Both the position numbers and the translations under genes were made by a program. From Candidatus Zixiibacteriota bacterium (lineage in GTDB: Bacteria > Zixibacteria > MSB-5A5 > WJJR01 > JAJRUJ01), in assembly GCA_020051695.1 (NCBI GenBank), contig JAGVQM010000021.1:248001-312000 (forward strand): 64,000 nucleotides of DNA, in the 5' to 3' direction. Shown here one piece after another: positions 1 to 64,000 of the stretch (positions are counted from its first letter, which is position 1; every line of letters begins with the position of its first letter). The notes below the pieces were generated by a model, which ran no database searches, was not told the origin of the DNA, and saw nothing but the letters and a program-made list of their open reading frames with translations.

Positions 1-319
1 CGTAGTATGAACCAAACAGTTCGAGGACTTCGGCCACTTTAATCCGGTCATACAATGATGTGGCCTGTAGTTGGACGCCGATGATTTGTTTAAGTCGGTC
101 GAAGGCGCCGGGAAGTTCCATCCCGGCGATGGTGACCCGGCCGCTGTCGGCCGGGCGCAGGCCTTCCATGATCTCGAGCGTCGTCGTTTTTCCGGCGCCG
201 TTAGGTCCCAACAGACCGAAAACCTCGCCTTTTGCGATGGCAAAGGAGATATCGTCGACCGCCGCCAGATTGCCGTAGGTTTTGCGGAGCCGCTCAACTT
301 GGACGTATATTTCGGCCAT
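1..319 (-). CDS. ABC transporter ATP-binding protein, C-terminal part cut off by window edge
   Basis: Reading leftwards from an ATG at 317-319, the visible 106 residues are the N-terminal part of an ABC ATPase. The Walker A loop GPNGAGKTT lies at residues 38-46 and a Q-loop-like IGVQ at about 80-83; the signature motif and Walker B would lie beyond the window edge. The wording LLGPNGAGKTTTLEIMEGL is typical of ABC-2 type exporters (drug, lipid or polysaccharide efflux), whose permease gene often follows the ATPase gene, here outside the window. A purine-rich GAGGAAACG precedes the ATG. Energy coupling by ATP hydrolysis is certain for the family; the substrate cannot be told. Confidence 0.9.
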   Translation of the reverse strand, partial: MAEIYVQVERLRKTYGNLAAVDDISFAIAKGEVFGLLGPNGAGKTTTLEIMEGLRPADSGRVTIAGMELPGAFDRLKQIIGVQLQATSLYDRIKVAEVLELFGSYY

Positions 320-498
320 CGTTTCCTCAATCACGAACCTCGGCGGGGCGGAAAGCACCCGCTGGGGACCGTGATGAAGCACTAAATACGGACATGAACG
401 GTCATAGTTGCAAGCATTTTTTCATGCAGAGTATTTGATTCTCGGCCTTCGTTGTAGTAGAATGGACTAATGGACACAACTCTCGGGGGTGAAATGAT

Positions 499-2889
499 TT
501 GAAGAAAATAGCGGCCTGGTCGGGGATTAGTATTGCGGCCATTGTGCTTATTCTGGGTATCGCCGGGTACGCCTACCTGCGCTCGTCGTTGCCGGATTAC
601 GACGGCCAGATCACCGGCGCCGCCGTGCAGGAGACAGTGGAAATTTACCGCGATTCGTATGGGATGCCGCATATTTATGCCCAAAACGATCATGACGCAT
701 ATTTCGCCCTGGGGTATGCCATGGCCCAGGACCGGTTGTTCCAGATGGACATGGTGCGGCGGACCGTGCATGGCCGGATGGCCGAGGTGCTGGGTGAACA
801 GTTGGTGGAGTCAGACAAATTGTTTCGGATCCTGACTGCGGCCAAATCGCCGCAGGCCATCGCCGAGGAGTTGCCCGAGGAGGTACGTGCCGGATTGGCG
901 GCATTTGCCGAGGGAGTCAACGGCTGCCTTGAGCATCATTCCGGTGCATTGCCGCTTGAATTTTTGCTGGCCGGCTATGAACCCGAACCGTGGCAGCCCG
1001 CCGATTGTGCCGCCGTGTTGTATTACATGGCCTGGATGCTCAATTTTTCATTCGACACTGAAATCCTGTATGCGGCGGTCGTGGACAAGGTCGGCCCCGC
1101 CGCCGCTGCTGAATTATTCGTGGATTATCCCGAGGGCTATCCGTCGATTGTACACTCCTCCACCGACACCGGCAAAACGCGTAACCTGGGATTGCTTTGT
1201 TCATTAAACCGGGTCCGCGAGCTGGCCGGCGGGATCGGCCGTGGGGCCAGCAACAACTGGGTTATCGACAGCAGTAAATCGGCGACCGGCGGCCCGCTGC
1301 TGGCCAACGACATGCATCTGGGTTTCGGTCTGCCGGGCATCTGGTATGAGGCGCATCTGGTAACGCCCCAGATGAATGTCTCCGGCGTGCTGGCGCCCGG
1401 TGTGCCGCTGGTGATTGCCGGGGCCAATGAGCATGTTGCCTGGGGCTTCACTAATGCCATGGCCGACGACGCCGATTACTACCGCGAGAAAATGTATCCT
1501 AAAAATCGGGAAATGTATGCGTGGGGCGGCTTCTGGGAACAGATGCGCCTGGTCAGCGCGCCGATCAGGGTCAAAGACAGCGCCGAGGTGCCGTTTTCCG
1601 TGCGGCTGACCCGCCATGGGCCGGTGGTCAGCGATATCGTCGACTACGCTGAACAGCCGGGCGAGGTGCTGGCCATGCGTTGGGTGTTGTACGACTTGCA
1701 TCAGGAAGCTGCCGCCTTATATCAGCTCAACCGCGCGAAAGACATCGGGGATATCGAAAACGCCGTACAGCATTTCAAGTGTCCGGGGCAAAACTGGGTA
1801 TATGCCGACGATCAGGGCAATATCGGCTATTGGGGGGCGGTCGGCATCCCCCTGCGCGCCGGCTTCGATGGCGCCTTACCGGTCTCCAGTTGGGACGGCG
1901 AACATGAATGGGCGGGATATGTCCCGACCGAAAACCAGCCACACCTGAAAAATCCGCCATGCGGGTGGATCGCCACCGCCAACAACCGACATGCGGCGGA
2001 CTACCCACACCCCATTTCGCATTATTACGCCATGCCCGACCGCATCACCCGGATCGAACGGCTGCTGCAGGAAAAGCCGAAATTGGGAATCGATGATTTC
2101 AAACGTATGCAGGCGGACATGTACATGGTCCTGGCCGAGGAATGGGTGCCGGTGATGCTGGCAGCAGTGGAAGATGGGGAACCTGATAGTCTGGGACAAC
2201 ACGCCCGCGATATTTTGGCCGCGTGGGATTTTTTTGCCGGGCCGGAAGCGGTCGCACCGAGTATTTTCCACACGACCATTGGGTTCATGGTCGAGAAAAC
2301 CTTCCGGCCGCGTCTGGGAGATGAATTATACAGGCAATACATCGGCAGCACCTACCGTGTGCACAACGCCCTGCGCGGACTTATCACCCGCCGTGATGCA
2401 TTATGGTTTGATGATTCCGCGACCTCCGAGAGCGAAACGCTCGATGATGTGATTACCGAAAGTTTCGCGGCAGCCGTCGACTATTTGAAACAGCGGATGG
2501 GCGACGACCCGGCCGAATGGCAATGGGGTAAACTGCATACCCTGACGTTTTATCATCCCCTGGGGCGGGTGTCATCGCTGTTGGCGCGGATGTTGAATAT
2601 CGGCCCGTTCCCGTTCGGGGGTGGTATCTCAACTGTCAATCCAGGTGCGTATGGCCTGCCGTTCCGCTGGGAGACCTACGCCGGAGCCTCGATGCGATAT
2701 ATCATTGACCTGCAGAATATGAAAAATTCGCTGCGGGTGATTCCCGCGGGCATTTCGGGGAATTTTCTGTCACCGCATTATGACGACCAGGTCGAGCTGT
2801 GGCGGAATGTCGACTATCGGCCGTTTCTGCTGGGGCGGGAGGAGGTCGAACGCGACGCCGCGCATGTGCTGAAATTGTCGCCGAATTAA
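499..2889 (+). CDS. penicillin acylase family protein (Ntn hydrolase)
   Basis: A 796-residue member of the penicillin acylase / acyl-homoserine-lactone acylase family. These are periplasmic Ntn hydrolases made as a precursor that cuts itself into two chains, exposing a catalytic N-terminal Ser. The N-terminus has a membrane or signal segment (residues about 7-27). RGASNNW places the nucleophile at Ser251, followed by the family's LLANDMHLGF, and GANEHVAWGFTNA is further downstream. The start is TTG at 499, chosen because GGGGTGA sits 8-10 bases upstream and the nearby ATG at 494 runs into a stop. The family cleaves amide bonds of acylated substrates (beta-lactams, acyl-homoserine lactones, acylated peptides). 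The true substrate is unknown and the neighbours give no hint. Confidence 0.92.
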   Translation: MKKIAAWSGISIAAIVLILGIAGYAYLRSSLPDYDGQITGAAVQETVEIYRDSYGMPHIYAQNDHDAYFALGYAMAQDRLFQMDMVRRTVHGRMAEVLGEQLVESDKLFRILTAAKSPQAIAEELPEEVRAGLAAFAEGVNGCLEHHSGALPLEFLLAGYEPEPWQPADCAAVLYYMAWMLNFSFDTEILYAAVVDKVGPAAAAELFVDYPEGYPSIVHSSTDTGKTRNLGLLCSLNRVRELAGGIGRGASNNWVIDSSKSATGGPLLANDMHLGFGLPGIWYEAHLVTPQMNVSGVLAPGVPLVIAGANEHVAWGFTNAMADDADYYREKMYPKNREMYAWGGFWEQMRLVSAPIRVKDSAEVPFSVRLTRHGPVVSDIVDYAEQPGEVLAMRWVLYDLHQEAAALYQLNRAKDIGDIENAVQHFKCPGQNWVYADDQGNIGYWGAVGIPLRAGFDGALPVSSWDGEHEWAGYVPTENQPHLKNPPCGWIATANNRHAADYPHPISHYYAMPDRITRIERLLQEKPKLGIDDFKRMQADMYMVLAEEWVPVMLAAVEDGEPDSLGQHARDILAAWDFFAGPEAVAPSIFHTTIGFMVEKTFRPRLGDELYRQYIGSTYRVHNALRGLITRRDALWFDDSATSESETLDDVITESFAAAVDYLKQRMGDDPAEWQWGKLHTLTFYHPLGRVSSLLARMLNIGPFPFGGGISTVNPGAYGLPFRWETYAGASMRYIIDLQNMKNSLRVIPAGISGNFLSPHYDDQVELWRNVDYRPFLLGREEVERDAAHVLKLSPN

Positions 2890-2980
2890 GGCCCGGCCGC
2901 GAACAGACCTGCAACAAACCGGCGCGAAAACCGTCGGATAGATAAACAGGATGGAAGAATTCGAGAGCAGGAGGACGATT

Positions 2981-4120
2981 GTGCGGGAGTACACAATGCG
3001 CATAATTATCATCGCTCTAACGGCGTTCCTACTCGGCCCGGTGGGGATATGCGCCGCGAGTGACAACGACCCGGAGCCGGCACATACCAGCATCGGGCTG
3101 ACGGTGGACAATTACGGGCTGAGTATCGGCAATTCACGCCGGATCAATGGCTTGCGAATCAACCTCAGCGATATTCACCTGGAGCAGGTTAATGGCGTTA
3201 ACCTGACGCTGTGGCGGCCCAGGAAAAATCCCGGGGCGGTAATCAACGGGCTGGCGGTGGGTGTGCTGGCGCCTGAGGCCAACTGCATCCACGGCGTTTC
3301 CGTGGGCGGCCTGGCTTGTGTGGGCGCATCGAATATAACCGGTATTGGCTTGGGCGGCCTGGCCGTGGTCGGCGGCGATTTGACCGGCGTGATGATCGGC
3401 GGACTGGCGACAGTGGCCGAGCTGGATGTGACCGGACTGGCGCTGGGCGGGCTGGCCGTGGTCGCCGAACGCGGTGTCACCGGTCTGGCGGTCGGCGGAT
3501 TGGCAGTGGTCGCCGAACGGCAAATCAGCGGCATAACAGCCGGTGGGCTGGCCGTGGTCAGCGAACAGGGTATCGTGGGCTGCAGCATTGCCGGATTGGC
3601 CACGGTGGCCGAGGGGGACATCACCGGGATCAACATCGGCGGTCTAGCCGTAGTCGCGAACGAAAATATCACCGGGCTGACCGTGACGCCCGGCGGGGTT
3701 TATGCCGGAAACATGCTGACCGGGATTGCGGTTGGTGTACTGCCGGTCTTCGGCAAATTGGGGCCGGAGGCCCGGCAACGGGTCAGCGGTATTTCCGCGG
3801 CGCAGGCCACCGGCGTGACCGTCCATGCCGTCGATATTGCTGTTGAGCAGCAGCTGACCGGCGCCGGCATCGGCGGATTACGAGTCAAAGCGGAAATGAT
3901 CGAGGGGCTGGCGCTGGCTGGGCTGCTGAATACGACGAAAAACCTGACCGGCGCCGGGATCGGGACGGTCAATTATGTTCATCACCGGCAGACCGGACTG
4001 ACCATCGGAGTGTTTAATCACGCCGGGACATTAAATGGCGTGCAATTGGGGCTGCTTAATTTCGCCGGGAATAACAAGGGGGTTTTCAAACTCCTGCCGG
4101 TACTTAACGCGCATTTTTAA
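2981..4120 (+). CDS. exported glycine-rich repeat protein, LA_2272 surface-repeat type
   Basis: A secreted or surface protein with no recognised catalytic domain. A signal peptide (MRIIIIALTAFLLGP, then GICAAS) opens it. Residues about 90-250 are tandem 16-residue repeats of the form GGLAVVAExxxTGLxx, at least seven in a row, with looser copies on both sides. Such short repeats usually fold as a beta-helix or beta-roll. The wording resembles the LA_2272-type surface-repeat proteins described from Leptospira and other Gram-negatives. I start it at GTG 2981 because CAGGAGG ends six bases before it; ATG 2951 and ATG 2996 are in frame but less well placed. It converges with lepA. Function unknown. 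Confidence 0.8.
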   Translation: MREYTMRIIIIALTAFLLGPVGICAASDNDPEPAHTSIGLTVDNYGLSIGNSRRINGLRINLSDIHLEQVNGVNLTLWRPRKNPGAVINGLAVGVLAPEANCIHGVSVGGLACVGASNITGIGLGGLAVVGGDLTGVMIGGLATVAELDVTGLALGGLAVVAERGVTGLAVGGLAVVAERQISGITAGGLAVVSEQGIVGCSIAGLATVAEGDITGINIGGLAVVANENITGLTVTPGGVYAGNMLTGIAVGVLPVFGKLGPEARQRVSGISAAQATGVTVHAVDIAVEQQLTGAGIGGLRVKAEMIEGLALAGLLNTTKNLTGAGIGTVNYVHHRQTGLTIGVFNHAGTLNGVQLGLLNFAGNNKGVFKLLPVLNAHF

Positions 4121-4204
4121 TCAGGGTGCGGGTCGTCACGCCCCACGGCATTCCCGGGCGCGGGGTTTTCCGGTTTCCCATGACTGGCGATCGTTGTCTC
4201 TTAC

Positions 4205-6007
4205 TTACTTTCCCCCGATGCGGAGGATCGACAGAAAGGCCTCGGCCGGGACTTCCACATGGCCGATACGCTTCATGCGTTTTTTGCCGATCTTCTGTTT
4301 TTCGAGCAGCTTGCGTTTGCGGGTGACATCACCGCCGTATAACCGCGCGATGACATCCTTGCGCAGCGGTTTGACCGTCTCCCGGGCAATCGGCTTGCGT
4401 CCTACGGCCGCCTGGATCACTACTTCATAGAGTTGGCGCGGGATTGCCTCTTTTAATATTTCGCAGCGTTCGCGGCCGAGGCGGTAGGCGTCGCTGGCCG
4501 GGACGATCGCGGAGAGGGCGTCCACCGGCTCGCCGTCCAGCAAGATCTCCAGCTTGGCCAGTGGCTGTTCGCGGAACTCGAGGAATTCATAATCGAGTGA
4601 GCCGTAACCGCGCGTAATAGATTTCAATTTATCATAAAAATCGAAGATGATCTCCGACAGCGGAATATCAAAAATCATCAAAGCCCGCGAGGTTGTGGGA
4701 TATTCGGTGTTCAGATATACCGCCCGCCGCGCGGTGGTCATGGTCATCACCGTGCCGACATACTCGGCGGGCACGACAATCCGCGCGCGCACAAACGGTT
4801 CGGCGATACTTTCTCTGTCGGCGCTAATTGGGACTTTTGCCGGGTTGGCGATATCCTGAACGGTCCCATCCTTGAGCGTGACCCGGTATTCCACATTGGG
4901 CGTCGAGGCGATGATTTCCTGGTCGAATTCACGCGAGAGCCGCTCGCGCACGATTTCCAGATGCAACAATCCCAGGAAACCACAGCGAAAACCAAAACCC
5001 AGCGCCTCGGACTGTTCGGGCTCAAAGGACAATGAGGCATCGTTCAACCGCAGCTTGTCCAGCGCGGTCCGCAATTGGTTGTAGGCCTCGGCGGCCGCGG
5101 GGTAGATCCCGGAAAACACCATCGGTTTGATGTGGTAAAAACCGGGCAGGGGCTGGATATTTTTGGCTCCCGCGTGAATGACCGTATCACCGACCCGCGC
5201 GCTTTTGATGTCCTTCATGTGCGCGGCGATATACCCCACTTCACCGGCGGTCAGCTGCTGCTGCGGCAGCCAGTCCAACCGCAGGTAGCCGAGGTTGTCG
5301 ATTTCATATTCGGTATGGTGCGAACAAAAAGTGATCTTCTCACGCGGCTGCACTGCGCCGTCGACCACGCGCACCAGGGCCACCGCGCCATTGTAATTAT
5401 CATACAACGAATCGAAGACCAGCGCGCGCAGCTCGCCCTGCGGGTCTCCGGACGGCGGCGGGACGCGCTCGATGATCGCCTTGAACACCGCTGCCACATT
5501 GGCCCCGCTTTTGGCGGATATCGGGATGACTTCCGCCGGGTCGCACCCGAGGAGTTCGACGACTTCGGCGGCGGCCCGGTCGACATCCGCGGCGGGCAGA
5601 TCGATTTTATTCAGCACCGGGATAATGACCAGTTCGTTATCCAACGCCAATAAAGCATTGGCCACGGTCTGGGCCTGCACCCCCTGGGAGGCATCGACGA
5701 TCAGGATGGCACCCTCGCACGCCGCCAGTGCCCGCGAAACTTCATAGGTGAAATCGACATGGCCGGGCGTGTCGATTAAATTCAACACATACTCCTGCCC
5801 GTCCTCGGCATGGTACAGGATCCGGATCGCGTGGGACTTGATGGTAATCCCGCGTTCGCGTTCAAGGTCCATGCTGTCGAGGACCTGCTTGCGCATCCGC
5901 CGGGGCTCGACTGTCCCGGTCATTTCCAACAGCCGGTCGGCCAGGGTCGATTTCCCATGATCGATGTGGGCGATGATCGAGAAATTTCTTATATGATGCT
6001 GGTCCAT
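4205..6007 (-). CDS. lepA: elongation factor 4 (LepA)
   Basis: Full-length translational GTPase of 600 residues, the usual size for LepA/EF4, which acts on stalled or mis-translocated ribosomes. The G1 loop AHIDHGKST is at residues 13-21, with DTPGHVDF (G3) and NKIDL (G4) downstream. The characteristic C-terminal tail of LepA ([18 protein letters not shown]) is intact and there is no domain IV of EF-G. The ATG at 6007 is the natural family start ([21 protein letters not shown]). The gene stands alone on the minus strand and converges with the repeat protein. No signal peptidase gene (lepB), its partner in E. coli, is next to it. Confidence 0.98.
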
Positions 6008-6147
6008 ATCTTCAATATCCGGCGGCCCGGTGGATGGCGTTGCGCGGTATTCAGGCCGTCGGGGCCTGCAACTCGGGCCGTTTCTGCGTGAATAAAGCCC
6101 CGCCGTGCCGCGGCAAGAATCGTCCGGTTTTCCCGGCGCGGCCGGGC

Positions 6148-6702
6148 TTATAGTTTCGGCAGGGTCACGCCCTGTTGTGCCTGGTATTTACCTTTCTTGT
6201 CGGCATATGAGGTGTGGCAAACTTCGTCGGATTCAAGGAACAGCACCTGCGCAATCCCCTCATTAGCGTAAATCCGCGCGGGCAGCGGGGTGGTGTTGGA
6301 CACCTCGAGCGTGACAAACCCCTCCCATTCCGGTTCAAACGGCGTAACGTTCACGATAATGCCGCACCGCGCATAAGTCGACTTGCCCAGGCAGATCGTG
6401 ATTACATTGCGCGGGATGCGGAAATATTCAATCGAGCGGGCCAGAGCAAACGAATTCGGGGGGATGACGCAGATCTCGCCCTTGAATTCAACGAACGACG
6501 TCGGATCGAATTTCTTCGGATCGACAATGGTGGAATTGATATTGGTAAAGATGCGAAAATCGTCCGCGATCCTCATGTCGTACCCATAGGAAGACACGCC
6601 GTACGAAATTACTCCGTCACGGACCTGCGTATCGGCAAACGGTTCGATCATCCGGTGTTCCCGGGCCATCCGGCGAATCCAGTTATCTGATTTGACCGAC
6701 AT
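6148..6702 (-). CDS. dcd: dCTP deaminase
   Basis: Deaminates dCTP to dUTP, feeding dTMP synthesis. The 184-residue protein shows the family signatures GKSTYARCG (nucleotide binding), [11 protein letters not shown] (containing the catalytic Glu) and a C-terminal [10 protein letters not shown] that closes over the substrate. I use the ATG at 6702 ([13 protein letters not shown]), which matches the family N-terminus and has AAGGATG upstream; a longer in-frame reading to 6786 would add an unconserved leader. It lies between lepA and folE on the same strand, so it may be co-transcribed with folE, another nucleotide enzyme. A bifunctional dCTP deaminase/dUTPase cannot be excluded from motifs alone. 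Confidence 0.95.
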
Positions 6703-6798
6703 GATATCGACATCCTTCGCTTTTGACCCCGATGTCCGCCCTATGCGGACGGGAGCCAGTATACTCACTCGGCCGTCCGCCGCCAAGCCGAATCGGCG

Positions 6799-7365
6799 CT
6801 AATGGGCGGCCGGACGCGATTGATGGACAATGGCCAGGAATTCCGCGCGGGTGGCCGCATCATCATGGAATTCGCCCAGCATCGTCGAGGTCACCGCTAC
6901 CGAATTCTCTTTTTTGACCCCCCGCATCTGCATGCACAAGTGCTCGGCCTCGGCGATCACCCCGACACCGACCGGTTTGACGATTTTCTGGATGGTTTCG
7001 GCGATCTGCCAGGTCATCCGCTCCTGTACCTGCAGCCGGCGGGCGAATATATCCACGACCTGGGCAATTTTGGACAAGCCGACGATTTTTTGATCGGGGA
7101 TATACGCCACGTGGCACTTGCCGAAAAACGGCAGCAAGTGGTGTTCACACATGCTGAAAAAGTCAAGGTCCTTGACCACCACCATGCTTTTGTGCTCAGC
7201 GGCGAGCACCGACTCCCCGAGCACTTTTTCGGGATCCTCGTGCATCCCGCCGGTAATGAAGCGCAAAGATTCCGCGGCGCGCTCGGGTGTCTTGTGTAAA
7301 CCTTCACGGTGAGGGTCTTCGCCCAGTTCCACCAGCATCTCTCTGATCGCAGCCGACAATTCCAT
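6799..7365 (-). CDS. folE: GTP cyclohydrolase I
   Basis: Converts GTP to 7,8-dihydroneopterin triphosphate, the first step of tetrahydrofolate (and often queuosine) synthesis. Zinc ligands Cys73 and His76 lie in [12 protein letters not shown] and the third, Cys144, in [11 protein letters not shown]. The catalytic [17 protein letters not shown] helix is present, so this is a zinc-dependent FolE type I enzyme of about 188 residues. The start at 7365 ([11 protein letters not shown]) is preceded by GGAGGCAGG; an in-frame upstream codon at 7386 lacks such a site. It is on the minus strand about 100 bases upstream of dcd. Confidence 0.97.
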
Positions 7366-7491
7366 TTTCCTGCCTCCGGGATTCACCTGCCCTGTGGAAT
7401 ATGCACAAGATACGGCGCATGGATCAACCGGCGTTTGCCGCCCGGCCGGAATAATGGGTCTTGCCGGGGGCGAGTCGGCTCTTGTGCCGCG

Positions 7492-7893
7492 TTACTGGGC
7501 GGGGGAATCGGGCACGGGCGCGGGGGTCCGCGAACGCCGGCGTCGATTTTGCCAGGTGGCGGCCACAAATCCGGCCAGCACCCCGGCGCCGTCGGCCAGA
7601 AAATCTTCCCACTCCACATACCGGCCGGGAATCCAGCGCTGGTGATACTCATCAGCGGCGGCAAAGCAGGCCAGGATAAGCAGTATCAGCCATGACGCCG
7701 TCCATCGGCTGCCGACCGAGGCCCAGCCGCGAAAGGCCAGGTACGACAGCAGCGTGTAGACCAGCAAATGCTGCAGTTTGTCTTCAAACGACCACCCCAG
7801 CGGGGAGATTGACAGGGAAGGCCAGGAGGATGCGGCCAGGACACCCGCCGCGACAACCAGCGAGCCGATGCGATACCATGTTGTCGATGTCAT
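7492..7893 (-). CDS. VanZ-like membrane protein
   Basis: A 133-residue integral membrane protein with three to four hydrophobic helices. The C-terminal AAADEYHQRWIPGRYVEWEDFLADGAGVLAG is the family's polar signature (DE.HQ, GR, D..D). Members of the VanZ family are of uncertain function; VanZ itself gives low-level teicoplanin resistance. I start at ATG 7893 (MTSTTWYRIGSLVV), because residues upstream of it are not membrane-like. The tail is rich in Arg and Pro (RRRRSRTPAPVP). The gene is divergent from the PilZ gene and lies on the same strand as folE. Confidence 0.85.
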   Translation of the reverse strand: MTSTTWYRIGSLVVAAGVLAASSWPSLSISPLGWSFEDKLQHLLVYTLLSYLAFRGWASVGSRWTASWLILLILACFAAADEYHQRWIPGRYVEWEDFLADGAGVLAGFVAATWQNRRRRSRTPAPVPDSPAQ

Positions 7894-8169
7894 CACCCGG
7901 TCCTTCCCTTTTGCCCTGTCCCGCCCCTTGTCCGGGGAGGGGTCAATGTCTATTGTACTAATCGGCGAGGCAATAGAAAACTCTCTTGAACGAAATAACC
8001 CGGCGATTGCTTGTTTTTTGTCTGGGGCGGCAACCCGCATGGAATCGCGTCACGGACACACGCCGCCAAGGGTGTACCTGGCGCAGATTTGCCGCATTCA
8101 GCAATCCCGGAAACCGCCGATAGTACTACTAATAGAGGGGAATGCGGACGGGCATATCGGGTTACAGAC

Positions 8170-8940
8170 ATGGCCGGGTCGGACATAAAGATAGCGACAT
8201 CGCACATGAAGCTCGAATTGCGCGAAAAATTGCACCTGCAAATGGAGCGCGAGGGGAAAAAATTTACCTTCCTTTCCCGGATCCTCGAGCACAACTCAAC
8301 GGCAGTCATTATCGAATACCCCACCGCCCTGGAGGGCGGCGGAGTATTACTGGTCGGCGACAGGGTGGAAGCGACGATTACGCGTTCGGATGCCATCTGG
8401 GGCTTCTCCTCCAAAGTGATTGAAAAAATCGCCGGGCAACAGCCGCTGATGAAACTGGCCCCGCCGTTGTCGATCGAACGCAACCAGCGCCGCCGTTATG
8501 TCCGTGTCGACTGGCTGACGGCCTGCCGCTGGCGGCCATTCCTTACCCCCAAGGCCGATGATCCGGAAGCCGAGGTGATCGGCGAGGAGGCCGACGGCAC
8601 GATACTTAATATCTCCGCGGGCGGCATTCTCATGGCCGCCAACGACCCGCCCAAAAACGGCGACTATCTGGTTGTCAAACCGCTGAATGTGAACTGGCCG
8701 CTGGCAGGGGCCATTGCCGGCAAGGTTATGTGGCATTGTTCCCAGCCGCCGGAGTCCCGGTTCCACATGCACATCGGCGTCGACTTTCGTGACCTCGAGG
8801 AGGTCGCCGGCGGGTGGACCAAGGAACACCGCGAAAAACTCCCGGGCAATATTGTCATGCTCTCCCAGGCCACACGTCACCGACTGATGCAATTTATCTA
8901 CCAGCGTCAAATTGAACTGCGCAACAAGGGTTTGCTGTAA
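8170..8940 (+). CDS. PilZ-domain protein, YcgR-like (cyclic-di-GMP receptor)
   Basis: A two-domain protein of 256 residues. The first 100 residues resemble the YcgR N-terminal domain (FTFLSRILEHNSTAVIIEYP). The second is a PilZ domain with the cyclic-di-GMP motif RRRYVR (residues 107-112, matching RxxxR) and NISAGG (147-152, a DxSxxG variant with Asn for Asp). Proteins of this build bind c-di-GMP and act as a flagellar brake or as regulators of surface polysaccharide. No flagellar or cellulose genes are near. The start at ATG 8170 is chosen on homology; no strong ribosome site is visible, and ATG 8206 (MKLELREKL) is the main alternative. Confidence 0.88.
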   Translation: MAGSDIKIATSHMKLELREKLHLQMEREGKKFTFLSRILEHNSTAVIIEYPTALEGGGVLLVGDRVEATITRSDAIWGFSSKVIEKIAGQQPLMKLAPPLSIERNQRRRYVRVDWLTACRWRPFLTPKADDPEAEVIGEEADGTILNISAGGILMAANDPPKNGDYLVVKPLNVNWPLAGAIAGKVMWHCSQPPESRFHMHIGVDFRDLEEVAGGWTKEHREKLPGNIVMLSQATRHRLMQFIYQRQIELRNKGLL

Positions 8941-9010
8941 TCCCTCCCTCTCCCCATAATACCAATGCGCTGCGCTGATTTGGCTGCGCGATCGCCGGAC
9001 AAGCCGACAA

Positions 9011-9039
9011 TTGACATTTCCTCACCGCTCGCGTAACAT
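9011..9039 (+). promoter_or_regulatory. sigma-70-type promoter of pgsA-pgpA
   Basis: TTGACA at 9011-9016, a 17-base spacer, then TAACAT at 9034-9039, about 38 bases before the pgsA start codon. The consensus -35 and ideal spacing make it a credible promoter; the -10 matches four of six positions. Confidence 0.6.
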
Positions 9040-9076
9040 AAACGCGCCGGGCAAGTACCGGCGGTGGGAAAACGCA

Positions 9077-9664
9077 ATGAATCTGCCGAACAAACTGACC
9101 ATCTCCCGCATTGTCCTTTCACCGGTGTTTATGATCGTTTTCCTACTGGAGGCCCCGACGGCGAAGCTGGTGGGACTGGTGATCTTTGCCGTGGCGGCGC
9201 TGACTGATCTGGGTGATGGGTACCTGGCGCGGCGGCTGGGCCGCACGACCGGTTTCGGCAAATTCATGGACCCATTGGCAGATAAAATTCTGACGTCCAC
9301 CGCTTTCATCGCGTTGGTGGCGACGGGACATGTCCGCGCCTGGATGGTGGCCCTGATTATCGCGCGCGAATTCGTGATCACCGGCTTTCGGCTGTTGGCG
9401 GCGTACCGTGGAATGGTGATATTATCCACGTTTTTCGCCAAGACCAAGACGTTTTTACAGATGCTGAGCATCTCGGCGATCTTGTTGTACGTCTATCTGG
9501 AGACGGCCTGGCCGCAGGTGCTGGCCGATTGGGGCTTGCAACGAGGTCCCCTGGTCAATTATTCAATCGACGGGCTGGTTTTATTGACTACCGTCATCAC
9601 CGTCGGCACCGGCGTGGACTATATCCTCAAATATGGCGGGCTGATGAAAAACGTCCTGAAATGA
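9077..9664 (+). CDS. pgsA: CDP-diacylglycerol--glycerol-3-phosphate 3-phosphatidyltransferase
   Basis: Makes phosphatidylglycerophosphate from CDP-diacylglycerol and glycerol 3-phosphate at the inner membrane, the committed step to phosphatidylglycerol. The CDP-alcohol phosphatidyltransferase signature is complete (DGYLARRLGRTTGFGKFMD then PLAD, matching DGxxAR-8x-Gx3Dx3D). The 195-residue protein has several membrane helices. ATG 9077 (MNLPNKLTISRIVL) fits the family start. Its stop is three bases from the pgpA start, so the two successive pathway enzymes are surely co-transcribed. Confidence 0.95.
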   Translation: MNLPNKLTISRIVLSPVFMIVFLLEAPTAKLVGLVIFAVAALTDLGDGYLARRLGRTTGFGKFMDPLADKILTSTAFIALVATGHVRAWMVALIIAREFVITGFRLLAAYRGMVILSTFFAKTKTFLQMLSISAILLYVYLETAWPQVLADWGLQRGPLVNYSIDGLVLLTTVITVGTGVDYILKYGGLMKNVLK

Positions 9665-9667
9665 GCC

Positions 9668-10126
9668 ATGCGCAAGATCGACTACCCCATACTGTTTATC
9701 GCCAGTGGGTTCGGCGCGGGCTTTTTGCGTCCGTATGCGGGGACCTGGGGCTCGATTGCGCCGGCCATTCTGGGCTGGTACTTGGCCGCCCACACGCCGT
9801 TTTGGGTGTTTTCCCTGGTGACTGCCGCGACGATCGCTCTGGGTGTTGTCTGCGCCGACCGCGCAGAAAAATTCTGGGGAGCTGATGCCAAACGCATCAC
9901 CATCGACGAATGCGCGGGGATGCTGGTGGCCGTCATGGCACTGCCGACCATCTGGTGGGTGTATCTAATCGCGTTTATCGCGTTTCGGGCATTTGATGTG
10001 CTCAAACCTCCGCCCGCCCGGCAACTGGAGGGGCTTCCCGGCGGTTTGGGGATTGTGGCGGATGACGTCGCCGCCGGGTTATATGCCAATATCTTCGTGC
10101 GGGTGCTGCTGTTGACCGTATCTTGA
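9668..10126 (+). CDS. pgpA: phosphatidylglycerophosphatase A
   Basis: Removes the phosphate from phosphatidylglycerophosphate to give phosphatidylglycerol, the step after PgsA. The 152-residue membrane protein carries family blocks GFGAGFLRPYAGTWGS near the N-terminus, ITIDECAGM in the middle (acidic metal-binding pair) and the C-terminal GGLGIVADDVAAGLYAN. It begins three bases after pgsA, so translation is probably coupled. No terminator is obvious after it. Confidence 0.95.
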   Translation: MRKIDYPILFIASGFGAGFLRPYAGTWGSIAPAILGWYLAAHTPFWVFSLVTAATIALGVVCADRAEKFWGADAKRITIDECAGMLVAVMALPTIWWVYLIAFIAFRAFDVLKPPPARQLEGLPGGLGIVADDVAAGLYANIFVRVLLLTVS

Positions 10127-10190
10127 TGGCCACAGAACATTGATTTGTGGTATTTCTACAGTGGCGTGCGTTCGAAGGTGTTGACAATAA

Positions 10191-10400
10191 ATGAAAAAAA
10201 CATCCTGTTTATCAGAGGTTCTTTAGGGTTAAGCCATGTCGTCCGCTACCTGGTGATCTCCGACGAGTTGCGCCGCTTGATTGAAAAGTGGAAACTCTTG
10301 ACTGGTTTCACTCCGGCCGGAGACCTGCTTGCCCGCAACGCGGCGGCTATGATTCAGAAGTTGCTGCGGCGGGGGAAGTCGATCTTCCGGCTGGAGACTA
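10191..10400 (+). pseudogene. N-terminal remnant of a MurG-like glycosyltransferase
   Basis: In the frame entered at 10188, this stretch reads NILFIRGSLGLSHVVRYLVI followed by SDELRRL. It aligns with the start of the intact glycosyltransferase at 56504-57706 (RILFISGSIGLGHVTRDIAI, then ANELRAV). The original ATG is probably 10191, but a run of seven A right after it puts the conserved part out of frame. Similarity then fades, partly continuing in another frame near 10288 (LDWFHSGRRPA). No C-terminal part exists; the next gene starts from the opposite strand. A decayed, truncated copy is the simplest reading. Confidence 0.6.
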
Positions 10401-11603
10401 CTCGGCATCGACATTCCCGGTTTCATCAGTCTTGATTACAAAGATGTCGCTGTTTTCCCCGTCCGGGCTGATCCACTGCCCGATAAGCACATATCCGCCA
10501 TCCGGGGCTTGAATCACTGCCTCGGCCATTTCGTAGTTGTCGTCGTAAGTTTGTTCCCAGATGATATTGCCGGAACCATCAACTTTGACCAGATACGCAT
10601 CCGCCCCACCGCCGGTGATTCCCAGATGCCCGCCGAGCACATATCCGCCGTCGGCGGTCGCTGTGACTGCATTCCCGGCGTCGTATTCTGCGCGGCCGTA
10701 GGTTTTCCACCAGACTTGATTCCCGGAACCATCTATTCTCAAGAGCATGGCATCATAACCGCCGGCGCCGGTAGAACCGGTCCAGCCGGCCATGACATAC
10801 CCGCCGTCGCTGGCCGGGACGATGGCTTCGGCCCAATCGTTCCCCCCGCCGCCGAAGGCCTTCTCCCACTCGATGGTACCGAATTGATCGATTTTGATCA
10901 CATATATTTCATCCTCGCCGTTGCCGAATGATTCCGTCTGTCCCGCGACGATATACCCGCCATCAGTTGTCTGGATAATATTGGAACCCTCCTCTGCCCA
11001 GTTCCCGCCGTACGTCTTTTGCCATTGCAAATTTCCCGATTCGTCGGTTTTAATCACGTAGACCGAGGACATGACCGCATAGAAAGAACTGGTCCAACCG
11101 GTAAGGATATATCCGCCGTCCGCGGTCGCTGCCAATCCCTGCGCAGTTTCGTAGTTAATTCCGCCGAATGTTCGTTCCCAAAGCCAATTGCCGGCCGCGT
11201 CGGTTTTGATCAGGTAGACATCCATCTCACCCGCGCCATAAGATTTGGTTGAACCGGCGACCACAAACCCGCCGTCGGGCGCCACCACCAGTGCATTGCC
11301 CTGCTCACTGGCCGGGCCGCCGTAGGCATGTTCCCACACCAAATTGCCCAGCGTGTCGACTTTAAGCAAATACACGTCGTCTGCCCCCGCGCCGAGTGAC
11401 GTTGTCGAACCGGCAACGACATACCCCCCGTCAACAGCCGTCACATCACGACCGAGGTCGCCCCCCGCGCCACCGAAAGTCTTTTGCCAGGTGATCAGCG
11501 GGACGTCCTCAGGCCCCGTCGGCGTATTGGTATCGCCACATGAAACCAGCACCAGCCCCGCCAATACCGCCATACCCCTTTTTAACATCGCCTGCCGGAA
11601 CAT
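10398..11603 (-). CDS. lipoprotein with seven WQKTFGG/DGGY repeats (beta-propeller)
   Basis: An exported lipoprotein of 401 residues. The lipobox LVLVSC puts the lipidated Cys at residue 22. After a short Thr/Pro linker come seven repeats of about 50 residues, each of the pattern W-(Q/E)-K-T-(F/Y)-G-G, then TADGGYVVAG, then DVYLIKTDxxGN. Seven equal repeats suggest a closed seven-bladed propeller filling the whole protein. Such proteins are common on the surface of FCB bacteria and archaea; no enzyme function is known. The start at ATG 11603 follows GGGGAGGCAG. It is convergent with the glycosyltransferase remnant, and its 5' end is divergent from cinA. Confidence 0.85.
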   Translation of the reverse strand: MFRQAMLKRGMAVLAGLVLVSCGDTNTPTGPEDVPLITWQKTFGGAGGDLGRDVTAVDGGYVVAGSTTSLGAGADDVYLLKVDTLGNLVWEHAYGGPASEQGNALVVAPDGGFVVAGSTKSYGAGEMDVYLIKTDAAGNWLWERTFGGINYETAQGLAATADGGYILTGWTSSFYAVMSSVYVIKTDESGNLQWQKTYGGNWAEEGSNIIQTTDGGYIVAGQTESFGNGEDEIYVIKIDQFGTIEWEKAFGGGGNDWAEAIVPASDGGYVMAGWTGSTGAGGYDAMLLRIDGSGNQVWWKTYGRAEYDAGNAVTATADGGYVLGGHLGITGGGADAYLVKVDGSGNIIWEQTYDDNYEMAEAVIQAPDGGYVLIGQWISPDGENSDIFVIKTDETGNVDAE

Positions 11604-11836
11604 CTGACTGCCTCCCCTTTTGCGTCCATTCCCCTCACTATACCAATACCCATCCAGACGGTTTTCCCAACAAAAATGTTCCGCTGCCGCCGGGGGCACA
11701 AAAAAGTGATATCCACAACCGGGCGGGCCTAGTATATCACCAGAGGGATTTCCCCGCGCCCCGCTTGCATTCGGGGCTGGGAGCGCGTAATTTGGCAGGG
11801 GAAACGGAAAACAAACCAGTTGCTGCGAAGCGGAAA

Positions 11837-13078
11837 ATGAAAACAGTCGAAATTATCACAATCGGGGATGAAATCCTCACCGGACATACGGTTAACACCA
11901 ATTTCGCCTTCATCGGCGAGCGGTTGACCGCCATCGATTACCGGGTAATCCGGGAAACCACCGTCGGCGATCGGCCGGAGGACATTGTCGAAGCCATCCA
12001 CGACGCCACCCGCCGCGCGGATGTGGTCATCGCCACCGGGGGATTGGGCCCGACGCATGACGACATCACGCGCACTGCGGTAGTCCGGGCCTTTGGCCGG
12101 CCTCTGGTTCCCAATGCCGAGGCGCGCAAATCACTGGAGGAATTTTTCCGTGTACGGGGGCGCACGCTTGATCGCATCAACGAAGAGCAGGCCCTGCTGC
12201 CGGAAGGCGCGCGGGCTGTTCCCAACCCGGTCGGCACGGCGGCAGGTATCCATATCGAAGAAAAGGGGCGGCATTTTTATGCGCTGCCGGGGGTACCCGC
12301 CGAGATGCGGGCCATGATCACTGATGATATCATTCCCTTTCTGGCGACACTGGACAAACCGACGACCACTCACGGGGTCTTATTCACCACCGGAATTCCG
12401 GAATCCACGCTTTACGAAACGGTGAAACCGGTGCTGGACCGGTATCCGCAGGTGAAAGTGGCGTTTTTACCGGGATATCAGGGGGTAAAAATCCGGGCCT
12501 CGGCCTCGCTTGGTTCAATGGAAGAATCCGCGACCGCCGTCGAAAGCTGGAAAAACGAGCTGCGCGCGGTCCTGGGCAGTGCGGTGTATTCGGAAACCGA
12601 TGAGGCAATTGAAATCCCCATCGGCAGAATGCTGGTGGACAAACACGCTAAAATGGCTATCGCCGAATCGTGCACCGGCGGGCTGATCGCGCAGCGCATC
12701 ACTGCTATCCCCGGCAGTTCGGCGTATTTCACCCACGGCTATGTTACGTACGCCAATCAGGCCAAAATTGATTTGCTGGGGGTCAAGCAGGAAACATTGG
12801 CACAATTCGGCGCGGTTTCCGAACAAGTGGCGCGGCAAATGGCCGAGGGCGCCGGAAAAAAATCCGGCGCCGATTATGCAGTCGCGGTGACCGGTATCGC
12901 CGGGCCGGACGGCGGCACGGCCGAAAAACCGGTAGGGCTGGTGTATATCGCTATCGCGGGGGGCGGCAATACAATCCACCGCAGACTCATGCTGGGAAAC
13001 GATCGAGATCTCAACCGCCGCCGCGCCGCGCAGGCGGCGTTGAACCTGTTGCGCAAACGACTTCTGGGTGAGGAATAA
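11837..13078 (+). CDS. cinA: CinA: nicotinamide-nucleotide amidase / ADP-ribose pyrophosphatase-type protein
   Basis: Full-length two-domain CinA, 413 residues. The N-terminal MoCF/COG1058 domain begins TVEIITIGDEILTG and contains ATGGLGPTHDD. The C-terminal PncC domain has AESCTGGLIAQRITAIPGSS and VTGIAGPDGGT. Known members deamidate NMN (pyridine nucleotide salvage), and some hydrolyse ADP-ribose; the name comes from competence induction with recA. The start at ATG 11837 (MKTVEIITIGDEIL) matches the family; an open frame upstream to 11540 is not conserved. thpR starts two bases after the stop and recA follows, the classical cinA-(thpR)-recA arrangement. Confidence 0.95.
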   Translation: MKTVEIITIGDEILTGHTVNTNFAFIGERLTAIDYRVIRETTVGDRPEDIVEAIHDATRRADVVIATGGLGPTHDDITRTAVVRAFGRPLVPNAEARKSLEEFFRVRGRTLDRINEEQALLPEGARAVPNPVGTAAGIHIEEKGRHFYALPGVPAEMRAMITDDIIPFLATLDKPTTTHGVLFTTGIPESTLYETVKPVLDRYPQVKVAFLPGYQGVKIRASASLGSMEESATAVESWKNELRAVLGSAVYSETDEAIEIPIGRMLVDKHAKMAIAESCTGGLIAQRITAIPGSSAYFTHGYVTYANQAKIDLLGVKQETLAQFGAVSEQVARQMAEGAGKKSGADYAVAVTGIAGPDGGTAEKPVGLVYIAIAGGGNTIHRRLMLGNDRDLNRRRAAQAALNLLRKRLLGEE

Positions 13079-13080
13079 TT

Positions 13081-13644
13081 ATGCGGACGTTTATTGCGGT
13101 CAATCTGTCGGAGCAAATCCGCAACGATTTGGCCGGATATTTGAATACTTTTCGGCCGCTGGCCCGGGCGGTCTCCTGGGTCCCGGCGGGGAATGCGCAC
13201 ATCACCATGAAATTCCTGGGCGAAGTCCCAGAAAACGATTTGGGTCCCGTGGCGGCCGGGATTGTTAAGGCCGTGGAGGGCCACCATCCGTTCGAGGTCC
13301 AGGTCGGCGAGTTCGGCGCTTTTCCGAATTTCAAACGGCCACGTGTGTTATGGGTGGGGATCACCAGCGGCGTCAAACGGCTGGCGGCGCTGACCGGGGC
13401 GATTGATGAGCAGATGGCGCCGCTGGGCTTTGCGAAAGAACAACGGCGCTTTTCACCGCACATCACGCTGGGGCGCATCCGCAAACCGGGGGATTATGAC
13501 CAGTTGCGGCAAACTGCGGAAAACACCAGCTATGCGTCCGCGCCGTTTACGGTCACCTCGGTGGAAATTATGAAATCGGTGCTCACGCCGCAGGGCGCGC
13601 AGTATTCGATCTGGAAATCAATTCCGCTGGCAAAACAAAATTAA
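13081..13644 (+). CDS. thpR: RNA 2',3'-cyclic phosphodiesterase
   Basis: A 2H phosphoesterase of 187 residues, also called 2'-5' RNA ligase LigT. The two catalytic HxT motifs are HIT at residues 40-42 (in [13 protein letters not shown]) and HIT at 127-129 (in [12 protein letters not shown]). It opens 2',3'-cyclic phosphate ends of RNA. It is wedged between cinA and recA (2 and 16 bases), so the three genes form one operon, as in many bacteria. Confidence 0.95.
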
Positions 13645-13660
13645 CATAAAGAGGTGCATT

Positions 13661-14722
13661 ATGGCAAAAACATCTACCCCAACCGCCACACCAAGCACGT
13701 CCGAAGACAAAGGTCGGGCGCTCGATCATGCGGTGCTGCAGATCGAACGGCAGTTCGGCAAGGGCGCGATCATGCGTCTGGGTGCGGACACGATTGTCAA
13801 TGTCCCCGCTATTTCCACTGGCTCGATTTCATTGGACCGCGCACTGGGCGTGGGCGGCATCCCGCGCGGCCGGGTGATTGAAATTTACGGCCCGGAATCT
13901 TCGGGCAAGACCACCCTGGCGTTGCATATCATCGCCGAGGCGCAGAAACTCGGCGGGAATGTGGCCTTTATCGACGCCGAACATGCGATGGACGCCGCCT
14001 ACACCCGCAAGCTGGGTGTGGATATCGAAAACCTGCTGATCGCCCAACCCGACACCGGCGAGCAGGCGCTGGAAATCGCCGAAACCCTCGTCCGCTCGGG
14101 CGCGCTGGATGTCGTGGTCATCGACTCGGTCGCCGCGCTGGTGCCGCGCGCCGAAATCGAGGGCGACATGGGCGACCCACAGATGGGCCTGCAGGCGCGG
14201 CTGATGTCGCAGGCCTTGCGCAAGCTGACCGGCACGATTTCCAAATCGAAAACCTCCGTGATCTTCATCAACCAGATTCGCATGAAAATCGGCGTGATGT
14301 TCGGCAATCCCGAAACCACGACGGGTGGCAACGCGTTGAAATTCTATGCCTCGGTGCGGCTGGATATCCGCAAGGTGGCTACGATCAAAGACGCCGGCGA
14401 GGTCAAAGGCGCGCGGACACGGGTGCGGGTGGTGAAAAATAAAGTCGCGCCGCCGTTCAAGGAAGCCGAGTTCGACATCATGTACGGCGAGGGCATCTCG
14501 ATGATCGGCGATCTGCTGGATTGCGCGGCCACAGCGGGTATCATCGAAAAATCCGGCACCTGGTTTTCCTATGGCGACCTGCGCATCGGGCAGGGCCGCG
14601 ACAACGCCAAGGTTTTCCTCCAGGAAAACCCCGACACCCTGGCCGAAATCGACCGCAAAGTCCGCGAGACTTTCGGGCTGGTTAAAGCACCGGCGGAGGT
14701 GAAGGAAGAGAAGGAGGAGTAG
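13661..14722 (+). CDS. recA: recombinase RecA
   Basis: Complete RecA of 353 residues. Walker A is [10 protein letters not shown] near residue 75; [20 protein letters not shown] contains the conserved loop before L2, and a short acidic C-terminal tail (KEEKEE) ends it. It forms filaments on single-stranded DNA for recombination and SOS control. The start is preceded by AAAGAGGTG. I see no recX or lexA next to it and no LexA-type box directly upstream, so expression is probably from the cinA promoter or an internal one. Downstream is repeat-rich non-coding DNA. Confidence 0.98.
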
Positions 14723-15368
14723 CGAGTAGGTCAGGCGCCCTGGCGCCTGACAGGATACGTCAAGCCATATGCAGTTTGATCTGTTCCCTGCGCCGTCAGG
14801 AATCCGTTCCTGATGGTCGGACCGGTGACCCACCATTTCATGTTGGGGTAAACAACCACCGGGGTGACAAGAGGTTGTACGTTGCGGACATTCCGTGGCC
14901 CCGGCTTCCCGCCAGGGCGCATGGGCAGGATGCCCATGCCACGACTAAATGAATGTGGCCGGCGTGGCCCGGAGCGTTGGGGCCAGTAGCAGGTCGAAAC
15001 TCCTGTGGTTTCGACATTCGCCCACAGGGCGAACATGATTTGCAGTGAAGCCAAGGCCACACGTTCGCATCGTTGTGTGGGTCGGCTCTCCGGCCGACCG
15101 ATTTGATGGATTTTTGCGTCAGCCTGAAGCTGACCGGCACTGAATAAACTGTCCTGTGGTTGGCGTACGTCCTTCCCCGCACGTTGTGCGGGGATCTTCG
15201 ACGTGCGCCAACATTACTCAAGGCGCAGGCTTCGACTTTGAAACCCACCGTTCCGGTGGGTTACGGGGCTCCATGATCTATTACGAGAAGAAGAAAGATG
15301 GCATCGCAATCGAATTCGATTTTTAAGATTGATCATGATTGCATCTTGACAATGGGAATGAACTGTGT
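14723..15368. other. non-coding, repeat-rich stretch downstream of recA
   Basis: No convincing gene. It holds pieces of dispersed elements: a copy of the GGGCGCATGG...GCCCATGCCACGA element (14915-14944), a perfect hairpin GTCGAAAC/GTTTCGAC (14993-15000 with 15008-15015), and a GTCGGC...CCGATTTGATGGA segment (about 15083-15111) that recurs beyond the methyltransferase gene at about 16662-16693. Two open frames on the minus strand across here follow the repeats and look accidental. Confidence 0.6.
14915..14944 (+). repeat. dispersed element, short copy 1
   Basis: GGGCGCATGGGCAGGATGCC then CATGCCACGA. It shares both ends with the copies at 16808-16856 (same strand) and 36910-36958 (opposite strand) but lacks their middle section (the TCCGCCTCTGGCGGA hairpin). 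Confidence 0.7.
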
Positions 15369-16514
15369 TCACTTCAGATTAAGATGAATCTGATCTCGAT
15401 TCAATTCTCTTTTGGCTCCCCTTAATGCAGGCGGGGACAATGTCGTAACGAGTGCAGCTCCGTCGGAGATATCAGTATAATTGGCTTTATATGTATCATC
15501 ACCCAGGTCTTCTATACTGCCGATGTAACGCAAAATCATATCCGATTCTTGCCGACTCACACAGGGAAGTCCAAGAGTCTGGATTTCAAACTTGGGAGGA
15601 TTTCCATTCCGCAACCGCTCCTCCATGAATTTGCCATGTGACGCGATGCGCGTTTGGATCATCTTATTTGCGAAACCGGAAAACTCCGGCAGTTTGTTTG
15701 AAATATGTCTGCGGAAGTTTTCGTCAATCTCATAACCCATGCTATTTCTCTCTGCCGCCATTGCAGCAAACATGGTCGTGCCGGTTCCCAGAAAAGGGTC
15801 TAAGATAAGATCGCCTTTCACGGAAAACATATTGATGAGACGATATGCAAGTTCAAACGGGAATGCGGCACTTCGCTTTCGAAGATCATCATGATTCAAA
15901 TCCTGTCCGGCACCTTTGAGATCGAACCATACGTCTGAGAACCATTGATTCCGCTCTTCCCAGAAGAACGCACTTTCCCGCCTGAGCTGTTTCTCCGATG
16001 GCGTTTTGAAATTGCGTTTTCCACCTTTCCGAAAAACAAGGATGTATTCATGCTCCAACGTCACATAGGCACCGGGGGGCAACATTCCGGAACCCATGAA
16101 TTTATTTGGTGCATTCGTCGTTTTGCGCCAGATAATATTCGGCAAATTCTGAAAACCGATGGACAGGAATTTATTAATTATGCGGGAGTGGGATGAAAAC
16201 AATTGGAAATTCTCCTTAACAGTACGAGTGGCGTCGCCTACGTTAACGCATACGATACCTCCATCTTTTACGAGAAAGTGGAGTCGGTTCCAGACCTTGT
16301 CGAGTTCCTCATGCATCAAATTGAAAGCCCTGGCACATTCCCCTGCGGAAAGGGCAGTCTGAATCGCACCATTTAGCACACAGAAATCTCTGTCCCACAT
16401 TTCGATCATCGGGTAGGGGGGCGAAGTAACCACCAAATCGACGGATCGCTCATCGACCAGGTTCAATTCGCCGGCTGATCTATAATTTACTCGGTGTGAA
16501 GTCTGTTTTTGCAT
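15369..16514 (-). CDS. site-specific DNA methyltransferase, solitary
   Basis: An amino-methyltransferase of 381 residues that transfers a methyl group from SAM to an exocyclic amine of A or C. The catalytic motif IV, TSPPYPM, is at residues 30-36, and the SAM-binding DPFLGTGTT at 239-247. This order (catalytic first) is the beta class; TSPPY, rather than DPPY, hints at N4-cytosine or beta-class N6-adenine enzymes. Start ATG 16514 follows GGGAAG; a TTG at 16541 is in frame. No restriction nuclease gene is nearby, so it is an orphan or a remnant of a restriction system. Base composition is visibly more AT-rich than recA and the cold-shock gene, and similar short repeats flank it, suggesting acquisition by transfer. 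Confidence 0.9.
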   Translation of the reverse strand: MQKQTSHRVNYRSAGELNLVDERSVDLVVTSPPYPMIEMWDRDFCVLNGAIQTALSAGECARAFNLMHEELDKVWNRLHFLVKDGGIVCVNVGDATRTVKENFQLFSSHSRIINKFLSIGFQNLPNIIWRKTTNAPNKFMGSGMLPPGAYVTLEHEYILVFRKGGKRNFKTPSEKQLRRESAFFWEERNQWFSDVWFDLKGAGQDLNHDDLRKRSAAFPFELAYRLINMFSVKGDLILDPFLGTGTTMFAAMAAERNSMGYEIDENFRRHISNKLPEFSGFANKMIQTRIASHGKFMEERLRNGNPPKFEIQTLGLPCVSRQESDMILRYIGSIEDLGDDTYKANYTDISDGAALVTTLSPPALRGAKRELNRDQIHLNLK

Positions 16515-17197
16515 CGTCCGGACTTCCCATCCCGTGACCAAATACTCACGTGACTTTCAGCATTTCTTTCAATTGGCAAGTGTAATCAATCGTGGAAAAA
16601 ACGTCAATCATTTGGATCGAGTTGCATGCAGCATGCTTCTATCCGCATTGGACATTGGGTGCCGGTCGGCCCTTGGGGCGACGGATTTGATGGAGCTTTA
16701 CATGGTACCTCACCTAACGGGTGAGTAGTGGTGAATTTTCCTGAGTGTCTCATTCTGCCCTTACTTGGTATAATCCGGGCAGATGGGTAACAGCCCCGGC
16801 TTTGCTAGGGCGCATGGACACTTATCCGCCTCTGGCGGAAGATGCCCATGCCACGAAAAATCCAATCTTGTCATTCCGGCCCGCCGCGGTGGGCCGGAGG
16901 GTCAAATTTAAACCAATTGTCGAAACCCCATCCCGCCGTGATTGGCGGGATGGGGGATTTCGACCTGCGGGCTGTGCGGTAGCTCTTGTCTCGTAGATGG
17001 TTACCGCTTTCCGAATTTGCCGGGACTGCCGGAAAACACCGTCAATCCCATTTATTTTGCCTAAATTCCATAATTCCTGTAAATAAAACTCAACTATTTC
17101 CGGGAGATGCCGTACCTTGCAGTGTAGATAATGGAACAGTAGGCCTTTTTGCGAACAACCGCTCGGAACACCTTCCCTCGGAAATTCACAGAAAAGA
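16515..17197. other. non-coding stretch with repeats between the methyltransferase and cold-shock genes
   Basis: No gene supported. Contents: the second flank repeat GGCGACGGATTTGATGGA (about 16676-16693), the 49-base dispersed element at 16808-16856, a GC-rich palindrome CCGGCCCGCCGCGGTGGGCCGG at about 16877-16898, and a hairpin CCCATCCCGCC/GGCGGGATGGG at 16928-16954. The last lies inside a wider inverted pair starting TCGAAA and ending TTTCGA. From about 17040 the sequence turns AT-rich and presumably carries the cold-shock gene promoter (a GATAAT box is at 17127-17132). Confidence 0.5.
16808..16856 (+). repeat. dispersed 49-base element, copy 2
   Basis: Begins GGGCGCATGG, contains the hairpin TCCGCCTCTGGCGGA, and ends GATGCCCATGCCACGA. 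It matches the reverse complement of 36910-36958 with only a few substitutions. Confidence 0.8.
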
Positions 17198-17276
17198 TCG
17201 ACTTGTTTCACCGGCCATATCGGCCAACGGATCAGGAGCGCCGTTTCGCTCCGCACAGTAGTAAAGGAAGTGGATC
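17198..17276 (+). ncRNA. structured 5' leader of the cold-shock gene
   Basis: Upstream of the start codon lie GAAAAGATCGACTTG, a small GGCC/GGCC hairpin (17213-17224), a strong stem GGAGCG/CGCTCC (17235-17240 with 17247-17252, loop CCGTTT) and the ribosome site AAAGGAAG. Cold-shock mRNAs of the CspA type commonly have long structured leaders. This one is notable because two degenerate copies, with the same order of elements, occur in tandem at 21755-21990. Confidence 0.5.
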
Positions 17277-17477
17277 ATGACGGAAGGTACCGTGAAGTGG
17301 TTCAACGACAGCAAAGGTTTCGGATTCATCACCCGTGAAGACGGCGACGACGTGTTTGTGCATCACACCTCCATCACCGGCGAGGGTTTCAAGTCTCTGG
17401 CCGAAGGTGACGCGGTGCAGTTTGACGTGACGCAGGGCCCGAAAGGCCCGCAAGCCGCCAACGTGCGCAAACTGTAA
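17277..17477 (+). CDS. cold-shock protein (CspA family)
   Basis: A 66-residue single-stranded nucleic-acid-binding protein. It consists of one cold-shock domain with RNP1 KGFGFI and RNP2-like VFVHH motifs, plus the usual start [10 protein letters not shown]. Such proteins act as RNA chaperones in cold shock or growth transitions. AAAGGAAG lies just upstream of the ATG, and a strong terminator follows at 17503. It is monocistronic. Which csp paralogue it is cannot be told. Confidence 0.97.
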
Positions 17478-17502
17478 AACGATTAGTCTGGACAATTGCA
17501 AT

Positions 17503-17539
17503 CCCGGCCCGGGCGCCATGCCCGCGGCCGGGTTTTTTT
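17503..17539 (+). terminator. rho-independent terminator of the cold-shock gene
   Basis: Stem CCCGGCC (17503-17509) with GGCCGGG (17526-17532), extended by CGGGC/GCCCG with one bulged base and a GCCAT loop, followed by seven T. It starts 25 bases after the stop codon. Confidence 0.92.
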
Positions 17540-17584
17540 ATCTGCGACAGCTGCATGGGCCACCCGCGGCCTGCGCCGTCCACA

Positions 17585-17613
17585 GCAAAAAAGCCCCGCC
17601 GGGAAAGCGGGGC
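17585..17613 (-). terminator. rho-independent terminator of the superoxide dismutase gene
   Basis: Perfect stem GCCCCGC (17593-17599) with GCGGGGC (17607-17613). On the minus strand it is followed by a T run (the AAAAAA at 17587-17592). It lies about 35 bases past the dismutase stop. Confidence 0.88.
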
Positions 17614-17646
17614 CTTTGGATTTGGCCGGCGATCGGCGAAATTAAA

Positions 17647-18351
17647 TCAACGGTACGAACTCATACAGGCCTGCAGCCGGCGTCCGACATCCGCCCAATT
17701 GATCACATTCCAGAAGGCCTTGATGTACTCCGGGCGACGGTTTTGATACTTGAGGTAGTAGGCGTGCTCCCAGACATCGAGGACCAGCAACGGTGTCACA
17801 CCCCACATCGTGAGGTTCTGATGTTTTTCGGCCTGCAGGATCACGAGGTTTTTGCCGACTGGTTCCCAGGCTAGAATCGCCCAGCCGCTGCCCTCGACTG
17901 CGCCCGCGGCCGCCGCGAATTGGGACTGGAACGCCTCCACGGAACCAAAACTGCGGCCCAGCGCCCGGGCCAGATCACCGCCGGGTTTGCCGCCGCCGCC
18001 GTTTCCGGCAGGCGCCATATTTTTCCAGAACAAACAATGCAGCAGATGGCCGGAGCCGTGGAATGACAGCTCGCGGCTCAGGGCCTTGACCGTCGCATAA
18101 TCACCCGTGTTGCGCGCCGCCTCCATGCCGCTGAGCGCTTTGTTCAATCCCATCACATACCCCGCATGGTGCAGATCATGATGGAGTTTCATCGTTTGCT
18201 CGTCGATGGCGGGTTCCAGCGCATTGTAGGCGTAGGGCAGCGCCGGCAAAACATATTCACCCTTCGCTTCGTCCCACCCCGGCAGCTGCGCCGTATCTGT
18301 CCCGGTTGCCGCCGCTGTACCCATCGAGTCCATTGCTTCGTGTCGATCCAT
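17647..18351 (-). CDS. superoxide dismutase, Fe/Mn family
   Basis: Converts superoxide to oxygen and hydrogen peroxide. The 234-residue protein has all four metal ligands: His57 (KLHHDLHHAGYV), His105 (GHLLHCLFW), and the Asp and His of LDVWEHAYYLKYQNRR. The usual FNxxxHxNH segment reads FHGSGHLLH, with His in place of the first Asn, so the metal (Fe, Mn or either) is hard to predict. About 30 residues precede the conserved core without a clear signal peptide. The start at ATG 18351 follows AAGGAGGC. It heads a run of stress-type genes on this strand (cupin, OsmC), each apparently separately transcribed. Confidence 0.95.
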   Translation of the reverse strand: MDRHEAMDSMGTAAATGTDTAQLPGWDEAKGEYVLPALPYAYNALEPAIDEQTMKLHHDLHHAGYVMGLNKALSGMEAARNTGDYATVKALSRELSFHGSGHLLHCLFWKNMAPAGNGGGGKPGGDLARALGRSFGSVEAFQSQFAAAAGAVEGSGWAILAWEPVGKNLVILQAEKHQNLTMWGVTPLLVLDVWEHAYYLKYQNRRPEYIKAFWNVINWADVGRRLQACMSSYR

Positions 18352-18533
18352 GGCCTGCCTCCTTATCGTCATATTTCATTTCTACCCCTGGTTATAGTGA
18401 TACGGAAACGATTGCCGGATAAGCGGAAAATATTACTAAAATTGTCATATTTAATCACGCAGCGATTATTGTCCGTAACGAGAGACGCGCAAAACTTGCA
18501 TCAATATCAATCTCAGTCAGGAGTTGCCGACCA

Positions 18534-18570
18534 ACCAAAAACCCCGCCTGCAATGGCGAGGTTTTTGGTT
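18534..18570 (-). terminator. terminator downstream of the cupin gene (bidirectional shape)
   Basis: ACCAAAAACCCCGCC (18534-18548) pairs with GGCGAGGTTTTTGGT (18555 onward), one mismatch, loop TGCAAT. A/T-rich arms on both sides let it work in either direction. It lies about 36 bases past the cupin stop. Confidence 0.8.
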
Positions 18571-18605
18571 TCAGGCGAGTAACGTACTGCGAGTAACCGC
18601 GCGCT

Positions 18606-18977
18606 CTACGCCATGGCGGCGATTTTGTCCCCAATATGGTCGTACACCTCTTTCAATTCATTCCTGGGACTGAATTCCACAAAGGAAGTGTCTTCCTCCA
18701 CCCACACCGTATGCCCTGCGGGCCAGTAAAAAGCCTCGCCGGCCGTACAGATTTCCTCTGTGCCGTCAGTGTAACGGACATGAATGGCCCCTTTAAGCAT
18801 ATATCCCCAGTGCGGGCAGGAACATTTGTCGTGGGGCAGCCCTTTAAGCAACGGGGTGGCATCGGCGCCGGCGGATAATTCGACATAGGCCACTGCCGAA
18901 TCGCCCCATTCGGATACTCGAAATGTGGCTACCGGTAGTTTAAGCGCAACAGGCATTTTCTCTTTTAACAGCTTCAC
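18606..18977 (-). CDS. cupin-domain protein
   Basis: A 123-residue single-domain cupin. The first motif reads CPHWGYMLKGAIHVRYTDG and the second GEAFYWPAGHTVWVEED. The histidines that usually bind metal are only partly kept (His in CPHWGY, His in PAGHTV). Small cupins include isomerases, dioxygenases and sensors; none can be assigned here. A purine-rich site (GGAGAAAC) precedes the ATG at 18977. It lies on the same strand as, and just downstream of, the OsmC gene (28 bases between), so the two are likely co-transcribed. Confidence 0.8.
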   Translation of the reverse strand: MKLLKEKMPVALKLPVATFRVSEWGDSAVAYVELSAGADATPLLKGLPHDKCSCPHWGYMLKGAIHVRYTDGTEEICTAGEAFYWPAGHTVWVEEDTSFVEFSPRNELKEVYDHIGDKIAAMA

Positions 18978-19005
18978 AAGTTTCTCCTGCGAAAGGCGTC
19001 TCTGA

Positions 19006-19572
19006 TCACTTGGCCGCGGCTATCGTCACCGGGACCGGGTTGGTTATGATATCCAGCACCGGAGAGGTTTTCTTGACATGCGCCCAAAGTGCGGCAACTT
19101 TCTCCGGCGGGGCATCGCAGTCGGCGCGGTATACCAGGCGAATCCCTTCGTAACCCGGCCGGACATCGTCGGAGAGTCCAAGAAAACCATGAAGATCGAC
19201 GTCACCCTCAAGATCAAACTCGAGACTCTTCACCGTAATCCCCCGGGCCGCCGCATTGTAAACAAAGCCCACAGTCAGACACGAGGCCAGGGCCTGCAAT
19301 ACCGATTCTACTGCGTTAGGACCGGCATCATTGCCAAGCAGCACTGCCGGCTCATCACCTTCCAGCACAAAAGCCCTGGTCCGGGAGGTATCTTCCTGCC
19401 CGGCGCCATAAAAACCCTTGACCGTCGTGCGGGAGTGCCCGCCATTCAGCCATTTCGTGGACGCCCGGAATTGAAAACGCGCCAAACCGGGATTATCCTT
19501 AATGGCATTTACAGTCTGGACCAATTGGTCAACATTGACGCCGTTTGGTTGAGTCTTGACTTGCGTGGACAT
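19006..19572 (-). CDS. OsmC family protein, one-cysteine variant
   Basis: An OsmC/Ohr-fold protein of 188 residues. The first conserved Cys is Cys98 (ALASCLTVGFVYNAAARGI). At the second site, where peroxidases of the family have a Cys, this protein has KTSPVLDIITNPVPV with Ser instead. Loss of that partner Cys argues against a thiol peroxidase with an intramolecular disulphide; similar one-Cys OsmC proteins are common and uncharacterised. GGAGAATC precedes the ATG at 19572. It is followed by the cupin gene after 28 bases. Confidence 0.88.
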   Translation of the reverse strand: MSTQVKTQPNGVNVDQLVQTVNAIKDNPGLARFQFRASTKWLNGGHSRTTVKGFYGAGQEDTSRTRAFVLEGDEPAVLLGNDAGPNAVESVLQALASCLTVGFVYNAAARGITVKSLEFDLEGDVDLHGFLGLSDDVRPGYEGIRLVYRADCDAPPEKVAALWAHVKKTSPVLDIITNPVPVTIAAAK

Positions 19573-19823
19573 TGGAGATTCTCCTTTGTATCACTTAGAT
19601 GACGGGAAGGCTAGTGCCGAACTGGATATCTGCCTCCACAATTTGTGTCTCCCCGGAATTTTCGGGCCGTGGCCAAGCCGGGTCCCGAATTACTGTCGGA
19701 GATAATACGTATTGAATTGGGATCAAATTAGTCTAATTTGATTTTTGCCGCAGTAGTTTGGAGCATGGCAACAATAATTGAGGCTAACGACCCGCCGGCC
19801 GCATCGGTAAAACGGTGTATATT

Positions 19824-20270
19824 TCAGCCGTGACGTTGTTCCAGTTGCTCGACCGCACTGGAGAAATGCATCTGCACGATCACCCAGCGGCCGGCGCGCT
19901 TTTCCAGCACACCGGTCCAGCGGACATCCTCCCAGTTGGCCGGCCGGCCCTGCCATTCATTATAATCATCAAGTCGACAGTGGTACCAGGCGACATCCCC
20001 TGACCGTGACAAGTGTACGTGCAATTCCCGGATCTCGAAACCGACGGCTTTGAACTCATCGTCCATAAAGAAACTCTCGGTCAACTCGACGAACGCCTTG
20101 TGTCCGTGGACTGTCCCGCTGTCGCGCGGTACAAAATAGAACAGGTCCTCATCCTCGGCAAAACAGCGGTACAACAAGTTTTTGTCTTTGTCGGCCGCCC
20201 ACGCAATGCCGGCGGTAATGACTTCCCTGATCTTTCCGATCTCCGTGTCATGGTCTACATTTTCACTCAT
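19824..20270 (-). CDS. NTF2-like (SnoaL-type) protein
   Basis: A 148-residue cone-shaped alpha/beta protein of the NTF2-like superfamily: an N-terminal helical part (IREVITAGIAWAADKDKNLLYRC), then GTVHGHKAFVELTESFF, and C-terminal strands ending GRWVIVQMHFS. Such domains bind small hydrophobic ligands or catalyse isomerisation/hydrolysis, or serve only as scaffolds. GGAGGGAA lies just upstream of the ATG at 20270. It stands alone between the OsmC gene and the PEP-CTERM gene. Confidence 0.8.
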   Translation of the reverse strand: MSENVDHDTEIGKIREVITAGIAWAADKDKNLLYRCFAEDEDLFYFVPRDSGTVHGHKAFVELTESFFMDDEFKAVGFEIRELHVHLSRSGDVAWYHCRLDDYNEWQGRPANWEDVRWTGVLEKRAGRWVIVQMHFSSAVEQLEQRHG

Positions 20271-20385
20271 GGGCTATTCCCTCCTCTGCACTCGTTCCGG
20301 GCCGCCACACAGGTAATACAGCGAACCGGGCACAGGGGTTACACTTTTTTGTGGCTGGTTCCCCCAAAGTCGGACAAGGCGCCAT

Positions 20386-20415
20386 AAAAAAAATCCCGCC
20401 GTCGGGCGGGATTTT
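20386..20415 (-). terminator. terminator of the PEP-CTERM gene
   Basis: AATCCCGCC (20392-20400) pairs with GGCGGGATT (20405-20413), with a run of A on the low side that becomes the T tract on the minus strand. It begins 26 bases after the stop at 20441. Confidence 0.88.
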
Positions 20416-20440
20416 CGGGATATCGATCGCGTGATGTAGG

Positions 20441-21130
20441 TTATTTCCTGCGGCGGCGAACAACCATCCCGCCGACCAGGCCGCTGCCTAACAACAGCAG
20501 TGTCGCGGGTTCGGGAATGGCGTCATGGGACACCCCGACGATCATATCGTTATGGTCCCAGTTGGATGAGGTGTGATCGTCATCAATGAAGATCAGGTAA
20601 TCGAAATTGCCGATGCCGTAATAATCCTCATTTTGGTTGTTGAAAAAATACGACGCCGTACCGTGGGCCGCAACATCATACACCATAAACCACTGGTGCT
20701 CGTTGGCCGCCGAACCTTCGGTCAGGGAACGCTGGGAAACCAGGTACGAATCGCCATAACTGATTGTGCCGTCGAAGTCAGTATCGTTATGCAAATACAG
20801 GGTCAAATCATCGCCGCCGGGATTGACCACATGATAGTCCCGGTGAGTCCCCGGCCCGTCCGGACCGTTAAACAACTCCAGCCCGTGCGTGCGCGGGTCG
20901 GTGCCTTTCGCGGTCACTCCGAAACGGTTGATCGGGTTCCAGGGATTGGAATACTCGGCCAGTAGCGAGAATGTGTACAGCGAGCTTTGATCCAGCCGGA
21001 GATACACATCCTGCAGGGCACCGGCCTCCGGGGTTATCGCCACGCCATCGACATACAACACCGGCACAGCCGCTGCGTTCAACGCCAGTCCCAACACGAA
21101 TAACGATGCAAAAACCAGAACACGTTTCAT
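20441..21130 (-). CDS. PEP-CTERM sorting-domain protein
   Basis: An exported 229-residue protein with a signal peptide (MKRVLVFASLFVLGLALNAAA) and, at the very end, the PEP-CTERM tripartite tail: PEPATLLLLGSGLVGG, a hydrophobic helix, and RRRRK. In bacteria with exosortase (EpsH/XrtA), such tails are cut and the protein is delivered to the surface or the exopolysaccharide matrix. The middle part is beta-rich with Asp-rich turns (DTDFDGTISYGD, IFIDDDHTSSNWDHND) that may bind calcium. The start at ATG 21130 follows GGAGGT. No exosortase gene is in the window. Confidence 0.88.
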   Translation of the reverse strand: MKRVLVFASLFVLGLALNAAAVPVLYVDGVAITPEAGALQDVYLRLDQSSLYTFSLLAEYSNPWNPINRFGVTAKGTDPRTHGLELFNGPDGPGTHRDYHVVNPGGDDLTLYLHNDTDFDGTISYGDSYLVSQRSLTEGSAANEHQWFMVYDVAAHGTASYFFNNQNEDYYGIGNFDYLIFIDDDHTSSNWDHNDMIVGVSHDAIPEPATLLLLGSGLVGGMVVRRRRK

Positions 21131-21754
21131 GCCATACCTCCGGCTGATGGGCCATTTGCACTTTCTCAGTGACCCACAACGCAAATTGTATGCCCGGGAA
21201 CCAAAGGTGCCCGCGGACACGGTTTGTCACGTATGTAATTGCGGCATGGTAAATTGCGTCGCAACGCGCAATTATATCCACACTTGCTTCGTGCAGGAGT
21301 TTGCAGGTTGTATTCCATCGTCTGCAGGGTTACCGCTGTCGTGATAACTCTCGATTCACCCTGCACTGAAAAATCGAATCACTTGCCCCGGAACGCGCGA
21401 GCAACCGGCAGTCCGCCCGACGGCCCGCCCCTCACCCAAAGGGTCTAATTCCCTTTTCCATCGTTTGAGCGAGCATTTTTCAAACTGCGCCTGCGTAATT
21501 TTGTTTAGGCAGGACACGGCCGGGGAATCAGGCGGATGTCCTGCCTATGGGCGCATCATGCACTTCGAGATGGCAGCCGTGCTATTTAAGTTCCCTCGCA
21601 ATTGAAAAGCGCCGGATGCAGCAGTAATGTGGGGTCGGGAACCCGGGTATTTGCATAGTGCGCAATTTTGCCCTGGTCGCCGAAAGTGGAGGTGGGCAAG
21701 GAACGCAACAGACTTTTCTTTGACCAAATGCAGACGGATCTTCCTTCCATGGTC
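21131..21754. other. non-coding stretch upstream of the PEP-CTERM gene
   Basis: No gene supported. It carries a perfect hairpin AATTGCG/CGCAATT near 21251-21272. At about 21690, CAAGGAACGCAACAGAC may be a third, very degraded relative of the cold-shock start region described at 21755-21990. A minus-strand open frame over 21586-22008 reads repeats and is rejected as a gene. Confidence 0.5.
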
Positions 21755-21871
21755 GGAGAAAGGCCCAATCTGTTGCACGGGCCGGCACGGCCGGCGGAGT
21801 GGGGACGCAATTTCGTCTCCGGAAGAAAAAGGATGGGGGTCATGAAGGAAGGTACAGTCAAATTGTTCGGC
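21755..21871 (+). repeat. degenerate copy of the cold-shock leader and start (copy B)
   Basis: Same order of elements as the functional leader at 17198-17276. GAGAAAGG is followed by a GGCCGGCACGGCCGG hairpin and a stem GGGGACG/CGTCTCC (21801-21807 with 21814-21820, loop CAATTT). After a purine-rich GGAAGAAAAAGGATG comes ATG AAG GAA GGT ACA GTC AAA TTG TTC (M-K-E-G-T-V-K-L-F, versus M-T-E-G-T-V-K-W-F in the intact protein). The coding part then stops and runs straight into copy C. Confidence 0.6.
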
Positions 21872-21990
21872 GAGAAAACCGACTGGTTTCGCCGGCCTCC
21901 CTGGCCGACCGACTGGCGGAACCGTTTGGCCCGAGGACGAAGAAGGATGTGTATCACCAAGGAAGGCACTGTCAGATTATTCAGCGATTC
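21872..21990 (+). repeat. degenerate copy of the cold-shock leader and start (copy C)
   Basis: GAGAAAACCGACTGGTTTCG then CCGGCC...GGCC closely match the intact leader's GAAAAGATCGACTTGTTTCA then CCGGCC...GGCC. The second stem has decayed and the start codon has become ACC, followed by AAGGAAGGCACTGTCAGATT (K-E-G-T-V-R). Together with copy B it forms a tandem array of about 117-base units. Confidence 0.6.
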
Positions 21991-22190
21991 CGGGACTCCC
22001 CATGTCATCTCGCAGGAAAGACAGCACGAATCGTCCGAGCGTGGTCGCGGAGGCGAGTCGTAGTCGCAATACGTGCGCCGGGGCCGGAGGGCTTGAAATG
22101 CCGGGCCGGGGTCATTCAGGTGTGTTGAGAAGTCTTATGCCAAGCGGTTTTTCGTCGCGACTTTTTCGATTTTCAAGCGATTAATGAACG

Positions 22191-23765
22191 CTACCACCAC
22201 ACCTGCTTGCCGTTGGTGATCGTGAAGATGCGTTCTTCTTTGTCTGATCCCGTGGCGACCAGCCAATACAGGCCGCTGGCGGGGACGGATTCGAAGACCA
22301 ATGGCGTCTTTCCGGCGACCGCCCGGCCGAGCGAAACCCAATCATTATCACCCATATAGAACAACTCATATTCCTGCCCGTCAGTAAGGAATGTCCGGGC
22401 GATACCGTCGGTCGAGGCCTCCTGTTTGCGGGCGGTAGTCGAGGTCAATTCGACCGGGATGTTTGCGGCGCTGTCCGGCACAAGATGCCGGACTGGGCAA
22501 TCCTGCTGCAGGATAAATGGCGTTCCCCACGGCACGGTCTTCTCGTTAAGGTACAATGCCGGGAGGTAGGCGATGTCGGTTCCCATGTCGGTGAACGTCG
22601 CAGCGCCATTGATAATTCGCCCCCAGTGGATCGCCTGCCATTCACCGGAGTTGAATACACACAAATAGGCGATATCAACCGAATCGGGGACCTCCCGCCC
22701 AAATGTGATGGTCGGAGTGCAGACCGCCACATAATCGGCGGTGACGTCGAGATAACTTTTCCCCGCCAGCCAGCCGGGGACTTTTTCCTGTTTCCGGTCC
22801 TGAAAGATGAGATTGTCCTTTTGGTTGTTGAACATCTTGCGGTACACTTTGGCCAGTTTGTTGGCCAGGACATACGTGCCGGGATTACATTCAGCACCCA
22901 TGAACGGGGTCACCTGTCCATTGGGCAGGACAATCGCATTCCAGGCATGATTGTTCCCGGAGTTGGCCCAATGGGGTGTGTAATCGCTGGTCACGGCCAA
23001 TCCTATTGCGCGCATCGCGTAAATCGTGGCGTTGGTCATGTCCTCACAGCGGCCTTTCCCGATGGCCAGCATCTCGGAAATCCCCAGATCGGTTGGGTGA
23101 TAGTAAAAACGGGGATCGAAACCAAACCAGGACATGACATCATCATTGATGATTTGTGCGGCCTCAATCGGGTCGGCGGGATTGGTCATTGCGGTATCAA
23201 TCCCCTGATACTTTTCCCAGAATATTTCCCGCCACGATTCCAGTGGTTCATTGCTCCCCCGATAGGGCAGGATATAGCGGCAAAAATCCTCGAACGTAAA
23301 ACCCTGCGCCCAGGGTTTTTCCCGCCAGGCGCGGAAGGCATAATTAATCTGGGTGATCAAAAACTCCGCCGTGATCGTTTCGAGATCGTTGATTTTTGCG
23401 CCTTTGACGAAGTCCAGCGTGCCGTGTCGTTGTTCGAGGGTGTCAAACGCGGCAGTAAGCACGGTGTAATCCGGATAATCCAGAACATTGTGGGGAATCT
23501 CACTACCGGCCGTATCCACCAGCCGGTACGTTGCATAGCAATGCCCCTCCATGTTGCCAATTAAATAGTACGCCGCCTGCAGTTTCAGGGTATCGTCATC
23601 GGCGGCAAAATTGGCGAGTACGCGTTCGAGCTCCGCGCGGTTTTCCCCGGCGTTATCCAGCGCGGCAGTTACCTCGGGAGGGTAGGGGCCGGCCGCGCAT
23701 GAAGCGAGCAGAAACACAGCCACGATTAACAACGAAGAGTGATTGAAGGGATTATTGCTGAACAT
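22191..23765 (-). CDS. transglutaminase-like lipoprotein
   Basis: A 524-residue lipoprotein. The lipobox LLASC gives a lipidated Cys23. The middle part is a transglutaminase/cysteine-protease-like core: Cys240 in GKGRCEDMTNATIYAMRA and His273 in NNHAWNAIVLPNGQVTPF fit the first two members of a Cys-His-Asp triad. The C-terminal 150 residues look like a beta-sandwich. Bacterial relatives in Bacteroidetes and their kin are surface proteins thought to act on peptides or glycans. Two ATGs follow each other (23768 and 23765) behind GGGAGGCC; the second has better spacing. It ends just short of the cold-shock-leader array. Confidence 0.85.
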   Translation of the reverse strand: MFSNNPFNHSSLLIVAVFLLASCAAGPYPPEVTAALDNAGENRAELERVLANFAADDDTLKLQAAYYLIGNMEGHCYATYRLVDTAGSEIPHNVLDYPDYTVLTAAFDTLEQRHGTLDFVKGAKINDLETITAEFLITQINYAFRAWREKPWAQGFTFEDFCRYILPYRGSNEPLESWREIFWEKYQGIDTAMTNPADPIEAAQIINDDVMSWFGFDPRFYYHPTDLGISEMLAIGKGRCEDMTNATIYAMRAIGLAVTSDYTPHWANSGNNHAWNAIVLPNGQVTPFMGAECNPGTYVLANKLAKVYRKMFNNQKDNLIFQDRKQEKVPGWLAGKSYLDVTADYVAVCTPTITFGREVPDSVDIAYLCVFNSGEWQAIHWGRIINGAATFTDMGTDIAYLPALYLNEKTVPWGTPFILQQDCPVRHLVPDSAANIPVELTSTTARKQEASTDGIARTFLTDGQEYELFYMGDNDWVSLGRAVAGKTPLVFESVPASGLYWLVATGSDKEERIFTITNGKQVWW

Positions 23766-23856
23766 CATGGCCTCCCAAGACACCTTTGAACAAAAAGAAC
23801 ATCGCACACGTACCGATGACTGTCTGCCGAAAGTACAATGACCGTCAATAATTGTA

Positions 23857-24789
23857 TCACATCTCTGCCCTCCGTGCGGCGTCGATCGAATAGATCGCCA
23901 GCGCCACCCAGATACAACAAAACGTAAACGCCGAAGACCAGGAGAGGGGTTCCCCATAGACGAATACCGCCAGGGCAAAGTGCAGACTCGGCGAAATATA
24001 TTGTAGAAATCCGATGGTCGACAAGCGCAGCCGCCGCGCCGCCTTGGTAAACCATACGAGGGGAAATACAGTCACCGCTCCGGCCAGCAGCAATAAACCG
24101 TCGAACGGCCGCGAGATAGCTCCCAGTGATCCGGCGCCGGTGTATCCCAGCCAGATCAAATACGCGGCGGCGAGGGGGAATAACATCGACGTCTCCACTG
24201 CCAATCCCACGACAGCATCCACCTTGACGATTTTGCGCAACAAGCCGTACATCCCGAACGAACAGGCAAGGATCAGCGCGACATAGGGAACCCCCGCTCC
24301 CCGGATCACCTCGAAACCGACCGCCACCACGGCCAGGGCTACGCTGATTTTGCCCCAGCGGCTCAGCCGTTCACCGAGAAATACCATGCCCAGCAGGATG
24401 CTGACCAGCGGGTTGATATAATATCCCAGACTGGCCTGCAGCAGCAGGTTGTTGGTCACCGCCCAGATAAAAAGGAACCAGTTGGTACTGACCAATATGG
24501 TCGTCGCCGCAAGAAAAAGTAACGTCTGCCGCGAATGCAGGGAACTTATCGCCGGGCGCCAGCGCCGCGTGAAAGACAAAAAGACCGCCAGCAGGACCAC
24601 CGACCAGACGATGCGGTGGGCCAGGACTTCCAGTGGGGGGACGGTCGAGACGGCTTTGAAATAAATCGGCGCCAAGCCCCAAAATACGTACGCTGCGAGG
24701 CCGTAGGCCACGCCGGCACGGGCGGCATTACCCGGTGAATCTGCGTCCGCTGTTTGCGGTTCCGGGGGAAGTTTATGCGCGGGCGGCAT
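23857..24789 (-). CDS. rarD: EamA-family transporter RarD
   Basis: A 310-residue inner-membrane protein with ten predicted helices, belonging to the drug/metabolite transporter superfamily. RarD-specific wording is clear: YVFWGLAPIYFKAV near the N-terminus, LVSTNWFLFIWAV, LLQASLGYYINPLVSILLG and GFLQYISPSLHFALAVFVYGE. RarD gives chloramphenicol sensitivity effects in Pseudomonas; its natural substrate is unknown. The start at ATG 24789 (MPPAHKLPPEP) is tentative. The gene follows the dispersed repeat at 24977-25093 and ends 92 bases before the transglutaminase gene. Confidence 0.92.
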   Translation of the reverse strand: MPPAHKLPPEPQTADADSPGNAARAGVAYGLAAYVFWGLAPIYFKAVSTVPPLEVLAHRIVWSVVLLAVFLSFTRRWRPAISSLHSRQTLLFLAATTILVSTNWFLFIWAVTNNLLLQASLGYYINPLVSILLGMVFLGERLSRWGKISVALAVVAVGFEVIRGAGVPYVALILACSFGMYGLLRKIVKVDAVVGLAVETSMLFPLAAAYLIWLGYTGAGSLGAISRPFDGLLLLAGAVTVFPLVWFTKAARRLRLSTIGFLQYISPSLHFALAVFVYGEPLSWSSAFTFCCIWVALAIYSIDAARRAEM

Positions 24790-24976
24790 TGGTGTCTCTG
24801 AGCATGGTTTATCTGACGGGGAAAGATGCCGATCGCCGGCGTGTTTGCCAACGGCTAATACGTCGTGCCTGTCAAAAGATACGTCGATTTCACCGTCCCG
24901 GCGATGTCCAAGTTTGCCTGGTGAACTCCCGACAAGGTACTCCGCTGCTTGGGGGTTGTTAAAAATATCCAAAAAA

Positions 24977-25093
24977 CGTCATTGCGAGTCCCGCTTTTAA
25001 GCGGGACGAAGCAATCTCACACGTCGAGATATCTCTGAGCAACAATAAGATCGCCGCATCGTCCCGCCTGATGGCGGGACTCCTCGCGATGAC
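24977..25093. repeat. intergenic inverted-repeat element, GTCATTGCGAG family
   Basis: Left arm GTCATTGCGAGTCCCGC and right arm GCGGGACTCCTCGCGATGAC are imperfect inverted copies, with GAAGCAATCTCACA inside. Elements with the wording GTCATTGCGAG...GAAGCAATCTC are known as dispersed intergenic repeats in many unrelated bacteria. This one sits upstream of rarD. It has no coding capacity. Confidence 0.8.
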
Positions 25094-25185
25094 ATTATAT
25101 GTCACATGGTGAGGTTTTTCAATAAACTGCTTGCAGTGGGTCTGTAATTGGTGAATTGTACTGACCTACCACGGGGGCGGGCCAC

Positions 25186-25216
25186 AAAAAAAACCGGAGC
25201 ACGCATTGCGCTCCGG
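25186..25216 (-). terminator. terminator of the cupredoxin gene
   Basis: CCGGAGC (25194-25200) pairs with GCTCCGG (25210-25216); on the minus strand a run of eight T follows (A run at 25186-25193). It lies about 30 bases past the stop at 25248. Confidence 0.85.
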
Positions 25217-25247
25217 GTCGCGATGGGGACATCACCGCAGTTGACTG

Positions 25248-25904
25248 TTATTTCATGAACACCATTTTTCGCGTACTGACAAATTCCCGTGTGGTGAGGC
25301 GATAGAAATACACGCCGGCGCCGACTTCCGCGCCCGAGGCATCACGGCCGTCCCAGAAGGCCGTATGTTCCCCCGATTCAAGGTCCCGGTCGACCAGCGT
25401 GGTCACTTCCCCGCCCATGATGTTGTAGACCTTGAGCTGGACCGCTGCAGCCACCGGCAGGTTGAAACTGATCCGCGTGACCGGGTTGAACGGATTGGGG
25501 TAATTCTGCGCCAGGGAGAACCGGCCGGGCATCGTGCCGGTTTCCTCAATAATATCCGTGGACAACTGGACAATGATCGTGCCTTTCATATCGCCGAATT
25601 CATGCGGCCGGCAGAAGAAGGGAAAGGTCCCGGGGTCGTTGAACTGCCGCTCGAAAACCTGGTTCCCCGAAGACATTATCTCATCCCAAAGCGTCCCCGC
25701 CGCGGCATCAGACGACCCCAGGCCGTTGGTGGTGGTATGGACGCCCGAGACCCACTGCCAGCGGACGATATCGCCGGTGTTGATGGTCAAATCGCGCGGG
25801 CTGAATTGAAAATTCATCACTTGCACAACATGTGTCTCGGCGGCAACACCTGCGGCCAAAGCCAGCACGACCGCCATTGCCAGAATAGTTATCCGTGTTT
25901 TCAT
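25248..25904 (-). CDS. secreted cupredoxin with type IX secretion-like C-terminal tail
   Basis: A 218-residue exported protein. After a signal peptide (MKTRITILAMAVVLALAAG) comes a plastocyanin-like domain whose type 1 copper ligands are all visible: His56, Cys98, His101 and Met106 (in GVHTTT and FFCRPHEFGDM). Residues about 128-218 form the FlgD-like/type IX sorting tail: AQNYPNPFNPVTRISFNLP, then VYNIMGGEVTTLVD and GVYFYRLTTREFVSTRKM. A mobile copper electron carrier attached to a sorting tail would sit at the cell surface or outside the cell. ATG 25904 follows GAGGGTG; a GTG two codons earlier is possible. It is monocistronic, with its own terminator. Confidence 0.9.
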   Translation of the reverse strand: MKTRITILAMAVVLALAAGVAAETHVVQVMNFQFSPRDLTINTGDIVRWQWVSGVHTTTNGLGSSDAAAGTLWDEIMSSGNQVFERQFNDPGTFPFFCRPHEFGDMKGTIIVQLSTDIIEETGTMPGRFSLAQNYPNPFNPVTRISFNLPVAAAVQLKVYNIMGGEVTTLVDRDLESGEHTAFWDGRDASGAEVGAGVYFYRLTTREFVSTRKMVFMK

Positions 25905-26187
25905 CTGCACCCTCGGCGTTTCCCTTTTATCACTTACTTGTAATACGACATCGCGATATAATTAGGTTTGATTAATTATGATTGATTTAGTAATATTTGC
26001 CGCCATCACATAAGTCGTTGTGACAACACGTGTTGTCGAATTGTCGATCTGTCCATTATGACGCCGAGGGACTTGACCGCATGCGAACGTCAAGGAATGG
26101 CCGGGGATTTGGCCCCGGATCGGCCAACCGGCCGGCGGTGCGTATCTCCAACAGCGGCGGTTATAGAAATCCGGAGCAAAGTGACGC
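25905..26187. other. non-coding gap upstream of the cupredoxin gene
   Basis: AT-rich near 25930-26010 (GATTTAGTAATATTTGC), where the minus-strand promoter of the cupredoxin gene presumably lies. A short palindrome, CAACACGTGTTG, is at 26022-26033. No gene is supported. Confidence 0.4.
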
Positions 26188-28551
26188 CTACTCCAGCCCC
26201 TGCTCGGTTCGCCTGATAATCTCGTTCTGTAAGTCGGCGCCGAGGTCGACGAAATAATCGCTGTACCCCGCCACGCGGACGATCAAATCGCGATATTGTG
26301 CCGGGTGTTGCTGGGCTTTGCGTAATGTCTCGGCGGTGACCACATTAAATTGGATATGGTGGCCGTCCATCTTGAAATACGCGCGGACTAGGTGCCCTAA
26401 TTTTTCAATGCCGTCCCGGCTATCCAAAATTTGCGGCGTGAATTTTTGATTCAACAGCGTGCCGCCCGTGCGCAGGTGATCGATCTTGGCCGCCGATTTA
26501 AGGACCGCAGTAGGGCCGCGGCGGTCGGCGCCCTGTACGGGGGAGATACCCTCGGACAGCGGCTGACCCGCATGACGGCCGTCCGGCATTGCGCCGACCA
26601 CGCTGCCGAAATAGACATGTGATGTGGTCGGCAACAAATTTATGCGGAAATGCCCGCCCTTGGTATTGGGCCGGCCATCGACCGCCTTAAAGAAACTCTC
26701 GAATACTCGCCGCAGTATTTCATCGGGATAATCATCATCGTTGCCGTATTTGGGTGTTTCCTCCACAAACATTTGCCGGCTTTTATCGAAACCTTTGAAA
26801 TCGGTATCGAGGGTTTCCAGTAGTTCCGCCATTGTCAGGTTCCGCCGGTCAAAAACATGATATTTGATCGCAGTCAGTGAATCGGTGATGCTGCCTAACC
26901 CGACACCCTGAATATATGACGTATTATATCGCGCGCCGCCGTCGTTATAGTCCCGGCCATGGGCAATACAATCGTCGATCAACAGCGACAAAAACGGCGC
27001 GGGAAGATACTCGGCCCACAGCCGTTCGATGATGCGGTTGCCCTTGATTTTAATGTCAATAAAATGCCGCAATTGTCGTTCGAAAGCGGCATACAAATCA
27101 TCGAACATCTGGAATTCAACGGGATTTCCTGTTTCAAGCCCGATCTTTTTGCCGGTCCGGGGATCGACGCCGTTATGCAGCGTGATCTCCAGCACTTTGG
27201 TCAGATTGAAATACCCGGTAAGGATATAACTTTCCTTGCCGAATGCGCCGGTCTCCACGCACCCACTGGCCCCGCCGTTGCGGGCATCGGTGATCGATTT
27301 CCCCTGCCGGACCAGTTCCTGAATAATGGCGTCGGTGTTAAACAATGAGGGTTGGCCGTAGCCGGTTCTTATGATATTTAGCGCGCGGTGTAATAACCGG
27401 TCGGGGCTTTTCTTGCTGATTTGCACCATTGAGCTGGGTTGTAACAGGCGCATTTCCTCAATAACATCCAAAAGGAGATACGTTAACTCGTTGGCCGCAT
27501 CGGCGCCGTGTTCGTCGACACCGCCAAGGTTGATCAGGCAAAAATCGGTATAGGTGTTGCTTTCCTGCGCGGTCACGCCGACTTTGGGCGGCGCGGGTTG
27601 ATTGTTGAATTTAATCCAGAAGGCCTGTAGCAGTTCCCGCGTGCGTTCTTCGGTCAAGGTCCCGTCGGCCAGTCCGCGGCGGTAGAACGGCAGCAGGTGT
27701 TGATCGAGCCGCCCCGGATTGAACGAATCCCACGTGTTCAATTCGGTGATCACACCCAGATGCACAAACCAGTAGTACTGCAACGCCTCCCAGAACGTCT
27801 CCGGGGCGTACGCGGGGATCTGCGCACAGATCGCCGCCATTTGTAAAAGTTCGGTTTTGCGGGTCGCATCTTTTTCCCCGGCGGCCAGCTCGGTCAACCG
27901 ACGGGCGAAACGTCCGGCGTAATTGATCAACGCGAAGGCGGCAACGATCATCGCCTGCAGTTGCTGCCGTTTGGCCGGCGCCTGATCGTCACCGTAAAAA
28001 TCAAGCTTACGGATACTGACGTTGATCTCATCAATGAAATCCAAAAATCCCTTATGGTATATCTTGTCGTCCAGCACTGTATGCCCCGGCGCGCGTTGTT
28101 CCTGAAATTCGGTAAACACTCCAGCTTCGTAGGCGGCCCGCCATTCTGCGTCGACTTCTGCGAAAATGCGGTCACGAAGCGAACGCCCCGACCAGAAAGG
28201 GATAATGATGTCCCGTTGCATGTTTCGCGTTTGTTCATCAACGGTAAACGAGATTTTTTCGCGGCTGTCGAGGATTTGAAAATCATCCAGCGTATGCGTG
28301 CAAATTTCCGGGTAGGTCGGCGTGGCCTTGGGAGCGGGACCGCGCTCACCGACAATTAATTCACCGGCATTAATGCATATCTTTTTGTGCTCCAATAGAT
28401 ATGCAAACGCCCGCGCCCGCGCCACCGGGATCGATACCCGTTCGGCTTTCCCGCTTCGATAAAATTCAGTCAACAGCCGGGCCCGTTCCAGAGACAGGCA
28501 GGGGTGCGCCTCGAGACTCTGCTGCCGCAGTCGTTGGATCCGCTCGTTCAT
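26188..28551 (-). CDS. hypD: glycyl radical enzyme, trans-4-hydroxy-L-proline dehydratase type
   Basis: Removes water from trans-4-hydroxy-L-proline to give pyrroline-5-carboxylate, using a glycyl/thiyl radical; strictly anaerobic chemistry. The 787-residue protein matches my recollection of Clostridioides difficile HypD closely, with a constant offset of three residues. Thiyl Cys431 and Glu433 are in GGASGCVETGAFGKE, Tyr447 is in LTGYF, and His157 is in RAPGHTV. Asp336-Phe337 are in NTYTDF, Thr642 is in LLPTTSH, and the radical Gly762 is in RVAGYSDYF. Diol dehydratase and PFL signatures are absent. The start at ATG 28551 is five bases after the activase stop, so the two genes form an operon. 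Substrate identity is strongly suggested, not proven. Confidence 0.87.
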   Translation of the reverse strand: MNERIQRLRQQSLEAHPCLSLERARLLTEFYRSGKAERVSIPVARARAFAYLLEHKKICINAGELIVGERGPAPKATPTYPEICTHTLDDFQILDSREKISFTVDEQTRNMQRDIIIPFWSGRSLRDRIFAEVDAEWRAAYEAGVFTEFQEQRAPGHTVLDDKIYHKGFLDFIDEINVSIRKLDFYGDDQAPAKRQQLQAMIVAAFALINYAGRFARRLTELAAGEKDATRKTELLQMAAICAQIPAYAPETFWEALQYYWFVHLGVITELNTWDSFNPGRLDQHLLPFYRRGLADGTLTEERTRELLQAFWIKFNNQPAPPKVGVTAQESNTYTDFCLINLGGVDEHGADAANELTYLLLDVIEEMRLLQPSSMVQISKKSPDRLLHRALNIIRTGYGQPSLFNTDAIIQELVRQGKSITDARNGGASGCVETGAFGKESYILTGYFNLTKVLEITLHNGVDPRTGKKIGLETGNPVEFQMFDDLYAAFERQLRHFIDIKIKGNRIIERLWAEYLPAPFLSLLIDDCIAHGRDYNDGGARYNTSYIQGVGLGSITDSLTAIKYHVFDRRNLTMAELLETLDTDFKGFDKSRQMFVEETPKYGNDDDYPDEILRRVFESFFKAVDGRPNTKGGHFRINLLPTTSHVYFGSVVGAMPDGRHAGQPLSEGISPVQGADRRGPTAVLKSAAKIDHLRTGGTLLNQKFTPQILDSRDGIEKLGHLVRAYFKMDGHHIQFNVVTAETLRKAQQHPAQYRDLIVRVAGYSDYFVDLGADLQNEIIRRTEQGLE

Positions 28552-28556
28552 CTGTT

Positions 28557-29390
28557 TTAACCCCCTACGTGCACCAGGTATCCACGGGCGCGAAACCGTC
28601 CGGCACACACCTCCAGCATATCTTTCGACTGTGTCTGCCGGGGTTCCAGCCGCTGGGGCAGGTTGAACTTCCTGCGTTTGTTTTCGCCTAGAACGTTATA
28701 CGGCAACAGGCAAACCTCATTGACTTTATTGAGCCGGTCAAGGTAAGCCAGGATGGCATCCAGGTTCTCTTCGGTATCAGTGATCCCGGGAATCAAGGGG
28801 ACCCGCACCTGGATATCCAAATCATGCTGCGCCAAAATGGAGAGATTTTCCAAAATCAATTGATTTGAAGCGCCGGTCAATTTGACATGAATTTGTTCGT
28901 CCATGAGTTTGAGGTCATATAAGTACAAATCCACCAAACCGTTGATCCTCGCAAAATCCTCCGGGGGCGCACAGCCGGAAGTGTCCACCGCGGTGTGGAT
29001 ATGGTGATCCTTACACGCCTGTAAAAGCGCCGTGAGAAAATCGATTTGGTGCAATGGTTCGCCGCCGGAGAACGTCACCCCGCCGCCGGATTGATCATAG
29101 AAGATGACGTCTTTCAATACCTCAGTCATCACCTCCTTGATTGTCACCTCCCGGCCTATTATTTCTTCTTTGACTATCTCCCGGTCGGCGCCGTGGATCC
29201 GGCTACGGACCTCGATTCGTTCCACGCCGGTGTGTCGGCTTTCGGGGTTATGGCACCACCAGCAATCGAGCGGGCAACCCTTGAAAAAGACCGTAGTGCG
29301 AATCCCCGGACCGTCGTGGATCGCGTATTTTTTAATATCGAAAATCGTCCCGGTGGGCGGCATCTGGTGGTCCTGTCTCTCCGTCGTCAT
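28557..29390 (-). CDS. hypE: glycyl radical enzyme activase (radical SAM), HypE/PflA type
   Basis: Installs the glycyl radical on the partner HypD by cleaving SAM. The radical-SAM cluster motif is Cys39, Cys43, Cys46 (GCPLDCWWCHNPE), followed by VTFSGGEPLHQ. The 277-residue protein lacks the two extra iron-sulphur clusters that most activases other than PflA carry: the segment between CHNPES and REVTIKEVM is only about 28 residues and holds no Cys. Start uncertain: ATG 29390 (no clear ribosome site) or ATG 29363 (AGGA seven bases before). It is the first gene of the hypE-hypD operon. Confidence 0.88.
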   Translation of the reverse strand: MTTERQDHQMPPTGTIFDIKKYAIHDGPGIRTTVFFKGCPLDCWWCHNPESRHTGVERIEVRSRIHGADREIVKEEIIGREVTIKEVMTEVLKDVIFYDQSGGGVTFSGGEPLHQIDFLTALLQACKDHHIHTAVDTSGCAPPEDFARINGLVDLYLYDLKLMDEQIHVKLTGASNQLILENLSILAQHDLDIQVRVPLIPGITDTEENLDAILAYLDRLNKVNEVCLLPYNVLGENKRRKFNLPQRLEPRQTQSKDMLEVCAGRFRARGYLVHVGG

Positions 29391-29676
29391 ATCTTATTAT
29401 CGTCGGTAAAGTTACGTGCGATACGCCTTGGAATCAAGCAGCCGGACGACAATATCCGCCGGGTTTTACTCCTGTCGCCGGATGATAATTGAAAGTAATA
29501 AACTTGACTTATTCATTATCCGGCATTAACTTAAGGCAACTGAATATTCGTTTTGCCGTTATCTCGGCAATGACTATGGTCACCCGGACAATGGCGGCAC
29601 GTGGTGAGTGGATTATTTAATGAACTCGGCAGTCCGGTCGAAGCGAGCGGACACTACCGTTCAATGGAGGTGCAAG
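29391..29676. other. divergent promoter region between hypE and the surface-protein gene
   Basis: AT-rich centre (29480-29540). On the plus strand, TTGACT (29504-29509), 17 bases, then TAACTT (29527-29532) is a possible promoter for the surface protein. No clear regulator site was found for hypED. Confidence 0.35.
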
Positions 29677-31263
29677 ATGCGTTCAGGTTTGGCTGTAGTG
29701 CTGGTCGTGAGTATCGCTTTTGGTGCTGTTACCGTCGCAAGCGCCGATATTCCTCGGTTGATTACATACCAGGGTCGGCTTGCCGATGACACCGGCACAC
29801 CGGTGGCCGATGGCGATTATATCCTGGTGTTCAGCATGTACGACGACAGCACTGGCGGTTCACTCCTGTGGACGGAAACACAAAACGTCACGGTTCAGGG
29901 CGGGTTGTTCGATGTCCAGTTAGGCATCACCGAAATATTGGGCGCCGATTTGTTTGCGGGCTACCCCAATCTATTCCTGGGGCTGAACATCAGCGGCCTG
30001 CCGCAAATGACGCCGCGCACGCGGCTGACGTCCGGCGCGTTCAGTTTTCATGCGCTGTCCGTGGCGGATGATGCCGTCGGCAGTTCAGAAATTGACGACG
30101 GTTCGATTTTGTCGGAAGATATTGGGCAGAACGGGGCAACTGATGGTCAAGTGCTGGTCTGGAAAACATCTTCCTGGCTTCCCTACGACCTGCCCGCCGG
30201 CGATATCACCGGGGTGACTGCCGGAAACGGGTTGAGCGGTGGAGGGACTTCTGGTGGAGTGACGCTGAACGTCGGTGAGGGCGCCGGTGTCGATGTCTCT
30301 GCAGATCAAATCGCGCTCGACATCGCCTATACCGATGACCGCTATCTTAATGCCGACGGCGATACCCTGACCGGCTTGTTGTTGTTGGATGAACCCACCG
30401 ACGGGATCTGGGATGCCATACTCAACGGGAATGTGAACGACGGGGGGCTTCTGCTGTTGAATCAGGAGGACGGCACATACGGGATGCGGCTCTATGGCGG
30501 CAGCACGACGAATGGTTCTGAAATTTATATGTACGACACCGCAGGCACCCGGACAATAAGACTCGATGCGGATGCCGAGGGGAATTCCGCCGCGCAATTG
30601 CCCGATGGTTCGATTTCGGATACTGAAATTCAAGATGAACCGGGGATTGCGGCTGATAATAATTCGTTAGATTTCACGTTGACGGATGAAATGCTCGGGC
30701 TGATAAGTCTTTCCATCACCATCCCCACCTCGGGGTATATTGTTGTTGAGGGCAAGTGTTACGGGGAAACATATGGCACCACCGGGGGTAATTATGGATA
30801 TGTTCAAATTGACGAGACTCCCGGCGGAATCGACGCCTATCCCTATTATGCACGGTTCGGGCTGGGCAATCACGCCGGCACCGGTCACAATTTTTTTCCA
30901 GTGTATGTGACCCGGGTCTATCAAAAATCAGCCGGGACGTATACTTTCTACATGGAGGGCATCGCTGATCCGTTCAACGGTGCCGGGGCCGTCACGAAAA
31001 CCTGGGATCACATGATCACCGCGACTTTTTATCCCACGTCGTATGGGTCTGTTTCCACGCTGGTTGCCTCCGGCGAAGCCGGCCAATTCGAGAACGCCGT
31101 CCCCGAAATAACAACACGCACAAGTCCTGACGGGGCCGCAACAACGCAGACCATGTATCGCGTGGATTTGCGTGAACTGGAATTGAAAGAAGCCCGGCTG
31201 GAGGCCGAACTGGAAAAGACGCGGCGGGAATTGTTGGAGGCCCGCACGGCAGGGGAACGTTGA
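29677..31263 (+). CDS. secreted surface / fibre-like protein with C-terminal coiled coil
   Basis: A 528-residue exported protein. A signal peptide (MRSGLAVVLVVSIAFGAVTVASA) is followed by IPRLITYQGRLADDTGTPVADG, a conserved opening found in many large secreted proteins of FCB bacteria. The middle contains short repeats of tail-fibre style (GVTAGNGLSGGGTSGGVTLNV, DDRYLNADGDTLTG), a beta-sandwich-like part, and the last 40 residues form a charged coiled coil (ELELKEARLEAELEKTRREL). This suggests a trimeric fibre. GGAGGT precedes the ATG at 29677. It converges with the ATL gene. Its role (adhesin, surface layer) is unknown. Confidence 0.8.
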   Translation: MRSGLAVVLVVSIAFGAVTVASADIPRLITYQGRLADDTGTPVADGDYILVFSMYDDSTGGSLLWTETQNVTVQGGLFDVQLGITEILGADLFAGYPNLFLGLNISGLPQMTPRTRLTSGAFSFHALSVADDAVGSSEIDDGSILSEDIGQNGATDGQVLVWKTSSWLPYDLPAGDITGVTAGNGLSGGGTSGGVTLNVGEGAGVDVSADQIALDIAYTDDRYLNADGDTLTGLLLLDEPTDGIWDAILNGNVNDGGLLLLNQEDGTYGMRLYGGSTTNGSEIYMYDTAGTRTIRLDADAEGNSAAQLPDGSISDTEIQDEPGIAADNNSLDFTLTDEMLGLISLSITIPTSGYIVVEGKCYGETYGTTGGNYGYVQIDETPGGIDAYPYYARFGLGNHAGTGHNFFPVYVTRVYQKSAGTYTFYMEGIADPFNGAGAVTKTWDHMITATFYPTSYGSVSTLVASGEAGQFENAVPEITTRTSPDGAATTQTMYRVDLRELELKEARLEAELEKTRRELLEARTAGER

Positions 31264-31289
31264 CGCCTCGTCTGGGGTGACCGACTCAC

Positions 31290-31604
31290 CTAGAAAAGAA
31301 CGGGCCACTGGTATCTTTCCAGGTCGATCCGGTCGTCCGAATCGAAAACAATTCGCTCTTTTTTCAGCAGCGCTTTTTGTTGCTCATAGCCGCGGCCCGG
31401 TTTGAGTGAGATCTTTCCCTTCCAGTTAATCACCCGGTGCCAGGGGAGATGTTCTTTCTCCGCTGCCGAGTGCAATGTCCGCACGACCTGCCGGGCGGCG
31501 CGGGGGTTCCCAGCCAAGGCGGCGATTTGACCGTAGGTGGCCACACTGCCCCGGGGAATCTGTTTAATCACCTCGATCACCCGTTGATGAAATGAATCCG
31601 CCAT
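31290..31604 (-). CDS. atl: alkyltransferase-like protein (ATL, MGMT fold without catalytic Cys)
   Basis: A 104-residue DNA-binding domain of O6-alkylguanine alkyltransferase type. The helix-turn-helix (GSVATYGQIAALAGNPRAARQVV) with its Arg finger is present. The active-site box PCHRV reads PWHRVINWKGKIS, with Trp for Cys. This is the hallmark of ATL proteins, which bind alkylated guanine and pass the lesion to nucleotide excision repair instead of repairing it directly. The start at 31604 (MADSFHQRVIEVIKQIP) fits the family; an upstream extension to 31724 looks unlikely. It converges with the surface-protein gene. Confidence 0.93.
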   Translation of the reverse strand: MADSFHQRVIEVIKQIPRGSVATYGQIAALAGNPRAARQVVRTLHSAAEKEHLPWHRVINWKGKISLKPGRGYEQQKALLKKERIVFDSDDRIDLERYQWPVLF

Positions 31605-31711
31605 ACGCCAAACATATCGGTTCCCTGCGTTACCGGCAAGCCGATAGTCCGGCAGGCGGCCGACCCCGTTAGTGTTCATCAGCAGGTTCTCGCAAAAATC
31701 ATTGTGCGCCC

Positions 31712-32914
31712 ATGCGTATGACATTCATGCACCGGATCAGTTATAATCCCCACCGCCCCACCGGCCTGCATGTAGATGCGGAGACGACTGCGGCGTTCAC
31801 CAGTCCGGATATTCAGGCGGTGCATTTATCGCTTGAGGAGTATTGCCCGACGCCGCTGATCGAACTGCCGGGTCTGGCCGCGCGGCTCGGACTGGGGCGA
31901 GTGCTGGTCAAAGATGAAGCCCACCGGTTCGGCCTGAAAGCGTTCAAGGCGCTGGGGGCGTCGTACGCAGTGTCCCGGCTGATTAAAGAGCAATTCGCCG
32001 CCGAAGGCCGATTTGTGGCTCTGGCCAAAGATTTTTACCGGCAAACGGATTTGATCCGGCCCGGCCAGTTTACGTTCTGCACCGCCACCGACGGCAACCA
32101 CGGGCGCGGCGTGGCGTGGGTGGCGCGCAAGCTGCGGCAGCATGCGGTGATTTACATGCCGAAAAATTCCGCCGTGGCACGGATAAATAATATCCTGGGC
32201 GAGGGCGCGAAGGTCACTGTCATCGACGGGCCTTATGATGATGCGGTCAGACAAGCCGCGCATGACGCAGAGACGAACGGCTGGACGATCATTTCCGATA
32301 CTTCATGGCCGGGGTATGAATGTATCCCCCGCTGGATCATGGCGGGATATCTTACGATGTTTCGGGAAATACACGATGTCCTAACAAAGGCCGACCGCAT
32401 CGACGCCGTGCTCGTGCAAGGTGGAGTGGGCACGCTGGCGGCTGCGGCGTCCTGGTATTACAATATCGAGAATCCAACTCATTCCATACGGTTGATTGCG
32501 GTGGAACCGGTTACTGCGGCCTGCCTCAAGGCCTCGATTGACTCGCCCGGCGGGGAACCGCGTTCGATTCATGGGGAATCCAACACGATCATGGCGGGAC
32601 TGAACTGCGGGACACCCTCACCGACGGCCTGGCCGCTAATCAAACAGGGTTTTGCCGCTTTCATGACGGTATCGGATGATATTTGCATTCGGGCAATGCG
32701 GACGTTCCATTATCCGTATGCCGCTGATCCAAGGATTATTTCCGGGGAATCGGGCGCGGCAGGTCTGGCAGGTTTGTTATCGTTATGTGAGGATACCACG
32801 ATGTCTGCGGTCCGTGACAAACTGGGGTTGGGCCGCACCGCGACGATCTTACTGTTGAACACTGAGGGCGACACCGACCCGGAGTCATTTGGACGCTTGG
32901 TGCGATCTACCTGA
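31712..32914 (+). CDS. dpaL: diaminopropionate ammonia-lyase
   Basis: PLP enzyme (fold type II, 400 residues) that turns 2,3-diaminopropionate into pyruvate and two ammonia. Family marks: TPLIELPGLA near the N-terminus, KDEAHRFGLKAFKALGAS with the PLP Lys at about residue 79, TATDGNHGRGVAWVA, the glycine-rich phosphate loop VQGGVGTLAAAA, and SGESGAAGLAGL near the end. The start is uncertain (ATG at 31712, 31718 or 31727; none has a clear ribosome site). It stands alone, divergent from the ATL gene. Together with HypDE it suggests amino-acid fermentation or scavenging. Confidence 0.92.
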   Translation: MRMTFMHRISYNPHRPTGLHVDAETTAAFTSPDIQAVHLSLEEYCPTPLIELPGLAARLGLGRVLVKDEAHRFGLKAFKALGASYAVSRLIKEQFAAEGRFVALAKDFYRQTDLIRPGQFTFCTATDGNHGRGVAWVARKLRQHAVIYMPKNSAVARINNILGEGAKVTVIDGPYDDAVRQAAHDAETNGWTIISDTSWPGYECIPRWIMAGYLTMFREIHDVLTKADRIDAVLVQGGVGTLAAAASWYYNIENPTHSIRLIAVEPVTAACLKASIDSPGGEPRSIHGESNTIMAGLNCGTPSPTAWPLIKQGFAAFMTVSDDICIRAMRTFHYPYAADPRIISGESGAAGLAGLLSLCEDTTMSAVRDKLGLGRTATILLLNTEGDTDPESFGRLVRST

Positions 32915-32960
32915 ACTCCGGTTTTTTCTCCGCCTCGCCGGCGTGTACGCCGCATATCGT

Positions 32961-34346
32961 TTATCTTATCCTCGCCGATGATACCATCGGATCCCAGGGC
33001 GGCAAAACCTCAGCTGTGGTCTCAAACAGCGCGAGGATTTCCCGGGGGATGTATTCCTTTCGCAGTACGACAACCTGGACGTACTGGTCAAACCACTCAT
33101 CGAGCATGAGGAAGTAACCCTGCTTACCCTTCTTGTCACCCCAGGAATTTTCTACCAGCCACTTACGCACCTTGCCGCCCTCGAGATCGATCCCGGTAAA
33201 AACCATATTGTGAGTCGGGATGCTGGAATAGGTTTCGAAGAGGTCCCGGCGGGACAGCGTGAAATCCATGCCGTACAGTGACGCATCATCGTACAAATCG
33301 GGAATCATTAAGCCGTGCTCGGCGCTCGACTCCCGGCCCACATCACAACCAAACCAGACCACGGTACTGTCCAGCAATGATTGTTTGGTCAGTGCTTTCA
33401 TGAGGGGAAGCGGGCAGTTGACGAAATACATATTCGGTTGGTCATAAACCGTCCGGTCGAGGTCAATTTCATATTTCTTATTGAACTGGAGAGTCGGGAC
33501 CGAGTATAGCGGATAGTACTCAGCCAGCGCGCCACCGATCACCTCCTGATAAAATTCCCTGGGCGTACAAGTCGGGTGGGTAGTGAGTGTCGTATCCTGT
33601 TGCATATAGCGCCACTGAAATTCCCTCGGCGGCAAACCAAAATTGATCGCTAAAATTCTATATACGTCCTGCAGCGCCGTCATTTTGATCAGCGGGATGC
33701 TGTCCGGAACACTTGCATGCCGGATCTCGACTGCCGCCCGCTTCAATCGCAAACCCAGGACATTGACGACATAATCAGAATGCGACGAACTATATGTCTC
33801 AGGCATTATTTCTTTGGGCACGATGCCGTATTTTTTGACCAGCTCCACAAAACCCAGCCAGTTTTCTCCGTCGTTGACATGCGTTTTCATCAGAAACTCG
33901 ACCATGCGGTCGGTATATGGTTTGTCTTTCGTCTGAATGATCGCCTCAAGGAACAGATTGGCCCGTTCCAGTTTCTCAAAAAAGTAAAGATAATTCTGCG
34001 ACAATTCAAGGTCATCACAGTTCAGTTTTTTCGCCGCAATGGGTCGCAGGATGTTCAGCCCGGAAAACATCCAGCACCGGCCGGTCTGTTGTTGATCGGT
34101 GATTCTCTGACCGTCAAGGCGCAGCGTGAAAAACGTATCGACCGCAATGATTTGTTCCCAACTTTGGGTCACCTTTCTCCCATCGACCTGCGCCACAGCA
34201 TGCTGGGCCGCCCGAAGTACGGCATCGGGCGTACAGGAACGCTCGAGTTCGTTCAAAACCTGCGGTGTAATGCCCCCGGATTCCTGCGCGCAAAGACTAA
34301 TGGGCAGCACAAACACGCCAACCAGGACAGTCAATAATCTGTTCAT
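32961..34346 (-). CDS. exported C1B cysteine peptidase (bleomycin hydrolase / PepC type)
   Basis: A papain-fold aminopeptidase of 461 residues. Oxyanion Gln85 and nucleophile Cys91 are in DQQQTGRCWMFSGLN, the catalytic His is in SIPTHNMVFTGID and Asn in VENSWGDKKGKQG; all are intact. Unlike cytosolic bleomycin hydrolases it starts with a signal peptide (MNRLLTVLVGVFVLPISLCAQ), so it acts outside the cytoplasm, as in many Bacteroidetes relatives. A truncated and frameshifted copy of its last third lies at 46800-47190. It is on the opposite strand to dpaL and converges with it. Confidence 0.93.
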   Translation of the reverse strand: MNRLLTVLVGVFVLPISLCAQESGGITPQVLNELERSCTPDAVLRAAQHAVAQVDGRKVTQSWEQIIAVDTFFTLRLDGQRITDQQQTGRCWMFSGLNILRPIAAKKLNCDDLELSQNYLYFFEKLERANLFLEAIIQTKDKPYTDRMVEFLMKTHVNDGENWLGFVELVKKYGIVPKEIMPETYSSSHSDYVVNVLGLRLKRAAVEIRHASVPDSIPLIKMTALQDVYRILAINFGLPPREFQWRYMQQDTTLTTHPTCTPREFYQEVIGGALAEYYPLYSVPTLQFNKKYEIDLDRTVYDQPNMYFVNCPLPLMKALTKQSLLDSTVVWFGCDVGRESSAEHGLMIPDLYDDASLYGMDFTLSRRDLFETYSSIPTHNMVFTGIDLEGGKVRKWLVENSWGDKKGKQGYFLMLDEWFDQYVQVVVLRKEYIPREILALFETTAEVLPPWDPMVSSARIR

Positions 34347-34502
34347 GGACTACCTCCGTTAAACCGGCCGGCCCAGACCTGTTTCCCCTGTCGGTTCAGA
34401 CCGTGCCGGACGACGCGACTCCGTGGCTATCGCCGGTTCAAGATAGTATGCATCGAGAAATTGGACAACAATTTAAAAAGGGGCGCCTTAATGCTTTTGC
34501 CG

Positions 34503-34531
34503 TTGCCGCTCCCCGAGTGTGCGAATATAAT
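34503..34531 (+). promoter_or_regulatory. sigma-70-type promoter of the YeiH-type transporter gene
   Basis: TTGCCG (34503-34508), a 17-base spacer, and a perfect TATAAT (34526-34531), about 100 bases before the start codon. The surrounding 34480-34590 is AT-rich. Confidence 0.55.
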
Positions 34532-34632
34532 TTGTTCATTTATTTTTCTTGACAAGCATCATCAATTCAATCAATTCTAGGAACTGGTACGCAGGCGATG
34601 GGTCGGCCGGTTTGGCGGGAGGTTAATGAATA

Positions 34633-36078
34633 ATGACCCGGAAGATTCAGGAAAAATTATCTGAAGACTGGCTGGCGGTGATCATCGGGTTGTTCATTTT
34701 CGGGCTGGCGTGGGGTGTATTCTTCGGCGCCGATCTGCTCGGCTGGGTGGTTACCGCAGGCATCTGGACCAGCATCACCAATACATTGAAGCCGGTTTCG
34801 CCGGATTTTGCCGGACTGCCGGGATTGGTCTCACTGCTGGCAACGTATCTTTTCCTGCTGCTGGTCATGACCATCGGGGCCGTCCTGCTCAAGGCAAATC
34901 TCCGAAAATTCGCCGTATCGTTCACGGTCGTGTTTTTTATCAGTTACCTCTGCTGGATTTTGGGTGCGTGGGCGTATATCGCCGCAACAACCAATCAACT
35001 GGGAAAATTCGGTATCTCCTGGTCGCTGAATTTGACCTCCGAGGCCGGGTATATCATCGCCCTGCTTGTCGGGTTGTTCATCAGTAATTTTGCCCCCCGG
35101 CTTGCGCGCTCCATCAGCGAAGCAGTCCGGCCGGAGCTGTATATCAAAGCGGCGATCGTCATGCTGGGTGGATACCTGGGCATTACCGCCGCTGAACAAC
35201 TAGGGCTGGCGACGTCGGTGATGTTTCGCGGTTTTTGCGCCATCATTGAGGCCTATCTGATCTACTGGGCGCTGGTGTACTTTATCGCCCGCAAATATTT
35301 CAAGTTCAGCAGGGAATGGGCGGTACCGTTGGCCAGCGGGATTTCGATCTGCGGCGTTTCGGCGGCCATCGCCACCGGCTCGGCGATCAAAGCGCGGCCG
35401 GTAGTGCCGATTATGGTTTCATCGCTGGTGGTGATCTTTGCTGTCGTGGAGTTACTCTTCCTGCCGTTTTTGGCGCAAAAATTTCTCGCCAACGAACCGA
35501 TGGTGGCGGGGGCCTGGATGGGTCTGGCGGTGAAGACCGACGGGGCTGCGGTGGCCAGCGGGGCCATTACTGAATCGCTGATCCTGGCCAAAGCTGCTGC
35601 CGAGCAGGGGATCAATTACCAGCCCGGCTGGATCATGGCGACGACGACGACCGTCAAAGTTTTCATCGATGTGTTTATTGCGATCTGGGCTTTTATCCTG
35701 GCCTGGATCTGGTCGGCAAAAATCGAACGGCGCACCGATGAAACAGTGCACCTCGGACAAATCTGGCAACGATTCCCCAAGTTCATTCTGGGCTATATGG
35801 CGACATTTTTCGTCGTCATCCTTGTCGCCGTCCTGGCCCCCGAGGTCGTGGGCCGGGCTAAGACAGCCATGGGCGAAGCCAATGTGTTCCGCGGCATATT
35901 TTTCGTGATGACGTTTTTCACCATTGGCGTGGTCTCCAATTTCCGGACCTTGTGGGAAGAGGGTATCGGAAAACTCGCGTTGGTGTATGTTATCTGCCTG
36001 TTCGGCTTTATTATCTGGATCGGAGCGTTCATTTCCTGGTTGTTCTTCCATGGCGTACGACCTCCTTTGGCCGGCTGA
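34633..36078 (+). CDS. YeiH/UPF0324-type putative sulfate exporter family transporter
   Basis: A polytopic inner-membrane protein of 481 residues with roughly ten to twelve helices. The conserved core of the family is clear: LYIKAAIVMLGGYLGITAAE, VPLASGISICGVSAAIATGSAI, MGLAVKTDGAAVASGAITES and NFRTLWEEGIGKLALVY. Compared with E. coli YeiH (about 350 residues) it carries an extra N-terminal hydrophobic part. Proteins of this group are annotated as putative sulfate/anion exporters; the activity is not well proven. The start at ATG 34633 has GGGAGG upstream. A 52-residue membrane protein gene follows after six bases. Confidence 0.88.
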   Translation: MTRKIQEKLSEDWLAVIIGLFIFGLAWGVFFGADLLGWVVTAGIWTSITNTLKPVSPDFAGLPGLVSLLATYLFLLLVMTIGAVLLKANLRKFAVSFTVVFFISYLCWILGAWAYIAATTNQLGKFGISWSLNLTSEAGYIIALLVGLFISNFAPRLARSISEAVRPELYIKAAIVMLGGYLGITAAEQLGLATSVMFRGFCAIIEAYLIYWALVYFIARKYFKFSREWAVPLASGISICGVSAAIATGSAIKARPVVPIMVSSLVVIFAVVELLFLPFLAQKFLANEPMVAGAWMGLAVKTDGAAVASGAITESLILAKAAAEQGINYQPGWIMATTTTVKVFIDVFIAIWAFILAWIWSAKIERRTDETVHLGQIWQRFPKFILGYMATFFVVILVAVLAPEVVGRAKTAMGEANVFRGIFFVMTFFTIGVVSNFRTLWEEGIGKLALVYVICLFGFIIWIGAFISWLFFHGVRPPLAG

Positions 36079-36084
36079 GGTGCA

Positions 36085-36243
36085 ATGATGACCGAACCAA
36101 AACTCGCAGATGAAATCAAGAAGATGGAATATGAGCCGTTACTGCCCATCGAGAAAAAGCTTATCGGCTGGAGTCTGTGCCTCGGGGTCGTTTTGATTGT
36201 CGTTCTGGTCTGGGTCAGTCATACCTTTTTCGAGGTCCAATAA
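36085..36243 (+). CDS. small single-span membrane protein (52 residues)
   Basis: A short gene immediately downstream of the YeiH-type transporter. A double ATG (36085 and 36088) follows GAGGTG at good distance. The protein is MTEPKLADEIKKMEYEPLLP, a basic stretch IEKKLIG, then one hydrophobic helix (WSLCLGVVLIVVLVWVSH). The charge pattern fits an N-in, single-span membrane protein. The six-base gap points to co-translation and a role as a small accessory subunit of the transporter. No homologue is recognised by eye. Confidence 0.7.
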   Translation: MMTEPKLADEIKKMEYEPLLPIEKKLIGWSLCLGVVLIVVLVWVSHTFFEVQ

Positions 36244-36319
36244 TCGCAGTAAGGGCGGGCAGCAGAACAAAATTGGAATCGTCACCAACGGGAGTATTGG
36301 AAACCTGGCAGACATTTCT

Positions 36320-36375
36320 CGTCGGGTTTCTCATTCCGTCCTGCCTTGCGGCAGAACGGAAATCGGAACCCGACT
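36320..36375. repeat. long hairpin (REP-like) after the small membrane protein
   Basis: GTCGGGTTT (36321-36329) pairs with GAACCCGAC (36366-36374), continued inward by TTCCGT/ACGGAA and CTGCC/GGCAG around a TTGC loop: a nested stem of about 54 bases. TTACAAAAAA follows. It could end transcription of the transporter operon, but its shape is closer to a dispersed palindromic element. Confidence 0.6.
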
Positions 36376-36423
36376 TACAAAAAACTAGCTGCACTTGTTT
36401 TGTCCGGCGAGGGGAAATACCTT

Positions 36424-36810
36424 TTAAAAACAATTTTTTCGCATTGAATTCTTATCAAACATGTAACAAATTGCAATGCCCGATGCATACGCCAGAATAT
36501 CAAAAGGATCAAACGTTCCAGAGAATAGCCCTTTAGGCCAAAACCACTGGCCAATCTCAGTGAACGTGCTGGCCATGAAAAGGGCACCAGCCGCGAGTTC
36601 TGGTGTTCGACCCAGGAAACGTTGTAAAATCGTTTTCCGTGTCGGATTGTCCAGCGACCTGGTGATAATATATAACCACGCAGGCAGTGTAACATCTGCG
36701 CCGTAGCTTGTAAGCAGTCCGCCTCGGACATGCCACATATCCAGCAAGCCGCAGCCAAGCCAGACAATGAGAAGTAACCACGACGTGATGTTCCAACCAC
36801 GAGTGTTCAT
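36424..36810 (-). CDS. VanZ-like small membrane protein
   Basis: A 128-residue protein with about four hydrophobic helices. Residues near 85-112 read FTEIGQWFWPKGLFSGTFDP then FDILAYASGI, similar in layout to the polar signature of the VanZ family (E..Q, G..D..D). It is more AT-rich than its surroundings and has no operon partner, so it may be a recent arrival. The start is ATG 36810 (MNTRGWNITSWLLLI). Moderate confidence that it is a real gene; function unknown. Confidence 0.6.
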   Translation of the reverse strand: MNTRGWNITSWLLLIVWLGCGLLDMWHVRGGLLTSYGADVTLPAWLYIITRSLDNPTRKTILQRFLGRTPELAAGALFMASTFTEIGQWFWPKGLFSGTFDPFDILAYASGIAICYMFDKNSMRKNCF

Positions 36811-36909
36811 ATAAATATTTTTCTATTTTGTGCCGGTCCGCCTTCAGACTGGTGGAAGAGTTACCCGAGCGTCGGTCGGCCCAAGGTTCGGGCCGCGCAC
36901 ACGGTATGA

Positions 36910-36958
36910 CGTGGCATAGGCATCTTCCGCCAGAGGCGGACAAGTGCCCATGCGTCCC
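36910..36958 (-). repeat. dispersed 49-base element, copy 3
   Basis: Reverse complement of the element at 16808-16856: begins CGTGGCATAGGCATCTTCCG, contains the hairpin TCCGCCAGAGGCGGA, ends CATGCGTCCC. Only a few substitutions separate copies 20 kb apart. Confidence 0.8.
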
Positions 36959-36975
36959 GGTTTTCGACCAAGGCC

Positions 36976-37073
36976 ACCCGGCCCCTTGTCATTTCGACGA
37001 GCGCTAGCGAGGAAAAATCTTACCCGCACGCGGCGGAAGATTTCTCGCCGCTGCGCGGCTCGAAATGACGACG
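36976..37073. repeat. intergenic inverted-repeat element, GTCATTTCGA family
   Basis: Left end TTGTCATTTCGACGAGCGCT...GAAAAATCTT and right end AAGATTTCTCG...GCGGCTCGAAATGACGAC are inverted copies. Elements with GTCATTTCGA...AGAAATCTT ends are widespread dispersed repeats in bacteria. It lies just downstream of the M2 peptidase gene. Confidence 0.8.
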
Positions 37074-37183
37074 TGGGTTTCGGCGCCGGGTGCCCCGCGG
37101 CTCTGGGTTGTTGAAAAAGTCTCGTTTTTCACTTTTCACGCATGATCTGTAATGAATCCCTTACGGCGCGGGAATCCCGGCCA

Positions 37184-38878
37184 TTATTTCATCCCGATGA
37201 ACTGCCGGGCGAAATAACGCGACGTCAGTTTCTCGCCGGTGGCGCGTTCGATCATTTCATTCCAGGAATAGCGGTTGCCGGGGTAGAAAACGTTTTCCAC
37301 AAAATATTTGCCGATCTGCGTTTTCCCGGCGAAACCTTCTTGGAAAGGTTCGGTCGAATTCAGGATTTTGCGGCCGATCGTTTCGATAAACTGCGAAGCC
37401 AGCAACTCACCCAGAATATAATTGTGATAATATGCGGTACTGGTGGCCAGGTGAATCTTGGCTGCCCAGTCCGGCTCATGGCGGCCTTCCGGACGGGTCA
37501 ACCCCTGATATTTCTCGACCAAGTCCCACCAGAGGGTGTTTAAATCCCGGTCGGGGTTCTCATAGAGCGCTTTCTCGAAATGCAGCATGACCTGGGACCA
37601 GCGGCTGAAGACGATTTGCTCCAAACGCTGCATCCGGACACAGTCTTCTGCCGCCCGGTCGGACTCGGCTTGCGGTACACCGGCCACCTGTACCAGCCAC
37701 TGCGGGTTCGCGCTCAAGCGGCCGAAAAACTCCGCCACCGCTTCCGTGGTCAGGGAATGCGCGGCGCCCCGCAGCAGCCACGGCGCCTGCGGGTCGTAGT
37801 AATAGTCATATACAGCGTGGCCCAGTTCGTGCAACATCGTGGCCATCCAGTAATTGTCGCGGCGTACGTTGCAGATAACCCGGACATCCCCCGCATTGTC
37901 GATCGAGACGCACTGTGCATGCTGGTATTTGCCGGGGCGTTCATACAGGTCACTGCGCGCCAGAATACTATCCACCGGTAAACCGATCGCGGCAAAGTAC
38001 TCGCGCGAAAGCGCCACCGGATCTTTGCCCTCAAAGAATCGGTCGAGGTCGACCGGGTAAATCCGCGGGGCTTCCTGAAAAAAGCGGTTTTGGTAATGCC
38101 AGGGCTGCAATTGGCCTATCGCGATACCGTGGCGCGCGGCCAACGCTGAATCTATTTGCGCCTTGAGCGCCGTAAACGTGTCGCGCGTGAGACTATCGAG
38201 TTCCGCAAAAAGTGAGACAATCTCCGCCGGATTCTGTTCGTCCAGTTTCAACTGCATCTCGAAATAGTCTGCAAAGCCCAGGGATTGCGCGATGCGGTTG
38301 CGGAGTTTGACCAGTTCGAGAATCTCCGGCGCCACCTCGCGGCCGATTTGTTTGCTGGCCAGCCAGGTCTGCCGGAGTTCCTCGGCATCGGTCGCATACC
38401 TGAGAATGGAATCGACCTGATTGTCGCTCAGTTGGCGGTCGCCGATGGTCACACGGTACGTGTTGAACTTTTGTTCGATGTTATTTTCCCGATTCACCAG
38501 CTCTTCCAGCAGGAGCGGATCAACCTGGTGTTCCAGATGCCGCAGGTAGATGACTTCCAGTTGTCGGCGGAGTCCCGGGTCGATGACCTGCGCCGATTCA
38601 TGAAACGTCTTGAGCTGCGCAAATATCTCCGTGTCGGAATATATTTTCGTCAACGCAATTTCCGCTTGGGCCGCTTTGGCGTAGTCGGCATCATTCCCGG
38701 TGACGACCGCGGTGAAATACGCCAGACTGCTGGTTATGCTGAGCGGGATGACTTTTGCTTCATATTCTTCGAGAAACGCACTGAACTTCATTTCCATATC
38801 TGTTGGATCAGCCGAAGATACGGGTACCATACTCCCCAGCAGGAACAAACACGCGACAATCAGCATCATCTTCTTCAT
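37184..38878 (-). CDS. exported M2-family (ACE-like) zinc metallopeptidase
   Basis: A 564-residue secreted peptidase. A signal peptide (MKKMMLIVACLFLLGSMVPVSSA) is followed by a mostly helical body. The zinc site HELGH is at residues 350-354 (WMATMLHELGHAVYDYYYD), and the third ligand is the Glu of LTTEAVAEFFGRL about 27 residues later. The spacing and flanking words fit bacterial relatives of angiotensin-converting enzyme (family M2), less so M3 oligopeptidases. It would trim short peptides outside the cytoplasm. ATG 38878 follows GGAGG. A perfect hairpin lies in the upstream region (38924-38945). Confidence 0.9.
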   Translation of the reverse strand: MKKMMLIVACLFLLGSMVPVSSADPTDMEMKFSAFLEEYEAKVIPLSITSSLAYFTAVVTGNDADYAKAAQAEIALTKIYSDTEIFAQLKTFHESAQVIDPGLRRQLEVIYLRHLEHQVDPLLLEELVNRENNIEQKFNTYRVTIGDRQLSDNQVDSILRYATDAEELRQTWLASKQIGREVAPEILELVKLRNRIAQSLGFADYFEMQLKLDEQNPAEIVSLFAELDSLTRDTFTALKAQIDSALAARHGIAIGQLQPWHYQNRFFQEAPRIYPVDLDRFFEGKDPVALSREYFAAIGLPVDSILARSDLYERPGKYQHAQCVSIDNAGDVRVICNVRRDNYWMATMLHELGHAVYDYYYDPQAPWLLRGAAHSLTTEAVAEFFGRLSANPQWLVQVAGVPQAESDRAAEDCVRMQRLEQIVFSRWSQVMLHFEKALYENPDRDLNTLWWDLVEKYQGLTRPEGRHEPDWAAKIHLATSTAYYHNYILGELLASQFIETIGRKILNSTEPFQEGFAGKTQIGKYFVENVFYPGNRYSWNEMIERATGEKLTSRYFARQFIGMK

Positions 38879-38923
38879 CTTTCCTCCACGCACTAGGTCT
38901 AAACGCTTCCGACTCATCACGAA

Positions 38924-38945
38924 ATCGTTCCGTCGGCGGAACGAT
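38924..38945. promoter_or_regulatory. perfect palindrome upstream of the M2 peptidase gene
   Basis: ATCGTTCCG (38924-38932) and CGGAACGAT (38937-38945) around TCGG: a nine-base-pair perfect inverted repeat 46-67 bases before the start codon. No T run follows, so an operator or leader hairpin is likelier than a terminator. Confidence 0.4.
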
Positions 38946-39183
38946 TCCCCATGACCGTATGCCGTTTGCCGATCCGCGTACAGTCATGTTACAAGGTATG
39001 AAAATCGGCTGCCCGAAAACAATCGGTCTTGGCAATTATTGACTCTTTTTGACCACCTGCCCGCAGTTTGTGGTCTCGGGATCATCGTTGCAATACTTTG
39101 GGGAAATGCCGTCCCTGGGTTCGAAAGCAATATCCCCGACCGCGTTATGGCAGGCCGTGATGCGGATGCCGAAAGCCCGGCAA

Positions 39184-39219
39184 AGAAAAAAAGGACCTTT
39201 GCCCTTGCGGCAAAGGTCC
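39184..39219 (-). terminator. rho-independent terminator of the pyrophosphatase gene
   Basis: An 11-base-pair perfect stem, GGACCTTTGCC (39193-39203) with GGCAAAGGTCC (39209-39219), loop CTTGC; on the minus strand a T-rich run follows (AGAAAAAAA at 39184-39192). It lies 25 bases past the stop codon. Confidence 0.95.
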
Positions 39220-39243
39220 CGACGGTTACATAAAGTTTTTCTT

Positions 39244-41727
<2,484 letters not shown>

Positions 41728-42393
41728 AGCTGCTCTCCCCTAATTAAGTTTGGCATATCTCATTTCTGCGCATTCCCCACAGTGGCCGGCGCCGGCTGCT
41801 TTTATCGTTCCGGCGGCGCCATAACCGGGTGAATGTGCCTAGCTTGTGCGCGAATTTACAAGAACATCAGAAGAAAAGCCAATAAGTTTTCCAGTGGAAT
41901 GTCAATAGAACAGGACACGCCGCCGGGATTTTTTCGATGATGCTGAGTCGATCTATGATTGGACTGCAGCGTTTGCATTCTGGATCGGCTGCGCGGCGCA
42001 GAAGCTCCGAATCTAATTGGCCGGGGTGGGTGAAATGCAATCTCCATGGTCCGGCAGTGTCGGTAGATAAGCCGGAGATAACCCTTTGCAGAAAAACCTC
42101 GAAACCAATTGAATACCATCCGATTATAAGCATCCCGACTTTGTTTTTTTTTGAAATTCAGTCTTTTAACCAAAATTCGGGATCGGTCGCGTTTTTTGAC
42201 AGTTATGACCCGTCTTGATCCCTGCGGCGCTCAGAATCAACTTGTCGGGCAAAATTATATTGAGTATTCTGAGTGGTAGAGTCGGCCCGTTTTTAAAGGC
42301 GGTTTCCGATGTTGTTTTTTTTGAACGTGGATTCGCACCTTCACCTCCTTTCGTGGAAAATTTGAAGTACTCCCTCTTTTCAAGGAGAACCTT
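41728..42393. other. non-coding gap between hppA and the TauE cluster
   Basis: 666 bases with no supported gene. The part next to hppA should hold its promoter; the part next to 42394 is AT-rich (for example TTGTCGGGCAAAATTATATTG near 42241) and should hold the promoter of the TauE cluster. No terminator-like hairpin is obvious. Confidence 0.4.
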
Positions 42394-42735
42394 GTGCCAA
42401 TGACTTTGAGAAAAAAATCACGATTGGCCCATCGCCTGGCGCGGGTATTATTCCGCGGCGTATCCGGCTTTCTGCTGACCGTGATCGTCGCCGGGTCCGC
42501 GTTCGCAGCCGGTGGCGGCAAACCGGCCACGAAAATCTACAATGTGGCCGATACCCGGGGCATGCATTCCGGATTGTCCAAATGGATCGCCGACATTTAC
42601 AACAGCGATCTGCTTCTTTTCGGTCTTCTGGTTGTGGGTGTCATGGCCCTTATGGGGCTGACCATCGGCCGCACTATGGATTTTCTGGTGTCGCGTCTAG
42701 GCATCGATTTGGGCCGGTTGGAACATCATGAGTGA
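42394..42735 (+). CDS. small membrane protein linked to TauE/SafE exporter
   Basis: A 113-residue protein. An N-terminal signal-like helix (GVSGFLLTVIVAGSAFAAG) is followed by a short conserved-looking part (KIYNVADTRGMHSGLSKWIA) and a second helix (LLFGLLVVGVMALMGLTIG), ending LGRLEHHE. I recall proteins with this VADTRGM...SK.IADIYN...LEHHE wording next to TauE-type permeases in sulfate-reducing bacteria. GTG 42394 is preferred because AAGGAG lies six bases before it; ATG 42400 is the alternative. The exporter gene follows after 29 bases. Likely an accessory subunit. Confidence 0.75.
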   Translation: MPMTLRKKSRLAHRLARVLFRGVSGFLLTVIVAGSAFAAGGGKPATKIYNVADTRGMHSGLSKWIADIYNSDLLLFGLLVVGVMALMGLTIGRTMDFLVSRLGIDLGRLEHHE

Positions 42736-42764
42736 GCAGCGAAAACTGACAAGAGGTGAGATCT

Positions 42765-43814
42765 ATGGACTTCTTCAATATCTATTTGCCGATTGCGGGT
42801 CTGGACTTTAATGTCCTGCTGCTGTTATTGATCGGCACGACGGTGGGCGTATGCGGCGGCTTTTTCGGGATCGGCGGTGCCTGGATCGTCACGCCCGCGC
42901 TTAATATTTTCGGGTTCCCCATGCCGTATGCCATTGGCACCGACCTGGCGCACATGGGCGGCAAATCAATCGTCTCGACGATCCGCCACAGTAAATTCGG
43001 CAACGTTGATGTAGCCCTGGCAGTATCGATGATCGTCGGTACGACGGTGGGCATGGAGTTGGGCGCGAAACTAGTCATGTATCTGGAGGGCATCGGTCTG
43101 GCGGAGACGGTCATCCGCAAAATATACGTCGTTTTCCTGGGGCTGGTCGGCAGTTATGTGCTTTACGATTATGTCAAACATGTCATGCGCAAGAAACGGA
43201 TTGCCGGCGGGTCCTCCGCGGCCCTCAGCAGTGAGACCACGGTTGCGCAGCGGCTCCACCGGATCAATATCCCCCCGATGATCAACTTCAAGACCTCGGG
43301 CATTCGCTGTTCTATGTGGTTGCCGGTGCTGGTCGGACTGGTCACCGGGATCGTCGCCAGCGTACTCGGCGTGGGCGGCGGTTTTATCCGGATGCCGGCC
43401 CTCATCTATTTGATCGGATGTCCGACTTTGGTGGCCGTGGGCACCGATTTGTTCGAGGTCATGATCACCGGCGCATACGGGGCATTCACGTATGGTATCA
43501 AGGGACGTGTGGACCTGCTTGCCGCGATGTGGATGCTGGTCGGCGCCGCAATCGGTGCTCAGCTCGGCACGATCGCCGTCAAGTATGTGCGCGGGTATTC
43601 GATTCGGCTCCTGTTTGCGACGACCATCTATATTGCCTGTGCATCGGTGTTGCTGAAACAACTGGAGATGCAGACGCTGTCGTCGATACTCATTTTGACC
43701 GCCGGTGTCGCCATCAGCGTGGTGATCATCTCGCTTCTGGTGCGCGGGGTTCTCCGGGAACGCGCCGAGGCACGCAATAATGACAAGTCGGTTTTCAGCG
43801 TGGGGGATGAGTGA
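42765..43814 (+). CDS. TauE/SafE family sulfite/anion exporter
   Basis: An inner-membrane permease of 349 residues. The two TauE repeats are visible: GTTVGVCGGFFGIGGAWIV in the first half and GLVTGIVASVLGVGGGFIRM in the second, with a loop of about 50 residues between them. TauE/SafE (TSUP) proteins move sulfite, sulfoacetate or other small organosulfur or organic anions, usually outward. AGGTGAG precedes the ATG at 42765. Its stop overlaps the next start by one base. Cluster: small membrane protein, exporter, lipoprotein. Confidence 0.92.
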   Translation: MDFFNIYLPIAGLDFNVLLLLLIGTTVGVCGGFFGIGGAWIVTPALNIFGFPMPYAIGTDLAHMGGKSIVSTIRHSKFGNVDVALAVSMIVGTTVGMELGAKLVMYLEGIGLAETVIRKIYVVFLGLVGSYVLYDYVKHVMRKKRIAGGSSAALSSETTVAQRLHRINIPPMINFKTSGIRCSMWLPVLVGLVTGIVASVLGVGGGFIRMPALIYLIGCPTLVAVGTDLFEVMITGAYGAFTYGIKGRVDLLAAMWMLVGAAIGAQLGTIAVKYVRGYSIRLLFATTIYIACASVLLKQLEMQTLSSILILTAGVAISVVIISLLVRGVLRERAEARNNDKSVFSVGDE

Positions 43815-44122
43815 TGATCAGGAAGTTCCTGCTAATCGTTGGCGTGCTGGCAGTGATTCCGCTGCTGGCCGGCTGTGTTGACTCGCCGCTGGTCGTACAA
43901 GGGGAGGTCCGCAGCTATGACTCGCAGACCAAGATTTTGGTCGTTGAAGACGAACGCAATCCCGGTCAATACCTGAGCATTTCCCTGGAAAAGGCCGACA
44001 TGGGCGCCGAACCGGCCTCGGGCGACCTCGTGAGACTGGCTTACCGCGATCAAGACGGCACGTTGACGGCCACACGGGTGATGAATTTAAGCCATCAGAC
44101 CGAGTTGAAGAAGAAGGGCTGA
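43814..44122 (+). CDS. small lipoprotein of the TauE cluster
   Basis: A 102-residue exported protein with the lipobox LLAGC (lipidated Cys21). The mature part is a small beta domain (VVQGEVRSYDSQTKILVVED, then DLVRLAYRDQDGTLTATRVMN) that resembles the OB-like fold of short metal- or nucleic-acid-independent periplasmic domains; no specific family is recognised. Its ATG overlaps the exporter stop (TGATG), so translation is coupled. It likely works with the exporter at the membrane. Confidence 0.75.
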   Translation: MIRKFLLIVGVLAVIPLLAGCVDSPLVVQGEVRSYDSQTKILVVEDERNPGQYLSISLEKADMGAEPASGDLVRLAYRDQDGTLTATRVMNLSHQTELKKKG

Positions 44123-44144
44123 CCGGCGATTCCAGCACACAAAA

Positions 44145-46652
44145 TCAGAATTTTTCGAATCGTTCGCTTAAGAACATCCGGGCAAAATACTCCGGATGAC
44201 TGTCGCTGTTCATCAGCATGTCGAGTTGACGACAGATCAGGGTCAACCGGCCCAAGTCGGTCAACCGGGAGCAGATGAAATCACACTCATACTTCTCGAG
44301 ACGCGCCATGACTTTGTCGCCGCCGATATGCACGTCGAAACCCCGTTCGCGCAGGACGATCGACAGAAACCGACACCGCCGCTCGCGGCGTTCCTCGGCC
44401 GCGGCGCCACCCTCGAACCTGAAATGGATATAGTTCTTGTTCAGACTCTTCCCGCAGTACGTATCGACCGTGCTGAAATGATAGCCCGCCTTGGTCCCGA
44501 AGTTCATGTACCGGTCTGAGGCGACCACAAACGACGATCGTCCGACGCCGATGGCGGCAGGCGAACGAACGCCGATACTTTCTCCGACGACCGAGGCAAA
44601 TCCGCGGGCGGAAACGGCCCGTGGCTGATCGAGGTTAATCCGCGCATCGGTCAAACCCGCCAGGAAAGCCCGCATGGGGACGGACGCGATCCCGTCCACC
44701 CCCACTCCCTGAGACGTGTCGGTACCGGGGAGTAACGCACCGCCGACATCCAGTACCAGTACGGGGAAGGGCAGCCGGCCAAGAAGCTGATGGGGCATTG
44801 AACTCATGGAGGAGGCCCGGTCGGCGATGCGGAACATCACCTCGAATACCTTTTCGTGCACGAAACGGGTGAGATCATGCAGCGTGCGGCAGTTACCCGG
44901 CTGGAAATCCGGTGATGCCGGATCGATCAGGTTCAGTGGTGTGACATACTTCGCCAAAGCCCGGAGTTTCGTCACCGCGAGATTCTCCCCGCGCCTGTGT
45001 TGCCGATCGGAATCGCCGAGTGTCGAGCCGACGATACCGGAGTAGATCCTGCGCGTGGTGGCATCCACCGTGACCGTATCGTTCTGCCCGAGAACATCGA
45101 TGGCCCCTCTCAGGGCGACAATGGTCGGCACTCCATACTCGCGTACGAGTATGCCCATGTGCCCGATCGGCGAACCCTCTTCGGTCACGACTGCGGCACA
45201 CCGATTCAACACCTGGGCGAACCTCGGCGTGGAGTGCCGGGCCGCCAGCACACCGCCTTCGGGAAATGTCAACAATTCGGCGTCTGCGGTGACCACCCGG
45301 ACCGTACCTGCACCCACTCCCGGGCAGGCGGTCAAACCGCCCTGCAGAATCGGCGGCATGTCGGTTTCGACCCTGTCCGGCCCGGTTGCAGTGACTGCTG
45401 TGTGTGCGACCATCGGACGACTTTGAAGAATAAATAATCGGCCGGAATGATCAATCGCCCACTCAATATCCTGCGGCATGCCGAAATGAGCTTCCAGCGT
45501 GCGTGCAGCGACAACCAGTTCGTGCAAATCGGCCCGGTTCAGACCGCTTGGGGCGTCCTCAAACTGTCCGTCCCCGGACACCACCAATTCCGTTGCGGCG
45601 CTATCCGGATTGAGTGTTGGGTCCGACAGACCGGCGGTGACACTGATGACGACCTTATCCGCGGTCGGGTCTTCAAAACTGCGCGAAAAGACCACGCCGC
45701 TATACCGCGCATCGACCATTTCCAGACAGCCTGCCGCCATCTGCACATCGCCGGCAGACAAGCCGCATTTAAGGTGATACAGGACCGCCTGAATCTTGTA
45801 CACACTGGCGAGTACCCAGCGATAGGCATCGATCAGCCAGTCACGTCCCACGTTTAACTCGCTGTGGTAGATGCCGGCGTGGGACGCCTCCGTGTCTTCG
45901 CGAACGCCGCTGCTGCGCATCGCGACGTACATCTGCCCATTATGATCAAGTCCGTCGTAGGCACCCAGGATGGCCTTCTCGATATCTTCTGGTATCGGCG
46001 CATCGATGACTGCCTGCCGGATTTTGCGGCAGGCCTCGACGATTACCGACTCGGCCTCGAATTCCAGCAATTCATCAAGCCGATCTGCCTGCGCGTAGAG
46101 TCCGTTTTCCCTCATCACACGATCAAAAGCGGCGGTCGTCACCGCAAAACCGCCGGGTACGCGCAGGCCGACCACGTTGCGGATCTCTCCCAGGTTGGCC
46201 ATTTTATTACCCACCAGTGCGGCATCGGATGATCGCAGTTCAGCAAGAGGAATGACCAAAGGCCCGGAGATCGGATTGCGGCCCGACCGCATGAATGCCC
46301 CTATTCGGCGATCGATCTGCCACAGAGCAACATTCAACTGGTTAAATTTCCCCGGTTGCAGAGTCTCCAGACTGCGGATCATTATAAACACGTTCATGAC
46401 CGCCTTCTGGATACGGTGGGCGATGACATTAAACGAAAATGGCGCCTGACCGGTCAGTCGGTCTTCGATATCGGAAATCAGCTGTAAGGTGGAATCATTA
46501 TTGGCCAGGATCTCGCGGAAGCAGTGATACATCTGCAGGATCCGCTCCGTGTCTGCCTTCCGGCTGCGGGAAGTGCGATGGCCGCCCACCACCGACCGGA
46601 GGACACACAGCAGGCGCTTCCCCAACGGCATTTGTCTTTCGGCCTTCGGCAT
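44145..46652 (-). CDS. PEP synthase-like protein without the PEP-binding barrel
   Basis: A multi-domain protein of 835 residues. First come about 120 helical residues (ILQMYHCFREILANNDSTLQ, ISDIEDRL). An ATP-grasp-type PEP/pyruvate-binding domain of PPDK/PEP-synthase kind follows (VGNKMANLGEIRNVVGLRVP, MYVAMRSSGVREDTEASHAG, ILQSRPM). The swivelling phosphohistidine domain has His498 in EEGSPIGHMGILVREYGVPT. The C-terminal 300 residues do not look like the usual PEP/pyruvate TIM barrel, so it is probably not a normal PEP synthase. Similar proteins with the same helical N-terminus occur in sulfate reducers. Start ATG 46652 follows AGGAG. It converges with the TauE cluster. Confidence 0.75.
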   Translation of the reverse strand: MPKAERQMPLGKRLLCVLRSVVGGHRTSRSRKADTERILQMYHCFREILANNDSTLQLISDIEDRLTGQAPFSFNVIAHRIQKAVMNVFIMIRSLETLQPGKFNQLNVALWQIDRRIGAFMRSGRNPISGPLVIPLAELRSSDAALVGNKMANLGEIRNVVGLRVPGGFAVTTAAFDRVMRENGLYAQADRLDELLEFEAESVIVEACRKIRQAVIDAPIPEDIEKAILGAYDGLDHNGQMYVAMRSSGVREDTEASHAGIYHSELNVGRDWLIDAYRWVLASVYKIQAVLYHLKCGLSAGDVQMAAGCLEMVDARYSGVVFSRSFEDPTADKVVISVTAGLSDPTLNPDSAATELVVSGDGQFEDAPSGLNRADLHELVVAARTLEAHFGMPQDIEWAIDHSGRLFILQSRPMVAHTAVTATGPDRVETDMPPILQGGLTACPGVGAGTVRVVTADAELLTFPEGGVLAARHSTPRFAQVLNRCAAVVTEEGSPIGHMGILVREYGVPTIVALRGAIDVLGQNDTVTVDATTRRIYSGIVGSTLGDSDRQHRRGENLAVTKLRALAKYVTPLNLIDPASPDFQPGNCRTLHDLTRFVHEKVFEVMFRIADRASSMSSMPHQLLGRLPFPVLVLDVGGALLPGTDTSQGVGVDGIASVPMRAFLAGLTDARINLDQPRAVSARGFASVVGESIGVRSPAAIGVGRSSFVVASDRYMNFGTKAGYHFSTVDTYCGKSLNKNYIHFRFEGGAAAEERRERRCRFLSIVLRERGFDVHIGGDKVMARLEKYECDFICSRLTDLGRLTLICRQLDMLMNSDSHPEYFARMFLSERFEKF

Positions 46653-46799
46653 ACGCTGACGACTCCTGCTGGGAATATATGTTGCGCCCGCGGAAAAAGA
46701 AACCACGAATCACTTCGGCCGGACGGAGTTATGCCGCTTGTTTGAGCTCCCGTGAGCGGCGGGAATTCACGGGGCAAACACGGGGAATCCGACTATTTT

Positions 46800-47190
46800 A
46801 TTCTAAGCGACGAAACCATTGGTTCCCATGGCGGCAAGACCTCGGCTTTTATGTCGAACAGCGCGAGGATTTCCTGTGGCAGATATTTTTTCTCGAGCAC
46901 CGCGACCTGGACATCTGATGGAACCACTCATCGAGCATGAAAAAGTACCCCCGCTTTCCCTTGGCATCACCCCAGGAATTTTTGGCCAGCCACTTGCGCA
47001 CCGTGTCGCCCTCGATATCGATCCCCGTGAAAACCATGTTGTGGGTCGGGATGCCGGAATACGTTTCAAAGAGGTCCCCTCGGGAGAGCGTGAAGTCCAT
47101 GCCATACAGCGATCCATAATCGTAAAGGCCGGGAATCAGCGCGGCCGCCCGCTTTGTGTAATAATCCCGCATGTCGATGAGTCTTCCAGA
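46800..47190 (-). pseudogene. truncated, frameshifted copy of the C1B peptidase gene
   Basis: Encodes only the last third of a bleomycin-hydrolase-type peptidase. GLYDYGSLYGMDFTLSRGDL, SGIPTHNMVFTGIDIEGDTV and RKWLAKNSWGDAKGKRGYFF are very close to the intact protein at 32961-34346. Near 46917 the frame shifts: MLDEWFHQ continues out of frame as DVQVAVLEKKYLPQEILALF, then AEVLPPWEPMVSSLRI. The upstream catalytic Cys part is missing. It is a decayed duplicate or a relic of a neighbouring family member. Confidence 0.88.
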
Positions 47191-47310
47191 CAACATGATT
47201 GACGGCAGATATCGGCGCGCTGCCTGTCGGGCGGTGTCATGTACGGGAATACCTGAGGGGGTCAGGGGTAGGCCTAGGGGCGGGGGAACCAAAATATATA
47301 AGTAATACAC

Positions 47311-47340
47311 TTGACAAAATAATGGGCGGGGAGATATAGT
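47311..47340 (+). promoter_or_regulatory. sigma-70-type promoter of the propeller lipoprotein gene
   Basis: TTGACA (47311-47316), an 18-base spacer and TATAGT (47335-47340), about 66 bases upstream of the start codon at 47407. The best -35/-10 pair in the window. Confidence 0.7.
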
Positions 47341-47406
47341 ATGACTGCATCCGTATTTGGGGATGTGTTGAATCGAAAGCCGCGAATGTTTTTCAAGAGA
47401 GGTGCC

Positions 47407-48480
47407 ATGCGTCGCTTCCGGCGAATGACGGTGATATGTCTGGGGTTGGGGATTGGTTTGGGATATGCGCTGTCGTGTTCCAGCCCCACCAAGCCCACGG
47501 AACCCAAGGGTTTGCGGCTATATGCCTCCGAAGCCGTTACCAAGAACTTGTATGTTTTTGATGCCAAGTCAGGCGAACTCCTCGACTCGATTCCGAATGG
47601 GCAGACCATTAATATGTTACTGAGCGCTGATGGGCAGTATCTCTATTCGGATCACTATGATGACGATTGGAATGCGACGACACGAAAAACTGCGACAAAA
47701 TCACTGGCGCTAGTCGGCGAAGTGTCGGGGGGGGGGCAGTTAGTCTTTCTGGATCAAGGATCCCTAATCCTACGGCCGCATAGCGACAACGTGGAATACT
47801 TTGATGCAGCGACCCTTGCCCTGGTGGGGATTGACTCGGTGGGCATGCGTATGGGTACGGTTGCCTCTGCCGACACCGTCGGCTTCGTTATTGGCGTCGG
47901 CGAAAACGAACGTTTAATAGCATACGATTTCCGCAATAAACAGATTCTTGCTGCAGATTCAATCATATTGCCTGACAATGCGTTTGCTCGCGGAATGCAA
48001 TTCGCCTTGCATCCTACTGGCGAACGCGGTTTTGGTATATTTCGTGATTCTTTTCAACGGGTTTGGTTCATCGGATTTAAAACACCTAGTTTGGAGCTGG
48101 AAATATTTCATCAATTAGTTTTTCCGTTTGGCGACATAGCCGTTTCTCCCGATGGGCGATATGTATTGTTCGACGATCCCGGCGACGTGCCTCATGGTTA
48201 TCCTGTAAAGATGTTTTTCGTTTTTGATAATGTGGAGCAAAAGATGGCGCGCATCATCGACACAGATACCCTTTCCCTATTCGGGGGCCTGCCATGGCCG
48301 AGTGTCAGCACCATTGATTTTTCGCCGGATGGTACCGAGGCCTATGTATCAACAGGTGGTAATGGCTGGGCCACAGGACCGGTAATTGTATTCGACATGG
48401 GCAAATTGGAATTTGTTCGGAAAATCGACATGCCGTTTGAATGGATGCCCGACCCAATTGTCGTCGGACACGAACCTTAA
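47407..48480 (+). CDS. YncE-like beta-propeller lipoprotein
   Basis: A 357-residue exported lipoprotein. The signal helix ends in YALSC (lipidated Cys24), then SSPTKPTEPKG. The rest is a chain of WD/YVTN-like blades: NLYVFDAKSGELLDSIPNGQ, then MLLSADGQYLY, AVSPDGRYVLF, IDFSPDGTEAYVSTG and IVFDMGKLEFVRKID. Such proteins are common surface or periplasmic scaffolds. AGAGGTGCC precedes the ATG at 47407. A run of ten G (47727-47736) inside the coding sequence is a likely hot spot for frameshift. The subtilase gene starts 16 bases after the stop, so they form an operon. The pair has lower GC than the region average. Confidence 0.82.
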   Translation: MRRFRRMTVICLGLGIGLGYALSCSSPTKPTEPKGLRLYASEAVTKNLYVFDAKSGELLDSIPNGQTINMLLSADGQYLYSDHYDDDWNATTRKTATKSLALVGEVSGGGQLVFLDQGSLILRPHSDNVEYFDAATLALVGIDSVGMRMGTVASADTVGFVIGVGENERLIAYDFRNKQILAADSIILPDNAFARGMQFALHPTGERGFGIFRDSFQRVWFIGFKTPSLELEIFHQLVFPFGDIAVSPDGRYVLFDDPGDVPHGYPVKMFFVFDNVEQKMARIIDTDTLSLFGGLPWPSVSTIDFSPDGTEAYVSTGGNGWATGPVIVFDMGKLEFVRKIDMPFEWMPDPIVVGHEP

Positions 48481-48495
48481 ACCTCGGAGGATGCC

Positions 48496-50379
48496 ATGCT
48501 TAAGAAAACCGTTTTTATTCTCTGCTGTGTACTTTTATTTGCGGAAGCGGGTATTGCCGGTGATGACTTCTATTATGTAGGGAATGACAGCATCTCGGTT
48601 GAAATTTCCAATGAATTCATCGCCGTACAATTTGACTCAAACACTGTGATTCCGAGCATGGGTAGTTTTATCGCAGGGAAGGCGTGTCTGAGTGATACGC
48701 CTGGGGCAGAATGTGTCGCTCGCGGATTTTATATTATTGCCCTATCGCCCAATTGTAGTTATTCCCAGGCGGCGGCTGGCCTGATGAGCGACCCGGTGGT
48801 CTACCGTGTAGCGCCCGTTTACTTGCCGCCCGATTCCGCCGCGCTGCCGATTACGGACCTAGTGAGCGTCGAGTTTGATCACTCGCTGGGATGGGACTCC
48901 GTCCTGTCGATTCTCACTGCCTATAACCTGGCTGTGGCCGACACAAGTCCGTTTACCCATAACCTGATCTGGGCTGAATTGGAAGATACAACCGCTGGTG
49001 GGCCATTGGAAATAGGGAATGATCTTCATGAGTTGGACGAAACCATTTATTCCTGTGCCACTTTTTATGACCAGCCGGTACTGGCCTATATGCCACCTGA
49101 TACCTTTTTCTACTACCAGTATAATTTCTACAACACCGGGCAGACCGGCGGTACTGCTGACGCTGATATCGATGCTGATTCCGCCTGGGAAATCGCCATG
49201 GCCTTTGGCGATTCAAGTCTGGAAGTGGCGGTGATTGACGAGGGTATTGAATGGCATGAGGACTTGCCGTCTACCAGGATTACCGACGGCTATGATGCAA
49301 TGGGCGATTCAGCCAACTACCCCGAAGCAGATTGGGACCCTGCGCCGGGACCTAATTGGAATCATGGTATGGCTTGCGGCGGGCTTATCGCCGCCTGCCA
49401 TAATGACATTGGCGTTGTTGGGTTGGTGCCCAATGCAAAAATACGGCCTGTCAAAATTTACGATGATGCGGGTAATAGTAATGCTATTACTCGGATCGTT
49501 GTCAATGCCATTGATTACGCGGCTGATAGCGGCAACGCCGTCATTATATCCAATAGCTGGGGATATCAACGAGTATCGCCAATTCCCGATGTTTATTAGG
49601 CAATCTTGCGGGCGACAAGCATAAATGAAAATCGGGATTATTCCAACGTCGTTGTATTTGCTACAGGAAATTACAATTGGAATGCAGTGGCCTTTCCCGC
49701 CAATATGTCAGAAGTCATCGCTGTCGGGGCCTCGGACAAATACGACGTAGCTTGGGATTACAGCAACTATGGTGATTCTCTAGATGTTGTGGCCCCCAGT
49801 GGCGATCTGCGGTACGGGACTTATGATTTCAGGGGTGATGTCTGGACCATCGACCAGATGTGGTTCGAAGGTTGGAATCCCAATTACAGCGGGTGGGATG
49901 ACGCCGAAGGAAACGCCAATTATACCGGGAAATTCGGCGGAACGTCGGCGGCCTGCCCGCAAGTGGCGGGGATCGCGGCGATGATTCTATCTCGCCGCCC
50001 GGATTTTTATACCGACGCCAAGTATCGGGATACATGCTCCCAGGTTGTCAGAAATGTTATCGAGGGTTCGGCTGAAGACCTCGGCGCTCCCGGCTGGGAT
50101 GAGCTTTATGGCCACGGCCGGGTGAACGCCTACCGGGCACTGTTGTCGGTCATTCGCGGCGATGTCAACAACGACGGCATGTTTACCCCGCTGGATGTGC
50201 AACAGATGGTGGGTTTTATATACCATAGTCACCCGAGTTGTATTCCGAAGCCGGAACTGTGTGTCGGTGACTGCAATTGCGATGGCGGGGTCACGCCAAT
50301 GGATGTGCAATATCTGGTGAAAGTGGTTTATTACGGTCAAAATGCGATCCAGATCTGCTACGACTATATGGAAGATTAG
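48496..50379 (+). pseudogene. S8 subtilisin-like peptidase with dockerin-like tail, interrupted by an in-frame amber codon
   Basis: A signal peptide (MLKKTVFILCCVLLFAEAG) is followed by a propeptide-like part and a subtilase domain: Asp248 (VAVIDEGIEWHE), His290 (NWNHGMACGG), oxyanion Asn (ISNSWG) and Ser484 (GGTSAACPQVAG). The tail has two EF-like GDVNNDGMFTPLDVQQM / GDCNCDGGVTPMDVQYL repeats. Codon 368 (49597-49599) is TAG, between IPDVY and AILRATS. The frame is unbroken on both sides, so this is a point nonsense change and not an indel. Translation would stop before the catalytic Ser. It may be a recent pseudogene, an error in the sequence, or a read-through site. A TTG at 49606 could start only a useless fragment. 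Confidence 0.85.
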
Positions 50380-50880
50380 CGGGGTGCCCTGCAGCGTGTG
50401 AATTGCCCGCCCAGGGCACGAAAACACCGAGGGCTTGATTGCCTCGGTCCCCGGCGACAGGACAAAAAGCCGGGGCAGGCATTGATCGCAGAGCATTTGT
50501 AACTCATTTACAGACAGCACACTTAGGCCGATTGCACCGCAGGCTGTCGGCTTTTTGCGCCATCTTCACGTACCGGCTGCCCACGGCCGATTTCGGCGTC
50601 ATCCACCCGGAAATCTTGTTTTTTTCGGTCACAGCCATGGCGCCGGGAACACCCCCGGACGCAAACCCCCCCTCAAATGGGTCAAATCACGCGCCGGAAT
50701 CCATGCCGGAGGCCTCGCCGCGAGCATTTCTTACCCACCCCAAAATATTTTTTCTGTTTGCCCCGCAGCGTTTAAAATCTGAAACATGTTTAATTAATTG
50801 CAATCCAATATCTTACACTAATAATCTCCCTGATAGCTGAAAAAAATGACTAAAATTCGCTGAAAAAATAAAAAACATCC
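50380..50880. other. non-coding gap between the subtilase and TetR genes
   Basis: No gene supported; an open frame across 50439-50840 has no protein-like features. A hairpin ACCGAGG/CCTCGGT at about 50427-50448 could end subtilase transcription, though no T run follows. From 50740 onward the sequence is AT-rich, leading to the promoter at 50881. Confidence 0.4.
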
Positions 50881-50909
50881 TTGACAGAACTGTCGTATGT
50901 GACGATAGT
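50881..50909 (+). promoter_or_regulatory. promoter of the tetR-speD-like gene set
   Basis: TTGACA (50881-50886), 17-base spacer, GATAGT (50904-50909), about 35 bases before the tetR start codon. The -10 box is covered by the inverted repeat at 50902-50929. Confidence 0.65.
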
Positions 50910-50929
50910 GTCGAAAACGACGGTATCGT
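50902..50929. promoter_or_regulatory. likely operator of the TetR regulator
   Basis: Inverted repeat ACGATAGTGTCG (50902-50913) and CGACGGTATCGT (50918-50929), ten of twelve positions matching, separated by four A. It overlaps the -10 box and transcription start, the typical place for a TetR autorepression site. Confidence 0.6.
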
Positions 50930-50944
50930 CGAAGCGAAACCTGA

Positions 50945-51628
50945 ATGATTGCTGAAGAGAAGCCCAAAGCCAAGCGGAAACCGTCGCGCCAACGGCGGCG
51001 GTACCATAAGACACAGGACAAAATCCTGACTGCGGCCCGTTCCATGTTTGCGGAAAAAGGGATTGCGGCCTCGATTGAGGAAATAGTCGAGCAGGCCGAT
51101 ATCGGACGGGGTAGTTTCTACTATCATTTCGAAAACAAGGAAGACCTTATCCAGCATATGGTTCAGCAGATCCTGACCGAACTTATCGACCGCATGCGTG
51201 CGGGTTGCGACGGGTTGGAGGATTTGGACCCCATGCTGGATGCGATCATCGGCGCGCATATCGATTTTTTCCGCAACCGCTGGAACGACTTTGTGTTGTA
51301 CTCTCAAAGCCGCGCCGAAATGACTTTGGGGCAGAGTTACGAGGGATTGGAAACGCCGTTTTTCGACTATCTGCAATGCATCGAGGAGCTGGTCGATTCG
51401 GTTATCCCCGAGCCGATTACCGATGCCCGGTTGCGCCGGCTGGCCTTTGCCATCGCCGGGTTTATCTCCGGTTATTATTCGTTTGCCAGTGTTGCCGCGG
51501 AAGAGGAAGATGTGGACAAATCGTTCCTGTCCTTACGCAGTGCGTTTGTCGCCAGTCTGTCGCGGTTCATTAAAGAAGCGTTGCCGCAGGTAAGCGCGGA
51601 GAAGGACCGACCCGGGGGAAAACATTGA
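50945..51628 (+). CDS. TetR/AcrR-family transcriptional regulator
   Basis: A one-component repressor of 227 residues. After a basic N-terminus the DNA-binding domain reads KILTAARSMFAEKGIAASIE, EIVEQADIGRGSFYYHFENK, EDL, a textbook TetR helix-turn-helix. The C-terminal 150 residues are the ligand-binding and dimer domain, without a recognisable effector class. An inverted repeat over its own promoter suggests autoregulation. The next genes follow on the same strand, the first overlapping its stop (TTGA at 51625), so it probably controls the biosynthetic set downstream. Confidence 0.93.
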   Translation: MIAEEKPKAKRKPSRQRRRYHKTQDKILTAARSMFAEKGIAASIEEIVEQADIGRGSFYYHFENKEDLIQHMVQQILTELIDRMRAGCDGLEDLDPMLDAIIGAHIDFFRNRWNDFVLYSQSRAEMTLGQSYEGLETPFFDYLQCIEELVDSVIPEPITDARLRRLAFAIAGFISGYYSFASVAAEEEDVDKSFLSLRSAFVASLSRFIKEALPQVSAEKDRPGGKH

Positions 51629-51783
51629 GACCCGCGGACCGTGGCACTGGGACCTTTGTTGTCATTGAAACCAATGTCCGTGCCGAACACGCCTGGAGTA
51701 TCGTGGACGAAACTGCATACGCCGAAGGAGTTGTCCAGGTGATCGACACTGAACGTTTTCCGGGAAAGGATCACACCAGGTAA
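51625..51783 (+). CDS. possible 52-residue protein overlapping the tetR stop
   Basis: An open frame begins with TTG at 51625, overlapping the tetR stop as TTGA, with a G-rich CCCGGGGG about nine bases upstream. The product would contain TGTFVVIETNVRAEHAWSIV, then EGVVQVIDTERFPGK. It reads like an amphipathic beta-hairpin followed by a helix, with no Cys. The overlap and reading quality suggest a real translationally coupled gene, but it is short and has no recognised homologue. If real, it belongs to the operon; a precursor-peptide role is only a guess. Confidence 0.35.
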   Translation: MRPADRGTGTFVVIETNVRAEHAWSIVDETAYAEGVVQVIDTERFPGKDHTR

Positions 51784-51870
51784 AAAACCGAGCGTGCGTA
51801 ACAGGGTTCCGGTTTGCGGAATCCGGACTGTGCTCAATGGCCTTCACTACCCTGCTGAGGGAGAAAAACA

Positions 51871-52320
51871 GTGGAAACAACATTCGTGGCCGGGCAGGCC
51901 GCCAAAGGGGCTGTGACAAAACTCGCGGCGTATGGGGAGCTGGCGCATTACACGCCGGCTGAGATCGGAAACGCGTGGGGTGTCGCGTCCAGTTTTGATA
52001 TCTACGATTGTAATCCGGAAACAATCAGGGACGCTGCCCAGATCAAACAGTTCGTACGCGAACTGTGTGACCTCATCGCCATGCGCCGTTTTGGGGAAAC
52101 GACGGTCGTAAACTTTGGCGAGGATGAACGCGTCGCCGGCTTTTCGATGGTGCAGTTGATTGAGACGTCATTGATCTCTGCACACTTCGCGAATTTGACG
52201 AACACAGTCTACCTGGATGTTTTCAGCTGCAAACCGTACGATGTCACGATCGTTGAGGAATTCGCCACCAGGTTTTTCGGCGGGTCCCGTTGTATCACTC
52301 AGGTCAATCTGCGGAAGTAG
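51871..52320 (+). CDS. SpeD-family pyruvoyl-dependent decarboxylase homologue, SAM-binding residues lost
   Basis: A 149-residue relative of bacterial S-adenosylmethionine decarboxylase, a self-cleaving enzyme that makes its own pyruvoyl cofactor. Against Thermotoga SpeD (Ser63, His68, Cys83), it keeps Ser100, His105 and Cys120 with identical spacing (ETSLISAHF, then LDVFSC). The bond cleaved would be Thr-Ser instead of Glu-Ser. The Trp-Pro-Glu that follows in true SpeD (stacking on adenine, binding ribose) is replaced by Ala-Asn-Leu, so SAM is unlikely to be the substrate. Some SpeD relatives are known to decarboxylate ornithine or arginine. The GTG start at 51871 follows GAGGGAG. The acyltransferase gene starts two bases after the stop. 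Confidence 0.8.
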   Translation: METTFVAGQAAKGAVTKLAAYGELAHYTPAEIGNAWGVASSFDIYDCNPETIRDAAQIKQFVRELCDLIAMRRFGETTVVNFGEDERVAGFSMVQLIETSLISAHFANLTNTVYLDVFSCKPYDVTIVEEFATRFFGGSRCITQVNLRK

Positions 52321-52322
52321 TG

Positions 52323-53276
52323 ATGCCGGACGTTCGTGCGGTAACGGATCTCGCGGAATGCCGCGGTCTGTGGGAGGCGGCTATTCCCCGAGAATTCATT
52401 TCGGATTTGTGGGAAGTCCGCGAGTGTTTTCACCGGCACTACCGGCATGTGCCGTATTTCATGGTCAGTGAAAACCGGCAGGGTCTCCGGGGATTTCTGC
52501 CGCTTTCCTGGAATGCGGAAACCGCCAATTACCTGTATTTTCCCGGCGAGACCTGGCACGGCAAAACCTGGCTGGAGCAAAACCGGCTGATCCTCGGCGA
52601 CCCGCAGGCCCTGCCGGAACTGCTCGCCGCGGTGCCGGGCCAGTTCTATTTGCGGTATTTGCAGGGCGATGTGAATCCGTACATTCCCCGGGAAACGACC
52701 GACGAAATCGGCTATTTCTTTCTGCCGCCGCTGTACAATTTCGATTTCCAGTCGTATTTCGACGTGTTTTCGCACAAGACCGCCAAACGGCTGAGACGTG
52801 AGATGGACGCGTTTGCCGGGCGCGGCGTCGAATACCGGATCGATCATCATGGCGACTTCGAGACCCTGATCGCGCTTAACGTACAGCGTTTCGGCGAGGA
52901 TTCCTATTTTGCCGATACTCGTTTTCTGGAGAGCTTTCGGTCGTTGATGGCACTTCTGGCCGACCGGGGCTGGTTGCGGCTGACCACGGTTGTCATTGGG
53001 GGACAGGTGGCGGCCGTTGACCTGGGAGCGGTGTACAACGGCACCTATACACTGCTGGCCGGCGGGACGCATGCGGATTTTCCCGGCATTGCCAAGTTGA
53101 TCAACCTGTATCACATGAAATGGGCTTGCGATCAACACCTGCAGCGAGTCGATTTTTTGTGCGGCGATTTCAACTGGAAAACCATGTTCCATCTGACTCC
53201 CCGACCCCTTTTTGTGTATGAGGGTCAGGGAGGGAAAGTCGTACAAACCGGAATGACCGGCGCGCGTGCCTGGTAA
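52323..53276 (+). CDS. CelD/BioF2-type GNAT (FemAB-like) acyltransferase
   Basis: A 317-residue protein with two GNAT-like halves. The second half contains SHKTAKRLRREMDAFAGRGV (the lysine/arginine-rich cofactor-binding helix typical of PF13480-type enzymes), VIGGQVAAVDLGAVYNGTYT and FLCGDFNWKTMFH. Members transfer acyl or aminoacyl groups onto amines in polysaccharide, peptide or small-molecule pathways. The start at ATG 52323 is two bases after the SpeD-like stop. The ATP-grasp gene follows after 36 bases. In this operon it could acylate an amine made by either decarboxylase. Confidence 0.85.
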   Translation: MPDVRAVTDLAECRGLWEAAIPREFISDLWEVRECFHRHYRHVPYFMVSENRQGLRGFLPLSWNAETANYLYFPGETWHGKTWLEQNRLILGDPQALPELLAAVPGQFYLRYLQGDVNPYIPRETTDEIGYFFLPPLYNFDFQSYFDVFSHKTAKRLRREMDAFAGRGVEYRIDHHGDFETLIALNVQRFGEDSYFADTRFLESFRSLMALLADRGWLRLTTVVIGGQVAAVDLGAVYNGTYTLLAGGTHADFPGIAKLINLYHMKWACDQHLQRVDFLCGDFNWKTMFHLTPRPLFVYEGQGGKVVQTGMTGARAW

Positions 53277-53312
53277 ATCCCGTTGAGTGTCCCGACATCC
53301 GGAGGACCGCCG

Positions 53313-54668
53313 ATGACTGACCGACGAGTATTGGTAATCGGCACCACCACGGATTATATCACGTACCTCCATGGCCGGTATCCGGGGCGGATGGTCTTTG
53401 TGACGGACCATGCCGAGCAGGCCTCCAGCCCCAGCCCACGGCCCGACCGGACTTCGGAAATTTTCTGCGATCTCAGCGACCACGGCCAGGTCCGGAAAAA
53501 GATTTTCACCCACTTGAAGCGGTACAGTGTAGTCCCCAGCGGGGTCGTTTGTTTCGATTGTGAGCAACTGGTATTGGCCGCCCGTATTGCCGCGGCGTTG
53601 TCGCTTGATTTTCCGTCGGTGGAGACTATCCGGCTTTGCCGGAACAAACACTTGACGCGGCAGGCCTGGCACAGCAAAAATGTCCGGTGTCCCCAATCGC
53701 GGTTGATTCATACCGGCGCGGACGCACTCCGTTATTTCAGTGAACTGAAAAAGCCGCTGGTCCTCAAACCGCTGACCGGCAGCGGCAGCGAATTGACTTT
53801 CAGTTGCGCGGATGAATATGAAATCGTCAAGGCGTTTGGTATCCTGAAAGACGGCCTAGAACAACGCAAACAGTTGCGGATGTATTTTCCCCCGGCCGAG
53901 GATGCCGGCGGCGAGGAACCCCGGCCCAGCATGGCGGCGGAAGAATTTATTTCCGGCCGCGAATATAGCTGCGATTTCCTGATCGACGGACCTGAACTCC
54001 GGCTCATCCGTGTGGCCAAAAAGATGCCCGGCCACGGCCTTCCTTTTGGGACAACACTGGCGTACACGGTTCCGGCGCAGCTTCCCGGCTGGCTGGACCG
54101 GAACACCCTGCGCAATAAATTGCGGGGGGCGGCCCGCGCGCTGGGGATAACCCGCGCCATCTGCATGGTTGATTTCATCGTGACCCGCGATGACGTGGTC
54201 TTTCTGGAAATGACACCCCGGCTGGGTGGGGATTGCCTGCCCCGGCTGGTCTGGCACGGCTGCAATCTGGATGTCCTGGGGATGGCGCTCGATTTTGCCG
54301 AAGGTGGGACGATAGCGATCCCGCCGGCCTGGCAATGGCGGCACGTGGTCGGCTTAAAATTATTCGCCACCATCCCGGGGACATTCCAATCGATGTGTAC
54401 CGATCGGCTGACCGCCGACAGCCGTGTGCTGGAATTAGGGATCCGCTGGGTGCCGGGTCACCAGGTAGTGTTGCCCCCGCAGGATTATGATTCCTGGCTG
54501 CTGGGCCATGTCATTTTCAAGCCGGACGCGAACATCGAGCTGGAACGCCAGTGTGATGACCTTCGCGGGAAACTTATCGTGCAAATGGAGACGACAAATG
54601 TTCAGGACCTTTCCGGGGGTCATGGTGCAGGTCGCCAGATTACTGGGACGGCCGACGCCGCAACTTGA
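53313..54668 (+). CDS. ATP-grasp ligase
   Basis: A 451-residue carboxylate-amine ligase that would activate a carboxylate as acyl phosphate and join it to an amine. The N-terminal Rossmann-like part begins VLVIGTTTDYITYLHG. The ATP-grasp core shows KPLVLKPLTGSGSELTF (ATP-binding Lys), EEFISGREYSCDFLIDG, and the metal-binding segment VVFLEMTPRLGGDCLPRL, with Thr where most members have Asn (E-x-N becomes E-x-T). The last 100 residues are a separate C-terminal domain. ATG 53313 follows CCGGAGGA. It overlaps the next gene by 71 bases, showing tight coupling. The amino-acid substrate is unknown. Confidence 0.88.
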   Translation: MTDRRVLVIGTTTDYITYLHGRYPGRMVFVTDHAEQASSPSPRPDRTSEIFCDLSDHGQVRKKIFTHLKRYSVVPSGVVCFDCEQLVLAARIAAALSLDFPSVETIRLCRNKHLTRQAWHSKNVRCPQSRLIHTGADALRYFSELKKPLVLKPLTGSGSELTFSCADEYEIVKAFGILKDGLEQRKQLRMYFPPAEDAGGEEPRPSMAAEEFISGREYSCDFLIDGPELRLIRVAKKMPGHGLPFGTTLAYTVPAQLPGWLDRNTLRNKLRGAARALGITRAICMVDFIVTRDDVVFLEMTPRLGGDCLPRLVWHGCNLDVLGMALDFAEGGTIAIPPAWQWRHVVGLKLFATIPGTFQSMCTDRLTADSRVLELGIRWVPGHQVVLPPQDYDSWLLGHVIFKPDANIELERQCDDLRGKLIVQMETTNVQDLSGGHGAGRQITGTADAAT

Positions 54669-55962
54669 CCGGGCGGAACTGATACAATGTGTCAGGCAAT
54701 TGCTGGACCGGCGGCAGCAGTTTCTGGCCCTGTCCCGCGAGCGCGCGTCGCCGTTGTATGTCCTGGACACCGCCGCATTGCTGGACCGGGCGCGGCAGTT
54801 CCTGCAGGCCTTTGCGGGCGTCCTGCCGAAGGTCGGGGTGTTTTACGCGGTCAAATGCAACAATCACCCCTTGCTGGTCTCGGCGCTGGCCCGGAACGGG
54901 TTCGGACTGGATGTCTCGAGCGGGCTGGAGCTGGCCCTGGCGCTGGATTGCGACGCCCGGCAGATTGTCTTCAGCGGACCGGGCAAAACCGACAACGAAC
55001 TGGAAATGGCCGTCCAACACGCCGGCCATGTGACTGTCCTCCTGGACAGTTTTGCCGAGCTGGATAAACTCGAACGGCAGGCCGCAAAATTCAATGTGCG
55101 GGTCCGCGCCGGGATTCGTGTAACGACTGTAGAATCGGGTATCTGGCGCAAGTTCGGGATCCCGCTGGACCAGTTGGCGGCGTTTTTCACCCGCGCCCGA
55201 AGCTGCCGCTATGTCCATCTATGCGGCATCCAGTTTCATTTGAGCTGGAACCTCAACGCCCGCGCGCACGTCCGGTTCATCACCCGGCTGGGCGGGGTAC
55301 TGCGGGAGTTCAAAGCACGCAGGCGGGAACGGATTGAATTCATCGATATTGGCGGGGGGTATTGGCCGTCACAGGGAGAATGGCTCCAGGCCGAGGCGAC
55401 ACCCCTGGGGAAACTGCGCCAGGCGTTGGGCCGCCCGACAGACAATGACCACCGCCATTACCGCCTCCCGGCGGCATCCATCACCGAATTTGCTGAACAG
55501 ATTGCCGCCGCGCTTCAGCAACACCTACCCGGCGGGATGAACTACACTGTCTATGCTGAACCGGGGCGCTGGCTTTGTCACGATGCCATGCACATCCTCC
55601 TGCGTGTCCTGGACCGCAAATCCGAATCCCTGGTCATTACCGATGGCGGGATCAATGCCGTGGGCTGGGAACGTTACGAGCACGATTATTTCCCGGTCAT
55701 CAATCTCTCCCGTCCGGGACTGGAAGAACGGGAATGTCTGGTGGCCGGGTCGCTGTGTACGCCCCATGATATCTGGGGGTACAACTATTTCGGGGACGAT
55801 ATTCAGCCAGGGGACGTGCTGCTGGTCCCGTTCCAGGGGGCCTATACCTACAGTCTGAAGCAGGAATTTATCAAGCCACTGCCCCGGTCTGTCGAACTGG
55901 CATCCGCCGCGGCCGAGGTTTTGCCGCAGGATGCGCTGGTTGCCGGGACCGGCGAGGTTTAG
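54598..55962 (+). CDS. fold-III PLP-dependent amino-acid decarboxylase (LysA/ODC/BtrK-like)
   Basis: An alanine-racemase-fold decarboxylase of 454 residues. PLP Lys86 is in GVFYAVKCNNHP. Also visible are the PLP-stacking His (CGIQFHLSWNL), the phosphate-binding FIDIGGGYW, and EPGRW. The dimer-partner segment AGSLCTPHDIWGY is there, and the C-terminal FQGAYTYSLKQEFI. CTPHD is closer to biosynthetic-cluster enzymes of BtrK type than to ornithine (CDxxD) or diaminopimelate (CESGD) decarboxylases. The start at ATG 54598 lies inside the ATP-grasp gene; ATG 54622 is an alternative. A second decarboxylase beside the pyruvoyl enzyme suggests two decarboxylated building blocks. No terminator is clear after it. 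Confidence 0.88.
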   Translation: MFRTFPGVMVQVARLLGRPTPQLDRAELIQCVRQLLDRRQQFLALSRERASPLYVLDTAALLDRARQFLQAFAGVLPKVGVFYAVKCNNHPLLVSALARNGFGLDVSSGLELALALDCDARQIVFSGPGKTDNELEMAVQHAGHVTVLLDSFAELDKLERQAAKFNVRVRAGIRVTTVESGIWRKFGIPLDQLAAFFTRARSCRYVHLCGIQFHLSWNLNARAHVRFITRLGGVLREFKARRRERIEFIDIGGGYWPSQGEWLQAEATPLGKLRQALGRPTDNDHRHYRLPAASITEFAEQIAAALQQHLPGGMNYTVYAEPGRWLCHDAMHILLRVLDRKSESLVITDGGINAVGWERYEHDYFPVINLSRPGLEERECLVAGSLCTPHDIWGYNYFGDDIQPGDVLLVPFQGAYTYSLKQEFIKPLPRSVELASAAAEVLPQDALVAGTGEV

Positions 55963-56057
55963 GATTTTATCATTTTGTGCCGAATAATAAAGTAGAAGAT
56001 GCACACAACTGCAATAAACGGATAAAACCGAGTCCTACTCTTCTGAGGTAAGGAGCC

Positions 56058-56291
56058 ATGCGTTCACGCAAAAAAGGGAAGACGTGCCCGCGTTGCGGCG
56101 GTTCCGATATCCAGCTTCTGGACATCGTTGATGCCGAGATCCACGTCTATCAGTGTGAGGATTGTGATCACGTGTTTGAACAGGACAATTTTCGGTCCAA
56201 GTCCAAGTTGCCGCGGAATAAATTCGATGATGATTTCGAGGAGGACCCCGAGTGGTCCGATTATGCCGACGAGGCACAGGAGTACGAATGA
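56058..56291 (+). CDS. small zinc-ribbon protein
   Basis: A 77-residue protein with two CxxC pairs: Cys10/Cys13 (KTCPRCGGSD) and Cys33/Cys36 (YQCEDCDHVF), forming one zinc ribbon, then a strongly acidic tail (DDDFEEDPEWSDYADEAQEYE). The fold resembles zinc ribbons of transcription or translation factors, but no family is assigned. AAGGAG precedes the ATG at 56058. It is 95 bases after the decarboxylase gene and before a good terminator, so it may be the last gene of that transcript or stand alone. Confidence 0.75.
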   Translation: MRSRKKGKTCPRCGGSDIQLLDIVDAEIHVYQCEDCDHVFEQDNFRSKSKLPRNKFDDDFEEDPEWSDYADEAQEYE

Positions 56292-56409
56292 TCCGGTCGT
56301 GGGCGGCAAGGCGTATCACAACGGGGACTGCCGGGAGGTGCAATGCCGCCGTTCTCCGGCATCCCGGCCCTGATTACCATTGAATACATGGAGCTGATGA
56401 TGTGCAGGA

Positions 56410-56438
56410 AGCCCGCTGCAATACAGCGGGCTTTTTTT
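56410..56438 (+). terminator. rho-independent terminator after the zinc-ribbon gene
   Basis: AGCCCGCTG (56410-56418) pairs perfectly with CAGCGGGCT (56424-56432), loop CAATA, then seven T. Probably the end of the operon that starts at 50881. Confidence 0.92.
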
Positions 56439-56503
56439 ATGCCATGGTTTTGGCCACCCGCCTTCAGAGTCAATTGAGCCGGCAACCCGGCGAAGGTATT
56501 GCA

Positions 56504-57706
56504 CTACCGCGCAAGAAGATCGACAATATGTCGAGCGGCGGTCGCGGCCCCGTCGATGGGAATCGCCGGATACTCCGGCTTGTGTCCGAGATTGCGTACC
56601 ACCTGTTCGGCGAGAGATCGCGGAGTCGTTTCCGACAATCTCATCCTGACGCCTGCTCCGTGCCGGGCCAGCCGTCCGGCAACGTATTTTTCCTGCTCGC
56701 AGTGTCCCTCAATGGGAAAATACAGGAACGGTTTTCTAAGCGCGGTCAGTTCGAGAGTCGTTGTTCCTCCGGCCTGCACGATCGCCAGATCACAGGCCGC
56801 AAAATGCCGGTAGAGCGATGGCACATACTCCCGTACCTCAACGCCCTCCGGGACATTGATCGAATCGCCGGCCAACCGCGGGCCGGTAATGAGTATCATC
56901 CGCACGTCAGGGATATTTTTCGTGATGAAGGGAAAGGCGTTCCCGCACATTTCCAGAAGTTCCCGTCCGATTGATGTCCCACCGATGGCGCAGATGATCA
57001 GTTTCTCCGTGCCGTACCCCGCATCGGCGCGGACTTGATGGGAATCACGGTACTCCTCCACCCGAAAGGGCAGGATATAGCCCACGAACTTGTAGCGGGA
57101 GAGTGCAAATGTGCGCCGATTCGGCAGCAAAAAACCAAACCGGCGGTCGGGCACGTCCTCCAGCTCACCGACGAACAACCCCAAATCATAGGCGGCCGGT
57201 TTGTGCGGAAACCCCGCAGCCCACATGCGGTTCATCACATAAATCCCCAGTTGTTCCAGGGGATTGCGGGTCATAGCCTCGAACCCGACAAAATCATAGA
57301 TCATCACGAACGGAGATTTTTTCAAATGGGGACGCTCCCGAAATGCGGTCGCCAGGTCATACGTCTCGTCACCGATGATAAGGTCATACTTGTCGCGGGC
57401 CGTAACGCGGTGGACCAGGTCGATATTGTGCTGCCATTGGCGGCGAAAATCCATGGCATACCGCCACAGGTTCAGCTTGAAACCGCGCGAGGCAGATTCC
57501 GCAATCAGGTTCTCGTCGAGGTAGTCTGCGGCTTCGGGCAGGAGTGTTTCGCCGTTTTCCTGCAGAAAAAAACTGGCTGGATGCGCGGCCAGCCAATGGA
57601 TTTCAAGGTCGTCTCGGACCGCGCGAAGTTCATTGGCGATAGCAATATCTCTGGTAACATGGCCGAGGCCGATCGAACCGCTGATGAAGAGAATGCGCTT
57701 GTTCAT
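56504..57706 (-). CDS. MurG/UGT-like glycosyltransferase (GT-B fold)
   Basis: A 400-residue GT-B glycosyltransferase. The N-terminal acceptor domain opens RILFISGSIGLGHVTRDIAI (the GxGH motif of MurG-like and MGDG-synthase-like enzymes). The C-terminal donor domain has CAIGGTSIGRELLEMCG, YVPSLYRHFAACDLAIVQAG and GTTTLELTALRKPFLYFPIE, then GHCEQEKYVAGRLARHGAG. Such enzymes glycosylate lipids, polyketides or cell-wall precursors using UDP-sugars. Its ATG at 57706 overlaps the stop of the upstream DUF6933-like gene (TAATG). A decayed copy of its N-terminus lies at 10191-10400. Confidence 0.88.
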   Translation of the reverse strand: MNKRILFISGSIGLGHVTRDIAIANELRAVRDDLEIHWLAAHPASFFLQENGETLLPEAADYLDENLIAESASRGFKLNLWRYAMDFRRQWQHNIDLVHRVTARDKYDLIIGDETYDLATAFRERPHLKKSPFVMIYDFVGFEAMTRNPLEQLGIYVMNRMWAAGFPHKPAAYDLGLFVGELEDVPDRRFGFLLPNRRTFALSRYKFVGYILPFRVEEYRDSHQVRADAGYGTEKLIICAIGGTSIGRELLEMCGNAFPFITKNIPDVRMILITGPRLAGDSINVPEGVEVREYVPSLYRHFAACDLAIVQAGGTTTLELTALRKPFLYFPIEGHCEQEKYVAGRLARHGAGVRMRLSETTPRSLAEQVVRNLGHKPEYPAIPIDGAATAARHIVDLLAR

Positions 57707-57996
57707 TAATCTACGTCCCCTAAACGACCAGCATTGCCACACCGACTGCTGAGCACCATATTGTCGCGCAAAGCTCTCATACTCTGTTCAACAAACGCCC
57801 ACTCGTTTGGAACGCCCTTGCCGGGTAACACAACTGAATAAAGGGACTGGGAATTCGTCAGCAGAATACACTGCCAGCGCGATACCGTGAACAGGTTCGC
57901 CGTCCAGTCGACAAGCGGGTTGTCGTGCGGCGGCAGTGACGCGGCCGGCACGACTTTAATCCTCCTGGCCAGCTTCTGTGTTACTCGAAATATCAC
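57706..57996 (-). CDS. DUF6933-like protein, possibly truncated
   Basis: A 96-residue protein beginning VIFRVTQKLARRIKV and containing LVDWTANLFTVSRWQCILLT, then NSQSLYSVVLPG. This matches my recollection of the DUF6933 opening (CTQKLLKEL ... WHANL..I.RRKCVLFVND.TLFS). Family members are usually longer (about 160 residues); the helical C-terminal half is missing here. The GTG start at 57996 is supported by AGGAGGATTAAAG upstream. Its stop overlaps the glycosyltransferase start by one base. It could be a trimmed but functional gene or a remnant retained for coupling. Confidence 0.55.
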   Translation of the reverse strand: MIFRVTQKLARRIKVVPAASLPPHDNPLVDWTANLFTVSRWQCILLTNSQSLYSVVLPGKGVPNEWAFVEQSMRALRDNMVLSSRCGNAGRLGDVD

Positions 57997-58055
57997 GTGT
58001 CCCCGTCCCGATTTATCTGAAGATGGTCCCGTTTCACCGTAAAAAGTCTCTGCCG

Positions 58056-58499
58056 CTAGTGAAGAAACTCCGGATGATTATCTGCAATCCACGTCGATAT
58101 GCGTCGTCTCAGTTCTATCGCGGCCTTCATTGCCGCGTCCGCCTCAGCATCCGAAATCATGTCGACTGAATCATAGATTGCGGTGTGGCGCATTCTCCTG
58201 ATCTTATGCAGAAGCTTGATTGTGTCGGCCTCAACCGAGGGCACAGTGTAAGCAAGCGAATCAATGGTCCGCTCGTGCTCGCGATCACGAGCCGGACGAT
58301 AACCACAGGCATACAACGCGGCACGGGCGTAACGCAAAGCGGCGGCATAGGCCATATTGAGTTTCCAACCGGCGGCAATCCCTTCAATCTCTGCGCTGCG
58401 GATATCTTCCTTGGCACTATGTAACAGCGCCCGCATTTCTTCAGCGCTGGTATCATGCTGATGAAGCCACCTGCTATTCAACCAGTCTGCTAAACTCAT
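58056..58499 (-). CDS. HEPN-domain protein (toxin-like partner of MNT)
   Basis: A 147-residue all-helical HEPN protein: MAYAAALRYARAALYACGYR in the middle, then the end motif LLHKIRRMRHTAIYDSVDMI. The RNase-type Rx4-6H motif is only loosely kept (Arg101/Arg102 and His105), as in many HEPN proteins paired with nucleotidyltransferases. In such pairs the HEPN protein is the toxin and the MNT partner modifies it (for example by AMPylation). It overlaps the end of the MNT gene by 26 bases, so they are co-translated. Confidence 0.85.
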   Translation of the reverse strand: MSLADWLNSRWLHQHDTSAEEMRALLHSAKEDIRSAEIEGIAAGWKLNMAYAAALRYARAALYACGYRPARDREHERTIDSLAYTVPSVEADTIKLLHKIRRMRHTAIYDSVDMISDAEADAAMKAAIELRRRISTWIADNHPEFLH

Positions 58500-59067
58500 C
58501 CTCGGACCCTAGTACGAATTCCCTTTCGGAATTGGCTACTGACCGCAAGAAGTGATTGCTCTGCGACCACTTGGACCTGAACTCTGAATTGGAGAAGAGA
58601 GTGGGATTGATCTCGCGACCGATAGCTTGTTCGACCGTCGAAAGAGAACTGACGATTTCATCGAGACCCGCGCGACCAACAATAAACAGATCGATGTCGC
58701 TAGTCGGGACTTCTTCACCTCTGGAAAATGACCCATACACAAAGGCGACTGTGATTTTCTTCGACAGTGGTTTCAGGGCCTTCTGAATCTGACCTATTAC
58801 GCCAAAAGTCTTGAATACGATATTTCGCAGATCCGGGAAAATTGGATTGCTCCTATTGGCCGAATAGAATTTCTGGCGGCCCCGCTTGTTGGAGTTGAGG
58901 ATGCCCGCTTCCGTCAGGGTCATCAGTTCGCGCTGGACTACTCCCTGGCGGGTCCCCGTCAACCGGGCCACTTCAGAAAAATAGTACTGCTGGTCCGGAT
59001 TAAGAAAAAACAGCGCCAAGACCTTGCGTTTTGTCCCCGGAAACAGCGCCGCGGCTAGATTTCTCAT
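58474..59067 (-). CDS. MNT-type nucleotidyltransferase with N-terminal winged helix (antitoxin)
   Basis: A 197-residue two-domain protein. Residues about 12-75 are a winged helix (QYYFSEVARLTGTRQGVVQR, then ELMTLTEAGIL), able to bind DNA. Residues 105-197 are a minimal nucleotidyltransferase with GSFSRGEEVPTSDIDLFIVG (Gly112-Ser113, Asp124 and Asp126). Function: likely antitoxin that modifies the HEPN partner and represses its own promoter. Start ATG 59067 (MRNLAAALFPG) is preferred over 59079 because the promoter would put the transcription start near 59083. Confidence 0.87.
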   Translation of the reverse strand: MRNLAAALFPGTKRKVLALFFLNPDQQYYFSEVARLTGTRQGVVQRELMTLTEAGILNSNKRGRQKFYSANRSNPIFPDLRNIVFKTFGVIGQIQKALKPLSKKITVAFVYGSFSRGEEVPTSDIDLFIVGRAGLDEIVSSLSTVEQAIGREINPTLFSNSEFRSKWSQSNHFLRSVANSEREFVLGSEDEFSRLVE

Positions 59068-59072
59068 TTTTG

Positions 59073-59098
59073 TACCCATTTCGGGTATGAACGTACCC
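59073..59098. promoter_or_regulatory. three-box operator over the HEPN/MNT promoter
   Basis: Three alternating boxes: TACCC (59073-59077), GGGTA (59083-59087), TACCC (59094-59098), giving two nested inverted repeats with five- and six-base spacers. They cover the predicted minus-strand -10 box (TACGTT at 59095-59090; -35 TTGACG at 59118-59113, 17-base spacer). This is the expected binding site of the winged helix in the MNT protein. Confidence 0.6.
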
Positions 59099-59118
59099 AA
59101 ATTGAGTAATACCGTCAA

Positions 59119-59454
59119 GTCAAAAGTAGAAATCTCCGCAGGGATCGAGGAGACTCGAAGACAGCACGGATGTCAAAAAAACTCGCATTAATATATGTGG
59201 AACTCGTTGGTCGGTAATAAGATAATCATCACCATGCCGATAAGCGCCGTTGACAATTGGGCATTAGTCTTTTATCCTCTTTTTTTCGGGGATGGAGTCC
59301 CCCTTTAGAACCGCCCCGGCCGGGCTGATGACTCCTACCACGCAGTTTGTAACGGCGGTGGGGTCGAGAGTCAGTGAGAATTGGCCCGCCGCAAGGTGGA
59401 TTTTTTTCGCCTGTGCCACGGCCCGGAACGTTCACGCATAAGGAGGACTCGGCC
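59119..59454. other. non-coding gap before the antiporter gene
   Basis: No gene supported. It contains a GGGGA/TCCCC hairpin near 59290 within CTTTTTTTCGGGGATGGAG and TCCCCCTTT. No convincing promoter pair for the antiporter was found by eye. Confidence 0.35.
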
Positions 59455-60660
59455 ATGGAACACATCTTCACCATTGCGGCGTTGTGGCTGGGGCTGGCCG
59501 TCATTTCCGCCGTCATTGCCTACCATGTAAAAGTATCCATTGCTCTGGTTGAAATCTGTATCGGCGTCGTTGCCGCGGCCGTTGCCGGTTATTTCGGCAC
59601 GTTCGATGCCCTGCGTTCCAATGCAGAATGGCTGCGTTTTCTTGCCGCCTCCGGGGCGGTCCTGCTTACTTTTCTGGCGGGCGCGGAACTTGAACCGGAA
59701 GTAATCCGCAAAAAGCTCAAGGAAGTGACCATCGTCGGTCTTGTCGGTTTTTTCGCCCCGTTTTTCGGTTGTGCGGCGATTGCCCGGTATGTCCTGGGGT
59801 GGGACCTGCAGGCCGGCCTGCTCTGCGGCGTTGCGCTTTCGACTACTTCGATGGCAGTGGTCTATGCGGTCATGCTGGAGACCGGATTCAACAAGACTGA
59901 TTTCGGCAAGGGCATCCTTGGCGCGTGCTTTATCAACGATCTGGGCACAGTCATTGCGCTCGGCCTGCTATTCGCGCCGTTTACGTACAAGACCATTATC
60001 TTCGTCGGTGTGACGACCTTGGTCTTGATGATCCTGCCGTTTTCGAGCAGGTGGCTGACTCGGCTTTACGCTCATCGGACGGCGGCGATCCGGACCAAGT
60101 GGATTATTCTCGTTCTCTTCGGCCTGGGGGCCCTGGCGCTCTGGTCCGGCAGCGAGGCAGTCCTCCCGGCCTATCTGGTGGGTATGGTATTGGCGGAGTT
60201 CTCGATTGGCGACGCGTTCTGGATTCGCCGCTTGCGGACGTTGATCGTTGGCTTCCTGACACCGTTCTATTTCATTCGTGCCGGGACTTTTGTTTCCCTG
60301 CCGGCCCTGATTTCTGCCCCGGCCGTCTTTCTGCTGCTGCTTGGCGGAAAAGTGATATCAAAGATCTTCGGTCTTTACCCGGTTATCGGGCAGTTCCGTC
60401 GCGAGCGCAAAGAGCGATGGTACTATACGTTACTGATGTCGACCGGGCTGACGTTTGGCACGATCTCGGCGCTGTATGGCTTTTCGCATGGCATTGTAAC
60501 GCGGGAGCAATATTCGTTTCTGGTCGCCGTCGTAATCGCCAGCGCTGTGGTCCCGACCCTCATCGCCGGCGTCGCTTTCCTCCCCCGGCATCTTCTGCCC
60601 AAACCTGAAAAGGGAGCAGCGCCGGTCCAACGGGAAAGCGGCCTAGGCGCAGAGGGATAA
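59455..60660 (+). CDS. Na+/H+ (cation:proton) antiporter, CPA2 type
   Basis: An inner-membrane exchanger of 401 residues with about twelve helices. Family marks are LLTFLAGAELEPEVIRKKLK, GVALSTTSMAVVYAVMLETG, and the ion-binding ACFINDLGTVIALG (Asn-Asp pair), typical of electrogenic or CPA2-like transporters such as NapA and GerN. It exchanges Na+ or K+ for H+ and helps with pH and salt balance. AAGGAGGA precedes the ATG at 59455. A small membrane protein gene follows after 93 bases. No TrkA-N/RCK domain is attached. Confidence 0.92.
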   Translation: MEHIFTIAALWLGLAVISAVIAYHVKVSIALVEICIGVVAAAVAGYFGTFDALRSNAEWLRFLAASGAVLLTFLAGAELEPEVIRKKLKEVTIVGLVGFFAPFFGCAAIARYVLGWDLQAGLLCGVALSTTSMAVVYAVMLETGFNKTDFGKGILGACFINDLGTVIALGLLFAPFTYKTIIFVGVTTLVLMILPFSSRWLTRLYAHRTAAIRTKWIILVLFGLGALALWSGSEAVLPAYLVGMVLAEFSIGDAFWIRRLRTLIVGFLTPFYFIRAGTFVSLPALISAPAVFLLLLGGKVISKIFGLYPVIGQFRRERKERWYYTLLMSTGLTFGTISALYGFSHGIVTREQYSFLVAVVIASAVVPTLIAGVAFLPRHLLPKPEKGAAPVQRESGLGAEG

Positions 60661-60753
60661 GTGTGGCTGGATTGCGAGTAATAAATCGCGGCCATTGATC
60701 ATGAAGACAACCTGCAACAGCGCGGCGGTCAAATCGTCACGTGGAGGAACAAT

Positions 60754-61215
60754 ATGCGTGTTTTAAGGGAAGCAGCTTTCGTTTCGGTGATAGCCGCCCT
60801 TGTCTTTTCTGGCGGAGTTGTGACGCTGGATAAAGGCCTGCCCCTGGGGCCGATGATCCTCGGTCTATCGCTGGCACCGCTTTTGGGATTATTGATCGGC
60901 AGGAAACCGTTTAGGCAAACCATTCCTGATGTAGTGTTTGGCGGCATTGACACGGGTTTGCTGACCATCCCGGCGATGGTGGGAGGGATGCGTTTTGGAG
61001 TTGTGGGCGCTTTGGCAGGCGCTGTCATCGGTGATGCGATCACTGATGCCATAGCCGGGTTCTTTGAGGGCGGCATAGCACGGTGGTTTCGTTCCAAAGG
61101 TATCGAGGAATCACGTGACCCAGTCACGACATCTTTGGGAAAAATGGCGGGCTGCCTGCTGGGGGCCGGATTCGTCCTCACGCTGATCTGGCTGATTCAG
61201 ATCGCGCTTTCTTGA
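60754..61215 (+). CDS. hypothetical small membrane protein
   Basis: A 153-residue protein with about four hydrophobic, glycine-rich segments (LREAAFVSVIAALVFSGGVV, IGRKPFRQTIPDVVFGGIDT, FGVVGALAGAVIGDAITDAI, and a C-terminal helix VLTLIWLIQIAL). The GAVIGDAITDAIAGFFEGG stretch resembles channel or carrier glycine-zipper segments, but no family is recognised. GTGGAGGA lies just upstream of the ATG. It is likely co-transcribed with the antiporter. Confidence 0.7.
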   Translation: MRVLREAAFVSVIAALVFSGGVVTLDKGLPLGPMILGLSLAPLLGLLIGRKPFRQTIPDVVFGGIDTGLLTIPAMVGGMRFGVVGALAGAVIGDAITDAIAGFFEGGIARWFRSKGIEESRDPVTTSLGKMAGCLLGAGFVLTLIWLIQIALS

Positions 61216-61378
61216 CGGCATCAACTCATCGCCGGAGACGGCAGGTTCTCGGACGGGGCGGCCTCCCTGTGTTGCGCGCGGGACATTTGACCAAATCAAA
61301 ATACAATGGCTCCCCTTGCGGAGGGCTTTTCAGGCAAGGAGCGCCGGTCTCATTCTCCCCAGGCTGTTGTCAATCGTA

Positions 61379-63193
61379 TTAGAACACGCCAAAATAGAAC
61401 AATAACGGCAGCAACAAGCCGGCGATCAGGGCCTCGCCACCGATGAACCCCGAAGCCACCGTCACATAATGCCGTTCGTATGATTCCCGCGCCGCCTTCA
61501 TCCAAATCCAGCCGAGGATCGAACCCAACGCAATCGGCAGGTTAAGCGTGCCGGGGAGAATCAGTGCAAAACCGAACCCGGCGGCGCTCGGCAGCCATTG
61601 CCAGTTGAGCTTCGCTTTGGCCAGAGAGACAACTACGCCGGTAACGGCCGCGATCACGGTCCACCACAACGCCCCCGGCGGAAAAGCCGAGATCCCCTTG
61701 GACATCAGCACGGCCATGTTGGCGAGCTTGAGCCCGGTGGGCGCGGCGAGGCCGTCACCACCGAGGCCGTACCGCGCGATGAGCAGCGGATACATGATCG
61801 CCACCGCCGCGGCGCCGATCGGCACTGCCCAAAACTGCACCCAGGTGAGCACGCGCGGTGTTGAACCGACCAATTTGCCGGTCTTGAACACCTGCATCAG
61901 CCCTTCGCCCTGTGAGTTGATATTGCCCGCCATCCCGGCCGCGACAAGATTGTGGCTGATCGACGGCGAGAAGGCGCGGAAGATGGCTTGAAGTGTATTG
62001 GCCATGAGCGACACCGGACCGTTGTTGGTTTCGCCAAGCACGCGCACACCGACGAGAATAAGCGGGAACCCGGCAACCACCGAGGCAATTGTCTGCCACC
62101 AGGGCATCTGGAAATGGACTTGTTGGACGAAAGCCATGAGGATGGTCAGCAGCGAGGTCATGATGATGATCGTGCGCAGCGAGACATCAGTTCGCTCGTG
62201 CCCCGGCGCTTTGGCCGCACGGAGTTCTTTGAACATCGTGACAATTGAACGCCACTTGAGCGCCACCGCGGTCATCGCGGCGAAAATCATTAATGCGGTC
62301 GCCGGCCACATGAACCAGAGCATGATGATCGCAAAGTGCGAACTGCTGAGGTAGTTGGCCATGAGGCCGCCGTGTTGATATAGAAACTCGCGCTGAACAT
62401 CGGAGAGTTGCGCGACATTCATAAGTTCCTGTACTTGCGGCCAGTACTGTGGGGCGACCGAGTTCTGCACGATAAACATGCCTGCCTTTTCCACGACCAT
62501 CGGCGAGAAGATCCAGACGACAACCGTGCCCAGAAGCATCGAAAGTCCCACGTTCAGCCCGATCAGCATGCCGGTGCCGATATTGAGCACCCCCCACTCA
62601 AATCCGATCCGGTAGCGCATCGACAGTCCGAGAATGCCGATCCATTCGAGACCGTCGCGGATGAAAGCAATCACCATGCCGATCACTGCGCTGATGCCCA
62701 GCGTGGTAAACCGCTCGCCCGCCGCCTTCCCCTGATCGAGGACGTTGATTGTCTCGGCCGCCGCGACACCATCGGCGAAGATCATTTCCGGGTCATCAAC
62801 GAAATATTTGCGGAACATCGCCGACATGAACACGCCGATCGCGCCGGAACAAAAAAGCCAGGTGAACATCTGGAAGGGGGTAATGGTCAGGTGGACATCA
62901 ACCGATTCATTCATCGCCAGATACCCGAATGCCGCCGCCACCACGCACATAAAGGCGGTGGAGACAGCCGAGGTGGCCGCCGACTGGATGATATTATTCT
63001 GGATGGCGTTTTGCCCCATGGTACCGCGGGCAGTGAGCGCCAGGAAAATTGCACCCAAAAAAGCCGCAATCACGCTCATATTCGGTCCCATGCCCAGTTT
63101 AAGCACGATGTACGGGTAGGCCATGGAGACGATCATCGACACGAGGATGGCGCCGGTGACGGATTGCCAGGTGATTTCGGGTCTTTGCGACAT
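61379..63193 (-). CDS. OPT-family oligopeptide / metal-chelate transporter
   Basis: A large inner-membrane carrier of 604 residues and about fourteen to sixteen helices. Typical OPT wording: MAYPYIVLKLGMGPNMSVIA near the start, QNNIIQSAATSAVSTAF, IFADGVAAAETINVLDQGKA and GEALIAGLLLPLLF at the end. OPT proteins import oligopeptides or metal chelates with protons. GAGAGGTG precedes the ATG at 63193. It converges with the small membrane protein gene and is divergent from the acetyltransferase gene. With several exported peptidases in the window, peptide uptake is plausible. Confidence 0.93.
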   Translation of the reverse strand: MSQRPEITWQSVTGAILVSMIVSMAYPYIVLKLGMGPNMSVIAAFLGAIFLALTARGTMGQNAIQNNIIQSAATSAVSTAFMCVVAAAFGYLAMNESVDVHLTITPFQMFTWLFCSGAIGVFMSAMFRKYFVDDPEMIFADGVAAAETINVLDQGKAAGERFTTLGISAVIGMVIAFIRDGLEWIGILGLSMRYRIGFEWGVLNIGTGMLIGLNVGLSMLLGTVVVWIFSPMVVEKAGMFIVQNSVAPQYWPQVQELMNVAQLSDVQREFLYQHGGLMANYLSSSHFAIIMLWFMWPATALMIFAAMTAVALKWRSIVTMFKELRAAKAPGHERTDVSLRTIIIMTSLLTILMAFVQQVHFQMPWWQTIASVVAGFPLILVGVRVLGETNNGPVSLMANTLQAIFRAFSPSISHNLVAAGMAGNINSQGEGLMQVFKTGKLVGSTPRVLTWVQFWAVPIGAAAVAIMYPLLIARYGLGGDGLAAPTGLKLANMAVLMSKGISAFPPGALWWTVIAAVTGVVVSLAKAKLNWQWLPSAAGFGFALILPGTLNLPIALGSILGWIWMKAARESYERHYVTVASGFIGGEALIAGLLLPLLFYFGVF

Positions 63194-63473
63194 ACGCACC
63201 TCTCTTGTGCTGTGGAACCGACGATTATTTTGCCGGCGCTCAAAGTAGAGCGCGGCGGGGGACGTGTCAAGACCAGAACGCCGTCGCAAACCGACGCAAA
63301 GTCCGGGCGGTCACCGGCGCCGGGCGGCACAATTGAAACAGTGACGACAACTTGCCGCCCACTTTTTCTTGGCCTCGGCCGGCTTGCCATCTGCGAGATA
63401 ACCATATACTTTCGAGCGGCGGATACCGGGTTACATCCGCGCCGATGAAGGCGCCGGACGATGGAGGAAGGTA

Positions 63474-63989
63474 TTGGACATCCAACTGATTACGATGACG
63501 CCCGCTGAGGCAGAGAGTCTGCTTGAGGACCCGTCGACTTTCACCTTCCGCAGCCTCGAGATTACACCCGGAGCCGTGCCGCCTGACGTCGTTTTTGCTT
63601 CTACCCTGGAGCGATTCCGGTCCGGCGAACTCTGGTTCTGGTGCGCCCCCCGGTTCTTTTTCCTGTCGTCCGAGGACCGGATCATCGGTTCGGGCTGTTT
63701 CAAGAATTCGCCTCTGGACGGCGCTGTCGAAATCGGCTGCGGCGTTGCCGAATCACACCGGAGGCGGAATTTCGCCACTGAAGGCGTTAAGCTGCTTGTG
63801 GCCGAGGGTTTCTCGAAACCTGAGGTCACCGTCATCACTGCCGAGACGGCTATTTCGAACACCGCCTCACAGCGAGTTCTGGAAAAGGCTGCCTTCAGCC
63901 GCAGCGGCTCCCGGTTCGATCCCGAGGATGGGCGCGTTTTTACCTGGCGGCGGGAGCGGGCTGCCGGATCGCACCGGCGCAAACGCTGA
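63474..63989 (+). CDS. GNAT-family N-acetyltransferase
   Basis: A 171-residue single-domain acetyltransferase of RimJ/RimL-like type. Motif A region reads AVEIGCGVAESHRRRNFATEGVKLLVAEGF, with an acetyl-CoA loop variant (RRRNFAT in place of RGxGxA), and motif B reads TAISNTASQRVLEKAAFSRSG. It would acetylate a small amine, an amino acid or a protein N-terminus. TTG 63474 is chosen because GGAGGAAGG lies directly upstream. It ends 11 bases before the window edge with a basic tail (GSHRRKR). Confidence 0.88.
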   Translation: MDIQLITMTPAEAESLLEDPSTFTFRSLEITPGAVPPDVVFASTLERFRSGELWFWCAPRFFFLSSEDRIIGSGCFKNSPLDGAVEIGCGVAESHRRRNFATEGVKLLVAEGFSKPEVTVITAETAISNTASQRVLEKAAFSRSGSRFDPEDGRVFTWRRERAAGSHRRKR

Positions 63990-64000
63990 GAGGAATAATA

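Follow-up and report, generated by a model that had tools for sequence, protein, structure and literature searches.

Probable Relics of a Cold-Shock Gene 5' End and a Conserved csp Leader in One Order of Candidatus Zixibacteria

Introduction

The leaders of cold-shock (csp) genes in E. coli and Thermus have been reviewed (PMC9800685), and the structure of the E. coli cspA mRNA shifts with temperature according to the account given there (Giuliodori 2010, as cited in PMC9800685). The same review covers expression vectors, in which cspB 5' UTR and downstream-box fusions put a csp leader and the first csp codons before another gene. A literature search returned no study centred on the cold-shock genes of Zixibacteria. 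Here, we analysed a stretch of 64,000 nucleotides (hereafter, the window), which is part of the 3.53 Mb assembly of a Candidatus Zixiibacteriota bacterium (genome G000). An intact csp gene of this window has a long structured leader, in which it resembles the cspA thermoregulator of E. coli (Rfam RF01766). Compared with RF01766, the csp sequence of the window scores 37.8-44.6 against a gathering score of 78, with a match that comes from the coding region and leaves most of the leader unaligned. The leader was therefore rejected as a member of the Rfam cspA family, the aligned part being coding sequence and the score lying below gathering.

A Conserved Leader of Cold-Shock Genes

Four csp genes were found in the genome, two of which (at 17277 in the window and at C14:353293) carry the leader described below. 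Two further csp genes stand in tandem (G000:C14:158510-159044), with leaders that fall outside the leader family. The csp locus of the window is organised as follows:

17110-17115, + strand: -10-like box CCGTAC, recognised by eye and pattern at the site occupied by CGTAT or CGATA in most intact csp loci of the order.
17133-17276, + strand: intact csp leader, with a 5' block (GAACAGTAGGCCTTTTTGCG...), two hairpins and a ribosome-binding site; conserved in 27 loci from 9 genomes, its 5' end inferred.
17213-17225, + strand: hairpin 1, GGCC-loop-GGCC, almost invariant.
17235-17252, + strand: hairpin 2, GGAGCG-CCGTTT-CGCTCC, with a covarying stem.
17277-17477, + strand: intact csp gene, encoding a CSD protein of 66 aa (PF00313, NCBIfam).

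This leader is a conserved structured 5' leader of csp genes, specific to one order of Ca. Zixibacteria. The leader model gave 34 matches, distributed over all 9 genomes searched of the order, and most of them abut the ATG with which an intact csp gene begins. Beyond the order, 123 genomes of the class and phylum gave no match with either of two models. A pattern scan of genome contigs also matched single contigs from unrelated phyla. Conservation reaches upstream to the 5' block (GAAACAGTAGACTTTTC...), which in most loci lies about 20 nt after the CGTAT/CGATA box. In csp genes with extended N-termini, the leader is retained even where the GTVKWF codons are missing at that place, so that conservation applies to the leader itself. 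The first csp codons of intact genes show weak synonymous conservation (p 0.04-0.11), and we do not claim a downstream box. Finally, none of the 8 loci tested against Rfam reached any gathering score.

In the leader-family alignment, the stem of hairpin 2 (GGGACG...CGTCCC) varies through compensating changes, and hairpin 1 (GGCC) scarcely varies. Over the whole structure, double changes amount to 40 vs. 15.6 in shuffled alignments, with none of 500 shuffles as high and all slid controls lower; the alignment of intact leaders alone yields 27 vs. 11.7. From its position and structure, the leader probably controls the stability or the translation of cold-shock mRNAs, and its placement, together with what is described for csp leaders in E. 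coli and Thermus, suggests a role in cold-shock expression.

Three further observations concern the leader and its genes. In the window (17226-17246), an AACGG past hairpin 1 is complementary to the CCGTT in the loop of hairpin 2, and a pseudoknot or an alternative pairing may form. A helix hiding the Shine-Dalgarno sequence, seen in the folds of csp1 and csp2, failed the test of family-wide conservation and is therefore only a lead. Moreover, cold-shock genes that diverge from one another stand in tandem, two to four per array and several of them behind a leader of their own, at G006:C58:10238-12129, G005:C31:37261-37969 and G008:C403:7426-8692.

Two Degenerate Units

The initial annotation of the window described tandem degenerate copies of the csp leader, and these are real. 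A repeat search of positions 17000-22500 returned as its top family the segments 17263-17308, 21828-21873 and 21942-21987 (78% and 70% over 46 nt), and the codon pattern that they share matches three times in the window vs. 0.06 expected by chance. Because the training set of a first covariance model (R1) included both units, it is no evidence for them and we relied on R2, built from 22 intact leaders alone, with both units and a related unit of genome G007 left out. R2 matches unit A with 77.8 bits (E 1e-13), unit B with 44.8 bits (E 5e-7) and the G007 unit with 88.5 bits. A third model (R3) had A, B, the G007 unit and a locus on contig C26 in its training set, so its scores for these sequences are not independent. 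The full units extend over 21755-21868 (A) and 21869-21982 (B), a spacing of 114 nt instead of the 117 or so first reported, and the homology of unit A reaches about 50 nt beyond the 5' limit noted earlier, to about 21705. The region reads:

21668-22063, + strand: open frame of 131 codons spanning A and B, without family match and probably fortuitous.
21705-21754, + strand: unit A, remnant of the leader 5' block (AACAGACTTTTCTTTGAC...), with the -10-like box absent upstream.
21755-21841, + strand: unit A, leader core, in which hairpins can form at 21780-21792 and 21801-21820 (R2 match; fold).
21842-21868, + strand: unit A, ATG and eight csp-like codons (MKEGTVKLF), interrupted by unit B.
21869-21955, + strand: unit B, leader core (R2 match), with hairpin 1 retained and 2/5 core pairs of the covarying stem.
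21956-22018, + strand: unit B, csp-derived codons 1-21, with the start codon gone, W8L and the RNP1 motif gone.
22019-22088, + strand: tail homologous to that of the G007 unit (lipoprotein N-terminal region), without detectable csp homology.

A start codon and a coding part cut after nine to ten codons had been ascribed to both copies. This holds for A, which has the ATG and ends where B begins, but not for B, which has ACC at the position of the csp start codon and can be followed to codon 21. Unit A retains both foldable hairpins, a AAAGGATG ribosome-binding site and the ATG, and heads the open frame that crosses B. A CSD search of this frame gave no match, A ending at codon 9-10 and B diverging past codon 21, and no + strand gene is evident downstream of the units. 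From this frame, a new small protein of 73 aa (MKEGTVKLFGEKTDWFRRPPWPTDWRNRLARGRRRMCITKEGTVRLFSDSGTPHVISQERQHESSERGRGGES) could be made, composed of two csp N-termini and a translated leader; the continuity of the frame across both units, a unit spacing divisible by 3 and the ribosome-binding site and ATG at A would fit such a product. The protein has no family match, however, and the differences between B and G007 in codons 12-21 are mostly amino-acid-changing (by eye) and are followed by a one-base indel, while several homologous csp leaders have stops in that frame (by eye), all of which makes a coding role very unlikely.

Loss of Constraint in Units A and B

Columns conserved in at least 95% of the intact leaders are kept in 33/39 cases by A, 29/37 by B and 37/39 by the G007 unit, each intact leader keeping at least 35/39. 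A and B differ from each other at 20/63 conserved and 21/48 variable columns (p 0.24). By contrast, two intact leaders, those of csp1 and of a csp gene of G007, differ at 0/63 conserved columns vs. 21/48 variable ones (p 1e-9). The end branches of A (0.32) and B (0.45) are three to five times those of the G007 unit (0.09) and csp1 (0.10). Compared with functional copies, A and B have thus lost constraint, as is expected of relics. Two orthologous gene pairs of G000 and G007 show 60-67% identity at their four-fold sites, an imperfect neutral yardstick; DNA that has drifted for as long without constraint would therefore still be recognisable, with a similarity of the size seen here.

The stem of B had been thought to survive through G-T pairs. 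In the alignment on the family register, only 2/5 core pairs of hairpin 2 are kept in B, the predicted fold of which does not exceed shuffled sequence in stability (z +0.45), and the G-U pair belongs to A, which keeps 5/5. The notion that RNA shape matters is consequently borne out for the intact leader family, through its covariation, but not for copy B.

These observations bear on the proposal of an RNA decoy, or sponge, in which a transcript of A and B would titrate a factor that binds csp leaders, e.g., the Csp protein itself. The tandem arrangement of the units, the two hairpins retained in A and the structural conservation of the leader family are all compatible with it. Yet conserved and variable positions of the units have changed alike, B has lost most of the covarying stem and no promoter is recognisable: the -10-like box was not found upstream of A, nor any promoter-like site in 21220-22195. 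Moreover, A and B occur in one genome only. A DNA search of this genome yielded no further copies, and in G001, a genome of the same family, the flanking transglutaminase-like gene is present with no such unit beside it, in a family-level comparison of two genomes. We accordingly give the sponge little credence.

Relationship to a Lipoprotein Gene Fusion

In G007 (contig C136, 5568-6494), a glycine-zipper lipoprotein-like gene begins in frame with about 21 csp-derived codons, which lie behind a nearly intact csp leader. For this gene, the glycine-zipper Pfam scores are just under the curated cut-off in G007 and at the cut-off in the orthologue on C26. Several derived changes link A and B to this unit. 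In A, B and the G007 unit, codon 8 is TTA/TTG and codon 2 is AAG, which intact csp genes seldom or never show; an altered promoter box, with CCG-AAGTG upstream, is common to A and the G007 unit, and where csp genes have the RNP1 motif, B and the G007 unit have P-x-V. The tree places A, B and the G007 unit in one group with moderate support (88/73), which is suggestive, not firm. Past the csp-derived codons, B no longer matches csp genes, but its tail matches that of the G007 unit (overall z 8.8; second half, P 0.0005).

The window genome has its own orthologue of the lipoprotein gene on another contig (C26). Its 5' end (G000:C26:23054-23184; about 1409-1541 of locus L086) resembles A, B and the G007 unit (GATGCCGGCGCCCCT vs. 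GATGCCAGGGCCCCT), with P about 0.001-0.002 from shuffles, among several comparisons, and has the appearance of a highly diverged copy of the csp-derived unit.

Alternatively, A and B might be copies of an ordinary csp gene that decayed independently and have no relationship to the G007 fusion. Codons 1-21 of B are indeed csp-derived and in register: in comparisons with five csp genes, 13-16 of the 30 nt of codons 12-21 match (P 0.001-0.03), with KEGTVRLFSDSGTPHVISQE in register to codon 21. Tandem leader-csp arrays also recur in the order. This origin would nevertheless leave aside the changes in codons 2 and 8, P-x-V and the upstream CCG-AAGTG, the grouping in the tree and the non-csp tail common to B and G007, and we deem it unlikely, albeit somewhat less so than the sponge or the small protein. 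Of the earlier suggestion of decayed csp paralogues, the csp derivation and the lack of constraint stand, but in place of a plain csp gene, the closest relative of A and B appears to be the csp-derived 5' end that is fused, in G007, to the lipoprotein gene.

Discussion

Taken together, these results make it likely that A and B are a decayed relic, tandemly duplicated over 114 bp, of the 5' end of a csp-derived lineage that is also present in G007. We infer the following order of events. In an ancestor, a csp-derived gene lineage would have arisen with a copy of the leader and about 20 csp codons as its 5' end. This 5' end is joined in frame to a glycine-zipper lipoprotein gene in G007, and a stray copy of it in the window genome would have lost its downstream gene. 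A tandem duplication of 114 bp would then have truncated A at codon 9-10, where B begins, after which both units would have decayed with little or no constraint; following such decay, A and B are most likely functionless now. A bolder scenario, in which the leader and the first csp codons form a portable cassette captured by a membrane-lipoprotein gene, and A and B are its still-transcribed remnant that titrates factors binding csp leaders, seems to us improbable.

What is new here is a csp leader specific to one order, which a gene other than csp has apparently captured. The two units are probably debris, yet they led to a conserved csp leader RNA without Rfam match in one uncultured order. 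If this leader responds to temperature, csp genes would have here a control element with no sequence relationship to that of E. coli, and the portability of such leaders could be examined on a natural case, the fused lipoprotein gene.

The G007 locus resembles the cspB vector fusions, in that a csp leader and the first csp codons stand ahead of another gene; it differs from them in being a natural gene fusion. As for A and B, they recall csp pseudogenes and expansions of the csp gene family, where csp copies in tandem diverge. Unlike these, the two units keep the leader and the codons at the start of the gene, with the rest of the CSD gone, and their nearest relative appears to be a lipoprotein fusion.
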